The notes beneath the pieces are model-generated. The model had not been told where the DNA came from. It saw only the letters and a program-made list of their open reading frames with translations, and searched no databases. A DNA stretch of 64,000 nucleotides, from positions 49,732,581 through 49,796,580 of the forward strand of contig OX442314.1 of NCBI GenBank assembly GCA_949358305.1, read 5' to 3'. The number at the start of each line of letters is the position of its first letter. The first letter of the stretch is position 1. Below, piece by piece: positions 1 through 64,000 of the stretch. The position numbers and the translations under genes were made by a program. The DNA is from Strigamia acuminata (taxonomy: Eukaryota > Arthropoda > Chilopoda > Geophilomorpha > Linotaeniidae).

Positions 1-980
1 ATTATCTGTTGAACCCCCAGCAGAGTCTCTCCCCTCCACTGGAACATTCGATCGTCAACATTTCGACCAAATTGTTTCATAGTCGGCTTCATGCGTTTTG
101 CCATTGCCATCTCGGCATTTTGCAGAAACAGCACCCCATGCCAATGTGGGGTCCGCTGTCCTGCACTCCCTCCTTCAGAACTAGTCCTTGGAGGTGCCAA
201 GGGATAAAAGGCAAAGCTGTCTGTGAAGCGGACGTGACTGTCACGAACTCATTGGCCGTGAAGATGGGCTCCGAAGATGGAGCAGTCCCTGGATAGTAGG
301 TACTGTCGGTGGTTGGCAGTTGGTCCACCTTCACCTTACCAGCACCCTCACAGAGATGCATGAAATACGGAGATGCACCATCCTTTGTAGTGCGTAAGCC
401 ATACATTGACCTGGGTTTGGTTGGAATGCGTGCTTGACAGCGGCTCCAAACAGAAGCGCTCTTTTGCTTTACGCATCCAGCTTGGCCACATGCTTTTCAA
501 ATCTTCGCAATGCCCTACTGCCATTACGCGCAAATTCCAAGCGAATTAGCAGCGGAAACAACAAATGGATGATTTAACAACAACAATTTTAAAACTTTAA
601 ACTTTAAAAGAAGGTGAATAACAACACCAATCGAATCCTTTGCTTTAGCAAATGATAACTGTGCCCACTGTTGTAAAGTACAGTTTATATGGCACAGCAA
701 TCGAAAACTCGAAAATAATTCCCGGGTTTCGGCACCACGTGTGATGAATCGCGTTTCCAAGGTATTTAATGGACGCGTTTGAAAGACGCCGCGATACAGT
801 GATCTCTGGGAGCCTGGTCCTCAGAACCTGCCCGGCCGTGAATGTGCGCCTGGATATAGGTAGCAACACACTCCAGATCCTGACATTACACAAATATTTA
901 TTTTGCCGGGTACTTTCGAGCTGTAAAAAGAGTGACAGAAGTGCTTAGTGGTCACTGGAATCAGAAATCCACGCGTATCT
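1..980. other. Opening stretch, no recognisable gene
   Basis: The longest open frame is on the minus strand (positions 406 to 89, 105 codons). A second minus-strand frame (533 to 348) overlaps it in another phase, so at best this is a frameshifted relic. Neither shows a domain, membrane segment or family motif I recognise. The rest of the stretch is unremarkable. Confidence 0.3.
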
Positions 981-1140
981 CGCAACATATCGTATAAACA
1001 CGAAGTTAAACGAGAGCAACCCGCAACATATCGTGCAAACACGAAGTTAAACGAGAGCAACCCGCAACATATCGTGCAAACACGAAGTTAAACGAGAGCA
1101 ACCCGCAACATATCGTGCAAACACGAAGTTAAACGGGAAC
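981..1140. repeat. Tandem array, 41-bp unit, about 4 copies
   Basis: Units begin with CGCAACATATCGT at 981, 1022, 1063 and 1104, an exact 41-bp step. The first unit has a few substitutions and the last decays after about 35 bp. Minus-strand frames across it are repetitive and are taken as by-products. Confidence 0.93.
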
Positions 1141-2440
1141 ACGCTTCGTTCCAACTCGGAAACAACACGAAACTCAAAGGGAACGCGTAGAATCCCGACG
1201 AGTCGATAATGCCAAGCAGTGCTTAACAATTGCCGGAATGAATAACAAAGAGAACCCGCGTATTATCCCGATGCGTCAGCGTCCGCCTCGCTGTTGAATC
1301 TCGACGAGAAATGAGCGCTAACGCGTACTAATTGGCACGTACGGCTGCCCAAACACATCTAAAATCCAACCAATGCCAAGTTAGGCTAAAGCCCCAAAAA
1401 GGCAGGGCGGCCAAACCGGGCTAATTACCGCGCTGCTCACGCAAGGAACCAAAACACACAAACTCATGGCGCAAATGAATCTCATTCTGGCCCCAAACGG
1501 CGTATCACGGTGTTAAAATCAAATAAAGAGGAAAAGCAAAGGAAATTCGAATGGATAAAACCGTGAATTTAATCACGTATGATGATGGAAAGAGCCTGTG
1601 ACCATGTTTCAGGTCAACAGGGCAAGGGATAGCTTAGTGGCAGCTCCCTAGTGAGTTGTGCAGGCATTCTGAGGTTGCCGGCTCAAAAGAGCTCTTATGC
1701 TTCCAAAGCTCAAAGCACAACTGCCTAGGCAGTGGGAAAAAAGGGTGAGAGGTAAACTTGGTCCAGAATAGACTGGGCCAAGTTTAAACCAATCACAGAA
1801 GAGCTAACCAACCAATCCGGTGCTTTGGTGCATGCTTAATGAGCATGACTCATGACAACACACCGAATCAGCTGATATGCAAAGTAGGAAGCGGACAGAA
1901 AAAGAACAGAAATAGAAAAGACAGGAAAGAGCAAGTGAAAATAAGACAGAATAGGAAAAGTTAGGAGAAACTAAAGGAAAACAAACACAAATGAGGATGT
2001 GAAATAAACAAATACAAGGTTAGGAATTGGGCTAAGTTTAGGGTTATTTTAGCAAACAAAATACAACAATTAGAATTCTACAAACAGGGAAAAGCGCGTA
2101 TTATTTAACGCGTGAAAACCTGGACCGTGACAGTTTGTTACCCCAATATATTAAATAAACCCAAATCAAAACTTAAATCAAACTTTGATTTGCGGCACTG
2201 CTTAATGTTACGTCTCGTATCACCATCGAACTGAAATAATAATAAATTAACGACACAAAACAACCAATTTCAAATCATTCAAATGGTTATCCACAAATGG
2301 TTAACCACAAACCTTTCCTAAAGATTGTCCAAAAGCTTCCTCGCCCAGAACGCCGGCAAATGTGCCTAATACGCCGGCGCCGGGATGTAAACAGATCGCG
2401 TACAACGAACGTTTCATTAGCTTCGCATTTCCGTCGTTAT
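1141..2440. other. Non-coding stretch, nothing recognised
   Basis: No long open frame, RNA gene or transposon end was recognised. Purine-rich segments occur around 1880-2000. This could be decayed transposon sequence, but there is no motif to support that. Confidence 0.4.
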
Positions 2441-2461
2441 AAAAAAAAAAAAAAAAAAAAA
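2441..2461. repeat. Poly-A run, 21 bp
   Basis: Uninterrupted A tract. It could be an old retrotransposon tail on the plus strand, but no matching retroposon body or target duplication was identified. Confidence 0.9.
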
Positions 2462-2708
2462 CGTATCGCGACGAAGATTTCATGGATCACTGGATCCGGC
2501 AGGTGGCGCTAGTACAATATTACAACTTCCGGTGCGCGGACGGAAGTAGTATTATTTTACGGCGAAAAATGCACTAAAACCGGTTTATTAATTCAACCGG
2601 AGGTCGGAAAGTTGCGAAAAGACCCTAGGATACTAATACAGGTACACTGAATTTATTGCCGTTATCCGTTTGTCTCCATCTGCTATAGATTTTGAGATAT
2701 GGATGCGT

Positions 2709-2730
2709 ACGGACGGACGGACGGACGGAC
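2709..2730. repeat. (ACGG)n microsatellite
   Basis: Five perfect GGAC units. Confidence 0.93.
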
Positions 2731-2786
2731 AGAACCGTTTCATGAGACTTTCTAAACATCAGGTTTAGAAGTCTAAAACACGGGTT

Positions 2787-3030
2787 CCGCCAGGTGGAGC
2801 TCCGGTATGCTTACAGTTTGCCGTAAATCCGAGTTTTCAGCATTCGTACTTCCAGTCCACAGCGCTTAAAAATGAGTCTTTTTTTTCTTTTATTTTATTA
2901 TAATGTGTGGAATGACCTGTTCTAGAGCTTGACGTCGGCCAAAATTTCATTTTTTGTTATGCTGAATTGATTTTTGGAAAAAACACCCAAAATTACACAA
3001 ACCGGAAGTTGAACCACACACACCACACAA
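2787..3030 (-). repeat. Dispersed repeat, inverted relative to the copy at 8650-8885
   Basis: Read in reverse complement, this segment matches 8650-8885 over most of its length with point differences and small indels. Shared landmarks include the conversion of a CAACTTCCGGTTTG block, a CATTCCACACATTATAATAAAA block and the CCACCTGGCG end. It is an old interspersed family. No coding capacity is conserved between the copies. Confidence 0.75.
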
Positions 3031-3309
3031 ACGTTCAAAGTAAGTTAAATAAAAGCCTTTTTTTTCTGTTTTGCCAGTTTTTATTTATTTTTATTTCATA
3101 AAATGTCGGTCATTTGGGAAAAAACGAATTGAAGAATAAACTATTTTTTATGATTGTGATACTTTTTTTTTTTAGAATGCAGAAGAGGATCTTGAAGTTG
3201 TTTTATCTAATGGAGCTATCATTTTTTAAAACTCCTTTTTTTATTTAGTGTTCTCATAAATTTTGTTAAATTACTGTTTTGCATTTATTTATATTTTATT
3301 TTCAATCTT

Positions 3310-3570
3310 ATGGTTGAAGAACTCGTAACGTGCAAAGTATTTAAAAATTTGAAAATTTTAATCTTGTGGGATTGTAAAATGATTTCTTTAAGGTGGATTA
3401 TGAATTTGGTGCAAAGGTATAATACTTTTCACTCATTAGTCTCCATTGATTGTGAGAAAATTGATCGTGTCAGCGTCAAGGAAATTGAAGCTATAGTTCA
3501 GGAAAAAAAACTGGATTTTACAATTACTTTGCAAAGTAACATTCATCGGTTACGATTGCCGTTTGTTTAA
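3310..3570 (+). pseudogene. Leucine-rich-repeat-like C-terminal exon (candidate)
   Basis: An 86-codon frame whose protein alternates leucine and isoleucine with LKILIL..C and LVSIDCEKID patterns, resembling the final repeats of an LRR or F-box/LRR protein. It has no upstream coding context, and the ATG may simply be internal to an exon. A T-rich tract precedes it, followed by AG dinucleotides that could serve as an acceptor. No second LRR exon was found nearby. It may be the last exon of a captured or decayed gene, or chance. Family assignment is weak. Confidence 0.3.
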
Positions 3571-3952
3571 TTTTATTTAGCTTTAGTTTTTTGTGTAAAG
3601 CAGTAAAACTACCCACCTACATACCTAATACTAATCTAAAAAGAAGCTAAAACCAAAAAAAAATATTGACCATACAACAGAAGTTTTTAATAAAATTATA
3701 ACATTTTGTTGCAACTTACTACATAATTCTCTTATAATCCAATCAATATTTAAGTGTTTCTTATGAAATTGCTGTAACAATCTACATTTTCTCACTGTTG
3801 ACCATTTTAAGGCTGCTTTTATTTTTGTGTTGGTATTTATTTCATCCTTGTGATGATAACAAGAATCTGTGGTTTCTTAACGACTAGCTACACGCAAAAT
3901 TCTTATTGCATCCATAACTTTGCATTAAAGTTTTGGTTTCCACACGCCATTA

Positions 3953-4117
3953 TGTGGAAAGAGATTGTGTTTCAATTATCAATGCAAATGCCACATTCAT
4001 GTAGGAATGTGGTCTTACAGTAGCAAGAAATGTAAATGCCACATTCATATGAGAATGCAGTTTTACAATGCAAAAATATCAAATTCAAGAAATGTGAAAA
4101 GCAAAGGAAATATATGA
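3953..4117 (+). pseudogene. Cys/His-rich coding fragment, copy of the 48844-49125 exon
   Basis: The frame starting at 3953 is open for 54 codons and encodes two copies of a C-K-C-H-I-H motif about 18 residues apart, the same order seen at 48940-49060 and, partially, at the right edge of the window (63955-64000). The same frame is open in all three places although the DNA has diverged, which suggests coding descent. The product is not recognised; the spaced Cys and His residues could bind a metal. Confidence 0.4.
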
Positions 4118-4620
4118 CCAGAGCTCTCTTCTGGTTCCACTGACACATTTCAAATCATCAGTTTATCCAGGGGTGACCACGTGGAGGTAGAGAGTTGGAT
4201 TTTACACCCCCACAAACAAAGATCAATCATTTACCAAAAAAAAGAATTCTTACTTCAAATACTTCGAATTCTATTTCACTACGATTCACTCGAACAATTC
4301 GAAGTTCACTCGGCATCGTCCCACAGGATGGGGAGAAAATTCAAACACGCAGATATCAAACCGAGCCTAAAAAACAAAAAGTTGTAAATGAATTTCAATA
4401 AAAATATCAAAAATTGTAATATTTAGGTTAAATGTTGTGAGATATAACCGCATTCAAAGTTCGATTCAGGTAAACTCATTGCCTTCGCGTCGTCACTTGA
4501 ACGAACGAACATTTCCGTGTCTCCACTCAAAATGGTTGTGGCTACGGGATTTCCGGTCAGAAAACACTGATCTCTTCTAGACAGAACAAATCTCATTACC
4601 AGAGTGGGGTTTGTTGAAAG
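4072..4620. repeat. Dispersed repeat, direct copy at 51287-51797
   Basis: The two segments share long near-identical blocks, including one around GACCAGAGCTCTCTT, the GGGGTGACCACGT block and the run through ATTTCCGTGTCTCC. The copies differ by substitutions and small indels. Neither has a continuous open frame over the shared length. Confidence 0.8.
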
Positions 4621-5237
4621 TTCCAGAAAGGCAGGATTGAAGAAAAATGTGGCAGATTTCTTTAAGCTTAAGAAAAATGTTGAAAGCACATTAGACATGG
4701 ACAAAATTTGACAGATGCATTTTCAAAATATTAAAAACTAAAATATCATAAAATTTCTTTTACTTTATCAATAATTTTTTTTTTGTTGAATTTTTTTTTT
4801 GTTATCTTTCAAGTGAAACTGACATATGCGTGTGTGAGGTTAAAAATGCCATTTATTAGATTTATTTTAAATTTTGCCCAAATGATTATTTAAATGCTTT
4901 TTTTCCCATCATTATTAGTCAGAAGGAGGAAAGTTGGAAGCCTTTATTTTGTATTCAATAGTTAGTTTTATGCACAGTGCGTTAGTTATAATTATAAGCA
5001 CTGTGCCACCGATTTATCGTTTTTCGTCACATACGTACGCCGTTCACGACGCACCGTGTGCCGCCAACGATCGCCGTGCGCCCTTGGTTACACGTATCGT
5101 CAAAGATACAACGATCGAACGTGTGCACTTCGTCTCGACCAGGAGTTATCATTAACGCAACATCAACCTTTATTATTTTTGTCATTTCACCGCACATCGT
5201 AATATTCGCGTGATATTTCTGCGAACTGCTTCAATCC

Positions 5238-5318
5238 CGAGGAGGACGTAGATCTCTAAGAGGCCGAAGACGCCGCAGATCCCGAAGAGGCCGCAGATCC
5301 CGAGGAGGCCGCATCTGT
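5238..5318. repeat. 18-bp minisatellite (CCGCAGATCCCGAGGAGG-like)
   Basis: Three to four imperfect 18-bp units. Because 18 is divisible by three, one plus frame reads an acidic E-E-A-A-D-P repeat followed by about 15 further codons. An upstream frame at 4934-5155 is not joined to it. It may be a relic of a coding exon. Confidence 0.7.
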
Positions 5319-5433
5319 GACTCTTCCGGACTTAACTTTATCTCGATTTACTTTATATTGATGTGTTATGCTGTAGAAGATAAAAAATTGAATTTCCTAT
5401 CAGGAGTAAGATGTGTTTTGATATTTTATAATT

Positions 5434-5434
<1 letters not shown>

Positions 5435-5464
<30 letters not shown>
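5435..5464. repeat. Poly-T run, 30 bp
   Basis: Uninterrupted T tract just upstream of the Tc1/mariner relic. Confidence 0.93.
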
Positions 5465-5469
<5 letters not shown>

Positions 5470-5479
5470 CGTCTTCAGA

Positions 5480-5816
5480 TAACCATCATGGCATCTTGAA
5501 AATTGAAGTTCCAAAACATGAAAAAGCAACTATGCATTGCAATCGCTTAACTCATGCATTTCTCCTTATAAAGTATGGTTTTTTTTGTCTTAGTTGTCCC
5601 ACACTTCTCGTCATACAGAGAACTTGGCTGCAAAATAATATGCCAGTGGGAATGCTTGTTTGGCCTCCAAAAGGAGCCGACATGAACCCAATTGAAAATG
5701 TGTGGTCAGCCAACTGCAACATCAAGTTCGTTCATAAAAATTTTATTTTGGCCTAGATGCAATTGTTCAGGAAATATTTGGAGGGGACCAGACTTTTAGA
5801 ACACCCTGTATATCCA
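5480..5816 (+). pseudogene. Tc1/mariner transposase relic with terminal sequence
   Basis: Near 5655-5705 the plus frame reads a W-P-P-x4-D-x-N-P-I-E-N-V-W signature, the third catalytic block of Tc1/mariner-type DDE/D transposases; a W-x-Q-N-N/M element precedes it. Only the C-terminal quarter is left. The frame continues through the poly-T, so its start is meaningless. About 70 bp downstream the sequence ends in a GAACACCCTGTATA-type terminus, common at the ends of this superfamily. A matching left end was not found, so this is a truncated, inactive copy. Confidence 0.7.
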
Positions 5817-6400
5817 CTGTTTTCCCCTGCCATTCATCCTGATTTGGCCTGGCGAATTTGCATTCCTGTCCACGCATGAGTGAATCACCTCATTAGGTAT
5901 TCTCAAGCGCATCTGATTGGTTCCTAATTACCCATCACTGTGCCCAGTGATCGGAGGGATTCGGGGGACCATGGCTCTCATTGGAGCAGATTGTTCACTT
6001 AGAGTTTATACTTCCTCGCAACAGGAAGTAGCTCGCTCTTGTCCTGATATTTTGAATATGATTACTTTGTGGTGACCCCAGAGATCACTGGTGTATTGTT
6101 TTTATTTTATTACTTACAAGTTAGAAAGTGTATTGTTTAGTACAATAGATATTTTGTAGAATTATTTGTTATGTTTAAAATAGAATCTATTTATATTTTT
6201 GACAATGTTGATTTGGTTTGATATTGATGGGGTGTATGAAGAACGATGTCGGCAACTACGAGGTGCAGCAACCGATGAACGTTTGCAGACGTCAATTTTT
6301 ATTCGTCCTGAAGCTGATTCACTGCACGATTTGCATTTGTTTAATGTGACTATACAACCTTTATCAAACAACATTAAAATTTGAGCAAGTCCACTTTTAA
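5817..6400. other. Spacer with a short shared segment
   Basis: A segment near 5893-5935 matches the 3' end of the 53571-54263 ORF (54225-54270), including an AAGCGCATCTGATTG core. A 61-codon plus frame at 6199-6384 has no recognised features. Confidence 0.4.
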
Positions 6401-6404
6401 AGTG

Positions 6405-6985
6405 TGTGACCGTCAGGCCACCTGGGGTGACCCACGTCACTGCCACACACCACCATACGGCCCCAAGATCACCCCCTGATTGGGCAAGGTAATCTAGCCC
6501 GGGGGAAGGAGGAAGCTGAGTGGTGTGGGGAGGAGTTGCGGAGAGAGAGTGCGGACACAGACCAGGACGGTCGTGTGTTGAGAGTCTGCGGTGTTGTAGT
6601 TATCAAGGGGACAAGACGTGTCCCAGCTGTGTGGACTCTGCACTCCTTCCCATTCACCACAGAGACGCTCAGTGTCATGGTGTCGGCCATGATGCAGCCT
6701 CCATGAGTGGCTACTGCGGGTCGTAGGTGAGTACGACATGAATGTAATGTTGAACCGAACACGTCACCCATTGGGCTCCCGCCCAGTGTGTGACATGTCA
6801 GTTGCCGGTACGGCGTGCCTCTATGCCACCCCCGCAACGGGTAACGGGATTCCCCATACCCCTAGACAACGTAATAAAGGCCAACCAACCAATATTAGGG
6901 AGTCTCCGTTATTTTACGTGAGTATGCGTCCCACACCAGAGTAATAAGTCCCCTTATTGCCCTGGCGAAGACCACAGCAGTCACA
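6405..6985 (+). mobile_element. Solo LTR, 581 bp, with 4-bp target duplication
   Basis: The segment begins TGTGACCG, ends GTCACA and is flanked by AGTG (6401-6404 and 6986-6989), the signature of LTR integration followed by LTR-LTR recombination. It is GC-richer than its surroundings and has a CCCCTAGACAAC motif followed by an AATAAA signal near 6873. The same motif and polarity occur in the solo LTR at 58846-59429, so both belong to one family. Flanks joined across it reproduce the sequence at about 8068-8110, which therefore represents an empty site. ORFs inside it are not genes. Confidence 0.88.
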
Positions 6986-6989
6986 AGTG

Positions 6990-7370
6990 TTTAGTTTTTG
7001 AGTATCCACCCTTCTATATACGGTAATACCATTATTTTTTTTGTCTTCTACTTGTATCACGTTTTCTTCCCTTGTTTTTTTCATTTATTTTTTGCTAACA
7101 TTCCTGACATACAGTATTAGTGTGCATTTTTTTTTCGTGCTCCTTTACGTTTTGTTTTTCCATGTTTTATCCATTTATTTTTTTCGTTGTTTTCAATTTT
7201 AATTTTTACTTGTTTTCATTATGATTTTTCATGATTTTTCCATGTTTTTATTGTTCTTCCTGTTTTCTTGTTCCTGGTTTTTTCATGTTTTTTTTTATTC
7301 TGATTTTCCAGTTTTTACTTTCTGAATTTTCTTGCTTTTAAAGCGTTTTTCTTGTAGAACATTCTTGAGT
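6990..7370. repeat. T-rich dispersed repeat (copies near 8090, 9340 and 61870)
   Basis: Shares with 8090-8180, 9340-9600 and 61870-62110 a T-rich series including TTTACGTTTTGTTTTTCCATG and the landmark CTTTTAAAGCGTTTTTC. No conserved coding frame. Confidence 0.8.
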
Positions 7371-7583
7371 GATCAATGGATGCTTCACCTGCCTGAACTG
7401 TTTCATGACCCATGGGGTGACCACGATGAACCGTGGCATGTTTGGTAGCACTACGAGTTTGAAATAATGCACGCAGCTCAAATCTTAGATCTTCAGGCTC
7501 TTCACTTTCTGCGTGAACACTTGCGTTTCGTGTATAATTCGTATCTCGCGGGACATTTTTTATTCGAACACCCTATCCAGTAA
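7371..7583 (+). pseudogene. Unrecognised coding fragment with one internal stop
   Basis: Seventy codons are open from 7371 to the TAA at 7581 except for a TAG at 7446-7448. The protein is rich in His, Trp and acidic residues, then Leu and Phe, unlike the low-complexity frames around it. A TTTTTCTTGTAG tract just upstream (ending 7357) would serve as a splice acceptor and leave the frame open. I do not recognise the family; it may be an exon of a retroelement or a captured host gene. Confidence 0.3.
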
Positions 7584-8349
7584 GACCTCCGAATGGAATA
7601 ATAATAAATAATGTAAAATAATGTAATAATTTCTTTTTTTTTTTAGATGTGGCCACTGTGGGACGGTTGTACCTATAACCCAGCACCTACAGCACTTTAC
7701 AAAATTCAGTCTTCCATGCACTGGTGTCTGACACGGTCCGAACTTTATTCCTTATAACAGATATCATATCATGGGATATTTAATCGTGGGTGTTGTGTCC
7801 AGCGACTCGTGGCCCTCCCCTGACCACCTTGCCTACGTCCATACACTCACAATTTAACATTGTGATATACATATATTTTTTTTACTTACCACAAAAAATC
7901 AACAAGTTTTCAAACTTGACAGAAGTTACATACATACCAACAGTAACAAATAACATTAAAATTTGATGTGCCAATCATTAGCACACGTTGAATTCTCACT
8001 TGTGCTTTCAAAACTGACACGCCCAGTTCAATCGTCCGATCATGGATGTCAACCAAACCATCAGATCCACTTTTAAAGCGTTTAAGTTTTGAGTATCCAC
8101 CCTTCTGTATACGCTAATACCATTATTTTTTTTGTCCTCTTTCACGTTTTCTTTCCTTGTTTTTTCCATTTATTTTGTGCTAACATTCCTGACATTATAC
8201 AATATACTAAATAAATAAATATAGTAAATACTATATACTAAATAAAATATATACTAATAACTATAATGAATTGTGATGAAATAAAAGATACTATAATATA
8301 AAAGATACTATAATGAAATGTGATGAAAATTTTAAGCAATAATAACAAT

Positions 8350-8601
8350 TTAATTCGAGCGTACTGAGCAAAAGTTGCAACGTTTCATTCGCTCTTTAAG
8401 CTTTTCCTCTCCATCCTTCACAGCCTCTTATGCTACTTCTAAAGCATTGTGCACTTGAGTCAAAAGTCCATCTGTGATCTAACCAAAAATAAACATTATG
8501 CACAATTATTTAAGCTGCTTGAGCAGTACCTTCCCAGAACGTTGGTACATGCCCAAAAAAGAAAGAATGACGGCTATTATTGCCAATTGCAATAAAACAG
8601 T
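8350..8601 (-). pseudogene. Two-exon gene fragment with membrane helix, one internal stop
   Basis: On the minus strand, 8601-8530 encodes a hydrophobic helix of about 17 residues followed by Y-Q-R-S-G-K. A GTACTG donor at 8529 and a TTAG acceptor at 8479 bound a 51-nt intron. Exon 8478-8350 continues in frame with an amphipathic, Lys/Glu-rich segment ending N-F-C-S-V-R-S-N and a TAA. One TAA interrupts the second exon at codon 17. The consistent splice phase and protein-like composition make a coding origin likely. It could be the C-terminal end of a single-pass membrane protein. The family is not recognised. Confidence 0.45.
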
Positions 8602-8649
8602 ATTAGTGTGCTTTTTTAAAGGCTTTTATTTAACTTGACTTGAACATTT

Positions 8650-8885
8650 GTGTGTGTGTTTCAACTTCCGGTTTGTCTAAATTTGGGTGTTTTTTCCAAA
8701 AATCAATTCAACATAAAAAAAAAATTAAAATTTGGGCTTCGTAGCGCCCTAGAACAGGTCATTCCACACATTATAATAAAAGAAATGAAAAAAAGACTCA
8801 TTTTTAAGCGTAGTGAACTGGAAGTACGAATGCTGAAACCTCTGATTTACGGCAAACGGTAAGCGGGGCGCCACCTGGCGAAACC
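8650..8885 (+). repeat. Dispersed repeat, inverted copy of 2787-3030
   Basis: Forward-strand copy of the family described at 2787-3030. The 70-codon frame here is interrupted in the other copy and is not treated as a gene. Confidence 0.75.
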
Positions 8886-9330
8886 CATGTTTTTTAATGG
8901 ATGCCAAAATGTTCGCCCGATACGAATTTTGATGTTTTCGGTACTAAAAAGGGATTTAAAAATTCTGAAACCAGTCTCATTCGATTGGAAATTGCATTCT
9001 GCACAAGCCTGTATATTTTTTCTTTTGATTCAGTAAAGGAAAAGTACGTTTTTTTTACGATTGTAGCCAGCGACCGCATGGCAAATTTAGTGGGAAATTT
9101 GAATTCGACCATAAAAAAACCAAAAATATGAAAAATGAACCGATTAGAATATTTAAAATGTTTCCTGTGCAGAATTTGCCGCTCTTTCAAAGGGTGCCAA
9201 CAATTTTTTGATCTTAACTTTAGTTTTTTTTTTATTTGCTAAAAAACGATCTGTCAATTGTCAAATTTTTATTCTGGATTCCAATTTCGCAGGGATACAG
9301 CATAAAAGCCTTTTTCAAAAACGTAGTTTT
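8886..9330. other. AT-rich stretch with overlapping frames on both strands
   Basis: A 98-codon minus frame (9190-8894) and a 76-codon plus frame (8901-9131) overlap. Neither has recognised motifs, and the region lies between repeat copies. Confidence 0.3.
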
Positions 9331-9339
9331 TTTGTTTTA

Positions 9340-9800
9340 CTTGTTTTCGTGCTACTTTACGTTTTGTTTTTCCATGTTTTATCCATTTATTTTTTTCTTT
9401 GTTTTCACAATTTTAATTTTTACTTGTTTTCATTATGATTTTTCATGATTTTTCCATGTTTTTATTGTTCTTCCTGTTTTCTTGTTTTTTGTTTTTTCAT
9501 GTTTTTTTTATTCTGGTTTTCCTGTTTTTACTTTCTGAATTTTCTTGCTTTTAAAGCGTTTTTCCTATAGAACATTCACCATCAACATCAACACAACATA
9601 GTCATCAAAATTCTCCCTCAATCTTTGCTAGACAAGTAGCAAGATTGGTATTTAGCCCTAATAAATTGGCCACATGTTCACGCAATGGCAAATAGAGCAA
9701 CTCAAACAAGGATAAAAAGGTTTTGCCAGCATTAGACTCTAAAAAGCTTGTTGCTTTGATTGGTAATATATCGCCTATAAATGTTACTTAAAAAAAATTT
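9340..9800. repeat. Dispersed repeat, long near-identical copy at 61875-62345
   Basis: The T-rich block is followed by a distinctive shared segment from GAACATTCACCATCAACATC through the run ending CCTATAA.TGTTACTT, with only scattered differences between the copies. Confidence 0.88.
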
Positions 9801-10147
9801 GTGACAAATTAAACCGTACTTTTTCAAGTACGATACCGTCATTAGATGGCGCAACTAGTATTAGCGGCAAATTCGACTCCGAAATAACAATTTCTCTTAG
9901 AAATAACCCACTAACATATTATTATGTTTGTTTTAAATAACATCCTTATTTAAGCAATAATATAACAATATATTATTGCTGTTTAAGGTAACAAGGGGTT
10001 GCGGCCACATCAGATGAAACTTTCCAAAGACCAGTTCAGGAATAGGGTTTTCATTTTTTTTTATTAAATGTTTTTTATTTTTGTTTATTTATAGTTTGCA
10101 TTTATTTATAGGCTGTTTTTTTCCCAAGGATCAGAAAATAGTACACG

Positions 10148-10459
10148 TTGACAACAGTGCGACACAGTGTTGGTATAAAGTTGCCTCAGCAACAACATTC
10201 TAAAAAGTGTCATTTCACCGAAAGAAAAATGTCAATTGTTATGAGAGAGACATATTATTTCACTTTGTTTGATGATTTTATTAATTATCAAACTTTTGTT
10301 AAACAACAACCTTGCAAGAACAAGTTTCTGGAGAAATTAGGTGGTGTTTTGTTTATGTTTTTTCCAGGCGATTGGTTGATCTCAGCCCAGTCCACCTTGG
10401 ACCGAGTTTACCTTTCACCTTTTTCGCTCTACTTCAAGCAGCTTCACTTCGAGGATTAG
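10148..10459 (+). pseudogene. R1-encoded frame, 103 codons
   Basis: The first part repeats in other R1 copies with the same phase around K-Q-Q-P-C-K-N-K-F-L-E-K-L-G-G and F-P-G-D-W. Copy e (62650-62915) keeps the second part open and extends it. It is probably a decayed coding exon, but a TTTTCCAG just before GTGATTGG in the gapped copies suggests the true reading is interrupted by an intron in copies b and c. Function is unrecognised. Confidence 0.3.
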
Positions 10460-10762
10460 AGCTCTTTTTGAGCCACCATCCATTTTTGTTCAAATAAATG
10501 GGCACATGTTTAGTCTATATTAAAACATATTTTTTATTTAGTGTTTTCATAAATTTTGTTGAATCATTGTTCGCATTTATTTATATTTTATTCTGACTCT
10601 TACGTTTTAAATAATATTTGGGAAATTATAGTTAATTTGGAGCATCCTGATCACCCCTAAATTACGTCCCTCCCTTCAGCCAATGACACTTTCCAGGCAT
10701 CATTTTCTTCCCAGAATTAACTGAGCACGACTTAAAACTGATCCTCTACAATGATCTAATCT

Positions 10763-10981
10763 GTGTATCAGCGGATCGGTTCGGTTCTGTCGAAATGTGG
10801 GTGCCAAATAATCCTACCGCAGATTGAATTGCGGATCGGACGGGCGGCCAATCTGCTGCGCAATCAATCCGCGGATGCTTGCACAAAGAAGCAAATGAGT
10901 GTCAGCATGCGTGGTGATGACATGCAGGAATTTGCTAATGGTGCACGTTCCTTTACGCCTTACATTCTGTCATTTCTCTAG
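10763..10981 (+). pseudogene. R1-encoded conserved frame, 72 codons
   Basis: This frame ends in a segment (A-A-N-L-L-R-N-Q to P-Y-I-L-S-F-L) repeated at 18254-18481 and 27219-27401 with the same stop. It is GC-richer than the rest of R1, and substitutions between copies are few. Copy b is the only one in which the frame is open from its ATG; copies a and c have stops or shifts near the start. No family recognised. Confidence 0.4.
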
Positions 10982-12597
10982 CTGTCACACTGCCATACCG
11001 ACTTGATGGCTCTCAGCAGCTCCTTGCCCTCCAGTTGGAACTACACACCAGGTGAAAATTCAACGGCCTAGATAAACCAAACTGATGACCAACATCAAAA
11101 CATAATTGGCAAGTGATTGGGGGTGACAGATAGATTAGAGATGAATACAATATCCAAAAGCTAAATTATTTTAATTTTTTTTTAAATTTGTTGTTCAGTT
11201 TTTTAGCACGAAGGCCAAGACTTTAGATTGTGTTTGACTTATTACGAGTCGCAGGAGATTCATTAAGAATGATGAAAATTGAAGTAGAAAAATATAAAGT
11301 TTCAAGGTCTAGTAAATGCCACATTCATTAGAGAAAATGCAGGCTTACAATACAATGGCAAGAACATGCTGCATGCATGTGACAATGCAGTCTTACAGTA
11401 CTCAACAGAAACTTCTAATTCTACATTTGTATCATCCAAATTTAGTTTCTCTCCATAATTTTGCAGTAGCTGTGGAGTAACAGCACAAAAAACGTGCAAT
11501 TTTGAGTGAAGAAATTTAAGAATTTTACAGAAAGTTCGCTTTTGGTTCAATAACCAACGTTTACAAAATTGCAAACCTTTCTGAAAACATTTTAAATTCC
11601 TGTGCAAATTTTAAGCCTTTGGACTTTAAATTGTCAGGACAAATTTCAATTAGAACACAATTTACTACCCATTGAAAATTTCTCTCGTTTTTAACGAAAA
11701 TACAGCGTCGAGAAAACAAGAACACCCGTCATAAATAACACTGCAATTGAAACATATAAATGAGGGAAAAAACCTTCGGAAATGCAACCAAATCCAGCAC
11801 GCCGGCGTCACCAAAACACAGCTCCGAGAAAACAAGAGCACCGGTAATACAAATACTCGAGCTGAAATTGTAAAAAAGTAAACCATTGATGCAATTTCGT
11901 TAGAAAAAAAGTCAAAAAACCATCGAAATACAACCAAATGCCGGCGTGCCTCCATCGTGACGGTTGTAAATCCCGCATTATAATAATACGGGGTTTTCAT
12001 TCGGTAAAACACGGACAACTAATTAATCCTTTGAATTCAGATTTTAGCAGTCTCGAATTTAAACCCATATTATTGCCAGTGCTGTAAAAATGAATCTTCG
12101 AATTAATTTCTTACTTTTTTGACAATCTAATCCATCGAAAACACGAGCAAATCCAACCCGCCGATGTGCCTCCAATTTCCGACGTGCGAGTGCCATCGTG
12201 ACAGTTAAAGTATACGGGGTTTACATTCCGTAAAATACGGCCATACGTAGTAAATGACAGAACCAATCTTTGAACTAACAAATATTTCTGGTTTTCTTTC
12301 TACCTTTGATCACGAGGGTTCCCGAAATAAATTTACAAAAATGCTCCGACTGTCAACCAAGCGTAAAAAAAATTACGAAAATAAAAATAACTTTTGAAGA
12401 AAATAAAATAGCAAAATTAATTTTTTTAAAAAACAACTTTGCTCATCATCTGCCGCTAGTGCTTCAAACTGTACTTGTGCATGTAAGAGAAGGAAAAGAT
12501 TGAAAAGTGCAGAATAAAATGAGTTGGTCAGCTTTTAAAAGAAACGTTTCTTATGTCTGAAGTTGAGGACATTGTTTTTAATTTCATTATTACTTCT

Positions 12598-12852
12598 CTA
12601 TTTTTGTTGATGTCCCATCTGATTATTTTTCAGTGACATTTGCAGAGAAGCTCGGACCTTTTCCCCTGATGAAATCACTTGGGACGAGAAATCTGCCACG
12701 TCTTCTTGTTCCTGCAATTTAGAATCACTCTTAGCTACTGTCTTTATGTGTTTGCATGTCAGTTTACCCACTAGATGTCTCTTGCTTGTCCGCCATCTTT
12801 GTCCAAGTGAGAGTTGTTGTTTTTCCATAACAACGTTGCTAAAATCCTGCAA
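12598..12852 (-). pseudogene. R1 minus-strand frame, basic, 84 codons
   Basis: A Lys/Gln-rich frame whose core is repeated in R1c at 29281-29090 with three or four residue changes. It could be an antisense artefact of a conserved repeat or a real exon. There are no recognised motifs. Confidence 0.25.
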
Positions 12853-13439
12853 AGGGTCTTTGAAACGCTATGCTCTCTTTATTATTTGCTTTTATGCTTT
12901 GTAATGACTTAATCTCTATGCTTTGCCTTTGCAGCTGCTATTTTCCTGTTTGTTTAATACCGCACTTGCTGTACTGCTGCATTCTCATTGGCTAAAACTG
13001 CTTTTGGCATTTTGGGTTTTATTTTTAAGCTTTCTGATGAGTTTTTGCATTGTGTATTTATTTCCTTGGCATTTGTTATTCTTTTTTCTAGAGATTAAGT
13101 TGGCTTTTCTGTTATTATGCTCGAGGAGTAAAACCGTTCACCGGTGGTTGTTGGCCCAGCTGGATGTTGTCTCGATTTTGGATCCCAAGACACTTTTAAT
13201 TTTTCACCACTATACGGTCAGCCCTCGCTCAACCGACGTGACAGCAACACCACTATGCACGTGACTGCCCGTCGCCCAAGCAACAAGGGAATGCCCAAGC
13301 TGACTACAGAAAACGACGGGAACATGGAAGAATCAGAAGTGGGGGCCGTGGTCGGAAAGCGAACTTAACCGAATCGCAAAAAGAAAAGCCCATTTTGTTT
13401 TATGTTTCTACGGACGAAACACAACGTCAAAATGATTTG

Positions 13440-13910
13440 CCCTTACGCTCATATGTTACAAGTAGAGCGCCTGATCCCGCCTGATATGTCGATACCGGTG
13501 CGGTGCGACGGATCATTTCACCTTCAGCAAGGAGGGTTTTGTTAATTACAAGCCGCTTAACAATGTAAATGTCCATTCAGGGGAAGGGTCCTCAAGAATT
13601 GATGGAGTTGGGAATTTGAGATTAGATTCTGATGAGAAAGTACACGGTGGATATATCACCTTAAAAAATGTGTACTATGCCCCTAAATTTAGGAAAAATG
13701 TAATGTCATTGAGCAGAATTGATGAAGCTGGCTATGTAACCTGAATTGCTGATGGGAAATTGGTTTCATTCAAGGACAATTTTGAAGGCAATAAGACAAA
13801 GTGATCGAATGTATAAAATGAATTGTAGGGTTTTGATACCAAATGTGAACCTGCGCCAAAGGATGCACTTGTGGCAAGTAATAAGGAAAATGAAGTCGTT
13901 GTGCAATTGC
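13440..13910 (+). pseudogene. Ty1/copia pol relic (protease to GAG-pre-integrase)
   Basis: The plus strand encodes, with stops and frameshifts, a Y-V-D-T-G-A protease active-site block near 13485, then G-x-G-N-L-R-L, then a Y-I-T-L-K-N-V-Y-Y-A-P-K-F-R-K-N-V-M-S-L-S-R run near 13650-13725. The last pattern (I-x-L-x-N-V-x-Y-x-P-x-L-x-x-N-L-x-S) is typical of the copia segment between protease and integrase. A preceding basic 74-codon frame (13144-13368) may be the end of gag. Stops at 13483 and 13742 show it is dead. Confidence 0.72.
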
Positions 13911-13961
13911 TAACAAATTTACTGAAGATTAGACTTTTTCCTTTGGGGACACATCAAGACT

Positions 13962-14195
13962 ATGGTGTATTCTGAACCTACTACAACTTTTGACAATCTG
14001 AAAGAGAGGATCAGAGTGGCATGTGCAAACATCCAACCTGCAACAATGATGTCGGTGAAAAAATCCATCAAATACTGTGCTATAGTGCAGATGGTAGGCA
14101 TTTCGAGCAACTTGTCAACTGATCATGTTGGAATGTATTTCCAAAATGAATTATTTCCTTTCTTTTGTGTTTCCTCTCTTCCACTTCAAGTATGA
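13962..14195 (+). pseudogene. Tc1/IS630-like transposase C-terminal fragment
   Basis: The first 45 codons resemble the C-terminal tail of invertebrate DDE transposases of the Tc1/mariner/IS630 class: V-Y-S-E-P followed by a L-K-E-R-I-R-x-A-C-A-N-I-Q-P helix and a short Val/Lys helix. After about 14110 the frame loses similarity. No catalytic block or terminal repeat lies nearby. Confidence 0.45.
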
Positions 14196-14375
14196 CCCAA
14201 TAAAGTGTCCTAATTGAGGATTAGCTTGGTTGCCTCAATAGTTTTAGATTACAAAGCTGAGTAGACGAACGTTTTAAACCTTTTTTCTCAAAACTTCAAC
14301 ATCTAAAATAGTTTGGGAATTATTTACTGTGAACAGGCTATCTGCAGGGAGCTGCCTTTACAGTGTAGAGCCGTG

Positions 14376-14606
14376 TCATCTGATCGAGAGTACATCTACA
14401 CCACATTTTTCTTCCATCTTTGAAAACTTGTGTCGAACCCTTCTTCCAATATCAGGCAAAGATTGATTCATAATTTCCCAAGCTGTGACACCTCTAGCAA
14501 TTGTATGGTTTGGATCCTCAGGGACCAATTCAGTGTCGTCGTCATTCTCATTTGGCTGCCCTCGTCCGCACCCACACCCTCGTCCTCGTCCTTCCGGTCT
14601 GGCCAT
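14376..14606 (-). other. Unrecognised minus-strand ORF, 76 codons
   Basis: The frame begins with an Arg/Gly-rich stretch (R-G-R-G-x-G-x-G-R-G-Q) and continues with an acidic patch and a Trp-containing helix. An RG-rich start followed by a structured part could be a retroelement gag or RNA-binding fragment, but no family is recognised. Confidence 0.25.
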
Positions 14607-14649
14607 TCTAGTGTTAAAGTTAAAATATTTTCTGTCCTATCAGTTTAAC

Positions 14650-15960
14650 TACGACGATTAATTGGCGTTTTAAAGTCGAAGGGAAGTGCAAATTTTCCAC
14701 TTTTGTACACATGCTTTTCTCGGCTGCAATTATTATGCGCCAACTACTGTAGTGGGTGCCGGGGAATACTCGGGTTGCATTTCCATAAGGAAATTGCAGT
14801 TTTCACGAATGCTGTTTGTTGGAGGCAAGGAATGGCTAGTGTGTACGGCGTGTTGTGAAGAATGGTTCAAGTTGTTGCGCTCTAATCATTTATATATTTA
14901 ATGAGTGAGCGTTGTGTGTACGTCCATAAGTAAACACAACGAATCTTTCGTTAAACAACCTACTGGTACCGTATTTTTAAAGATTTATGTAACGGTAGGC
15001 AATTTCCTATATTATTATTTACATTTTGTCAGGGATAAAAGACTAAGTTTGTCATTGTGTAGTAACCAAAATCAACATTTAAACCCAAAAATTCAGTTAT
15101 AATAAGGCTAAGGCCAATAATTATCATTGCAACGTTATATTGGTCTAAAACCACTAATATTTCTTATAGTCACAATCATGTTGTCAGTTAATATTAAACA
15201 CGATATAAATTTTGTGATTTTAGTGCAACAATATTTTTATATTGTGACTGCTTGGCCAGCCACGCGGTCTCTTGGAGACAAACGCCGTTGAAGCTTTCAC
15301 CAACGGGCCCCAATTATGACGTCATATGACCCCGTATTATCTTTCCAGACTTTCCATTTCCTCCTCCCACTACACATAATGCAATGTCAAGTCAAGTCGA
15401 CCTAAAGAGAAGAATGTTTTCTTTTGCTGAAATAGATTCATAACGAGCACGCAAAACATACAAGTATCAGATTTTTAAGTGTATTGTATTTTAGTGTATT
15501 GTAATTCATTTAGTTATGAAATAAACTTGTCAGTAAGTGTTTGACATCATCAAATAGTTAAAATCATCTAAACTCTGAGTTAGTAAGACCAACATTTTTG
15601 CCAGTGATTCAGTAATACCATATTCACCCGTACGTATGTCTACTTGACTTAGGTTTCTAAACAAATTAAATCAGTGGTCAAAAAGCATCCAAACGTAACT
15701 TTTGTACCAATGGGCAATAATAACCAACAAGCTTAAGATCAAGAACCAGTTTCAAGAGGAAGTGGGTGGTGAGCTTATATTTTTCTTTCAGGTAGAAAAA
15801 CATTAACGCATGCATGCATTTTCTTTCGCGATCTCTTTTCCTCCGCTCTCCTTTTCTCTTTGTTTTTATTTAATCAACCTGACTGCATGCGCTTGGCGGA
15901 TGACCACTGCTTGGAGATCCAAGGACAGAAACATAGTGGCCACTTCAGTGTGAACGTCTA
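14650..15960. repeat. Intergenic stretch with dispersed-repeat pieces
   Basis: 15540-15870 matches 24640-24900 (shared blocks include CATCTAAACTCTGAGTTAGT and GGTAGAAAAACATTAA). 15890-15960 matches 61376-61455 around the GCGCTTGGCGGATGACCACTG block. 15268-15420 shares blocks with 58590-58640 and 60150-60270. No gene recognised. Confidence 0.7.
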
Positions 15961-15967
15961 GAGCTGG

Positions 15968-16321
15968 ATGTTGCAGCTCAAGCTAACATTATATGGCCAC
16001 CGCTGTACAGAAAAACAGGCCCATGCTCTGCTTGCTCCTGACATTGGCGATGCTCGGCATCAAAGAACTCACCTGCAACGACCAAACCAAAGACCGAAGA
16101 CGAAAGACTGCTTTGCCTCAGACAAGGTTATGGACGAGTATTCTCATCAAACGGACGAGGAAAAGCAGAAAGTCGGTCCGTCACGGTGGAGTTACTTTTT
16201 GTACCACGAGATCGGCAATCTTAACGATGTCCCGAAATCCTTAGTGTTCTCCACAGCAATCCTCGATATTAAATCGCACATCGTTAAATACATGTGGTGG
16301 ATAATGGAGGCGGAAGAATGA
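15968..16321 (+). pseudogene. Uncharacterised ORF, 117 codons, in a duplicated segment
   Basis: The frame is open for 117 codons. Its second half (from about 16226) is duplicated at 25664-25760, where the frame is broken. After the TGA at 16319 the same phase continues open for about 45 more codons, so the stop may be acquired. A second frame (15993-16244) starts with a signal-peptide-like hydrophobic segment after M-A-T-A-V-Q-K-N-R, which raises the possibility of an ancestral frameshift joining the two. No family recognised. Confidence 0.3.
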
Positions 16322-17232
16322 CGAACTGGCCAGGAATGTATCGCCGAGGTCGTGACCATTATGGATTTCGACCCGACGTTGCATTGTCTCGTGTCGCCCT
16401 CGAGATTCGAAGCCATTAGTATTACGACGTTTTTGTTCGCTGCGGCCAAGTATTTTGGGTAACCTCAGTAAATAGGCCATTAAGTGGTTACACCATAGGC
16501 TCTAAATGATCCATCCGCGATGGATTCTGCCGTGTCCAGCGACATGTCTTGATTAAATCAAGAGAGAACAATTGCAGCATCTGCTCAAGACCGGACTTGT
16601 CCCAAATGTGAACCATTGGTAAAGCAGTTTATGAGAGTCCCGATTTTCTCAATGCCAAACGTACACCGTTAGGACTCGTCAGGGAAAATGTCCGACAACC
16701 TGTGCCAATAAACCTACCGGTAGTATCAACGCCGTCAACGACTAACTGATGTTAAGGAAGTAAAATCAGCGACGGCCGGGCAGCGAAGGAGGTACTTATT
16801 GAAACATTTATTGAGCCCCGGGAAGTAAAAATAGCCCATTTATTTTATTGAGAGGCCATCAAGTGGTTACACCAGAGGCTTTAAATGATCCATCCATGAC
16901 GGATTCTGCCGTGTCCAGCGACATTTCTTGATTAAATCAAGAGAGAACAATTGCAGCAACTGCTCAGGACCGGTGAGAGGGGTGAGCTGGCATTGCGGCC
17001 GCATCAGATGCAAATTCCCAAAAACCCGTTTCAGGAGTAGGTGCGTGTGTTTCATTTTTTTTATCAAGTTTTTTTTAATTTTGTTTATTTATAGTTTGCA
17101 TTTATTTATAGGCTGTCTTTTTCAGAAAGATCAGAAACGTTGACAACAGTGCGACAGACTGCAACACAGTATTGGTACAAAGGAACAACATTCTAAAAAA
17201 TGTGATGTGATCCCCAAGAAAAATGTCTATTG

Positions 17233-17696
17233 TGTTGAGTTTGGTTTGGATTTTGAAGTGTTTGATTGTTTGTCATGTGGTTTGCGAATTTAATCTGGTG
17301 CACATTTATGGATAGGTGCAATAACCGTGTTAGTATTTTCTGTACCGTTCCAGTGATAGACTGATTCTGATTTTTAATGTATTAGCGTGTTACGGTATCG
17401 CAGTCGATCATCTACTTATGCAAACACGCGCCCATGTTGTCGTCTGCTCGAAAGAGCTCGTATTGTTTAAGATTATCTATTATGACTATGTTATCGATTA
17501 CATGTGTCGGTACTTTTATCCAATGTAAAGGATAAATCAATGTGATAAACGAGGACAAGTTAGCCTCGAACCATGTATTGTTTGATCTTATGTTTGAAAC
17601 CATTAAACATGGCGGACGCATGTTCGGTTTACCGCACCATTTGAACCACGTTTCCACTTGTATTTCATTGATGTCAGGCCGGGAAAAGCTCTTTAA
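17233..17696 (-). mobile_element. 464-bp insertion inside R1b with 4-bp flanking repeat
   Basis: The other R1 copies read continuously from the CCCCAAGAAAAATGTC block into ATTGTTATGAGAGAGAC. Here 464 bp intervene between two ATTG copies (17229-17232 and 17697-17700), consistent with a target duplication. The ends (TGTTGAG and CTCTTTAA) are neither LTR-like nor obvious inverted repeats. On the minus strand the insert holds an open frame of about 95 codons, from about 17696 to the stop at 17412, with protein-like composition (several Trp, Pro and Cys). No family recognised. Confidence 0.55.
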
Positions 17697-18253
17697 ATTG
17701 TTATGAGAGAGACATTTTATTTCACTTTGTTTGATTATTTTATTAATTATTAAACTTTTATTAAACAACAACCTTGCAAGAACAAGTTTCTAGAAAAATT
17801 AGGTGGTTTTTTGTTTATATTTTTTTCCAGGTAAATTTGCTTACTGTTTTCTAGTGATTGGTTTAACTCGACCCAGTCCACTTTGGACGGAGTTTACCTT
17901 TCACCTTTTTCGCTCTCAGCTTTGATTGGATAAAAGCTCTTTCTGAGCCACCATCCATTTTTGTTCAGGTAAATGGGCACATGTTTTGTCTCTATATCAA
18001 GACGGATATTTATTTAGTGTTTTCATAAATTTTGTTGAATTATTGTTTGCATTAATTTATATTTTATTCTGAATCTTATGTTTTAAATAATATTTGGGAA
18101 AATATAGTTAATTTGGAGCATCCTGATCATCCCTAAATTACGTCCCTTCCTTCAGCCAATTACACTTTCCAGGCAATCATTTTCTTTCCACATGCTAAAA
18201 AAAAAGTTTCGTACAAATTAACTGAGCACGATACTTAAAACTGATCCTCTACA

Positions 18254-18481
18254 ATGATCGAATCCGTGTATCAGCGGATCGGTTCGGATCTGCAGAATTG
18301 TGGCAAGTTTATCCCACCGCAGATTGGATTGCGGATCGGACTGGCGGCCAATCTGCTGCGCAATCAATCCGCGGATGCTTGCACAAAGAAGCAAATGAGT
18401 GTCAGCATGCGTGGTGATGACATGCAGGAATTTGCTAATGGTGCACGTTCCTATACGCCTTACATTCTGTCATTTCTCTAG
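18254..18481 (+). pseudogene. R1-encoded conserved frame, best copy, 75 codons
   Basis: This copy is open from ATG to TAG. It shares nearly all of its last 50 codons with 10763-10981 and 27219-27401. Composition is mixed with a basic centre and hydrophobic C-terminus. It could be an exon of an R1-borne gene. No known domain. Confidence 0.4.
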
Positions 18482-18782
18482 CTGTCACACCGCCATACCC
18501 ACTTGATGACGCTCCAGCAGCTGCTTGCCCTCCAGTTGGAACTACACCCCAGACCAAACTGACCAACATCAAAACATAATTGCCAAGTGATTGGGGGTGA
18601 AAGATACAGATAAATACAATATCCAAAAGATAAATTATTTTCATTTTTTTTTAAAATTTGTTGTTCAGTTTTTTAGCATGAAGGCCAAGCCTTTAGATTG
18701 TGTTTGACTTATTACAATCGTCATGCCTGGAAAAAGAGATTGAAGCGAGTCGTCGTTTCTTGAAGGTTAATTTGATGATCAG

Positions 18783-18977
18783 TGTTGTATTTGTTATGTA
18801 TTTCCAATTAAGCATTCAATAATGCTACGAGACACATGAGTGATTACTAATTGTTTCAAGGATTACCATGGTGATATTGTATGAATTCCAGAATGTATGA
18901 GTTCAGCAGAGTAAATAAACATGTGTGTTTTGTGTACGATTGAGATGGCTCTGGAACATTTATGTTAGAACGTAACA
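18783..18977 (+). repeat. 5' LTR of the gypsy element
   Basis: 195 bp with TG...CA ends, identical by eye to 24419-24613. It contains an AGTAAATAAACATG stretch that may serve as promoter or polyadenylation region. Confidence 0.96.
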
Positions 18978-18978
18978 G

Positions 18979-18992
18979 TGGTATCCACGATG
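18979..18992 (+). other. Primer-binding site candidate
   Basis: TGGTATCCACGATG begins two bases after the LTR; TGG is the complement of the tRNA CCA end. The cognate tRNA was not determined. Confidence 0.6.
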
Positions 18993-18998
18993 TTTTGA

Positions 18999-20201
18999 AT
19001 GAAGCCCAAAGCGGATTGCGTGCGGAATTATGTGTGGACAATTTTCCTGTGCTGGTTGGCGTGTGTTTTAGCGAGGTCGTTCGAGTCGATTTCGGTTTTC
19101 GCGTGTGGCGAAACAGAGAGGCGCAACCGTGAGTTTTGGTCGTGTATACCTTTTAACGAGTCGTTTTATACTTGCATTGACGACGTGCGACACCGACATT
19201 GCGTTTTGACGGGGAATCTGAGAGTGTTGCCCACGTCGGGTTCGATTTGTGTTGTGCGGAGCGGATCGAGGAGCGATTGTGAGTCGTCGCGGTTTACGTT
19301 TGATCACGCCGAGGTTTTTGAAGGAATTAAAGACGTGAGATTCGAATCCAGTGGGCGAATCGAGTTTGGAACGTTGTCGACGTTCGTCGAAGGTATTGAG
19401 GCCTATTTGAGCCAGTGGATTAGAGAGCCAGAGATAATGGCACAAGTGACGTTAGGAAGCATCCCGCCATTTACAGGGTCGAGCCTGAATGAGTGGAAGA
19501 GCTGGCGGGAGACTTTTGCCCAGTTTGTAATTTTGAACGACGTGTTAGCGCCAAAGCAGGTGCCATTGTTACTAACGGTCATCGGCATTCCCATGTATGA
19601 GAAAATTAAACGATGGACCCACCCAAAGGAGGTGACTAAAATGGATTTGACAGAGATTTTGGGTGTTGTTGATGCATTTTATGATTCCATCAACACGCCA
19701 TATATGGCCAAACAAAAATTTGGGGCAAGGAAACGTTTAGAAGGTGAAGCGGTGGAAAAATACATCGCGACGTTGAGGATCATGTCCGAGAAGTCTGGTT
19801 TTGCGACGAAAGAGGAGTCGGACAATGCCATCGTAGATCAGCTGGTCCGAGGCGTGGGGAACTCAATTTTGGTTAGGGAGCTCCTCCTGAATATGCCGAT
19901 GACAGTGGACGCGGCTACAAAACGAGCAGTAGCGCATGAGATGGCGCACATCGCCATGGTCGGAACTGAGGAGCCATTGCCGCTCACAGAGGTAGACAAG
20001 GGCGCCACGACTTCATCGGTGATGCAGGTGTCCACGGGGAGAGGACGTGGTGGATGGAGAGGACGTGGGAGAGCTTTCCAGCAGGCGTTAACCCGGTACT
20101 GCAGGTGCGGGGCCGAGCGTTCAGACGAGGGGATCTTCACAGCGACCTTGGCGCGGGCGCCAAGGATTTGCGAGGGGACAGACCGGCCCACCGGTAACTA
20201 G
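18999..20201 (+). CDS. gag: Gag-like polyprotein of the gypsy element (400 codons)
   Basis: Codons from about 147 on (an internal ATG lies at 19437) form a helical, capsid-like region of retrotransposon gag type, with W-x-x-W-R-E-x-F and a later Y-I-A-T-L-R-I-M pattern, followed by an RG-rich basic segment (R-G-R-G-G-W-R-G-R-G-R) that would bind RNA. The zinc knuckle expected next is not in this frame: it lies in the pol frame at 20221-20259. Gag stops at 20199-20201, overlapping the pol open frame by 110 bp. The first 146 codons are unusual: a hydrophobic signal-peptide-like stretch (codons 10 to 25) and about a dozen Cys. This may be translated leader rather than true protein. Start at 18999 or 19437 is undecided. 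Confidence 0.8.
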   Translation: MKPKADCVRNYVWTIFLCWLACVLARSFESISVFACGETERRNREFWSCIPFNESFYTCIDDVRHRHCVLTGNLRVLPTSGSICVVRSGSRSDCESSRFTFDHAEVFEGIKDVRFESSGRIEFGTLSTFVEGIEAYLSQWIREPEIMAQVTLGSIPPFTGSSLNEWKSWRETFAQFVILNDVLAPKQVPLLLTVIGIPMYEKIKRWTHPKEVTKMDLTEILGVVDAFYDSINTPYMAKQKFGARKRLEGEAVEKYIATLRIMSEKSGFATKEESDNAIVDQLVRGVGNSILVRELLLNMPMTVDAATKRAVAHEMAHIAMVGTEEPLPLTEVDKGATTSSVMQVSTGRGRGGWRGRGRAFQQALTRYCRCGAERSDEGIFTATLARAPRICEGTDRPTGN

Positions 20202-23200
20202 GGACGGCAGGCCAGTCCAATGCTTTCGCTGCGGAGGTCCGCACTTTGTTAGGGATTGTCCCTATGAGCCTTTGGCACCCATAACCACTCAACAACAAGC
20301 AGCGGGGACCCGCCTGGTGGCCGACTGGAGGAAGAAAAGTGACAATCAAGTTTTGACTGCCCCACTTCCCCCGACTTTCCCGTTGGACACTGACCTTGGG
20401 TATTGTGGCGCGAATTCAGAGGATAAGTGGAAACAGCGTAACGTGCCAATTAACGTCATCCAGGAGCAAGATGAAGACTTTGCGTTGTTCCAACTGGCAG
20501 CTGCGAGGTCGCGTTCGCCACCGCTGATAGTGCGCGTGACTTTGAACTTGCTAAATTTTAACTTGTGGTTAGATACAGGGAGCGAGCTGTCAGTGCTGAA
20601 TTCAAAGGATTGCGATGTTTTATTGGAAAAAGGGTTATTGTTAAGGCGAGAAATTAAACCGACAGGTTTGAAACTCTTTGCTTACCAGAAACATCCTATT
20701 AGGACGTTGGGACGAGTCGCTCTCACGACAACTGTCGGTGGGATGACGGAAATAATCGATTTTGTGGTGGTCGATAGGAGTGGTCCGAGTTTGATTGGCA
20801 GAGACATTGTGGAAAAATTTGGATGGTTTAATATTTCATCTGCTTTAATTTCAGGTGGCCCGAGTTTAGACTTGACTGCAGCCCGGAGCGGAGAAGGACA
20901 GTGGTCGGGTGCGTCTAAAGACGCCGGTCAGCGGTCGGTGGGTCAAGTAGAGACGTCAGCGCCCCATGTGCCATCCGTGTCAACGGAGGTTTTATTGGCC
21001 CAATTATTGGCAAAGTTTGAGCACGTTTTTGGGGAGGAATTAGGCACATACAAGGGCGAGCCTATAGAGTTGGTATTAAAAAAGGACGCCGTCCCTAAAT
21101 TCTACCGCCCCAGACCGATCCCGTTGCCGCTCCGGGGGGCAGTTGACCGTGAGATAGATCGTTTGGTGGGCCAGGGGGTTTTTCAACCAATCCCGTTTTC
21201 AGCTTGGGGGACCCCACTGGTCACTGTGGCTAAGAAAGATGGGGGGGTTCGGCTTTGCGGCGACTATAGGTCGACCGTGAATAGCAGTTTGCAGCCGGAC
21301 CCCTACCCCCTACCAAAAATTGCCGAGTTGTTGGCATCAATAGGTCGTGCAAAAATTTTTAGCACCCTTGACCTGCGCCAGGCCTATTTTCAGGTCCCAT
21401 TATCGCAGCGGTCGGCGGTCATTGCGGCGGTTAATACGCCGAAAGGTCTTATGGCCGTGACGCGATTGCCGTTTGGGACGATGCCGTCCGCTGGAGTTTT
21501 CCAGCGGATTATCATCACTGTGTTGGATGGGGTCCCCAGAATATTCGTCTATTTGGACGATATTCTGGTCGCTACCTGGACCTTACAAGAACACTTCGAG
21601 GTGTTGGGTCTTATTTTCGCTCGCTTATCCAACAAGGGTTTGCGATTGGCAAGGGAAAAGTGCTTGTTTTGTAAAGATGCTTTAACCTTTTTGGGTTTTC
21701 AGATTAGTTCAAGGGGGATTGAACCAATGGTGTCAAAAGTAGAGGCAGTGACCGCTATCCCACCACCAACTGATGTGAAACAGTTACGCACGTTTCTTGG
21801 AATCGTCGCGTTTTACTCAGTTTTTATCCAGCGGTTGGCCGAAAAGGCCGCGCCTCTTTACGAGTTGTTATGTGCCCAGACCGAGTGGGCATGGACTGAC
21901 CGCCGCCAGCGCGCTTTTGAGTGCATCAAGCGAGCGTTGACGGCGGCGCCGGTGCTGACTTATTATGACCTGCACCGCCCGTTGGTGGTTGCGACAGACG
22001 CCTCTCCTTATGGAGTCGGCGCAGTACTGGCCCACTCGGATGACACTGATAGGGAGTTTCCGGTGGCTTATGCCTCTCGTTCCCTTAGTCGGGCTGAATT
22101 AAACTACGCCCATATCGACAAGGAGGGGTTGGCGATAATTTTCGCAATTAAAAAGTTCCATATTTACCTCCTTGGACGTCATTTCGTGATTTACACAGAT
22201 CACAAACCACTTTTGGGCATCCTGGGATCCGATCGACCGATCCCAGTTGTGGTCAGCCCCAGGATGCTGCGGTGGGCTCTGATTTTGTCCGCATACGACT
22301 ACGAGCTCCGCTATAGGAAGGGGGAGTTCAATACTAATGCGGATGTCTTGAGTCGTTTTCCAATAGGTGACGTGCCGAAGGACGAGGAAGAGTGGCCAAC
22401 ATTTCTAATCGAATTGGCCAAAGAGAACCTGCTGACCGCAAAGGATGTGGCAGCGGCCACGGCGACGGATGCCGTACTTAAAGTGGTGGTGGCTGCGGTT
22501 CTTTCCGGCTCTGGGCGTCTGCTTGTTGGGGTCCCTGTGCTAAAAGACTATTTGATAAAGTTTGATGAGTTAAGTTTGACGGCGGGGGTCCTGCTGTGGG
22601 GCGATCGAGTCGTGATTCCCGGGGGGTTGCGAGATCGCATGTTAAAATTACTGCATGAGGGCCACCCCGGGATCGTTTCAATGAAGAAACGAGCCCGGAG
22701 TGTGGTGTGGTGGCCTGGAATCACGACACGGATTGTAGATTTCGTCCAAAAATGTAATTTATGCGCGCAGAACAGGCCTCGCGCCGAGGAACCATGGGTT
22801 AGAGTACACATTGATTTCGCAGGCCCCATACAGAACTTCATGGTTTTGGTGCTAGTCGACGCCCATTCCGGATGGATTGAAGCCAGGGCCCTGCGGAAGG
22901 CCACTTCCGCCACCACCATCCATGCGCTAAGACATATATTCAGCACGTTTGGTATTCCTCACCTGCTAGTAAGCGACAACGAAACACAATTTAAATCGGC
23001 AGAATTTGCCGAGTTTACGTCGAGAAACGGCATCGAGCATATGTTCTCGCCTCCCTGGCACGCACAAAGTAATGGGTTAGCTGAGAGGGCCGTGCGTTGG
23101 GTCAAGGAGAGGCTGATGAAATTCACAAAAGGGGATTTGGAGATGAGGCTGCTGCGATTAATGCTTTTTCAACACACTGCATTTAAGGGACGTGACAATG

Positions 23201-24189
23201 AGTCACCCGCGATGAGCTTCCTGGGGAGACAGCTATTTACGTACCTAGACCTTGTTAGACCCCGTGCATTAGTAACTGGTGGCGAGCGCGATTCTTTTTG
23301 CAGAGTTTTCAGACCAGATGACCGAGTTTGGTATAAGTCGTTCCCAGACACCAAACCACCTTGGCTACCAGCGGTAGTTATACAGAAGAAAGGCAGTTTG
23401 TTGTACACGTTGCGAGACGTTTACGCCGGGAAAATGGTGACGAGACACGTCAATCACTTATTACGCAGGGATGAGACCGTCGCAGGAGAATTGATGGGCG
23501 AGCCGTCGCCACTACCCGATGAACAAAAGCAAGTGGAGCCCGAGACGCTCACAACTGATGCGAGAGCATACACATTGGGTGTACCTGCTAAACCGAAACA
23601 GCCACCAGTGCTTCTGGGAATTGTGTTGCCAGTGCCTCCAGTGCAGCCCCTAATTTTACCCCCAGTGTTACAGCCTGTGCCGGAAGTGGAGGTGGCACCT
23701 TTGGTGGGAACACCAGTGATACAAACGCCACCTTTTAGAGCAGTGTTGCCGGCTCACGTACTTACACCGGTACCAGAAGCGGCCCCTCGTGTGCAGGAAG
23801 GGGCTGCGGGAGGTTCGCGACTCACACCAGTGGCAGGAACGAGCGGGGCACGACCGGACTTACCAAGACTGCAGTTTGTTGGGAACATCCTACAAGCATT
23901 GGATCAAACAACACCTGTGACGACACGTACTACTAGGATAACTCGTAATCTTGCCCCTAATTATAGGGACTCTTCATCGGGGGAGGAGAATGGCGGCGAA
24001 GAAGATCTAATCCCGGTCACCTACAAGCAGCAGTTGCCAGGCAAGCGCACCGCGAAACGAGGATTGAGAGTGGCGGACATGACGACAACGACGCCAGTTT
24101 CCCCAGAAGCAGAACAGAGTCCAGAAGTAGATGATACGAGTGCGGAAGCGTCATTTAGAAGGATGATGCAAAGTCGGGAGAAAAAATAG
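20092..24189 (+). CDS. pol: Pol polyprotein: knuckle, protease, RT, RNase H, integrase
   Basis: The frame is open from 20092, and expression needs a +1 shift (or -2) from gag. Visible in order are a C-x2-C-x3-H-x4-C zinc knuckle at 20221-20259, one residue shorter than the usual CCHC; a D-T-G-S aspartic protease site at 20572; the reverse transcriptase F/Y-L-D-D box at 21550-21561; an RNase H T-D-A-S at about 21994; an H-H-C-C integrase finger from 22654; and catalytic D, D, E at 22813, 22975 and 23083 (35 residues between the last two). The linker between the finger and the first D is notably short. The last 250 residues are Pro/Val-rich with no chromodomain. No internal stop was seen, so the element may be active. 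Confidence 0.95.
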   Translation, partial: PGTAGAGPSVQTRGSSQRPWRGRQGFARGQTGPPVTRDGRPVQCFRCGGPHFVRDCPYEPLAPITTQQQAAGTRLVADWRKKSDNQVLTAPLPPTFPLDTDLGYCGANSEDKWKQRNVPINVIQEQDEDFALFQLAAARSRSPPLIVRVTLNLLNFNLWLDTGSELSVLNSKDCDVLLEKGLLLRREIKPTGLKLFAYQKHPIRTLGRVALTTTVGGMTEIIDFVVVDRSGPSLIGRDIVEKFGWFNISSALISGGPSLDLTAARSGEGQWSGASKDAGQRSVGQVETSAPHVPSVSTEVLLAQLLAKFEHVFGEELGTYKGEPIELVLKKDAVPKFYRPRPIPLPLRGAVDREIDRLVGQGVFQPIPFSAWGTPLVTVAKKDGGVRLCGDYRSTVNSSLQPDPYPLPKIAELLASIGRAKIFSTLDLRQAYFQVPLSQRSAVIAAVNTPKGLMAVTRLPFGTMPSAGVFQRIIITVLDGVPRIFVYLDDILVATWTLQEHFEVLGLIFARLSNKGLRLAREKCLFCKDALTFLGFQISSRGIEPMVSKVEAVTAIPPPTDVKQLRTFLGIVAFYSVFIQRLAEKAAPLYELLCAQTEWAWTDRRQRAFECIKRALTAAPVLTYYDLHRPLVVATDASPYGVGAVLAHSDDTDREFPVAYASRSLSRAELNYAHIDKEGLAIIFAIKKFHIYLLGRHFVIYTDHKPLLGILGSDRPIPVVVSPRMLRWALILSAYDYELRYRKGEFNTNADVLSRFPIGDVPKDEEEWPTFLIELAKENLLTAKDVAAATATDAVLKVVVAAVLSGSGRLLVGVPVLKDYLIKFDELSLTAGVLLWGDRVVIPGGLRDRMLKLLHEGHPGIVSMKKRARSVVWWPGITTRIVDFVQKCNLCAQNRPRAEEPWVRVHIDFAGPIQNFMVLVLVDAHSGWIEARALRKATSATTIHALRHIFSTFGIPHLLVSDNETQFKSAEFAEFTSRNGIEHMFSPPWHAQSNGLAERAVRWVKERLMKFTKGDLEMRLLRLMLFQHTAFKGRDNESPAMSFLGRQLFTYLDLVRPRALVTGGERDSFCRVFRPDDRVWYKSFPDTKPPWLPAVVIQKKGSLLYTLRDVYAGKMVTRHVNHLLRRDETVAGELMGEPSPLPDEQKQVEPETLTTDARAYTLGVPAKPKQPPVLLGIVLPVPPVQPLILPPVLQPVPEVEVAPLVGTPVIQTPPFRAVLPAHVLTPVPEAAPRVQEGAAGGSRLTPVAGTSGARPDLPRLQFVGNILQALDQTTPVTTRTTRITRNLAPNYRDSSSGEENGGEEDLIPVTYKQQLPGKRTAKRGLRVADMTTTTPVSPEAEQSPEVDDTSAEASFRRMMQSREKK

Positions 24190-24405
24190 AGTGGAGAAAG
24201 AATAAAGGAGAGAAAAGAGAAAAGTGGGGTTAAAATTTAAAAGAATTTATTTTGAAATACAAGTTTTAAATTGATGCGTGTAAATGTCGCGAAAGAAAGT
24301 ACGACTTGTTTTAGTTTGACAAATTATATTTTCTGAAGGTTAATTGAATTAAGTTGAGAGATAATATTGTGACTCGGTTTGCTATTTGATTGAACTGTAA
24401 TTGGA

Positions 24406-24418
24406 ACTAGGGGAGGTA
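24406..24418 (+). other. Polypurine tract of the gypsy element
   Basis: AACTAGGGGAGGTA directly abuts the 3' LTR and would prime plus-strand synthesis. Confidence 0.7.
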
Positions 24419-24613
24419 TGTTGTATTTGTTATGTATTTCCAATTAAGCATTCAATAATGCTACGAGACACATGAGTGATTACTAATTGTTTCAAGGATT
24501 ACCATGGTGATATTGTATGAATTCCAGAATGTATGAGTTCAGCAGAGTAAATAAACATGTGTGTTTTGTGTACGATTGAGATGGCTCTGGAACATTTATG
24601 TTAGAACGTAACA
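24419..24613 (+). repeat. 3' LTR of the gypsy element
   Basis: 195 bp, identical by eye to the 5' LTR and followed by the ATCAG target duplication. Confidence 0.96.
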
Positions 24614-24618
24614 ATCAG

Positions 24619-24975
24619 GCAAGGATTTGTAATAGTGAAATCATCTAAACTCTGAGTTAGTGAGACCAACATTTTCGCCTGTGATTCAGTAATACCATAT
24701 TCATCCGCATGTTTCTGAAGAAATTAAATCAGTGTTTAAGAAACATTGAAAACAGAATTATTGTACGAATGGACAATTATAACCATCAAGCTTAAGACCA
24801 AGAAACAGTTTTAGGAGAAAGTGGGTGGTGTGCCTATATTTTTTTTTCAGGTAGAAAAACATTAATGCATGTATGCATTTTCTTTCTCAATCTCTTTTCC
24901 TCTTCCCTCCATTTCTCTTTGTTTTATCCCATTATATTTTATTTTATTTATTTCAATATATTTTTTTCTCCACAG
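24619..24975. repeat. Dispersed repeat matching 15540-15870
   Basis: The two segments match throughout with point differences and a few indels, ending in a pyrimidine-rich tract here that leads into the exon-like sequence at 24976. Confidence 0.8.
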
Positions 24976-25059
24976 ATTGCAATGGAAAATGAAGAAGGGG
25001 AGGAATTGGATCTAGAGCTAGCGTGGGACGCTACTGAAGCTCACGGCGCAGGAAAATGA
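24976..25059 (+). pseudogene. Acidic terminal exon, copy 1 (second copy at 60402)
   Basis: A TTTTTTTCTCCACAG acceptor is followed by 27 open codons and TGA. The peptide is strongly acidic (E-E-G-E-E-L-D) followed by L-E-L-A-W-D. The copy at 60402-60500 has the same acceptor, the same stop and a 15-bp in-frame insertion, so coding constraint acted in the past. An acidic run followed by L-x-L-A-W is reminiscent of the NASP histone-chaperone family, but the match is too short to claim. Confidence 0.45.
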
Positions 25060-25860
25060 GCGAGATAGGCAATAACACCGACGTCTGCTTTAAAGCAGCT
25101 TTAAAGCACAATTCGTGCTTTGTGTTCGTGCATTGCATGTGAACCCTACCTGCATTGTCAAGCGCGTTGCCAAAGCGCGTGGTCAGGTAGCGCACAAAGC
25201 ACCAGTTAAATATTTTTAACTTTAAAGCAGGAATTCATGCTTTTCAAGATGGCGGCGCCCATAGAATCAAGCAAAACTGTGGTTCTGACTTCTTCTTTTG
25301 AGGTGAAGTTAATAAAGACTGTTTGTTTAAGGCCCTTTATTTATTTTACGTGGTTTTAACATGGTTTTACATGGTTTTTACACGTTTTTTTAGCGTGATT
25401 TAACTCGTTTTTGCCTCATTTTACACAATTTTACACGTGTATATGGTTAAAATCTGGTTTGGAAAGTGTAAAAATAGGTAAAATTATGTAAAAATGGATA
25501 TTACAGAATCTAATGCATTTATAATGCACATGTGTAAAGCATGCATGTGAACAGCGCTCTGCTCATTGTTCGTGCTTTGCTATCGCCTGGCAGTGCTGCA
25601 TCATGTTCGCGCATCATGTTCGTGCTTTAACGCACAAGCGCAAAGCACCACATGTGAACCCACCTTTAGTGTTCTCCACAGCAATCCTCGACATTAAATC
25701 GCACATCGTTAAATACATATGGTCGATAATGGAGGTGTAAGAACAACGGACTTGCCGGGAATATATTGTCAAGGCCGTGACCAACGTTGCAACGTCTCGT
25801 GCCGCCCTCGAGATTTGACGCCATTAGTGTTACGACGTTTATGTTCGCTACGACCAAATA
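25060..25860. other. Stretch of repeats, no gene
   Basis: 25080-25270 and 25520-25660 carry several inverted and direct GTGCTTTGCGC/TTTAAAGCA-type motifs (GCACAAAGC and GCTTTAAAGC half-sites), which look like ends of a small non-autonomous element. 25664-25860 duplicates part of 16230-16480. Confidence 0.45.
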
Positions 25861-26287
25861 TTTTGGATAACCACAGTAAATAGGTCATCAAGTGGTTACA
25901 GCAGAGGCTCTAAATGATCCATTTGCGACAGATTCTGCTGCGTCAAGCAACATTTCTTGATTAAATCAAGAGAGAACAATTGCAGCAACTGCTCAGGACC
26001 GGTGAGAGGGGTGAGCTGGCAGCCGCATCAGATGCAAATTTCCAAAAACCAGTTTTAGGAGTAGATGCGTGTGTTTTATTTTTTTTATTAAGTGTTTTTT
26101 AATTTTGTATATTTATAGTTTGCATTTATTTAAAGGCTATAATTTTGTTCAAGTTTTTAGGATCTCCAGAAAAATCAGAAACTATGTCGTTCACGCTGAC
26201 AACAGTATCACACATTGTTGGTACAAAGTTGCCTCAGCAACAACATTCTACAAAATGTGATGTGATCCCCAAGAAAAATATAAATTA

Positions 26288-26416
26288 TTATAAGAGACAT
26301 TTTATTTCATCTTCTGCGTCAATAGCACCAAGGGCCTCAGCATCGTTAAGGGCCCACTCAAGAAGCGAGGACCCCAACGCTGCTCGTGTGATGGCCAACT
26401 CGGACCGCCCAACTAG
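26288..26416 (-). pseudogene. Captured exon-like insert within R1c, 42 codons
   Basis: On the minus strand a polypyrimidine tract and CTCGGCAG acceptor (ending 26417) precede 42 codons encoding an Ala/Leu/Glu-rich helix (S-L-L-E-W-A-L-N-D-A-E-A-L) and a TAA at 26288-26290. The segment is GC-rich relative to R1 and absent from the other R1 copies, so it was acquired by this copy. Host gene not recognised. Confidence 0.4.
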
Positions 26417-27218
26417 CTGCCGAGGAAAGAACAGAAAAACAGTTAAAAAGAAATAGACAAAAGGCCGATAGCATATGAAAATTTGTGTTCTTTTTATAAT
26501 GTCTTTTTTTAAATTTTGTTTATTTATAGTTTGCATTTATTTATTATTATTATTTATTTATTTATTTATTATAGTTATCAAAATTTTAGGGTCTTCAGAA
26601 AGATCGGAAATTATCAAATGTCTTACTTATTTGTTGGATTATTTTATTGATTATTAAACTTTTGTGAAACAACAACCTTGCAAGAATAAGTTTCTGGAGA
26701 AATTAGCTGGTGTTTTGTTTATACTTGTATTTTTTCCAGGTAAATTGGCTTACTGTTTTCTAGTGATTGGTTGAACTCGGCCCAGTCCACCTTGGACCGA
26801 GTTTACGTTTCACCTTTTTCGCTTTAATTCATGCAGATTCGCTTTGAGCTTTGCTTGGATATAATATAAGAGCTCTTTTTGAGCCACCATCCATTTATGT
26901 TCAGTTAAATGGGCACATGTTTTGTCTCTATATCAAAACTAATATTTTTTATTTAGTGTTTTCATAAATTTTGTTGATTCATTGTTTGCATTAATTTATA
27001 TTTTATTCTGAATCTTATGTTTTAAATAATGTTTGAGAAAATATAGTTAATTTGGAGCATCCTGATCAGTGATCATCCCTAAATTACGTCCCTCCCTTCA
27101 GCCAATAACACTTTCCAGGCATCATTTTTTTCCCACATGCTAAAACAGTTTCGTACGATAACTGATCCTCTACAATGATCTAATCCGTGTATCAGCGGAT
27201 CGGTTCGGTTCTGTAGAA

Positions 27219-27401
27219 TTGTGGCAAGCAATCCGACCGCAGATTGAATTGCGGATCGGACGGGCGGCCAATCTGCTGCGCAATCAATCTACGAATGCTT
27301 GCACAAAGAAGCAAATGATTGTCAGCATGCGTGGTGATGACATGCAGGAATTTGCTAATGGTGCACGTTCCTTTACGCCTTACATTCTGTTATTTCTCTA
27401 G
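27219..27401 (+). pseudogene. R1-encoded conserved frame, copy in R1c
   Basis: Third copy of the frame at 10763 and 18254. The C-terminal 50 codons are shared with a few substitutions, and the upstream part is out of phase. Confidence 0.35.
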
Positions 27402-29408
27402 CTGTCACACTGCCATACCCACTTGATGACCCTCAGCAGCTCCTTGCCCTTCAATTGGAACTACACCCCAGACCAAACTGACCAACATCGAAACATAATT
27501 GGCAAGTGATTGGGGGTGACAGATATAGATAAATACAACATCCAAAACCTAAATTATTTTCATTTTTTTTTAAAATTTGTTGTTCAGTTTTTTAGCATGA
27601 AAGCCAAGCCTTTAGATTGTGTTTGACTTATTACGAGTCGCAGGAGATTCATTAAGAGTGATGAACATTGAAGTAGAAAAATGTAAAGTTTAAAGCTCTA
27701 GTAAATGCCACATTCATTAGGGAAAATGCGGGCTTACAATACAATGGCAAGAACATGCTGCATACATGTGAGAATGCAGTCTTACAGTACTCGACAGAAA
27801 TTTCTAATTCTACATTTGTAACATCCAAATTGAGTTGTTCTCCACAATTTTGCGGTAGCTGTGGAGTAACAGCACAAAAAACGTACAATTTTGGGTGAAG
27901 AAATTAAAGAATTTCACAAAAAATTAGCAATTGAGCGGAGTTCGCTGTTGGTTCAATAAGCAACGTTCAAAAAATTGCTAACCTTTCCGAAAATATTTTA
28001 AATTCCTGTGCAAATGTTAACCCTTTCGCCTTTCGAATTCAAATTGTCACGACAAATTTCAATTAGAACACAATTGACTACCCCTTGGAAACTTCTCTCG
28101 TTTTTAACGAAAATACAGCGTCGAGAAAACAAGAAGACCCGTCATAAATAATACTGCAATTGAAACAAATTAATGAGGGAAAAAAACCTTCGGGAATGCA
28201 ACCAAATCCGACACGCCGGCGTCACCAAAACACAGCTCCGAGAAAACTAGAGCACCGGTAATACAAATACTCCAGCAGAAATTGCAAAAAAGTAAAACAT
28301 TCATGCAATTTCGTGAGAAAAAAGTCAAAAACCATCGAAATGCAACCAAATGCCGTCGTGCCTCCATCGTGAAGGTTGTAAACCCCGCATTATAATAATA
28401 CGGGGTTTTAATTCGGTAAAACACGGTCAACGAGTAACGACAGAAGCAATCTTCAAACTAATTAATCCTTTGAATTCAGATTTTAGCAGTTTCGAATTTA
28501 AACCCATATTATTGTCAGTGCTGCAAAAATGAATCTTCGAATTAATTTCATACTTTTTTTGACAATCTAATCCATCGAGAACACGAGCAAATCCAACCCG
28601 CCGGTGTGCTTCCAATTTCCGACGTGCGAGTGCCATCGTGACAGTTAAAGTATACGGGGTTTACAATCCGAAAAACACGGCTATACGTAGTAAATGACAG
28701 AACCAATCTTTGAACTAACAAATATTTCTGGTTTTCTTTCTACCTTTTATCGCGAGGGTTCCCGAAATAAATTTACAAAAATGCCCCGACTGTCAACCGG
28801 GCGTAAAAAAAAATTGCGAAAATAAAAATAACTTTTGAAGAAAATAAAATAGCAAAATTAATTTTTTTAAAAAACAACTTTGCTCACAATACCCATCATA
28901 TCATCTGCCGCTAGTGCTTCAAACTGTACTTGTGCATGTAAGAGAAGGAAAAGATTGAAAAGTGTAGAATAAAATGAGTCGGTCAGCTTTTAAAAATAGC
29001 GTTTCTTATGTTGAAGTTGAGGACATTGTTTTTAATTTCATTTTAATTTCTCTATTTTTGTTGATGTCCCATCTGATTATTTTTCAGTGTCATTGCAGAG
29101 TAGCTCGGACCTTTTCCCCTGATGAAATCACTTGGGACGAGAAATCTGCCACGTTTTCTTGTTCCTGCAATTTAGAATCACTCTTAGCTACTGTCTTTAT
29201 GTGTTTGCATGTCAGTTTACCCACTAGATGTCTCTTGCTTGTCCGCCATCTTTGCCCAAGTGAGAGTTGTTGTTTTTCCATAGCTAAAATCCTGCAAAGG
29301 GTCTTTGAATCGCTATGCTGTCTTTATTATTTGCTTTTATGCTTTTGTAATGACTTAATCTCTGTGCTTTGCCTGTGCAGCTGCTATTTTTCTGTTTGTT
29401 TAATACCG

Positions 29409-29809
29409 TTTATTTCACTGTTAAACTGTTTTACATGCATTAATGTTTTCTTTAAAGTTCGTTCTTGTCTGTAATTTTTCGTACTATGTCAATTTAGAAT
29501 GCCGTGATTGGCTAGGCCGTTTGAAGTGCTTTCATATTATTTAAGGCTATTTGGATAATTTGTATCGATAAATTCTTGCTCTATGGGTCCTCAAGAGTGA
29601 TTTGCCGACTCTGGTCAAGTTTTTATTTCAATTTAGAATTATATTTTGTATTTGCCAGTGTTAGGCATATTAAGCAAACAGTGCTTGTCCTACGGGACTC
29701 TGTTTGGCCGAGCATTGTATATTTCTCACTTTTTATTCATACATTTTGTGTTCCTTACTTTTTCAACAGTGTAATTTTGTATCACTCATGGCACGAGCAA
29801 TTGTTGTGG
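29409..29809. other. Spacer between R1c and the gene-capture element
   Basis: No feature recognised. The 80-codon frame at 29576-29818 is low complexity and hydrophobic and is not supported. Confidence 0.4.
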
Positions 29810-29819
29810 CCCAGGTAGC

Positions 29820-30585
29820 ACAGATGATCGAATCTACATAGAATCTATATCGACCGCACTGTGTTGAATCTGCATAGACCGGTTGATGTAGATGCGATGT
29901 TAAATCTATGTCAATGTTCTATCCCAATTTAATTTAACATAGATTTAACATAGACTGCTCTATGTTGAATCAACATAGAGCGATTGATGTTGAATCTGTG
30001 TCGACCGCTCTTTGTTGAATCTGCATAGGTCTGTTGATATCGATGCGATGTTAAATCTATGTCACAGTTCTATCCCAATTTAATTTTAACATGAATTTAA
30101 CATAGACCGCTCTATGTTGAATCAACATAGACCGATTTATGTTGAATTAACATAGAAGGCTCTGTGTTGAATCTACGTAGACCGTTAATGTCGATGCAAT
30201 GCTAAATCTACGTCTCTGTTCTATCCCAAAATAAATTTAACATGGATTTAACATAGACCGCTCTATGTTGAATCAACATAGATCGATTTATGTTGAATTA
30301 ACATAGACCGCTCTGTGTTGAATCTATGTAGACTGTTAATGTCGATGCGATGTTAAATCTATGTCACAGTTCTAGCCCAATTTAATTTTAACATAGATTT
30401 AACATAGACCGCTCTATGCTGAATCAACAGAGAGCGATTGATGTTGAATTAACATAGACCGCTCTGTGTTGAATCTGTGTAGACCGTTAATGTGGATGCG
30501 ATGTTAAATCTATGTCAACATTATATCCCAAAATAAATTTAACATAGATTCAACACTGTGTTGAATCAATAGAGACCGACGGTGA
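29820..30585. repeat. Left subterminal tandem array, about 151-bp unit, 5 copies
   Basis: The landmark GATGCGATGTTAAATCTATG recurs at 29891, 30042, 30193, 30343 and 30495 (steps 151, 151, 150, 152). Within units, CTCTATGTTGAATCAACATAG motifs are themselves palindromic. Confidence 0.93.
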
Positions 30586-30879
30586 CTTGGAGTTGATTTA
30601 ATTGTTTATTCAAGAAATGCTCGTTTGAAGTTGTATATTTTCACTTTCAAATATAATTTTGATAAGTTTGACAACTGCAGTCATTTACTATCATCACATT
30701 TACACATAAAAAGCTGAAATAAAAGTAATACTATAATTTAATTTATGGGTTTTATTTAAAATGAAAAGAAAATTTTATGTTTTACATTTTTTGAATTGAA
30801 AAATAAAATACAACGTAATAAAAAATTGAGATTTTGTTAGCTCGATATTTTTAAAAGAAATATTAAAATGAGATTTTTA

Positions 30880-31996
30880 CATTTCACTGTATGACGACAA
30901 GTCAATTTCATCGGGCAAAACGCTGATATCAACTTTAAATCGGCTTTGAACACCATTTAAAATTTTAGCATCGTCTTCGAGACTGACGAACGAAATCGCC
31001 AAACCATTGGTCCCAAACCGAGCCCCATGCGTAACTGTGTAAATACGTGTTCGAATTCTCCGGCATATCGTAATTAAAAACAACATTAACTCTCTCGATA
31101 TCCATCCCACGTCCGAACAAATTCGTCACGACTAAAATCCGCTTTTGAAATTTTTTGAATGCCAATCGCCGAGAAATTCTGCTCCGTCAACAACCGAACC
31201 AAAGCCACACAGCGCTGCACCGATTTAACAAATATACCGTAACAACCTGATTAAACTCCAAAACATCCAACAAGTCCAACAATCTCCGGTTCTTGTCGCT
31301 GCTCTTCAACTTGACCTAATGCTGTTTCGATCCTTGCAGTCAACTTGGCTTCGTTATCCACGTAAATCTCCACCGGATTCACCATAAACCGCCTACAAAC
31401 CGGACGAATCTTTTTGCTCAAAGTCGCACTGAACATCATCATTGTTTATCGTGTTGGGTGCTCCAAAGTATCGTATGCACGTCTTGTCTCATGTCCAATT
31501 GCTCCAACATCTTATCGCATTTGTTTAATGTGTGACAGATCAAGCAACTTGTTTCGCACATAAGCTAAAATTCGTCCAGGAGTCCCGACCACGATGTGCG
31601 GATGATTCGCCTTGATGGCTTTTTCGTTGATTGTGATGTTCTAACCACCGAAGAATACTGCCACGTTAACAGCGGGCAGGTACTTTAAATATCGTTCGTA
31701 TTCTTTGCTGATTTGGAAAGCGAGTTCCCGAGTGTGGCACATGACCAATACGAATACGTGGCCATCGACGGCGACGAGTTGTTGAAATGTGGTCAATACG
31801 AACACGGTCGTTTTGCCCAAGCCCGATTTGGCTTGAGGATTGCTTGCGGAATACATTCGTGTTGCACTTCGGACGGGATGTTCGAATCGAATCCACAGTC
31901 GATAATCGCGCGCAGCAATTCGGGTTTGAGTAAGAAATCGCGGAATGCAGAACTGTGGACTGATGTGTACGAACCTTTCACTTCTTTCGTATTTTT
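30880..31996 (-). pseudogene. UAP56: UAP56/Sub2 (DDX39) DEAD-box helicase pseudogene
   Basis: Read on the minus strand from about 31990 to 30880, the pieces collectively follow UAP56/Sub2, the RNA helicase of mRNA export and splicing. The N-terminal K-G-S-Y...F-R-D-F-L-L-K-P-E block, motif [42 protein letters not shown] and the C-terminal [10 protein letters not shown] are all recognisable. The gene is dead: stops at about 31645 and 31520, several frameshifts, a deletion that removes most of the DEAD-box core (only C-D-K-M-L-E-Q-L-D remains), about 20 residues lost before the R-I-L-V-V-T block, and a scrambled H-R-V-A-R-A-G motif. No intron interrupts the coding pieces, unlike the GCN2 fragment nearby. 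Confidence 0.93.
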
Positions 31997-32259
31997 GACG
32001 AAAAATTGAGAAATAAATCACTACAAATAACGAAATAAAGAAATAATGTCCTACCGTCAACAATGTATACAAATCTATAAGCACGAGTCGGGCGATTGTA
32101 GAGAAGAAATTCGAATGCACTCGTGAATAAAAAATGACAATGCTTTTGTAAAAAAGACTGAAATATCAAGAGGAACGACCAAACACGATGAAATATTTAT
32201 ATTTTACATACGAGTTAAGTAATAACAAAAAAAAAACATAAAACGATGATTTTAAATAC

Positions 32260-32450
32260 TTAATTTAAATTTTGGAGTAAAGACAAGTCGAGGTGCTTGT
32301 TCATGTGATTTTCTTCAATCTTAAGCGAGCACACGGGGCAGGACTGGGATGAAGACCGATCGTTCGTTTGGTTATTATGAGAAATTTCAGCGAATTCGTC
32401 TTCGGAACTGTGGATTTTCTTTTCGATAGAAGGATTTCGTGTTTTTATGT
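32260..32450 (-). pseudogene. UBZ4-type zinc-finger gene fragment (C-terminal end)
   Basis: The minus frame ends with S-C-P-V-C-S-L-K-I and H-M-N-K-H-L-D followed within ten residues by a stop. C-P-V-C...I-N-x-H-L-D-x-C is the ubiquitin-binding UBZ4 finger of RAD18, SPRTN, SNM1A and WRNIP1. The fourth ligand (Cys after H-L-D) is replaced by Ser, so the finger is probably broken. A position right at the C-terminus recalls SPRTN, but the parent gene cannot be fixed. The N-terminal part of the frame (to 32532) is just the antisense of the RRM fragment. Confidence 0.6.
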
Positions 32451-32560
32451 TTGCGATTTTTACAAAGATGGAATCGGGATCGTCGAATTTCTGCGTTACG
32501 AAGACACAAAGAATGCGCTGAAAGTTGGACAATTCGAAGTTCCAATCGCACGAGGTGGGT
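32436..32560 (+). pseudogene. SR-factor (SRSF1/SF2-like) RRM fragment
   Basis: The frame around 32449 reads V-C-D-F-Y-K-D-G-I-G-I-V-E-F-L-R-Y-E-D-T-K-N-A, matching the second RRM of SF2/ASF-type splicing factors (pattern C-Y-A-D-V-Y-x-D-G-x-G-V-V-E-F-x-x-x-E-D-M). It starts and ends abruptly; the end (CGAG-GTGGGT) may be an old splice donor, with a TTTTTTCCCTAG acceptor at about 32629. No second RRM half is seen. Confidence 0.6.
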
Positions 32561-32910
32561 TGTTGTTTGTATTAATTTTAATTGCGTAGTTTCGTGTTTT
32601 TATTGATTTTATTTGGGTTTTTTCCCTAGTTGCAGCAGTTTACCTCCGGTAAGATTCTGCGCCAAACGAAGAGCGGATGGCCGAAAGGAGTGAAGAGGGG
32701 ATCGCCTCAAGCGAAACGAAAGCGAGGACAGCAACGACGAGGAAGAGGAGAAATTGAGGAGAACGAATAGAACTCAACGAACAACCACGTTAATTTCGAC
32801 GTTGAGGAGTCTAATGTGGAGCGAGGAGACGAAATGATTATTATTAATTAAATTACGTATTTTATTTCACATTTGAACACGAGATAAGGACATTGCATTG
32901 TTGAATGTGT

Positions 32911-33378
32911 CATCAGTACAGTCAATCGAGACTTCAAAATGAATTCGAGGTGTTGAAATAGCTCGGCAAAGGTGGTTTCGGTGATATGTTAAAAGTGTGT
33001 AATAAACTCGATGGAAGAGTGTAGCTATAAAGAGAATCGTGTTTAACCAACATAATAAACTGTTGAATAAGAAAATAACTCGAGAAGTGAAATTTTTATC
33101 GTGACTCAATCATGAAAATGTCGTTGGATAAATAAAAAAAATTAAAAAAATCGAAGAAAGAGGAATTTTAATTCGGTTTTTGCAGATATTTCTGCTTGTG
33201 GATCGAAACTGTGTTGGTTGATAATGCGGACGAAATGACATCGTCAGACACTCCGACGTCCGAAACTACATCGTCGGACATTCGGACGTCCAAAACGACA
33301 TCGTCGGACACTCCGACGTTCGAAACGACATCGTCGGACACTCCGACGTCTGAAACGACTGAAACGAGCGTCGTTTGA
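32911..33378 (+). pseudogene. GCN2: GCN2 (eIF2-alpha kinase) N-lobe fragment with retained intron
   Basis: From 32911 the plus strand reads S-R-L-Q-N-E-F-E-V-L-K, a TAG, then the Gly-rich loop L-G-K-G-G-F-G, N-K-L-D-G, a frameshift, A-I-K-R-I with the ATP-binding Lys, R-E-V-K-F-L-S, a TGA, and L-N-H-E-N-V-V-G. This order is specific to the GCN2 kinase domain. A 58-nt intron (33128-33185) follows, with a good TTTTTGCAG acceptor but an ATAAAT donor where GTAAAT is expected. The phase then continues into Y-F-C-L-W-I-E and a Thr/Ser/Asp repeat, matching the variable insert of GCN2 kinases. Two stops, a frameshift and a mutated donor make it a pseudogene, derived from genomic DNA because it kept the intron. 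Confidence 0.88.
33238..33357 (+). repeat. 30-bp coding minisatellite inside the GCN2 fragment
   Basis: Four units of about 30 bp beginning ACATCGTCGGACACTCCGAC encode T-S-S-D-T-P-T-S-E-T. Units differ by a few bases, one with F for S and one with I-R for T-P. Confidence 0.9.
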
Positions 33379-33625
33379 TGCTGTTACAGCATTCGAGCGG
33401 ATACCGATGGATGTTTGCTTAAGTAATACGAAGATTCCAGTTTTAAGTCTGAGAAATATGGATTGGAAATCCAACGGCGATAATTTATTTTCCGCCTAAA
33501 ATCATCGAGAGTCGATTCTCGATCGCTTCCGTTCTCTCCGTCACTGATCCCTCTCAATTGTGACGTCATCGTAACGTCATTGGGCACACGTGATTTTTCG
33601 AAGAACCGGCAGAATCAAAGTCACG

Positions 33626-33647
33626 ACACACACACACACACACACAC
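33626..33647. repeat. (AC)n microsatellite
   Basis: Eleven perfect AC units. Confidence 0.95.
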
Positions 33648-33783
33648 GTGGCAAAGGTTTTGAAGATTTGCATCGGCAGTGTACACAGATTTGAATCGTT
33701 AAAATATTTATAATTGTAATTGTAATTCAATTTGTATACTTATTTTTATTTTTTTTCAAATATTTTTTTTGATTTTGCTAGGA

Positions 33784-33845
33784 TTTTTGCAGTTAGGCCT
33801 AATTTTTAGCAACGCATGATTAAAAGTTAGGCCTAACTGCAAAAA
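33784..33845. repeat. Hairpin with 19-bp perfect arms
   Basis: TTTTTGCAGTTAGGCCTAA at 33784-33802 is inverted at 33827-33845 around a 24-bp spacer. It sits between two captured fragments and may be a tiny inserted element or a capture junction. Confidence 0.85.
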
Positions 33846-33924
33846 CCGACTCGTACGTCAAATACACATTCATGTCGCACCCGAACCACCACGAAAACGA
33901 ATTTAAATCCGAAAGCCAGCTTTG

Positions 33925-34314
33925 AAAGCTTCAACTTCAACGACTTCCATCCGTTGATCAGCGTTCTCAGCGACGGAATAGTTCTCGGAGGACGGAAGGA
34001 CTTTCAAAGCGGCGAATTACAAGATTACGAAACGGTAAAACAATAAAACAATACAACGGAACGTTTTGATTTCGATTGATTTCGATTTTCTAGGTTGTTT
34101 GGACGACGTGCGCTTCGATCGCATTACGCAGCACCTGCCGATACCACCGGTCGAAAACAGATCCGATTATCCCGAAGTGTTCAACTTCGCACGTCGAGTC
34201 CGGCTGCGATCCGAAGGCCAAGTGGCCGGACATATACTGCAAACACCTCTAATTAAACCACGATTGCAGGAGCAACGCGGGCTTCGTGACGAACTGAATG
34301 GGGCTGTGCGGTTC
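33925..34314 (+). pseudogene. Laminin-G-like domain fragment (cadherin-type), two exons
   Basis: Frame 33925-34034 ends S-D-G-I-V-L-G-G-R-K-D-F...D-Y-E-T. A GTAAAA donor at 34035 and TTTTCTAG acceptor ending 34093 bound a 59-nt intron, and the next exon reads G-C-L-D-D-V-R-F with P-I-P-P-V-E-N further on. The G-G-x-P-D and G-C-L-D-D-V-R pattern is typical of LamG domains in large cadherins. Splicing as written is out of phase by one base, so a single-base loss at the donor (GGG to GG) is likely. Only about 120 residues are recognisable. Confidence 0.5.
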
Positions 34315-34384
34315 TGAAGCGACCAGCGAACCCGAGTCCAAAAAATATACAAGTTTTTGATCAAAAATTGTATTTTTGATCAGC

Positions 34385-34800
34385 GACGATGAAGATCTGG
34401 GCAACGGATTCCCATTCCGTTCGTGCTGGATCCGTATACGAACGAAACCATCGCCAACACCTTCCAGATTCAGAACGAACACGTCCGAACCGCTTCGCGT
34501 ACGTCAAACGCCAACAGACCCGCATGCTGGATGTAAGTTTTGCGCTTTCGTCAAACACAACTGCGGATTTCCATGCGGAGTAAGAAAAAATAAAATGATT
34601 AGACATCCATTTTAAAATAATAATAAAATAAATTTTCTTTTAGATGTACGATCTGTAAAATCCAGCAAAAGTATCGAGCATGAAAACCGATTGCACCCAA
34701 CCCAAAAACGCCTGCCAAGAAAACCAAATCATCCAGTCGTGCAACAATGGAACAATGGAGGACGTGAAAAAAATCGTTGCATCGCATTTCATTTTATTAC
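34385..34800 (+). pseudogene. Unrecognised two-exon gene fragment
   Basis: The first exon's two overlapping frames read as protein (an early L-D-P-Y-T-N-E-T-I-A-N frame, then R-F-A-Y-V-K-R-Q-Q-T-R-M-L-D), suggesting one frameshift near 34480. A canonical GTAAGT donor at 34533 and CTTTTAG acceptor ending 34643 bound a 111-nt intron. The next exon continues in phase (M-Y-D-L), meets a TAA, and stays open for about 50 more codons with several Cys. Clearly coding-derived, but I do not recognise the protein. Confidence 0.5.
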
Positions 34801-34884
34801 TTGTTTTTGTAAAATATTGTTTTTATCTTTTGAAAAAATAAAAAATTTTAAATTTTAATATTTTGTTTTTTTATACACAACTAC

Positions 34885-35318
34885 GAATATGACGTAGAGT
34901 TTGACGTAGAATTCGACGTAGAATTCGACGTCGATTTGATGTTGTTTTGAAGTAGCATTGATCTACAGCTCTATGTCCATTCTATGTCAAAAACGTGACC
35001 AAAATGCGCTAATTCCATGTCAATGCTATGTTGTTTCGGCATAGTTTCATCCTTATTGTACGTTAAATAGACGTAGAATTCTACATAGAATTCTACGTAG
35101 AATTCGACGTAGAATTCTACGTCGATTTGACGTTGTATTGATGTAGCATCGATCTACAGTTCTATGTTGATGCTATGTCAAAATCGTGACGGAAATGCGC
35201 TAATTCCATGTCAATGCTATGTAGTTTCGGCATAGTTTCAACCTTAATCTATGTTAAATCTATGTACCAAGATAGACGATCGGTATAGATTTAACATAGA
35301 TTCAACATAGTTTTGTTA
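34885..35318. repeat. Right subterminal tandem array, about 191-bp unit, 2 copies
   Basis: TCGATTTGA landmarks at 34931 and 35122 start two copies of a 191-bp unit. Short GACGTAGAATTC repeats separate them, and the right end shares ACATAGATTTAACATAG motifs with the left array. Confidence 0.88.
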
Positions 35319-35349
35319 CTTGGGGGACGTGTTCATGTATTGTTGTAAA

Positions 35350-35530
35350 CTTAAAGTTTAGTTTTTGGTTTGCATTACCACGCTAATTTTCATCTTTCTG
35401 TGTCGAAATCGGCGAGGAGGAGCACGAGCGCCACCACGACGAGCTCCATCTCGTTCTCCACCACCTCCACCTCCTCCACCCCCTGTGAGAATAAGACTCC
35501 ATTTAACGTCTTTTACGAACGTAAAGCGAG
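35350..35530. repeat. Direct repeat of 56565-56740, with Arg-rich/Pro-rich coding look
   Basis: From GTTTGCATTACCACGCTAAT to ACGAACGTAAAG the two segments match almost exactly. The second has an extra CCAGCG. The (CCA/CCT)n core ends in CCCCCTGTGAGA, which could be a splice donor. Any of three frames is open, so coding is not certain. Confidence 0.85.
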
Positions 35531-35579
35531 AAACAACCAAAAACTGGCAGAGAGTCACCTGAACAGGAAGAGGAACAGG

Positions 35580-35696
35580 AATTGCAGCAACTGCTCAAGA
35601 CCGGTGAGAGGGGTGAGCTGGCTTTGCGGCCGCATCAGATGCAAATTTCCAAAAACCAGTTTCAGGAGTAGGTGTTTTATTTATTTTTTATTAAGT
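35580..35696 (+). repeat. R1 copy d, left part (split by the LTR element)
   Basis: It matches the start of R1 copies up to TTATTAAGT and continues after the LTR element at 47903. The joined flanks match R1c around 26080-26100. Confidence 0.85.
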
Positions 35697-36371
35697 TGTC
35701 ACGGGCAGGTTACCCACCCTTCTTTTTTGTTTATTTCCCACTTGGTTTGATCCATCTTTAGTTTTATTATTTATCCCACTTTATCTTCTCATCTAAAACC
35801 GATGATTCACCTTCTTAAATGTATGCGCCGATTCACGTCGCGCATTTCATTATTTATAACAATCAGACTTAGTTTATACCTTTCACCCCCTCACCCACTT
35901 ACCTAGACCCGATCATATGACTCAAGTTTACCTCGTCACTGTTTTCCATCTAACAATCACTTCTCATGCTTTTCTCGACAGAGACACATCTCTAGAGAGA
36001 GCTGGGAATGTCACTATTATTTAAACATCGCGTCTTCAACAGCGCACCTCCATTTTAATCGTAATAGCGCCGCTTTTTGCCCACCTTTTAATTCGCATGC
36101 CTGTGACATTTCTCGCCCACCTGCTTGATAATTTCTCAGTGCATACTCATTCTTTTTTAAATGTAAAGACCCACAAAGTGAGATTGAGCCCGTCGAATAC
36201 AAATAATGGTGTTACAGCGAGTTTAGGTTTACTTCCCGCCCGATGTCCATATCTGACGGCGGCACCAAACGAGTAAATCTACGAACGAGCCCACTGGTTT
36301 GCGCTACATTTCCCATGCGCGCAAATTCAGATCAAATCAACCAATACATCTGGGTTGATTCGTAACAAACA
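35697..36371 (+). repeat. 5' LTR of the 12.2-kb element
   Basis: 675 bp, TGTCACGG...AACAAACA, no difference seen from the 3' LTR. A 61-codon minus frame inside both LTRs is not a gene. Confidence 0.95.
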
Positions 36372-36388
36372 TGGCGAGCCTGACAGGA
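36372..36388 (+). other. Primer-binding site of the 12.2-kb element
   Basis: TGGCGAGCCTGACAGGA immediately follows the LTR; the TGG complements a tRNA CCA end. The tRNA was not identified. Confidence 0.75.
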
Positions 36389-36861
36389 TTCGCTCTCACC
36401 TATAAGGCATAAATGCGCGAAAAGGTTAGTTTTTTGTTTGATTATTAATCACTTTTCACATTTTTTCATGTTGAGTTAATTGGAAAGCAATGGCGCTGAG
36501 CACTTACAAGGGGAGGGCACCAATAAGCTATCACAGATTGTTGTAATATTAAACAAGAAGGATTGTTATATCATGCTGAATGAGACCCTAAAATAATTTC
36601 ATTCCATAAACAGCCAACAATGCAAACAATGAGCTGAAAGTTGGCACTATTTTGTCTGTGTATACATCAAATCTGAGCAATCAGGCCTAGTGTATGAATA
36701 CTGTAAACAACAGTTGCTAGGTAAAAAATAGTTCCAAGATCCAAGTTCAATTTTATCATTTGAGATTCAATGATGTCATTTCCTCTTTTGATATCACATG
36801 ACATATGACATCAGAACTTTGTTCAACAACATGACTGTCTTCATGAAGACAATAATAGTTT

Positions 36862-36931
36862 GTAGTGGTGGTCCAGTGGTTAAGGCAATGGACTAGCTAT
36901 CTTTCCACACAGGTTCAAATCCTGTTGTGTG
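36862..36931 (+). tRNA. tRNA-like sequence (pseudo-tRNA), left arm
   Basis: The A-box TGGTCCAGTGG is at 36869-36879 and a consensus B-box GGTTCAAATCC at 36912-36922. The T-arm pairs perfectly (ACAGG/CCTGT), the D-arm and anticodon arm pair partly, and the anticodon position would read AGC. The acceptor strands do not pair, so this is a tRNA-derived sequence with pol III promoter boxes rather than a working tRNA. Confidence 0.55.
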
Positions 36932-37108
36932 TGAAAATTTTTACATTCATTTTTTGTTAAATTTTAGCAGTTATTTTAATGTTTGTAATTTTATATTTGT
37001 TAAAAAATTAAAATTAATCAAATTAAAATTTTCTGAAAACAAATATAAAATTACAAACATTAAAATAACTGCTAAAATTTAACAAAAATAAATGTAAAAA
37101 TTTTCACA

Positions 37109-37178
37109 CTCAACAGGATTTGAACCTGTGTGGAAAGATACCTAGTCCATTGCTTTAACCACTGGACCACCACTACAA
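37109..37178 (-). tRNA. tRNA-like sequence (pseudo-tRNA), right arm
   Basis: The inverted partner of 36862-36931. Both boxes are kept, with minor differences in the anticodon loop and acceptor side. The two point toward each other across the palindrome centre. Confidence 0.5.
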
Positions 37179-37543
37179 ACTATTATTGTCTTCATGAAGA
37201 CAGTCATGTTGTTGAACAAAGTTCTGATGTCATATGTCATGTGATATCAAAAGAGGAAATGACATCATTGAATCTCAAATGATAAAATTGAACTTAGATC
37301 TTGGAACTATTTTTTACCTAGCAACTGTTGTTTACAGTATTCATACACTAGGCCTGATTGCTCAGATTTGATGTATACACAGACAAAATAGTGCCAACTT
37401 TCAGCTCATTGTTTGCATTGTTGGCTGTTTATGGAATGAAATTATTTTAGGGTCTCATTCAGCATGATATAACAATCCTTCTTGTTTAATATTACAACAA
37501 TCTGTGATAGCTTATTGGTGCCCTCCCCTTGTTAGTGTCTCAG

Positions 37544-40500
37544 TACCTATCGCGTAATCTTTTTGGATTCTGACGAGCTTGAGTTTCTGCTGCATTGGCA
37601 AGAGTTTGAAATGAAGAAGAAGACAAGATGTCTGCCCTTCACGTATGGCGCAAACCATACCTCGGAAGCCATGTGTGACATTGACAGACGGGACACCTGC
37701 TTTGACCAGTGTTTTGAGTATCAATGATAATGGAGAGGTTTGCATAAACATTAGGGTATCCATCTTCAATAACACCATTTTCAAGTTTTAACCTTGCCAA
37801 GGACGTAAGCGGACTCTCATACCGACTCAGACATATTCTGGAAGTATTGCGCAGCATTTTTCAAAAAGGCTTAAGCCCTCCAAATTCCTGTAACTATTTA
37901 GCTTCATGGAAGTGGATCCCCACATGGATTCATTAGGGAAGTAGCCCACTCAACATCATTTGAAAATGGACTCCCAACAGGAAGTACGTATGATTGTTCA
38001 ACTTTAAATAATTTTGATTATCAAACCAGGGTGCTAATTGTCACGGCGCAACAAACTTGCACAATTATAACGCCACCGGTGAACAAAATCACAACTAAAC
38101 CTGTTGAGGAGTTGAAGGAGGTGAAGAGACCAAAGCCGCCCATGTTCTCCAGATCTAGATGCCTTGCGCCACCATTGGAACAGTTGGTTGCAGATTCTAG
38201 TGTTACGACCGGAACCATTACCTCTGGAAGTCAACAATACATCCAACACCCGGATAAATCCAGTAATTGGAGGTCAATGTTTAACATGGACAACCCAAGA
38301 ATGGAGTAACCGGATCCAACATGCGTAAGACCTTTAGAAGCTCGGGAACATGCTATATCATCACCTGATCTCTTGCTGCTCGAGCCCAAGAAGATCACGG
38401 ATTAAAAAACATTTGTCAGCTGAGTTTAGAAATCCCACAGTGAAGAAGGATTCTAACTCAGCAACTTTCCCGGGAATTGAACAGTGTTCTTGGTTTAAGG
38501 TGTTTTCTTCTTTCTTGTGGGATTTACTTTTAGGACTTGATCAAAGGAGAGCAAACAAACTCTTTCTGCGGGATTTACTTCTGGGACTTGATCGGAGGAA
38601 GGGAGGAAGCACTCGACCAAGGATAGTGAACTTAGAAAGGCCAGCAAGTAAAAACGTTTGATGCAACTGCGCAAAATGTTTAAACAACGACCACCCCACC
38701 GATAATGAAAAAGGCAACAACCTATACCCAGGCCCCATCAGTGGAATCGGCCCAGTTACGTATTCTGCGGGCTAACCGAGACTTGATGAGTTCGTTGTTT
38801 GTATTCCAAGATGGGATTTCCGAGGGAAAGGTTGACCACAAAGGCAAAATAAACATTGCCATCAGTAAGGGCAGGCAGGTCGAATTCAGGAAATAATCCT
38901 TTTCAAGCCAGTTGTATGCACACCTGTATTCTATGCAGGACCCAAGGGCCTCACTCAAAAAAGGGCACTACTGAGCAATTCCGGGAAGTATGAATTAATT
39001 ATTAACTTCATCATTTTCTAGAAATAGTGAAGTTTCACCAGTGTCCAATCAACATTTATTATGCTTAATTTCAACTCCTAAGGAGTATAAAGTTATTAAT
39101 CTCATTTTTAAATTTGACTTTGTTAATTTTAATTATTAAATTTGATTTTTAATCTCAATTTTTAATTCTGATTTTGACTTTTCCCGAATTTGACTTTGAT
39201 TCTATTCTTAAACTCAGTAACCGGTGCTAAATTTATTGAATTTGAATCTAACTTTATTTCTTAGTCTAATAATGAAATTGTTAGTGCTAGGATTAAGGAA
39301 CCCAATAATTGTAAATCTTTACCAAAAATGTCTAATTTACATAACCTTATTTCCAGAGAAAGTATTTAGTTTTCCATTCATAAGGAACCAACTAACTGCT
39401 CTGGATGATGTTGGGTTTGTGAAGTTTTCATCAAAGGAATTTTTTCCATCACAAGATTTTAAACCAACTGCTATTGTTTCATTTATTAACATCAAAGGTG
39501 ACAAATCAGTTGAATATCCAGTAACTAATGCTATTCCCAGTGACTTAATGACAGAGTTTAGGCCGGAGGAAGTAATTATCCCTTTTTGCCGCTGATTTTG
39601 TTGCATCATCACTGGAAGAATTCATATCCATCTCCACACCAAGAACCAATCATCGTGTTTGCGAGAAGGAATCATCAACTAGACAAGGCATTTGCGCAAA
39701 CATTTCTTGTGTTGCACTGTTTGATCCTCGTGCTCCAACCTGTGCCATGTCTAAGCAATTCTTCGATGGATTTCGCAACCAAATGGAACACTAAATGATG
39801 CCTTTACATGACTCCATTTGCAGGGATGCGAATGAGTTTGGACTAGTCATTGGAGGTGTAGTGTTGATCATTCAAACATCTTTAGTTACTGTTGAATTTG
39901 TATAACGTGTAACACCAACAACAACTCAAAACTTGCTATTGTTGGAAGCAGACTTTTGTTCTTAATCTCATCAAACAAACAATTCACGGACGATTGTTTT
40001 GAGAACTCCTATTTTTGACAAATTGGTGAGTAAAATCGCTAAAATGAAACCTAATTAGCCTATTACCAGGGATAAATCAGAGATGTCACCAGTAGACTTG
40101 ATCACTTTATTGGATGCGCACATTGTGATAGAATCTCCTGAAGAACTTTAAAATTCACTGGAACTGAATACATCACACCCAGTGATGATAAATACATTAG
40201 CAGGACAAAGAAGAATTGGAATTCCTACTCCTGTCGAACAGTTGACCTTAAGTCAAAGACTAAAAAGATCTTATGGTCAGGAAAGACCAAAAAGGACAAA
40301 CTTTCAATGCTGAATGCCGCGAGGAAATCCAAAAGTGAAAGAAACGTAAACTTGCCGTGTCCAACAATCCCAAACATTTTTGCGCACTCTCGAAAAACGT
40401 TTTTCTTCCGATGGACCGTTTTTAAGCTATGGCTGAACAACCAGTACAATATGGAGGAAATAAAGCAAGTAGCAGCCATTTTGGAGTGGAACTTGTTAAT

Positions 40501-40860
40501 CAACAACAACTCAGGTGCCCTGACTGCTACGGAGCAAGAGAGGTCAACTTCAAAAAATACCGTACCAATCAATCGCAAAATGAGTGGAAATCGATGGACG
40601 CGCGTCACCAACATTCAACCTTTCCAGAGGAAATTCCGTAAGGGCTACATTCTTAACAACACCTTTCACTTGTACTCTTTTAGAGTCTAAACCGAAGAAT
40701 GCTGTTGCAATTTCAATTTCATAATCATCTTTTTTATCATCTCCAACGGGGACAATTCCAACGTTTGCAGCCCGGCAACCTGTTGTTTTTGAGTTTGCCT
40801 CACAGACCATTTCGAGGACTGCAACGTTGCCAACTGCAGTTTCGAACCAGATTTTGGACC
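37544..40860. other. Interior of the 12.2-kb element, decayed frames
   Basis: There are only short frames, for example 38031-38309 (92 codons), 39224-39595 (123 codons) and 40307-40690 (127 codons). None shows gag, RT or integrase motifs. Parts look like degraded coding sequence (even codon use, protein-like composition), but frames change every few hundred bases. Confidence 0.45.
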
Positions 40861-40869
40861 TTCAACACC

Positions 40870-41194
40870 GATTAAGGGAGTAGTACAATTTGTTATTTGT
40901 GCCCCTATGGGGATAATCCAGTTTGAGTGTTTAGTAATTTCATCAACTAAAAATGACTTATTACTTGGACGTGATTTTTGTTTGACCATTGGATTAACAG
41001 TCGATTATGTGAACAGCCAATGGCATTTAACTGGATCCAATGATGTACACCAGTTCATGACATACGAACAAGCGCAGATTTCTGACTCTGTTGAGCTATT
41101 TTCAATGGCACCAGAGTTATCCGTGGCGAAAAACATGGAAAATGTGCCTGGAATGGACAGTGAAAATGACAGAAGAAACACAAAGAACAACTAG
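40870..41194 (+). pseudogene. Retropepsin-end-like fragment
   Basis: The frame contains L-L-L-G-R-D-F followed by I-G-L-T-V-D-Y, the pattern that closes retroviral-type aspartic proteases (I-x-G-R-D-x-L...). The active-site D-T/S-G is not visible upstream, where the frame is lost. It is the clearest pol trace in this element. Confidence 0.5.
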
Positions 41195-41750
41195 GATTCC
41201 TGCTCCCATTTCCCAATCCTTAAATTGTCAAAGATCAAATTTTAATTCTATCTCTATTAATAATTCCCTTTCTTCATTATCGCCACTGATTGCATTAATT
41301 CCAACTCCTCAAATTTCCCAACTTGTTGATTCAGGAGACGCGACTTTGGAACAACAATATAATAGAAATTACTATGAGGAAATAGACTCGGAAATTTCAT
41401 CTGCCAAGAGTGATGTTGCTGGTGATAATTTCGAATTTTCATCTTTAGCGGAACATCCAGTGCAAGGTATGACAGCTTCAAGGTCGCTGCCTGGATTGTG
41501 TCGGTGGACTCAGGAAGGAAGGAAGATTGAAGATAGAAAATTAACAACAACCTCAAGACGGACAAGACAAGAATATGACGCCTCAATCGAGTCCCAACCT
41601 TTCAAACTCTTGCCAAGCGCCGCTGGAATCATCAATGCCCAGAATTCAGATCCCTGGTCGCGTAAGTTAATGCAATATTTAATAGCTAATATTTTACCTG
41701 AAAAGCCCAGTGAGGTTGAGACTGTTAAAACTTTGCGCACAGCAATTTAA
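41091..41750 (+). pseudogene. Longest interior ORF, 219 codons, pre-integrase-like end
   Basis: A Ser/Thr/Glu-rich frame overlapping the protease-like fragment in another phase. Its last 50 codons (I-I-N-A-Q-N-S-D-P-W...L-M-Q-Y-L...I-L-P-E) resemble the linker ahead of the integrase finger in gypsy-type pol. Reverse transcriptase and RNase H, which should lie between protease and this linker, are absent. No integrase follows. Confidence 0.4.
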
Positions 41751-41785
41751 AATGTATGACAGCATGTGGTGTCGTTTTTTGTTAA

Positions 41786-42060
41786 CACACACACACATGT
41801 AACAAAAAAAAGACGTCAAATTTGCCTCTCATTATCCTTAAGAGAATGATATTTTCACGTGCTACACTGCCCTCCCATTGTAGAACACATTAGTGTCGAA
41901 AAAACCCTGTACAGATTGAAAATGCGTGTTTTCTGGCCAAAAATGCGCAAAGGCGTCCAAATTTGGGTTTGAGAATGTAGGGCATGTTGGCGCGCAGAAT
42001 TCTATTCTTGACATTTTTAATATTATCTTCTATTTCATTTTCTTTTAATTACAACAACAA

Positions 42061-42095
<35 letters not shown>
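41786..42095. repeat. (AC)n and a 34-bp poly-A
   Basis: A short AC run occurs at about 41786-41800 and an uninterrupted A tract at 42062-42095. The A tract in the interior of a young LTR element could mark an embedded retroposon, but none was identified. Confidence 0.85.
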
Positions 42096-42098
<3 letters not shown>

Positions 42099-45000
42099 AA
42101 AATAGTGCTATCCACCAGTGCTATCCACCTATATTTTTTGTTTAGTATTTTTGTTTCAAATTATCTTCATTGTTTTTATTATTAATTTATTATTTCACGT
42201 TTATTTTCCAAATATTTATTTATTATCATTCATTCATAACTTAAATAGTTTGTGAGCATTGTTATAGACCGGCAAACCAACTGAGATCTGTTGTGTCATG
42301 TGTGACACTTGTGGAACTTTTGTGTATGCAAGCAGTGCTGTGTGCCTTTGGATCTCGATGTTAAGCGACAGCAGTACGAGCGTGCGAGCATCTTTTCCTG
42401 TTTAAAGCGCAATTTAAATCGCGCACACTATCTGGGTTGGAGCAACACCATATTGAGGCACAGCTACTTCACCTTGAAGGAAAACAGGTCTGAACATTCC
42501 AGATACCACCACCATTTTGAGTGTGTTAAGTTGATGCCTCATCTGAGCCGGACCAATGGTAACCACAGCTCTGCCTATAACAGTTTACATTACAGCTTGA
42601 ACAGCAAGGCTAAGCATGTATGCGCAAACACCATCATGTTCATATGTGATCAAGTCCACAGTGAGTTCACCAATCTAGTCTGCTGAGCCATCTGCTACGG
42701 CATTGACCACGGTGATACAAGGGCGAATATGACTTCTCTGCGTACTCACGGGGACTGACTACTCGTATTCCTGAATCTGAGTTACATCCAAACACAGTTT
42801 AGCAGATAACCACATCTATAGCAACCCGCACCTTTATATGTTGCCCTTGTCTAGATGGTTTTGTGTCCAGTGGGCGTTTATCATCAGGCAGTAACTGTGG
42901 AAGCACATTTCAAGAGCAAATTGCAACATTGCAAGGCGATTAAGGCGGATGAGAATACCACCGAAGAATCACGACGACAACTGGACCCGGCGGCGTCAGC
43001 CGAGTGTTGGAGTGTCAACAGACTTTCGTTGCTCGACAATATGGCGGTTTATGCGCCGGTTCAGTGTTGTAGGTTGTTACAATTGGGCAAATATTTCTTT
43101 AATAACCTAAAAGCTTTTAGGTGTATTTCTATGTGTTTGTGTTGTGATTTGCGCAAAACTCCGCAACGATAATCCAACGTCGTGGACTTTAATTTATTTT
43201 TTCTATGTTATCAAAATAACCAAATCATTCCTACTTTTGTTTTGAACTATTTCCTTTGCCCATTGTTTCATCATCTTAACTAATTTCCATTGATTCTAAC
43301 GTGAATTCTACTGTTGCCTATGTCTGTTCCAACATCAGTGTCAGTAATTTTGTGTCTTCTACCACCCGATGCCCGACTGGACCTATTTATTTGGACATCG
43401 TCAATCAAAGGGCCAATGCTGAAGACCAACAGTTGGAAACTGCAATGAATTTGGGCCCCGGCCAATGGTGTTTTGCCAGCGTCGACGCTACAGCAGTCGA
43501 CAAGCCATACTGAGTATTTTGTTTAAAATATTTATGACATTTTTATGTCAAAACAAAAGAAAACAAACAAACAAACAAAACAAAAAAAAAAAAAAAAAAA
43601 AAAACCGAATGTAGTGCACTATGCGCAGTTTTCATTCGAGTTAACAAAAAAATTATTTTCATTTTATGTTTTATGTTTATTTATGTTTTTATGTTTTTAT
43701 GTTTTGTGTTTATTTATGTTTTTATGTTTTATGTTTGTATGCGCGAGTTAAACTGACTGAGTCTTAACATCTAGTGTTCGATATGCTCCAGAAATGGCAT
43801 GTCTAGTAACTACTAATTAATAATTAATGGTTTATGACAACTTTTGCACATCTTAGTTTAAAATCATTTTATGTGTTCTTAGTTTTTATTACAAGATAAT
43901 TATTTTCATATGCATTCAATTTATGTGTCGACTCTTACAGTTAAACAGTCTTTGAGTTTTTACATCTTCTTGCTAGAGGTTATTCTTCTGTATTAAATTA
44001 TAGAAGTTTAATCTTGATATTGATCTGTCTATGACTGTCTCTTCACAGATGCGCTCTTGATAACACCTATTAACTCATTGAAGTTTCTCGAAGCGTTCGC
44101 GCTGGGAAATGTGTGATTGTTCTTTGAACTACATATTGTATATGTTGTGTACGTGTTGTTTGTGTCTCATTCATCATGAGTGGCAAGTGTTATTTGTGGT
44201 TGAGCAAATAGGTACATTCAAACCAAAACCAATATTGCCGACAGCAATCAAGTGATCCAACTAGGCATGCACACGCAAGCAGTTTCCAAATGCCGCCTTT
44301 GTTTGTAACCGGACCAAGGACACCGCCAATGAACAGTATCTTTCACGACCATCTGTGACTTAAGATTGAAAGTGCAAAGTACACAACCATGCACCTCCTC
44401 TGTCGTACGTTTGGAAATTGGTAATATCGAGGAGAAGAACTCTGGATGTCGGCCTCAACTTCTAACTTCTAGTTGGTCTTCCAACCGATTATTTGTGTAT
44501 CAAAACCAGTGCCAGATCTTAGATATATTCCTGGAAGGACAACGCTAGGAACAATGGTTGCGCAATTAAATGTGCAGCAGATCGAGGCCGAGACTATTTA
44601 TAAGCCAGTCCACCCGTTGGCTAAGGCAATCAGTAACGACCGAAAGACCATCGTCAATTCCACAAATGACGGCGCCGTAGAGGGATTGATTGGCCCCATC
44701 ATAGACGACAAAAACGAGTGTGATCTCCAATGATCATCGCGCGCTCTCAACGGCTTCAATACCAATTGGACTGGTACTAAGTGTAATTAATAACTTGAAT
44801 TCATCTATAGGTTCCATGAGTAGTTGAGACACCACTGTGTTTTAACAACCCTACAGTGAACTTTCCGAAATCGACACCTGGACCTATCACCTACGCGCAA
44901 ATCCCATTGTGCAGTATTCCAACAACTTGTAGGGTTTCCACCAACAGTGACAACAGCCATCCAGAAGTCCAATGATGGGTTAAATTTGACAAATCCTTGT

Positions 45001-45300
45001 TTTTAATAAATAATAGGTGCAACCATTTTCCGATACTTTACGGACTGCCGGGAGATGGTCTTCGTAACCAGGATGCGGAATCCGAATGTTGGCGCTGGAA
45101 GCTCGAATCAAAGTTTAAAAACCATTGATGAGTTTATGGTGTGCCATATTGTGGACATTCGCCCCGGCTGTCAGATTATTTCAAGGACAACCAGGTTGGG
45201 ACAACGCGCCTCCGACCATCACGTTTGAGCTATTGCCAAGTTTAATGGCGCCGGCTGCGGTGGTTTGTAATTTCGCCAATGGCGGAGGTAAGTGCCTTTG
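42096..45300. other. Interior of the 12.2-kb element, second part
   Basis: Frames at 42309-42686 (Cys/His/Ser-rich, 125 codons), 43301-43513 and 44473-44733 look protein-like but are unrecognised. A poly-A lies at 43582-43604 and a TTTATGTTT-type simple repeat at 43665-43745. A run of protein-like codons ends near 45296 just before the next small ORF. Confidence 0.4.
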
Positions 45301-45307
45301 ATTTGGT

Positions 45308-45487
45308 ATGTCTGCACAAGCGCAGCGTCAGTTATTGCGATCACTGGCCATTGCTGATTTGCGCATGACGCATGCCGAAACAGAACCCCTTCTGAGTCTT
45401 CTCTACCGACGCTATGGAGAACTCTTCCTCGACCACTGTCGCAGCGGAGTCAACCGACAAGGCGCAGTGACGTTTTGTGATGCGTAA
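45308..45487 (+). CDS. Small ORF, 59 codons, unrecognised
   Basis: ATG at 45308 to TAA at 45485-45487 with a Leu/Arg-rich, well-mixed composition (S-L-A-I-A-D-L-R, L-Y-R-R-Y-G-E-L-F). It is the most protein-like intact small frame in the interior. Neighbouring codons upstream in another phase also look coding, so it may be an exon or a fragment of a larger decayed ORF. Confidence 0.3.
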   Translation: MSAQAQRQLLRSLAIADLRMTHAETEPLLSLLYRRYGELFLDHCRSGVNRQGAVTFCDA

Positions 45488-47214
45488 CGAGTGGTTGTCG
45501 AAGTGGTCTTTAACATGCTAAAATACTTCAGTATTCCCCGACACCATCAAACCTTGGAGTTTAAATAAAATCTCTACCCGAATGTGACTTTGCGCCGGAC
45601 TAACTAGTTTTCTGCTTCAGTAAAGGTAATCCTGTTGGACACTGGACCCTGTAGAACATCTCCGCACACCCGCCGAGTTTGGGCCCGTCTGACAGTGTTT
45701 CTAATATTTAAGTGAGAATTTGCTGAGTTCGCGTAAAAAATTTATCATCCTTCATCTTTCGAAACATGTCACCGGATAGTGGATCTCCGGTAACCCTTTC
45801 GATGCACACTGTGCCCTGGTAAAGTATCTCCACGAAAGTGTTGAGTTAGGGCTGTGTTGTATTTCAAATTTTAAGGGTATCCACAACAACTTTCATTATC
45901 ACCTTTCTGTTAAACTTTCATATACTGTAATTACTCCACAAACTGTGCAGATTCATCTTTAATGTTCCATGTTTGATGCGCAAATTTATTTCATCATAAG
46001 TGATAAGGACTCATAAGTGAAGTGATTATTATTATTTTTCTTTATTTCTTAAGTTTTAGTGCTTCGAAACCGGACAGTTAGTCAAATATTTGAACTTTTA
46101 AGTGTTTTAAGTGCTAATGTTATTTTTATTTAATGTTTATTTCTCATTCATTTAATTATTTTTTAGTTATGATATTTTCAAATTATTCATTCCAAAGCGC
46201 AACTCAATTATTTTTATTGGTTTTTAGATAAATATCCTGAAGAATAGGATTCTCTTTAAGTTTAACGTTAAAATTTCTTGGTTGGTTAAATTGAGTTGAT
46301 TGCAATGAATATTTCTTTCAAAGTGCAATTATCTATGTGTTCAATCAATCGCTGTGATATGTTAATTTTTGATAATTTCTTTTAAGTTGATGTTGCGATA
46401 ATTAAGGTTAATTTCCGTGGCAGTACGAGTAGTATTGTGTGCGCGGGTACTCATTATTTGTGATAATCCTTATTTTAATTTAGTTATCCCTTAATTCCAA
46501 ATTTAAATCTAATCATTTTGTACCGTTTCCATGCGTGAAGTTTGCGCATTGTGTTTCCAATCCTTATTATTTTTATTATTTCCTGCAAAAGAAAAATTAA
46601 TCTACCTATAGTTTGTTCATGTTTCATAACTTTACCTTATTTTGTTTTTGCGCGCAAATGTGTACATTTATCCAAATTCCCGGTACCCAATCCGTAATAG
46701 ATCCTGTTTCCCACTGATAATTCTCATGTGTGAATACTTTATTTGTTTTAGTTATTTTTAATGTGCAAACTTATTGCTTCATTGATGGAAATATTTATTT
46801 CATAAAACTACAGAATGGAAAAATGCATAACTTCGTGTCCGTCCTATGTGTCGTCGGTCCCCGTATAAAGATAAGTATTGGCCCTCCGTGTCCAACCCAT
46901 GTGTATGTCCTGTAATGGAGATGAGCCTCTTATTGCGAATTTTATACTAGTTTATTTTGAAATTGTCATTCTGATTTTTGATTTTGTTTCATTTATTTTA
47001 TAAGTTGATCTTGAACATTTAATTTAGTTTTGTTTATGTCTTGACAAAGTTGTTAAGTCTTTGCGCAACGCGCAGTATTTTATTTCATTTGTTTTTGATT
47101 GCTTATTTAATTTTGAAAAATTGTATTGTCTTTGCGCATTGCGCATTATTGTTTTTGAATTCTCAACCTCTTATCCTTTTATTCACTTCGATAAACCTCG
47201 AATAATAAAAGTCT
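45488..47214. other. AT-rich 3' interior of the 12.2-kb element
   Basis: No supported gene. Runs of TTTATTT and GTGCGCATTGCGCA-like motifs (several GCGCAAA/TTTGCGC half-sites between 46530 and 47150) occur before the purine tract. Confidence 0.45.
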
Positions 47215-47227
47215 AAGGGGGGGAGGA
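47215..47227 (+). other. Polypurine tract of the 12.2-kb element
   Basis: AAGGGGGGGAGGA directly abuts the 3' LTR. Confidence 0.85.
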
Positions 47228-47902
47228 TGTCACGGGCAGGTTACCCACCCTTCTTTTTTGTTTATTTCCCACTTGGTTTGATCCATCTTTAGTTTTATTA
47301 TTTATCCCACTTTATCTTCTCATCTAAAACCGATGATTCACCTTCTTAAATGTATGCGCCGATTCACGTCGCGCATTTCATTATTTATAACAATCAGACT
47401 TAGTTTATACCTTTCACCCCCTCACCCACTTACCTAGACCCGATCATATGACTCAAGTTTACCTCGTCACTGTTTTCCATCTAACAATCACTTCTCATGC
47501 TTTTCTCGACAGAGACACATCTCTAGAGAGAGCTGGGAATGTCACTATTATTTAAACATCGCGTCTTCAACAGCGCACCTCCATTTTAATCGTAATAGCG
47601 CCGCTTTTTGCCCACCTTTTAATTCGCATGCCTGTGACATTTCTCGCCCACCTGCTTGATAATTTCTCAGTGCATACTCATTCTTTTTTAAATGTAAAGA
47701 CCCACAAAGTGAGATTGAGCCCGTCGAATACAAATAATGGTGTTACAGCGAGTTTAGGTTTACTTCCCGCCCGATGTCCATATCTGACGGCGGCACCAAA
47801 CGAGTAAATCTACGAACGAGCCCACTGGTTTGCGCTACATTTCCCATGCGCGCAAATTCAGATCAAATCAACCAATACATCTGGGTTGATTCGTAACAAA
47901 CA
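47228..47902 (+). repeat. 3' LTR of the 12.2-kb element
   Basis: 675 bp, identical by eye to 35697-36371. Confidence 0.95.
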
Positions 47903-48560
47903 GTTTTTTAATTTTGTTTATTTATAGTTTGCATTTATTTATAGGCTGTTTTTTTCAGAAAGATCAGAAACGTTGACAACAGTGCGACACAGTATTGGTA
48001 CAAAGTTGCCTCAGCAACAACATTCTAAAAAATGTGATGTGATCCCCAAGAAAATGTCAATGGTTATGAGAGATACAATTTATTTCACTTTGTTTGATTA
48101 TTTTATTAATTATTAAACTTTTGTTAACAACAACCTTGCAAGAACAAGTTTCTGGAAAAATTAGGTGGTTTTTTGTTCATATTTTTTTCCAGGTACATCG
48201 GCTTACTGTTTTCTAGCGATTTGCTGAACTAGGGCCAGTTCACTTACCGAGTTTACCTTTCACCTTTTCGCTCTGAACTTTTCTTGGATATAAGAGCTCT
48301 TTTTGAGCCACCATCCATTTTTGTTCAATTAAATAGGCACATGTTTTGTCTCTACATCAAAACTAATATTTTTTATTTAGTGTTTTCATAAATTTTGTTG
48401 AATCATTGTTTGCATTAATTTATATTTTATTCTAAATCTTATCTTTGCATTATTTTTTTTTATTCTGAATCTTATGTTTGCATTAATTTTTTTTTATTCT
48501 GAATCTTATGTTTTAAATCATCATTTTCTTCCCACAGGATAAAACAGTTTCGTATGAATT
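47903..48560 (+). repeat. R1 copy d, right part
   Basis: It resumes R1 at GTTTTTTAATTTTG and follows the other copies to the CTTCCCACAG acceptor. Beyond 48590 it diverges from copies a to c and holds a different coding segment. Confidence 0.82.
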
Positions 48561-49125
48561 AACTGAGGACAGTTTAAAACTGATCCTCTGCAAAGAATCC
48601 GGGAGAAAAACAACGCAAGAATGGCAAAAAATGTTATATTCACGCATTTCATTGGACCCACGTATTGTGGACGGAATCCTTAAAATAGATCCATAACAAC
48701 CACATATTTATGTACAGAAGCTCGGAAAAATTATCAGCGACACAAACAAACATATGCTGTCACATATTGTTGATTTAAGAGAAAGAGTACAAAATCACAA
48801 ACACTGTTCCCATTAAAAATGCTATTTTCTTCATTCTTTTAAGCCTGAGAAAATTTTTAGTGAGAAAGGATTGTATCCACTAAATTTGAACTTGAAAACC
48901 TCTACTTCACATCACATTCAGCGAGCATTAAAACGATGTGGAAAGAGATCTTGTTTCAATTATCAATGCAAATGCCACATTCATGAAAGAATGGGGTCTT
49001 ACAGTAGCAAGAAATGCAAATGCCACATTCATATGGGAATGCAGCCTTACAATACAAAAATATCATATTCAAGAAATGTGGGCATAAGAAGTGGACTAAG
49101 AAAAACAATGAGGCTTTGGGTATAA
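48538..49125 (+). pseudogene. Cryptic two-exon coding region with Cys/His-rich tail
   Basis: A TTTTCTTCCCACAG acceptor precedes exon 48538-48786, open except for one TAA at 48694-48696. A GTACAA donor at 48787 and TTCTTTTAAG acceptor ending 48843 give a 57-nt intron, the same size class as other introns here. Exon 48844-49125 continues in phase to a stop. The product would be about 176 residues: a mixed helical first part and a tail with two C-K-C-H-I-H motifs. Copies of parts of it occur at 3953-4117, 63640-63750 and 63830-64000. No family recognised. The single stop and degraded copies suggest a repeat-borne pseudogene. Confidence 0.5.
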
Positions 49126-49600
49126 TAGTCTTGACTATGGGCGACAACGAGCTGCATCGGGATTAAGTCTGCAAAAAGCGTATAGGAGTGTGAGATTCAC
49201 ACTTTTTTTGTCATTTTCTATTATAAAAGTTTCCTAATAATTGTTAGTAATAATATCCTAGAAGTGTTAAATTCCTATTTGTCATATGAATATTGCTTAC
49301 TTGTTAGTCATAGTATAGTGTATCATGCATGTGTTTGTGTGTCATTTAATATGTATCATTTTTCTTTCTCTATATTAGTTTACCTTTTTGATCGAAATTG
49401 TGTTATTAGTTAGTTGCTGTTTGCGCTTGGCAAATAAAAGTTCAAAAAAACACAATTGTGCCCACGAGACTCAAAATTCATTTTTCACTTGGTTTTCATC
49501 ATATGATAATTTCTGAATTTGTGCGGCAACTTGTAAAACAATTTTTTGATTGTGTCATTCCATTTGCCTGGCTAAGCGGCGATGATGCAAAATCCTCCTT
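49126..49600. other. AT-rich spacer, nothing recognised
   Basis: No supported gene, RNA or repeat boundary was seen. Confidence 0.45.
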
Positions 49601-49604
49601 GGAG

Positions 49605-49692
49605 CGATTATTCTCGCGATTATTATTCTCGCGATTATTCTCGCGATTATTCTCGCGATTATTCTCGAGAATATAAAATATTCTTCTCGCGA
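49605..49692. repeat. 12-bp minisatellite (TCTCGCGATTAT)n
   Basis: Five to six near-perfect 12-bp units, some separated by an extra TAT. The unit contains TCGCGA, a CpG-rich palindrome in an AT-rich region. Confidence 0.93.
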
Positions 49693-49849
49693 TTCAGGAC
49701 AACAGGACAAAATATTCAACATTTAGAAAAAAGAAGAGAAGAACAATCTACGACTTGGAAGAACAGACACTTTACCAAGCAAGAATTTCAAGTTACTTTA
49801 AACTTTGTTAAGTGATATTTAAAGTAAGATATTCTTTACTACAGTGTAG

Positions 49850-50035
49850 GCTGCGTAGCCCGGACATAGCACCGACCGGACAGCTGTGTGGTCCGGACAA
49901 GTTTGCCGGGGCCCGGACCCAAACAATAAGGAGCAATGCTAAATTTGCTCTGTGGTCCGGACAGCTCCCCCTTCCGAAATCCGGACTAAGCGATGCGTCC
50001 CGTATAGGAAAAAATCGCTGTGTAGTCCGGACAAA
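49850..50035. repeat. GC-rich segment with repeated GTCCGGAC motifs
   Basis: CTGTGTGGTCCGGACA-like units occur at about 49880, 49950 and 50010, plus other CCGGAC half-sites in both orientations. It looks like a small non-autonomous element or satellite fragment. The ORFs across it on both strands are by-products. Confidence 0.6.
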
Positions 50036-51280
50036 AACCAAAAATGCCGATTTTCTAATGAAACAAAAATGCAGATGTTTTTAGGAAGGAAGTCGGTCTT
50101 TGCAATAACACTGGAGTTTCGACCCGTACCCGTACCCGAAATGGAGTAAAATATATAGAAGTGACAGAAGTTGTGGCAGCAAACAAAGATTCATTTAAAT
50201 ATCAAATGATTGTCTATACAACCGTCATTTTGTTCGTTGCACTTTATTTTGCATTTGCAATGTTGAAAAAAAGCCTGTTAGTCAGTCATAATTTACTAAC
50301 ATTTTTAGCCAAGGACTGCTGGACATTGGAAATTTTTGAGAGTATATGATGTCTCAATTGCTCATTTATTTCTGCATTCCTGACTTGAAGACGCTCTCCT
50401 TATCTGTCATTATTTGCCCGGTCTATCTTTTAATACTGTTGTTAGGGCAAGACGAGAAACCGGGTCAAAATTGATGTCATTGAATCTCAATTGATTTTTT
50501 GCCACCTGGTAGATAAACTTAAAAACGCTAAACTGAAGGGAAGTTTTCTTGTCCACGACTGCACAACTGTTTACCAATGAAAAAGTAGCGGTTCGGGTCT
50601 AACTGTCAGTTATAAACTAATAACAAGATGACAAAACCTAAAAGACAACGATGACGAGTTAAAATGAATCAGTTCTATCACTTGGTCAGGCACATGTGCC
50701 CTTTACCATATGTCTGCACTAAAACATTCACAAATAAATGCAGAATGTCAATTGGCAAAGATCAAAATTATCTACAAATTTAGTGTTGTGACAATTCAAC
50801 CGCTGTTTTGCAGGAAAAGAAATAACACGCTTTGATCAACGGCCATTAAGTTGCTGCGTAATAATTATTATTCAGCAAAAGTAGAGAAAAACTAGGCATC
50901 AAAAGAACAGAAAAATTGGAAATAAAGACTGAAATGTGCCCGAATCGAATGAAATTTCCAAATGAAACTTAATTAAACATCGAAATTCGTCAAAAGTGCG
51001 GTTAAATAAGTAAAATCATCCATAGTTTCAATTTTAAAATCTACAATCTACTCGCACAACTGAATCAAAATCAAAGCCAAGTGAAAATATAGGCTTATAC
51101 CCACCGAACACGAAAACGGAAAAATATGGGAAAATTGAAGACCAAAGATCGTAAACCATTGCCTGATGACAACTCGATAACATACCGATTGTAATTCGGA
51201 AAAAAAAAGATTGGATGGCAAGAAATTAAAAAAGATTCGTAAAACAACGACCTGACATGAAAACTCCGCCATGACCATCG
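50036..51280. other. Spacer with one membrane-helix frame
   Basis: The frame 50161-50349 has one strong hydrophobic helix of about 20 residues but no ATG near its start and no recognised family. The rest is AT-rich with nothing supported. Confidence 0.3.
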
Positions 51281-51286
51281 ACAATA

Positions 51287-51797
51287 CAAAAATATCAAAT
51301 TCAAGAAATGTGAAAAGCAAAGGAAATATATGACCAGAGCTCTCTTTTGGTTCCACTGACACATTTCAAATCATCAGTTTATCCAGGGGTGACCACGTAG
51401 GGGTAGAGAGTTGGATTTTACACCCCCACATTCAAAAAACAAAAATTCTTACTTCAAATACTTCGAATTCTATTTCACCCGGATTCACTCCGAACAATTG
51501 TTAGTTCACTCGGCATCGTAACATGGGATGGGGAGAAAATTCGAACACGCAGATATCAAACCGAGCCTAAAAAACAAAAAAAATATAAATAAATTTCAAT
51601 GAAAATGTCAAAAATTGTAAAATTCAGGTTAAATGCTGTGAGAAATAACCGCATTTGACATTCAATTCAGGTAAAATCATCGCCTTCGCGTCGTCACTTG
51701 AACGAACGAATATTTCCGTGTCTCCGCTCAAAATGGTTGTGGCTACGGGGTTTACCGTCGAAAAACAGGGATCTCTTCTAGACAGAACAAATCTCTA
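51287..51797. repeat. Dispersed repeat, copy of 4072-4620
   Basis: See 4072. This copy joins the repeat at a different 5' neighbour, and the matching block ends at AACAAATCTC. Confidence 0.8.
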
Positions 51798-52191
51798 ATG
51801 AAATCTCGCGGCAAATACGAATTCATACTTGAATTGAATTTTCTCCATCTTCATCAATTCGCCATCAACCAATTGAAAACTTTTGAAACCTAATACAAAA
51901 CCAATTGGCGCAGTTTTGATTATTCGTGATAATTTTTTTAATCTTTCATAAATAAATAATACATTTTTTTGTGAAAAAACAAAAAAATATTATGTTTATT
52001 TTTTATCCATTGGTTTTTCCAGTGGACCAGACCCTCAATGAACCTTTGAACCATAAATTTACTTTTCAAAATTTAAAATACTTGTGTTTTAACAATTTTA
52101 GTTTAAGTGTACTTTAACTTTAAATTTTGAGTGTGAGAATTTTACTTATTTAAGACATCATTTGGCCACCTGATTTACAGTTAATTCCATA

Positions 52192-52769
52192 ATGGCGTGT
52201 AATAATCTACAAGTGATTAGGAAAAAAAATACATTGGAATGTTATTGCAAGTTAGGTTGAAAACTTCTTGCATTGCTGTTAATAGAGGAAGAAGACGAAA
52301 TTTTTAAAGAATATGAAGAGGTAATAAAAATATCTTTTATTGTTGCAATGAATTAATTTGCTAAAATTATTTTAAATCTTAATATTATAGATAAAATCAT
52401 TTTTATTTGAAAATCAGTATATTAATCCTAGAACAACAACTGTCATAAAAACTGTCTTTTAAACGATTGAAATTTAAGCAAGCAAAAGTATGAAGAAAAA
52501 GAAATCAGATGTGAACATGACGAACAAAATTTTAATTTGTATGCTTAAGCTTAGTTTAATGTTTTTTCAAGTTATGTTTTTTCAGTTGCACACTGCGGAC
52601 ACAAGAATAGCCACACAAAATAAAATTGCAAAGAGAGATGGAAATTGAAAAGGCGATGTTCAACAAAGAAATTGAATTTAGAAAACTTGCGATCAAAGAA
52701 ATAAAGATTAAACTGGAATTTTACAAATTAAAATCACAAGGTGTTGATAATTTGCCAGATGAACTTTAA
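52192..52769 (+). pseudogene. PIF/Harbinger-like relic (nuclease start and Myb-like protein end)
   Basis: Near 52265-52320 the plus strand encodes L-L-A-L-L-L-I-E-E-E-D-E-I-F followed by a GTAATA donor, like the first exon of Harbinger transposases. A TTTTTTCAG acceptor (ending 52585) precedes a second segment ending 52769 with a charged coiled coil (R-E-M-E-I-E-K...K-L-E-F-Y-K-L-K) and N-L-P-D-E-L, resembling the C-terminus of the Myb/SANT partner protein. A small indel near 52635 breaks the phase. No termini identified. Confidence 0.4.
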
Positions 52770-53317
52770 TGGTTTTTTTGTTATATAAATAAATAAAAAA
52801 TGAATTTATTAAAGTTGTGGTACCTACACAGTATATTCTTCAAGTTATTCATCTCTCTTTCATCTTCCATTCAATTCATCATCTTCAGTGCATTCATTAA
52901 CCTCTTGGTGTAGAGGATCTGTATTGATTTTCCCATTCATCCCACGGATCTTCTTCAATAAGCAGCAGTTGTAAAAACCATCTGGTTTTACGGGTTTTTT
53001 ATATTTTGTTTACCCTTTGATTTTTTATATTTTATTAGTTTTATGTATTTTTGAATTGCAATTTCTAAACATTTAAATGTGCATTTTGTGTGTTTTACTT
53101 ACTAAGTTGTTTAAATTTATCTTGTTAAATTATTGTATTTGTGTGGTTTTATCTTCACCCCAAATTGGGCAATTGGGCAATTGGACTGTGCCTCTATTTT
53201 TTATTTCAAGCACCTGCCTAGTTTAACTCTTCTAAGCCCCTGAATGCCTTTATCTCCCTTAGATCCATTTCAAAATGGAGAGTATTAAAACCGCTCTTTC
53301 TCTGGTCGTTTGTGCAA
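52770..53317. other. AT-rich spacer, nothing recognised
   Basis: Simple AT-rich sequence with no supported feature. Confidence 0.45.
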
Positions 53318-53488
53318 CGTTCTACCAGGGCTGGACTGGGAACAAATTTATGGCCGGGAAATCTGGGTGTCCGGGCCACAATTAATGAAGTCGGGACAGG
53401 CTACAGCTGGCTGCGACAGGCCACAGCGGCCACGGGCCACCGGGAAACTCCCGGTAGCCCGCCGGGCCAGTCCAGCACTGCGTTCTAC
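53318..53488. mobile_element. hAT-type MITE, 155 bp, with 8-bp target duplication
   Basis: The element at 53326-53480 starts CAGGGCTGGACTGGG and ends in the inverse CCAGTCCAGCACTG. It is flanked by the 8-bp direct repeat CGTTCTAC (53318-53325, 53481-53488). CAG...CTG ends and an 8-bp duplication are hAT hallmarks. It is GC-rich and non-coding; the plus frames across it (for example 53310-53551) are not genes. Confidence 0.93.
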
Positions 53489-53524
53489 GCATACGTACAC
53501 ACGACGGACCCTAACCATCTACAG

Positions 53525-53534
53525 TATATAAAAG
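53525..53534 (+). promoter_or_regulatory. TATA box upstream of the 53571 ORF
   Basis: TATATAAAAG lies 46 bp before the ATG at 53571, a normal distance for a short 5' leader. The hAT MITE inserted just 37 bp further upstream. Confidence 0.55.
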
Positions 53535-53570
53535 CAAACCTCTCCACCTAAATTGATCAAATGCAACACC

Positions 53571-54263
53571 ATGGTCAAGTTCCGCCCCAGTCTTTTCCCA
53601 AAACTCCGCAAAACATCCAACCTCAAAACCAAAGTAAACAACATAAAGCTGAAACTCTACCTCGGACTAAACTCCTTCACTCCTATTCCCTGGAACGGCA
53701 CGATTCACCAACAGGGTCAGAAAATCCACTTGCACAACACGTGTCCACTAGACGGACTCTTATTGACCATCAATTACGCGATCAACGCCGACAGTCGAGT
53801 CAGATTTTATTTCTCCAAATTTGCCGACATCGTCTCCAAAACGATTCTGCAAATCAACCAATTACTGCCCAAAAATCGCTTCACCGAAGCCCTATTACTA
53901 TGGCTACAGGGTGTCCTCAAACTCCGCATTCCCTCGAACGGCGTCTTGAATATGTACGGAAGCGAGGAAAATGTGTTTGTAGATATTTACCAAAGCTCGT
54001 TCCAGGTAATCAAAACAAGAAAAACTTGTTCCGTTGAGAATTGCGTCGATGAGAGGAGTTTCAGCGACGGATACTTGATTTACGACGGAGTGGACAGCGA
54101 GAGGAAGTGGGTGGGGGTCAATGAGACGTTTAAATGTAGGAAATCGGCGTGTACTGGCACAGTGAGTTGCGAGGACGAGTTCGTGGACCTGCCGCCGTTG
54201 ATTGTTTTTCGTTATTGGCTCAATCTCATTAGGAATTCACAAGCGCATCTGATTGATTCTTAA
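53571..54263 (+). CDS. Intact single-exon ORF, 230 codons, N-T-C-P-L-D motif protein
   Basis: The ATG at 53571 sits in a good context (ACACCATGG) behind a TATA box, so I prefer it to the earlier in-frame TTG. The protein starts basic (M-V-K-F-R-P-S-L-F-P-K-L-R-K), has N-T-C-P-L-D near residue 60, a central helical region, and a C-terminal Cys cluster (C-S-V-E-N-C...C-R-K-S-A-C...S-C-E-D-E) that could bind zinc. An N-T-C-P-x-D box occurs in invertebrate repeat-encoded proteins that look cysteine-protease-like; I infer but cannot prove a relation. The last 15 codons fall in a segment shared with about 5893-5935. No frame break, introns or neighbours. It may be a transposon gene or young orphan. 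Confidence 0.65.
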   Translation: MVKFRPSLFPKLRKTSNLKTKVNNIKLKLYLGLNSFTPIPWNGTIHQQGQKIHLHNTCPLDGLLLTINYAINADSRVRFYFSKFADIVSKTILQINQLLPKNRFTEALLLWLQGVLKLRIPSNGVLNMYGSEENVFVDIYQSSFQVIKTRKTCSVENCVDERSFSDGYLIYDGVDSERKWVGVNETFKCRKSACTGTVSCEDEFVDLPPLIVFRYWLNLIRNSQAHLIDS

Positions 54264-54560
54264 TTACCTTTGCCTTTCTAGTTTTGGGTCTAGCCCCAGT
54301 TTACCTGTGGGCTTGCAAAGATAAGATCCAGGCAGAAGGTGTACTAGTAAGCCCTTGAACCTGTTAAGAGCTATTACTAGCCATTGGCCAACCTGGCAAC
54401 CTTTCTCCAGTTATGCCTTCATGTGGTTTCTAAATGCTCATGATGTGCTTCACATTGTCACCTCATATTTATCCTTTTTGTTGCTCTTTTGTTATTAATG
54501 CCATTTGACCTAAGGACCAGAATTGAATCAATCTGCAGTTGTGTACTTCTCTGGGTCTTT
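54264..54560. other. Downstream spacer of the 53571 ORF
   Basis: No feature recognised beyond the shared segment at the ORF end. Confidence 0.4.
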
Positions 54561-54569
54561 ATCGCGGAT

Positions 54570-54850
54570 AATTAGTGTGCGATTGCTTAGCGTGGCCGTC
54601 TCGCCATCAGGGACCCCAGCCAAGTTTGGCGTGTAAACGCTGTCTGCACTCATCTAGTTGTTGACGACAGTCCGAAAGGACACGTAACCTCAACTAGACT
54701 GTGGATACGCGCTCTGCTATTGCTCTTTTTTTTAGAAATTCTAAGAACTCGCGCAATTAATTCATGATTAATTGATCGAGCGAGGGGATAGTTTGCTGCC
54801 ACCTTTCAGGCAAGCTATCCCTAAAGAGGCTCTCGCTTATATTTCATATA
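54570..54850 (+). ncRNA. Candidate structured RNA region
   Basis: CTAGTTG (54654-54660) pairs with CAACTAG (54691-54697), enclosing ACG/CGT and a GTCC-GAAA-GGAC hairpin with a GNRA tetraloop (54670-54681). Further on, GGGATAGTTTGC (about 54785-54796) pairs with GCAAGCTATCCC (about 54811-54822) with one wobble, and flanking AGCGAG/CTCGCT could extend it. Such dense complementarity is unusual for this window. It could be a transposon UTR, a retroposon head or a self-cleaving motif. No known family is recognised and hammerhead core bases are absent. Confidence 0.35.
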
Positions 54851-56530
54851 GCAATGGCCGAAGCCTCACTCGGTACTTTCGATGAAATAAAAATGTACAA
54901 CTTGGTATAGGAAAACTGTTTACCAAAGGACGTAAAAGGAAGAAAAGAAATCGAAAACAAAGCTACCAAAGTTGAACCCAACGCCTGATTGTAGACCTTG
55001 CATTAGACACTTGAGCTTACATTGTCACACGTTTAATTATGCATCCTTTTTACCCATTTGGATTTCCTCTTCCAATTACCTTTCTGTTGGTTTTAGTGCA
55101 GTGAGATGCTATCCAGAGTTAGATTTAATTCATTGATCACGATTTTGTTAAGTCTGATTCTTGTCGCGTAGTTTGCAGCGCATTTGCTCAATCTAGCCGT
55201 ATTCCTTATTTGACTTTAGTTAGGTTTAGCGACGCTTCGTGCCTTCAGTGCATTTAGGCAGCGATACGTGGCTTCATTTAACGCTTTCTTTCCCTATATT
55301 TTAGGACTTCTAGAGACCCGAGCAATTTATTTTAGGTAGGAGATGGATGGTATCTGGAGCTCCCGCCAGTAACGAATATTTACGATAGGTCAAAACTTTC
55401 AAATTCCTCATTTTGAGGCAGCGATTCCTTCAAACGACCTCAACACCGCAAGTCCCCGTCTCATCCTCAAAATCCCATCGAGCGCCAAAAATTGATTCTA
55501 AAATAAGCAGCTCATTAGGATCTACTTGTATTGCAGTGCAGTACAAAGTGACCAACCGACATTTTCGATCTGAACATCAAATCTCACATGATGAGCCCAA
55601 TTAGTGCACTCCTGGTCAAGATGAACTCAACCAAAGGTAGAGGAACAAAACATTAATTTTATTTAAATATTTCATTGCTTTTTGTATTTTTTTTAACTTT
55701 AATTTTATTGCATTATAGTGTAACCGCAAAATCCCACTTAGAATATAAGCAGCATCTACGACAGCTGCATGACTGAGTGAAATCTTTTCGGACCCATGGC
55801 ACTCGTGTCTCTTTTATTTACAAGCAGTTTAAAAAGAAGCTAATGCCTTTCTTATTTGTGCTCTTGCTTTTTGACACATATATGCAGATGGTTATGTTTG
55901 CCAAGTGCCCACTTTCTGTAAAAATGTTGTAATCTTTAAAGTGTGTGAAAAATGTTTAAGATCTATCTCTAATATATTTTTGTGTTTATTTTTCACTGCT
56001 AAAAATTTTTTTTATTTACATCTGTATATAAAGTTTACAATTATCCCCTGATAAATGACTTTGCACCTTGTTGGTCTAAATTTATTTGCTCTAATGTATG
56101 AGGTGAGTTCTGATCACACGGATATGTAAATGGGAATTTTAGACACAAACAGCAGCTCGACTTACTTGCCTCAGCACACAAAGGCCGCAGTTTCATGTAA
56201 AAAAATCCCACAAAAATAAATCTCATGAAATTTTCATAAAAATTTCACACATCCATAAGATATGCAGAGGATTCATAGCCTTGAGTTGAAATAAACGCTC
56301 CATTAAGAAATGTTTCCTTCTTGTTTCCCCGTTTATTTACTAGACATTCACTGTGCAATTCTTGGATATTAACAAAATTAATTTATTATTTCTGAATTTT
56401 AAATTTAGGCTTGGGAAATGAAGAAACAAAATAATATCGAAAATTTTCATCACTTGAGAGAATTGCAGCATACTATTGGACTAAGATTACCGGCACATAT
56501 TTTTATTTGAAGAACAGGTTTCCCTATTCC
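54851..56530. other. AT-rich intergenic stretch
   Basis: 55330-55530 shares diverged blocks with 58445-58550 (for example ATATTTACGA.AGGTCAAAAC and CAAGTCCCCGTCTC). No gene supported. The frame at 55413-55604 overlaps the repeat. Confidence 0.45.
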
Positions 56531-56564
56531 TCGTTTGGCTGTTTTTTTGTTAGGATATTTATGT

Positions 56565-56740
56565 GACAGTCGTGGTTTGCATTACCACGCTAATTTTCAT
56601 CTTTCTGGGTCGAAATCGGCGAGGAGGAGCACGAGCGCCAGCGCCACCACGACGAGCTCCATCTCGTTCTCCACCACCTCCACCTCCTCCACCCCCTGTG
56701 AGAAAATAAGACTCCATTTACCGTCTTCTACGAACGTAAA
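56565..56740. repeat. Direct repeat of 35350-35530
   Basis: See 35350. Here the match ends before GTGTCTGTAAGACAC, a short palindrome leading into the copia relic. Confidence 0.85.
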
Positions 56741-56765
56741 GTGTCTGTAAGACACTTGAGATGCA

Positions 56766-57500
56766 TTGGGGCAAAAGCATATGTTCACATTCCGTCATAC
56801 GTCATCCGTCATACGAAATTGGAAGAGAGCTTGGCCGGGGGCCTTGGTAGAACATGCTACCGACACGAAAAGATATCGGCTTTGGGACGGTAAACACAAA
56901 TCCAATTTTGTATCGAAATATGTAAAAATCCTAGAAGATATTTATTGGTATGAGGGGAATAATAAAGATGTGAAGATTAATGTACCTAGGGTTGACAAAG
57001 GATACGTGACATTGCCCCCCATGGAGGAAGAATCTGACGATGACAGTGGTAACGTGAATGTTTTAATTCCACCTGGATGGTTTACTGGGGATACTACCAC
57101 CATTGGTACCGCCTCCTCCATTACCAATTCAGAAACCCCCGTTGTCAACGACACCCAAACCTGTTTTGAAACTAACTTTAGTACCGCAACTACCTCTTGA
57201 GCCCCTTACCCCATAGGAACCCGATCCAGATTAAGTTGTGTCTGAAGGTGGCGATGACACACTAGACAGCTTAGACGAGACCTTCATTGATGCTGCGGGA
57301 GTGTCACCACAAGCACAAAGAGGCAATACAGACAGAGGCTGGAGATAATGAAGAATTACAAGAATTAGATATGTCCAAATGGGTTAGAAAGGAAATTACA
57401 CGTAAAAGAGGGAAAACAAAAGGCAGAGTGGATGTCTACTGCTAGACACCTCTTAAGGAGAGGTTACGGAGTCGTCTAGAGGTCGCACGATGGTGCAAAG
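56766..57500 (+). pseudogene. Ty1/copia pol relic (integrase end to RT linker)
   Basis: The 144-codon frame 56766-57200 contains R-Y-R-L-W-D-G-K followed by V-S-K-Y-V-K-I-L-E-D, the pattern (G-Y-R-L-W-D-x-x...S-R-D-V-x-F-x-E) found after the copia integrase core, then the acidic variable linker (E-E-E-S-D-D-D-S). Further fragments to about 57540 are in other phases. Neither LTRs nor catalytic cores are present. Confidence 0.55.
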
Positions 57501-58600
57501 ATGACGGATACATCTACGACCCGATTAAATTTAAATTCTTGCCCCGAAGTCCCCAACGTGTGCCAATTCAGCCTTTTGTGTATGGTAGAGCCCAACACTT
57601 ACGAAGAAGCAATGGCAGACTCTAACAGCCATCGAGGCTCCACCGTGCAAACCATTGTTGCCAATGGAATATGACACTCCCAGCCCGAAATGTTAGAATT
57701 TACACAATTGGTTCTCCGGTTTCCCTGTTATAATTGTATACTCTGTATTCATTACTTAATTATATAATTGTGTGTGTAGTAAGGTACCAAATAGGCTGCC
57801 TTACTTCTATATCACTTTTTAAGTTTTACGGGGTTTTAACTTTACCCGGTTGCTATGTATTGTTTCATTCTTCTTGTTATGTTGCTCACTTAGCAACTCT
57901 GGATTAAAAATGCTGTGTTCCTTTTCCTATTTAACTCATTCCATCCTCATTTTTGCATCCAAGCCTCTACACAAACCAATTCATTGTTCCTGTCACCAGC
58001 AGAGTGCGACCAAAGGAACGGATTCCTGCCGTTCGACGGTCAAGGTTGCTGTCTATCTGTAAGCGATCTCCGCCGCCTCCTTAATCACCCTAAGACTCCC
58101 CATCTTTGGATCGAAGAACAGACATCGTATCTCATCTGGCAACCGCAGCTTTTCTGAGCAGAATCTAGGGTGGGCCAAGTCATTTTGGCACACTCTAGGC
58201 ATTCCTGATCTGACTTCCAACGACTCCACAACTATATTAAAATTTATTCCAAAACTGCTAAGTGTGATCCGTGGTAACTGAAAAACATCGAGATTCACTG
58301 CTGGCCTGTAACTACTTTTACAGGATAGCGCTTTTGCTTTGATTACTGACATTATTCTGTCAGAAAACTAGTAGATGTACTCAATCTGTGTTGGCAGTCA
58401 AAGTTGGAGCAACAAAATATTAATTTTATTTATATATTTGAGTGTTTTTTGGATGGTGTCTGGAGCTTCCGGCAGTAACCAATATTTACGAAAGGTCAAA
58501 ACTTTCAAACGCCCGTTAACACCTCAAGTCCCCGTCTCTTCCTTGAGCGAGCATGTCTGGAGACAGTCTCTGGGTGGCCGCTCCCTTGCGGTCTCTTGGG
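57501..58600. other. Intergenic, no supported gene
   Basis: Overlapping plus frames at 57850-58157 and a minus frame at 58352-58053 have no recognised motifs. 58445-58550 is a diverged copy of 55330-55530. Confidence 0.4.
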
Positions 58601-58601
58601 G

Positions 58602-58664
58602 ACAAACGGTGTTGAGGCTTTTCACCAACAGAGTCTGTTGGTGAAAAGCCTCAACACCATTTGT
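58602..58664. repeat. Hairpin, 31-bp arms, 1-base loop
   Basis: 58602-58632 is inverted at 58634-58664 with a single mismatch (C/T). A single-arm relative lies at about 15278-15305. Confidence 0.95.
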
Positions 58665-58665
58665 T

Positions 58666-58704
58666 GCAAAAATTGGGGTCTGTTGAACAGACCCCAATTT
58701 TTGC
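58666..58704. repeat. Second hairpin, 19-bp perfect arms, 1-base loop
   Basis: GCAAAAATTGGGGTCTGTT at 58666-58684 is perfectly inverted at 58686-58704, starting two bases after the previous hairpin. Confidence 0.95.
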
Positions 58705-58845
58705 TGAAAATAGTCATGTTATTTGGGCAAACGTCTTTCCAGATACATTTCACACGTGTGTTTCCGTGAATACACATTGTTTACATAGAGTGATGTATGT
58801 TCCTCAACCCTTTGGATTCTTTTGTGATCATGTGTTATACTGTAC

Positions 58846-59429
58846 TGTGACCGATTATCGGCCACTGCAACACTCCCGCATGGCCCAGCCCAACCCCACC
58901 CGCCAGGTGGCGTTGACGGTTGAGTCAGTGACCAGGATGACGTCTTATCCGGTCACCGACCCCACAACCAATGGGAAGAGGTACTCTCGTACCCATGGTG
59001 CAAGAGTGGACTATATAAGCCCCAACATCCTGTTGGAGCTCAGAGTCTTGTGGGAACAGCTCTGGTTCACACCTAAGCAGTTCTGTCTAAATATAATGTT
59101 ATACTCTTGTTCACCATGGTGACACTTAGGGACTTGGCCGGTACGCCAGTCCCAGTACCGTGAGCGATCACCATATGGGCCAAATGAACATCGGCATGAC
59201 CATGCCGCACACACGGTTAACCCTAACCACGTGTGCCGCGTGTGGTCACAGGTCTGCTGCAGCAATGCAGTAGGAGCATAGGAGAGACATAAGATATTGA
59301 CCCCTAGACAACTGAATAAAGGCCTAAAACCTCGAATACATTCTCTTGTGTGTCTCTTATCTACACGTGTCGAGCGTCCGGCGCTGATTGGGCATTCCCG
59401 TGCCCAAACGGTGTCCGTCCACTCTTACA
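58846..59429 (+). mobile_element. Solo LTR, 584 bp, with 4-bp target duplication
   Basis: It begins TGTGACCG, ends CTTACA and is flanked by GTAC (58842-58845 and 59430-59433). A TATATAAGC box lies at 59012, a CCCCTAGACAAC motif at about 59300 and an AATAAA signal at about 59315. Same family and orientation as 6405-6985. The 153-codon frame 58661-59122 crosses the LTR boundary and is not a gene. Confidence 0.9.
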
Positions 59430-59433
59430 GTAC

Positions 59434-60360
59434 AACTGTGACAAGTGGAATTTCAGATTTTGACTTAAGATTTTTTATTTTTGAGGGAGGTTGGGGGATT
59501 TAAGTTTAGCCTGTCGGTTTTTGTAGACAAAGAATCTTTAAGGAAGTCGTTCTGTCACTCGATAATTACATTTAAAGAGTAAAGTGTTTCCTGTTGAGCT
59601 AATCAAGCCCATTAAAACTACAAGTAGTCTGACTTGTAACAAGTTTGAAGTTGAAGCAAAATTGGGAGGTTAAAAGATACTCGTATACAATTTTTAATAG
59701 ATTTCATTCAATGATTTATTGTGCTTACAAAATATGCGTTTTGATGTTGAATTCAACATTGTCTGTATACTTTGTGATGCTACTGCTAGTGTTTAGCAAT
59801 CTTGTGTCAAATGGAAATCTCTAAGCTTATTGATTCTTGTTTTGTTATTTAACTCAATAACATTGACTCTAGTTGCTATTTTTGGTTAACATTATATTGT
59901 GTTTATGTTATACGAACATGTTTGCAATTTTACATCTTGTGTGTATGTTTTATGCAATGGATTTATTCTGTATTTATCACATGTATGACTTTTCACTATT
60001 GTCACATGATTTTTGTATCATCTGACCTATCTGGTCACTCTGCATTTAGTTTTCACAGAATAAACATGGCCTCCATAGTTATGGCATGTTTTGGCAAAAT
60101 TGAAAATTCTCTAGACTCACCAGTAAATTCAGAAAATTGTAACAATTTTGACCTCATATGACCCTGTATTCTCATTGCAGACCTCCCATTTCCTCCTCCC
60201 ACCACACATAATGCAATGTCAATTTAAGTCGATCTTAAGAGAAGAATGTTTTCCGTTTGCTGAAATAGATTCATTTCAGTCAATCATTTATCAATCATGA
60301 ACAGGCTGTTCCAAAAGTCTCTCGAGAAGTTGTGTTTATCGATAATTATTAACAACCTGG
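59434..60360. repeat. AT-rich stretch with a dispersed-repeat piece
   Basis: 60150-60280 matches 15318-15440 (landmarks CCTCCTCCCAC.ACACATAATG and GAGAAGAATGTTTTC). The remainder has no recognised feature. Confidence 0.6.
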
Positions 60361-60401
60361 AAATTTATTTATTTATTTCAATATAATTTTTTTCTCCATA
60401 G

Positions 60402-60500
60402 ATTGCAATAGAAGATGAAGAAGGGGAGGAGTTGAGGCTGAAGATAGTGGATCTAGAGACAGCGTGGAACGCTACAGGTGCTCACAACGCTGGAAAATGA
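60402..60500 (+). pseudogene. Acidic terminal exon, copy 2
   Basis: Relative of 24976-25059: acceptor CTCCATAG, 32 codons and TGA, with five extra in-frame codons in the middle. The conserved phase and stop support an ancestral coding exon that spread within a repeat. Confidence 0.45.
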
Positions 60501-60539
60501 GCGAGTAGGCTAACACATTTTTTTTGCCCCTAAATGAAG

Positions 60540-60960
60540 CCCTTTTTATTTAGGATTTTTATTAAATTATTGTTTGCATTTATTTATATTTTATTATTAC
60601 ATTTTATATTTTTTTTTTATATTTTATTATGTCTACCGGCCAGGTAGACGCGAACATGGAGGAGATAGAGGCGCAATGCCAGGCTTTAAGACCGCAGTCG
60701 CCGGATTTATTCGACTAATTTGTTTTATTGTTTTTATTTTTTTAATATTTTTTATAGATTTTATTAAATTATTGTTGCATTTATTTATATTTTATTATTA
60801 CATTTTATATTTTTTTTTATATGTTATTATGTCTACCAGCCAGGTAGACGCGAACATGGAGAAGATGGAGGCACAATGCCAGGCTTTAAGACCGCAGTCA
60901 CCGGATTTATTCGACTAATTTGTTTTATTGTTTTTATTTTTTTATATTTTTTATCTAATT
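60540..60960 (+). repeat. 200-bp tandem duplication carrying a 29-codon ORF twice
   Basis: Two units with an exact 200-bp offset. Each contains ATG to TAA of 29 codons (60629-60718 and 60829-60918) encoding M-S-T-x-Q-V-D-A-N-M-E...A-L-R-P-Q-S-P-D-L-F-D. The two peptides differ at three positions; the flanks are T-rich. The small ORF is GC-richer than its surroundings and may be the start of a lost gene or a retroelement gag start. Confidence 0.85.
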
Positions 60961-61490
60961 GTATTGTACACAAGTGTGTGCACCAGCCAAAGATGGCCGA
61001 CAATAAAAACAGCAGCTCTTCCTCAAAACCATGTCCTCTTATTACATTTTTTATTTGTTACATTTCTAAATAAAATACCATCTTGACTAAAAACGACAAC
61101 AGTTTTAACACCGGCCCAAGTGGCCGAGCGAGCAGGAGCGTGTGCGGACGAAGCAGTGTTTCAAACTTTATTTGTGAAAATGTAGTTAATCTGAAGCATC
61201 CTTTTCACCCCAAAACTACCCTCCTTTTAGTTAAGCCCCCAACCCTTTCTAAAGCATCAATTTTCGCACTTAGCATTGCTTACTTAAATACTTAAGCAAA
61301 TCGTCCCACAAATCGCGTGGCCGAAAAGAAGTTGTGATGGCCACAATATTATTCTTCCACTGGCACCGCAACCTTACTGCGTGCGCTTGGCGGATGACCA
61401 CTGCTCAGAGGTCCAAGGACAGAAACATAGTGGCCACTTCAGTGTTAACGTCTAGTGTTTTTTAATTTTGTTTATTTATATACGTTTATT
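60961..61490. repeat. Mixed repeat pieces
   Basis: 61376-61455 matches 15890-15960. The frame at 61083-61295 has no recognised motif. Confidence 0.5.
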
Positions 61491-61496
61491 TATATA

Positions 61497-61870
61497 GATG
61501 GCAGCGGCTCGGATCCGGCTCGTTCGCAGGGGCCGGTGGCTGGCGGCTCAGCCGATCCAATACGGAATCGGCGGCGGCCAGCCGGCTGATCGGTTAAGCC
61601 GAAATTTTGGCTTTTAAAACGACAAAAAAACCCAAAAAAACCTCCAAAAAAAATAAAAAAAAAATAAATAAATTTAAAAAGAATGAAAATTGAAAATCCA
61701 GAATTGAGTTTTTATTTAATACACATTAAAAAAAAAATTTTTCGGCCGTTTGACGCTGGAAAATCAGCGGCGGTGGTGGCTTGTGAATTGTCGCCACACG
61801 GCAGCGGCGGCTGGCGTCTAGCCGACCAGCTGCCGAGCCGAGTCGGCTAAGCCGACTTGGCGCACAGGTC
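61497..61870. mobile_element. GC-rich island, probable non-autonomous element
   Basis: Clusters of GGCGGC, GCCGGCT and AGCCGA motifs in both orientations stand out in AT-rich DNA, with an A-rich centre (61620-61735). The arrangement suggests a foldable MITE, but precise ends and target duplication could not be set. Confidence 0.45.
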
Positions 61871-61874
61871 TAAT

Positions 61875-62345
61875 GAGTGTGCTTTTATTTCCGTGCTCCT
61901 TTACGTTTTGTTTTTCCATGTTTTAACCATTTATTTTTTTCTTTGTTTTCAATTTTATTTTTTACTTGTTTTCATTATAATTTTTCATGATTTTTCCATG
62001 TTTTTATTGTTCTTCCTGTTTTCTTGTTTCTTGTTTTTTCATGTTTTTTTTATTCTGGTTTTCCAGTTTTTACTTTCTGAATTTTCTTGCTTTTAAAGCG
62101 TTTTTCCTATAGAACATTCACCATCAACATCAACACAACATAGTCATCAAAATTCTCCCTCAATCTTTGCTAGACAAGTAGCAAGATTGGTATTTAGCCC
62201 TAATAAATTGGCCACATGTTCATGCAATGGCAAATAGAGCAACTCAAACAAGAATAAAAAGGTTTTGCCCGCATTAGACTCTAAAAAGCTTGTTGCTTTG
62301 ATTGGTAATTTACCGCCTATAAGTGTTACTTAAAAAAAATTTTTG
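61875..62345. repeat. Dispersed repeat, copy of 9340-9800
   Basis: Nearly identical to 9340-9800 including the non-T-rich tail. Confidence 0.88.
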
Positions 62346-62449
62346 TACATATTTTGGTTTTCTGTTCGGAAAAGCATGATGTGGGACTTGTTTGTTAACC
62401 ACAATTTTTAGATTTAATGAGATATACAAAAATGATTAGTGAATCCGAT

Positions 62450-62915
62450 GCATCAGATGCATCAGATGCAACTTTCCAAGAACCAGTTCAGGAATAGAAT
62501 TTTCATTTTTTTTATCAAGTGTCTTTTAATTTTGTTTATTTATAGTTTGCATATTTTCCCGAAGGATCAGAAAATAGTACACGTTGACAACAGTGCGACA
62601 GTGTTGGTACAAAGTTGCAACAACATTCTAAAAAATTTCATGTCACCGCAAAAAAATGTCAATTGTTATGAGAGAGACATTTTATTTCACTTTGTTTGAT
62701 TATTTTATTAATTATTAAACTTTAGTTAAACAACAACCTTGCAAGAACAAGTTCCTGGAGAAGTTAGGTGGTGTTTTGTTTATATTTTTTCCAGGTGATT
62801 GGTTGATCTCGACCCAGTCCACCTTGGACCGAGTTTACCTTTCACCTTTTTCGTTCTACTTCAAGCAGCTTCACTTTGAGCTTTGCTTGGATATAAGAGC
62901 TCTTGAATTGTGGGC
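62450..62915 (+). repeat. R1 dispersed family, copy e
   Basis: It follows R1 from CATCAGATGCAACTTTCC to GATATAAGAGCTCTT, then diverges. It keeps the F-P-G-D-W frame of R1a open. Confidence 0.82.
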
Positions 62916-63194
62916 TGTAAAAAGTATAGACATGGCTGGTTATACCACACTGCTAGCCATGGTCAGTCATTTCTGTATCCGTTTTCCAGGTGCAATTGTT
63001 AATTTTCCTGGTTTCAGCACATTAAAACATGCGATTGCACCTGGAGACCAAAGATTTTGCACATGCGCAGAAGTATTCCAAAATACCGCCTAGTGCTAAA
63101 AGGTGGCAAGATGAAGAACAGGTAGTTGAGGAGCATCAGTGACGTCACTTCCTCCATACAATGTCTCCTCCTCTCTCAAGCTGGGCACAATATG

Positions 63195-63346
63195 GAGTTC
63201 ACAGTCCACTAAGGCAACTGACTCCTGGACTATACATTGTACAAAAATATTTTTGGAAAAAAAGGTATGCCAAATTGTGAAGTCTTGGGTATTCCCAAGA
63301 AATGTATGAAAACGGCGGTGATAAACTTTTGGCCACCACTGTAAAA
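63195..63346. mobile_element. Tc1-like terminal fragment
   Basis: The segment ends in TTTTGGCCACCACTGTA, the inverse of the common Tc1-type terminus TACAGTGGTGGCC. No left end or transposase block was found, so only one end remains. Confidence 0.5.
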
Positions 63347-63639
63347 TACAAGTACAAATATAAAAACCCATACCACAGCACACCACGACGTTGAACATTT
63401 TATCCCGTACCACCTCTGCAACAGCAGTTTTCAAACAAAAAAAAACACATTTTTGCAAAAGATTACCAAATTAAACGTCGCCGTACACAAACCCGGTGGA
63501 ATGGCTAAACAAGGATACCAAGTATATTATTGCAATACACACCGCCATCCTCAAAAGATGGGACGAGTACTTGCGCGAAATTGCGTTTAGTATTCGCACA
63601 ACAGACACGGGGTCGGGGATATTCACCTTACATGTGGCC

Positions 63640-64000
63640 GTGAATTTCGCATTCCATGGAACCCCCGTATTGTTAACGGAATCCTTTAAATAGATCCACA
63701 ACAACCACATATTTATGCACAGAGGCTCGTAAAAATTACCAGCGACAAACAAACAAACATATGCTGTCACATATCAAAATCACAAACACTGTTCCCATTA
63801 AAAATGCTATTTTCTTCATTCTTTTATGCCTGAGAAAATTGTTAGTGGGAGAGAAAGGATTACGTCCATATTTGAACTTGAAAACCTCTACTTCACATCA
63901 CATCTTTCTCATTAATAACTGTGATTGAAAATTCAGCAAGCATTCAAACGACGTGGAAAGATATCTTGTTTCAATTATCAATGCAAATGCCACATTCATG
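63640..64000 (+). pseudogene. Degraded copy of the 48538-49125 coding region, cut by window edge
   Basis: 63655-63700 repeats the P-R-I-V-x-G-I-L block with a stop after it. 63715-63850 matches the intron and acceptor zone, where the acceptor AAG has become ATG. 63955-64000 re-enters the C-F-N-Y-Q-C-K-C-H-I-H frame and runs off the window. Confidence 0.5.

Follow-up and report, generated by a model that had tools for sequence, protein, structure and literature searches.

A multi-copy, Pack-TIR-like transposon family of Strigamia acuminata, with one copy whose interior is mostly traceable to six host loci

A transposon copy of approximately 5.5 kb occupies positions 29810-35324 of the 64,000-nucleotide stretch of Strigamia acuminata DNA that was analysed (the window), and belongs to a family with multiple copies in the same genome. 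Sequence derived from six host loci makes up 3,441 of the 4,309 bases of its interior (approx. 80%), the remaining 20% being without a matched parental locus. The best explanation, which is given a probability of about 80%, is that of a Pack-TIR-like family moved by cut-and-paste in trans, in which gene pieces would have been captured serially by template switching from host DNA or from sister copies. The features of the window copy are as follows (strand in brackets; percentages are identities with the parental locus).

29808..29809 (unstranded): left target-site duplication, GG
29810..29850 (+): left terminal inverted repeat, CCCAGGTAGCACAGATGATCGAATC..., the first 24 bases of which recur across the genome
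29852..30555 (+): left subterminal array, 151-bp unit repeated 4.7 times, with internal inverted repeats
30576..31989 (-): UAP56/DDX39 piece, now short broken frames; nearest parent C3:16216412-16217874, 86%
32222..32427 (-): zinc-finger (UBZ4-like) piece; C5:15332024, 91-93%, main part 93% to six other places
32447..32706 (+): SRSF1 RRM2-like piece, intron retained; closest locus C6:2706590, 92%, second part 83%
32841..33269 (+): GCN2-like piece, a kinase exon plus its flanks; parent C1:11015154, 90%
33231..33373 (+): 30-bp tandem array, an expansion of the terminal part of the GCN2 piece
33463..33739 (unstranded): piece captured from an unnamed locus at C1:37072965-37073232, 91-92%
33842..34310 (+): two pieces from the laminin-G part of a cadherin gene, intron retained; parent C8:2776744-2777481
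34381..34510 (+): cadherin repeat of the same gene; C8:2773842, 92%, which in the parent lies almost 3 kb farther upstream
34575..34750 (+): another stretch of the cadherin gene, parental order broken; C8:2776397, 83%
34904..35259 (+): right subterminal array, 191-bp unit repeated 1.9 times
35278..35324 (-): right terminal inverted repeat, reading inwards CCCAAGTAACAAAACTATGTTGAATC
35325..35326 (unstranded): right target-site duplication, GG

The outer limits had been placed exactly by the initial annotation, as the fullest alignments among family members start at 29809/29810 and typically stop at 35324, and the window copy is flanked by the 2-bp duplication GG. The matching, imperfect terminal inverted repeats that it described were also recovered, with 9 of the 11 outermost bases matching and a gapped alignment of the first 47 bases of the two ends scoring 16.5, a value equalled in none of 2000 shuffles (only 15 of 47 positions match when the ends are compared ungapped), and so were the subterminal tandem arrays. 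The terminal motif of the family is CCCA..TGGG (terminal sequences in short form, CCCAGGTA/CCCAAGTA).

A search of the genome for other copies with the same ends, which had been suggested as a check, yielded 20 two-ended copies, paired by the coordinates of their ends. The exact ends CCCAGGTAGCAC...TTGTTACTTGGG are kept in all 19 copies with flanks read, and a matching 2-bp target duplication is found in 18 of them (swapped flanks, 1.94 expected; shuffles, at most 10 in 200,000). Duplications of 3-7 bp were found in none of the 19 copies, and the per-copy listing, which extends to 9 bp, shows no longer ones either; the two-ended copy C6_14.9 is without a matching duplication. The first 24 bases of the left end occur exactly at 22 places and with up to two mismatches at 25. 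When three mismatches are allowed, the number rises to 31, of which 25 are family ends; of the other six, the five that were read (C4:1674765 lies outside them) correspond to a small relative. It had been stated beforehand that ends never found together elsewhere, or fragments collinear at one locus, would indicate a decayed host-gene cluster rather than a transposon. That none of the pieces encodes an intact protein would suit such a cluster, which is, however, already refuted and retains practically no probability, given that the parents lie at separate loci of this genome (on C1, C3, C5, C6 and C8) and that the same ends with 2-bp duplications are present at many unrelated sites.

The doubts initially expressed about the fit to Pack-MULEs and Helitrons proved right. 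The target duplications of MULEs are approximately 9 bp long, and a Pack-MULE is ruled out because 18 of the 19 copies show a duplication of 2 bp and none shows one of 3-9 bp. Helitrons are not known to have inverted repeats or target duplications, whereas this family has both, and their ends are 5'-TC and 3'-CTRR instead of CCCA..TGGG. Gene capture by the rolling-circle replication of a Helitron or Helentron is therefore refuted for the two-ended copies and highly improbable overall, although one lineage with a single precise end exists (see below). Helitrons are nonetheless alike in that several gene fragments can be captured by one element, as stated in PMC6431247.

The claim that at least five host genes from unrelated loci had been captured held when each fragment was mapped to its parent, as had also been advised. 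The six sources are the UAP56/DDX39 gene, a zinc-finger locus, an SRSF1-like copy, GCN2, an unnamed locus and a classical cadherin gene; they are spread over C3, C6, C8, two places on C1 26 Mb apart and a multicopy locus (C5 and elsewhere), and share 83-93% identity with the pieces, introns included. The pieces lie in mixed orientation, as annotated, and unassigned filler sits between most neighbouring blocks. The assignment to UAP56/Sub2 is borne out by matches to both Pfam DEAD and Helicase_C, and the nearest parental locus is an intact, intronless gene. The piece annotated as UBZ4 is a zinc-finger piece with parental places, the parent being one among seven similar ones, while its UBZ4 identity is doubtful: zf_UBZ on the parent gave an E value of 0.003, under the curated cut-off and ranked behind another weak match, and is absent from the Pfam matches listed for the window piece. 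The proposed SR-type RRM resembles RRM2 of SRSF1 by protein comparison, if weakly (best E value, 0.011), with no match in a Pfam scan, and the closest locus is itself decayed and carries an insertion. The kinase piece is confirmed as an eIF2-alpha kinase, the name GCN2 being based on a second, kinase-like exon that precedes it at the parental locus, as judged by eye. A parental locus was found at C1:37.07 Mb for the piece from a gene that had been left unnamed. Finally, the laminin-G domain is present; it is not a separate source, but part of the cadherin gene, which gave four pieces that are permuted and internally deleted with respect to the parent (255 bp of which are absent at 33922/33924).

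The introns retained in the SRSF1 and cadherin pieces indicate capture from DNA, and the permutation and internal deletion of the cadherin pieces favour template switching. In the proposed mechanism, a DDE-type transposase would act in trans to move the element by cut-and-paste, and the template would be switched, to host DNA or to a sister copy, when stalled forks or gaps within the repeat-rich element undergo repair, probably in several successive events rather than a single one. By eye, the UAP56 piece exactly lacks the three introns of a gene at C3:32.00 Mb, an observation that prompted consideration of a spliced RNA as the source. Such an origin is ruled out by the intronless UAP56 parent, by the introns retained in the SRSF1 and cadherin pieces and by that in the RIOK1 piece of subfamily E. 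The absence of approximately 820 bp from a B-type RIOK1 piece had been a further reason to consider spliced RNA, but the gap, also by eye, has no splice site at its end. The preferred explanation is weakened by copy C6_14.9, by the absence of a transposase with these ends from the loci read, by the unassigned fifth of the interior and the filler between blocks, by the seven zinc-finger places, by the decay of the SRSF1 locus and, as described below, by the make-up of subfamily E and by lineage F.

Comparison of the subfamilies bears on the same process. Over 2,738 bp of their right halves, subfamilies C and D show 100.0% identity, and over the 588 bp that precede this stretch 98.0%; further to the left their content differs, being 87-95% alike where alignable, and subfamily C is of the B type left of base 2822 (97.4%). 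The right part of subfamily E is of the C/D type (99.0% over 2,497 bp), its positions 1657-2784 contain A-type blocks (SRSF1, GCN2, C1:37 and cadherin pieces; 90-91%), and its first 898 bp resemble C (94.1%) and B (93.0%) more than they do A (91.4%), so that E is pieced together from more than two parts. Judged by these alignments, the subfamilies are mosaics among which parts have apparently been exchanged, and the exchanged halves are informative about capture in that the switching by which two copies are joined could equally link one of them with a host gene. Further captures are found in the sister subfamilies, namely RIOK1 from C3:14.00 Mb in E, with its intron retained, others from C1:11.74 and C5:15.35 Mb, and weaker ones from C10:5.18 and C3:30.08 Mb.

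Plain cut-and-paste fails to explain lineage F, which consists of 12 copies with the exact right terminus ...TTACTTGGG that stop at differing points after 43-438 bp; no left end and no full-length member were found for it. A target match of at least 4 is present in 2 of the 12, against 10% of swapped controls (mean, 2.6 versus 2.1), so that duplication is no more than chance. Compared with swapped controls, direct flank similarity is slightly higher and inverted similarity about equal, and an inverted repeat capable of foldback is present in host DNA on the broken side in 4 of 12 cases and on the precise side in 0 of 12. The family might also insert by a single precise end, with one-ended joining to host DNA as a route of capture, which is considered quite unlikely. 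If true, arbitrary host DNA fused to the right end would be taken in once a left end followed on its other side, and one-ended joining would represent a transposition-coupled capture, distinct from gap filling.

As regards the enzyme, the initial statement that no transposase is present agrees with a domain scan of 15 ORFs (9 of the 62 listed for the window and 6 from two sister subfamilies), in which no transposase domain was detected. An autonomous partner with these ends was not found among those left-end matches, PF02992 loci and DDE_Tnp_4 loci that were read. Larger copies were rejected as autonomous relatives in the seven cases fetched whole (C1:26.3, 32.6, 35.2, 38.7 and 60.9 Mb; C3:4.58 and 4.95 Mb), where the extra 3.5-14 kb look by eye, from their ORFs, like nested retroelements; the interiors of the large copies at C12:9.1 and C3:12.3 Mb are outside these seven. 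With terminal inverted repeats, a fixed 2-bp duplication and an interior from identifiable host loci, the family works like a Pack-TIR in the generic sense of an inverted-repeat transposon with host gene pieces.

Long subterminal arrays are found in CACTA elements, and together with a duplication within the 2-3 bp of CACTA/EnSpm they agree with a Pack-CACTA-like (CMC) element moved by an EnSpm/CACTA-type transposase, for which the genome offers eight matches to the transposase family PF02992. However, none of the eight lies inside the listed copies, and of the two loci read one has other ends (CGGCGATAAAAG) with no duplication seen, and the second shows no clear repeat. The CMCT clade, as described in PMC12730594, has duplications of 2-5 bp and ends that are 5'-CA..TG-3' in most cases, as opposed to CCCA..TGGG, and this assignment is regarded as doubtful. 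An element of the PHIS (ISL2EU) type, moved by a DDE_Tnp_4 transposase with 2-bp duplications, is unlikely. The same source gives 0, 2 or 3 bp for Harbinger relatives, which allows 2 bp, and 92 DDE_Tnp_4 matches (E <= 1e-6), many of them open, are present in the genome, but at the five loci read no CCCA-type terminal inverted repeat surrounds the transposase. One lone TACTTGGG was seen at the DDE_Tnp_4 locus L101.

As parents for approximately 80% of the window copy's interior persist, it can be read directly where the captured pieces came from, in what order they lie and how they are joined, and one genome combines repeated capture with amplification and with exchange between copies, gene shuffling to a degree known mainly from plants. 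In plant Pack-MULE and Pack-TYPE elements, gene pieces likewise lie between inverted repeats and are moved in trans (for Pack-MULEs, PMC6431247). In animals, inverted-repeat transposons seldom take up host DNA, and the cases are mostly single-copy, according to the survey of Tan et al. 2021 (PMC8277862), which reports 370 cases in 100 animal reference genomes, 323 of them hAT or TcMariner, and only four multicopy Pack-TIRs, none in birds or insects. Ssk-FB4 of fly populations is an additional multicopy case there (FB4 target duplications, 9-10 bp), and template switching in repeat-rich elements, the FoSTeST model, is put forward as the origin of the multicopy ones. The animal Pack-TIRs are alike in being non-autonomous inverted-repeat transposons with host gene pieces, the multicopy cases having distinct duplications. 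Beside those four, the present mosaic family with its probable serial capture is a notable addition: the examples consulted in the survey have one parental sequence each, whereas the Strigamia acuminata copy has six parents and its family comprises 20 two-ended copies and mosaic subfamilies.

The element in the window belongs to a family of mobile two-ended elements that have captured host sequence at the DNA level from many loci, and parts of which have been exchanged between copies. The assembly searched (G000, 237.5 Mb, contigs C1, C3 and so on; the window lies on C1) returned 132 matches to the left end, the fullest beginning at window 29809/29810 (29/29 candidates scored), and at least 100 to the right end, typically stopping at window 35324 (best 40 of 42 candidates scored). 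Pattern scanning found 25 left ends (22 exact, three with 1–2 mismatches of 24) and, by our own reading of the scan list, 38 right ends with no more than two mismatches; six additional left-end-like places have three mismatches, and all five of those read are a small relative. Pairing by coordinates gave 20 two-ended copies and one more split by 128 kb, leaving four unpaired left ends (one truncated at a contig edge) and 17 unpaired right ends (right-only copies; one at a contig edge), besides two uncounted remnants, at C1:35.2 Mb (eroded ends) and C6:2.47 Mb (right end minus its last bases). Copies whose extent was mapped measure 5.0–20.2 kb, approximately 5.0–6.5 kb where there is no large insertion, and the longer ones fetched whole contain unrelated insertions with long open frames, retroelement-like in appearance.

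Nineteen of the two-ended copies were read into both flanks; the other, C3:12.3 Mb, was left out on account of its right flank. The termini CCCAGGTAGCAC...TTGTTACTTGGG are present in all 19, and an identical dinucleotide (among others GG, GC, AA, TA, AT, GT, TT, CT, AG and TG) flanks both sides in 18, as compared with 1.94 expected from swapped flanks and a maximum of 10 matching copies over 200,000 shuffles. The sole exception is the copy at C6:14.9 Mb, with flanks AT/TA, and a 3-bp target match was found in 0/19. The 2-bp duplication rules out both Pack-MULEs and Helitrons, bearing out the doubt expressed in the initial annotation. With regard to superfamily, assignment to the CACTA elements was considered and its end rule failed, though that rule has exceptions; assignment to the PHIS elements was also considered, in a comparison that covers five loci and in which no pair of ends of this type was seen.

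Host parents account for 3,441 of the 4,309 interior bases (80%; window 30576–34884), the best 40 of 79 genome candidates having been scored, so that parents of the other 20% may be missed.

Captured pieces of the window copy (percentages refer to the locus named)
30576–31989, minus strand: UAP56/DDX39 piece, 86% to the intact single-exon gene at C3:16.216 Mb
32222–32427: zinc-finger piece, weakly UBZ-like, 91–93% to C5:15.332 Mb
32447–32706: SRSF1 RRM2-like piece (E 0.011), intron kept, 92% to C6:2.707 Mb
32841–33269: eIF2-alpha kinase exon, 90% to C1:11.015 Mb
33463–33739: piece without a gene name, 91–92% to C1:37.073 Mb
Four cadherin-gene pieces: from one gene on C8, order permuted in the element

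The UAP56 piece annotated initially is confirmed, its match at C3:16.216 Mb having an ORF of 444 codons stop to stop with DDX39B as top solved relative (E 2.9e-219). To the intron-bearing paralogue at C3:32.00 Mb it is 79–83% alike in pieces, with three paralogue introns exactly missing; the intronless gene is the better parent. The UBZ4 protein is a zinc-finger piece of weak UBZ likeness (its main part is also 93% to six further places), and the SR-type RRM is weakly supported. The SRSF1-like locus at C6:2.707 Mb may be a sister copy rather than the source, because of a frameshift and an insertion there. That insertion (803–1014 of the fetched locus) has inverted-repeat ends (CGGTAGAATGACGG...) and is flanked by GAGATT. 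The kinase exon is closest among solved relatives to eIF2-alpha kinase 1 (6.6e-17), then GCN2 (1.1e-15); the latter name is used because, on inspection by eye, the parent has another exon of kinase type immediately upstream. A 30-bp tandem array arose from the end of this piece. The laminin-G domain is present (Pfam E 2.7e-14) but belongs to the C8 gene, whose parental locus also encodes EGF and, nearly 3 kb upstream, the captured cadherin repeat (E 2.5e-10). This composition is that of an invertebrate-type classical cadherin, a gene that points to an animal host.

Grouping by shared blocks defines subfamilies A (the window copy, C1:60.9, C12:9.1), B, C, D and E. Sister subfamilies carry a RIOK1 capture (parent C3:14.00 Mb, 93–94%; solved relative RIO1, E 6.3e-21), which retains intron sequence in E, together with pieces from C1:11.745 Mb (96%) and C5:15.349 Mb (also C1:60.93 Mb; 82%), and weaker ones from C10:5.18 Mb (79–86%) and C3:30.08 Mb (77%). 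With one copy compared per subfamily, C and D show 100.0% identity along the 2,738 bp that start at C base 2818 and run to the end, and 98.0% along the preceding 588 bp; further left their content differs, and the parts that align are 87–95% alike. C is B-type up to base 2822 (97.4%) and 93–94% alike to B beyond it. The last 2,497 bp of E are 99.0% identical to C and D, bases 1657–2784 consist of A-type blocks (90–91%), and the first 898 bp are nearer C (94.1%) and B (93.0%) than A (91.4%). By these alignments the subfamilies are shown to be mosaics with parts exchanged between copies.

Away from contig edges, 16 right ends lack a left end and three left ends lack a right end. Twelve of the 16 form one lineage by shared marks (L061–L066, L077, L078, L080–L083; 43–438 bp), with a precise right terminus and differing left cut points, and no full-length member of it was found; two of the others are in A and two of C/D/E type, one of the latter with its left end replaced. 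No target duplication beyond chance was detected in right-only copies, although at C11:4.47 Mb an 8-bp direct repeat lies nine bases off the junction, and C4:17.2 Mb has GTGG on both sides. Strong inverted repeats (scores 9.5–15.5) lie within the last 60 bases of the left flank in 4/12 copies of this lineage. A score of at least 8 occurs in 0/12 right flanks, and when the left flanks are shuffled 4% of them reach it; the number is small and the test was devised after the sequences were seen. The pattern looks like one-sided broken-end repair, but a single lineage may mean one unusual source. One of them, L081 (C3:31823572), holds a short GGTTA-type repeat, which resembles an arthropod telomere repeat.

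A small element of approximately 110 bp has nearly the same ends as this family (CCCCAGTAGCACAGATGATCG...GTTACTTGGG; L086–L088, L055, L056, e.g. C3:34177956), with a 2-bp AT duplication in L088 and a less clear right end in the other four. A second family starts with CCCAGGTAAAAAAAATCTGCAG and ends with CTCCTGGG or CTCCTAGG (30 places, three read, L089–L091), with 2-bp duplications in both copies that have two visible ends; it possibly falls in the same transposase group as the capturing family. By eye, two family copies (C65, and the right-only copy at C5:12.09) lie within a satellite or at its border (C5:12090028 onward, C3:15637477 onward). The satellite unit is about 140–147 bp, and a 22-base piece of it has 44,728 matches at up to three mismatches. 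Window 35697–36367, 370 bp right of the element, is long-terminal-repeat-like (it starts TGTCACGGGC and ends CGTAACA), and by eye the two halves of the split copy (C3:1.28–1.41 Mb) are each bordered on the inner side by similar sequence.

No transposase domain was found in 15 scanned ORFs of the family, and a transposase would be supplied in trans. Capture may proceed by template switching during the repair of gaps or forks; the same process would account for the tandem growth, for the permuted order of the cadherin pieces and for the halves exchanged between copies. No description of such a family was found in the literature searched, the coverage of which is partial and does not prove it unpublished. 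Among known systems, the family behaves like a Pack-TIR, an inverted-repeat transposon carrying host gene pieces. Tan et al. (PMC8277862) propose this kind of template switching for the multicopy cases known in animals, and point to the repetitive FB4 ends as a site of fork stalling.
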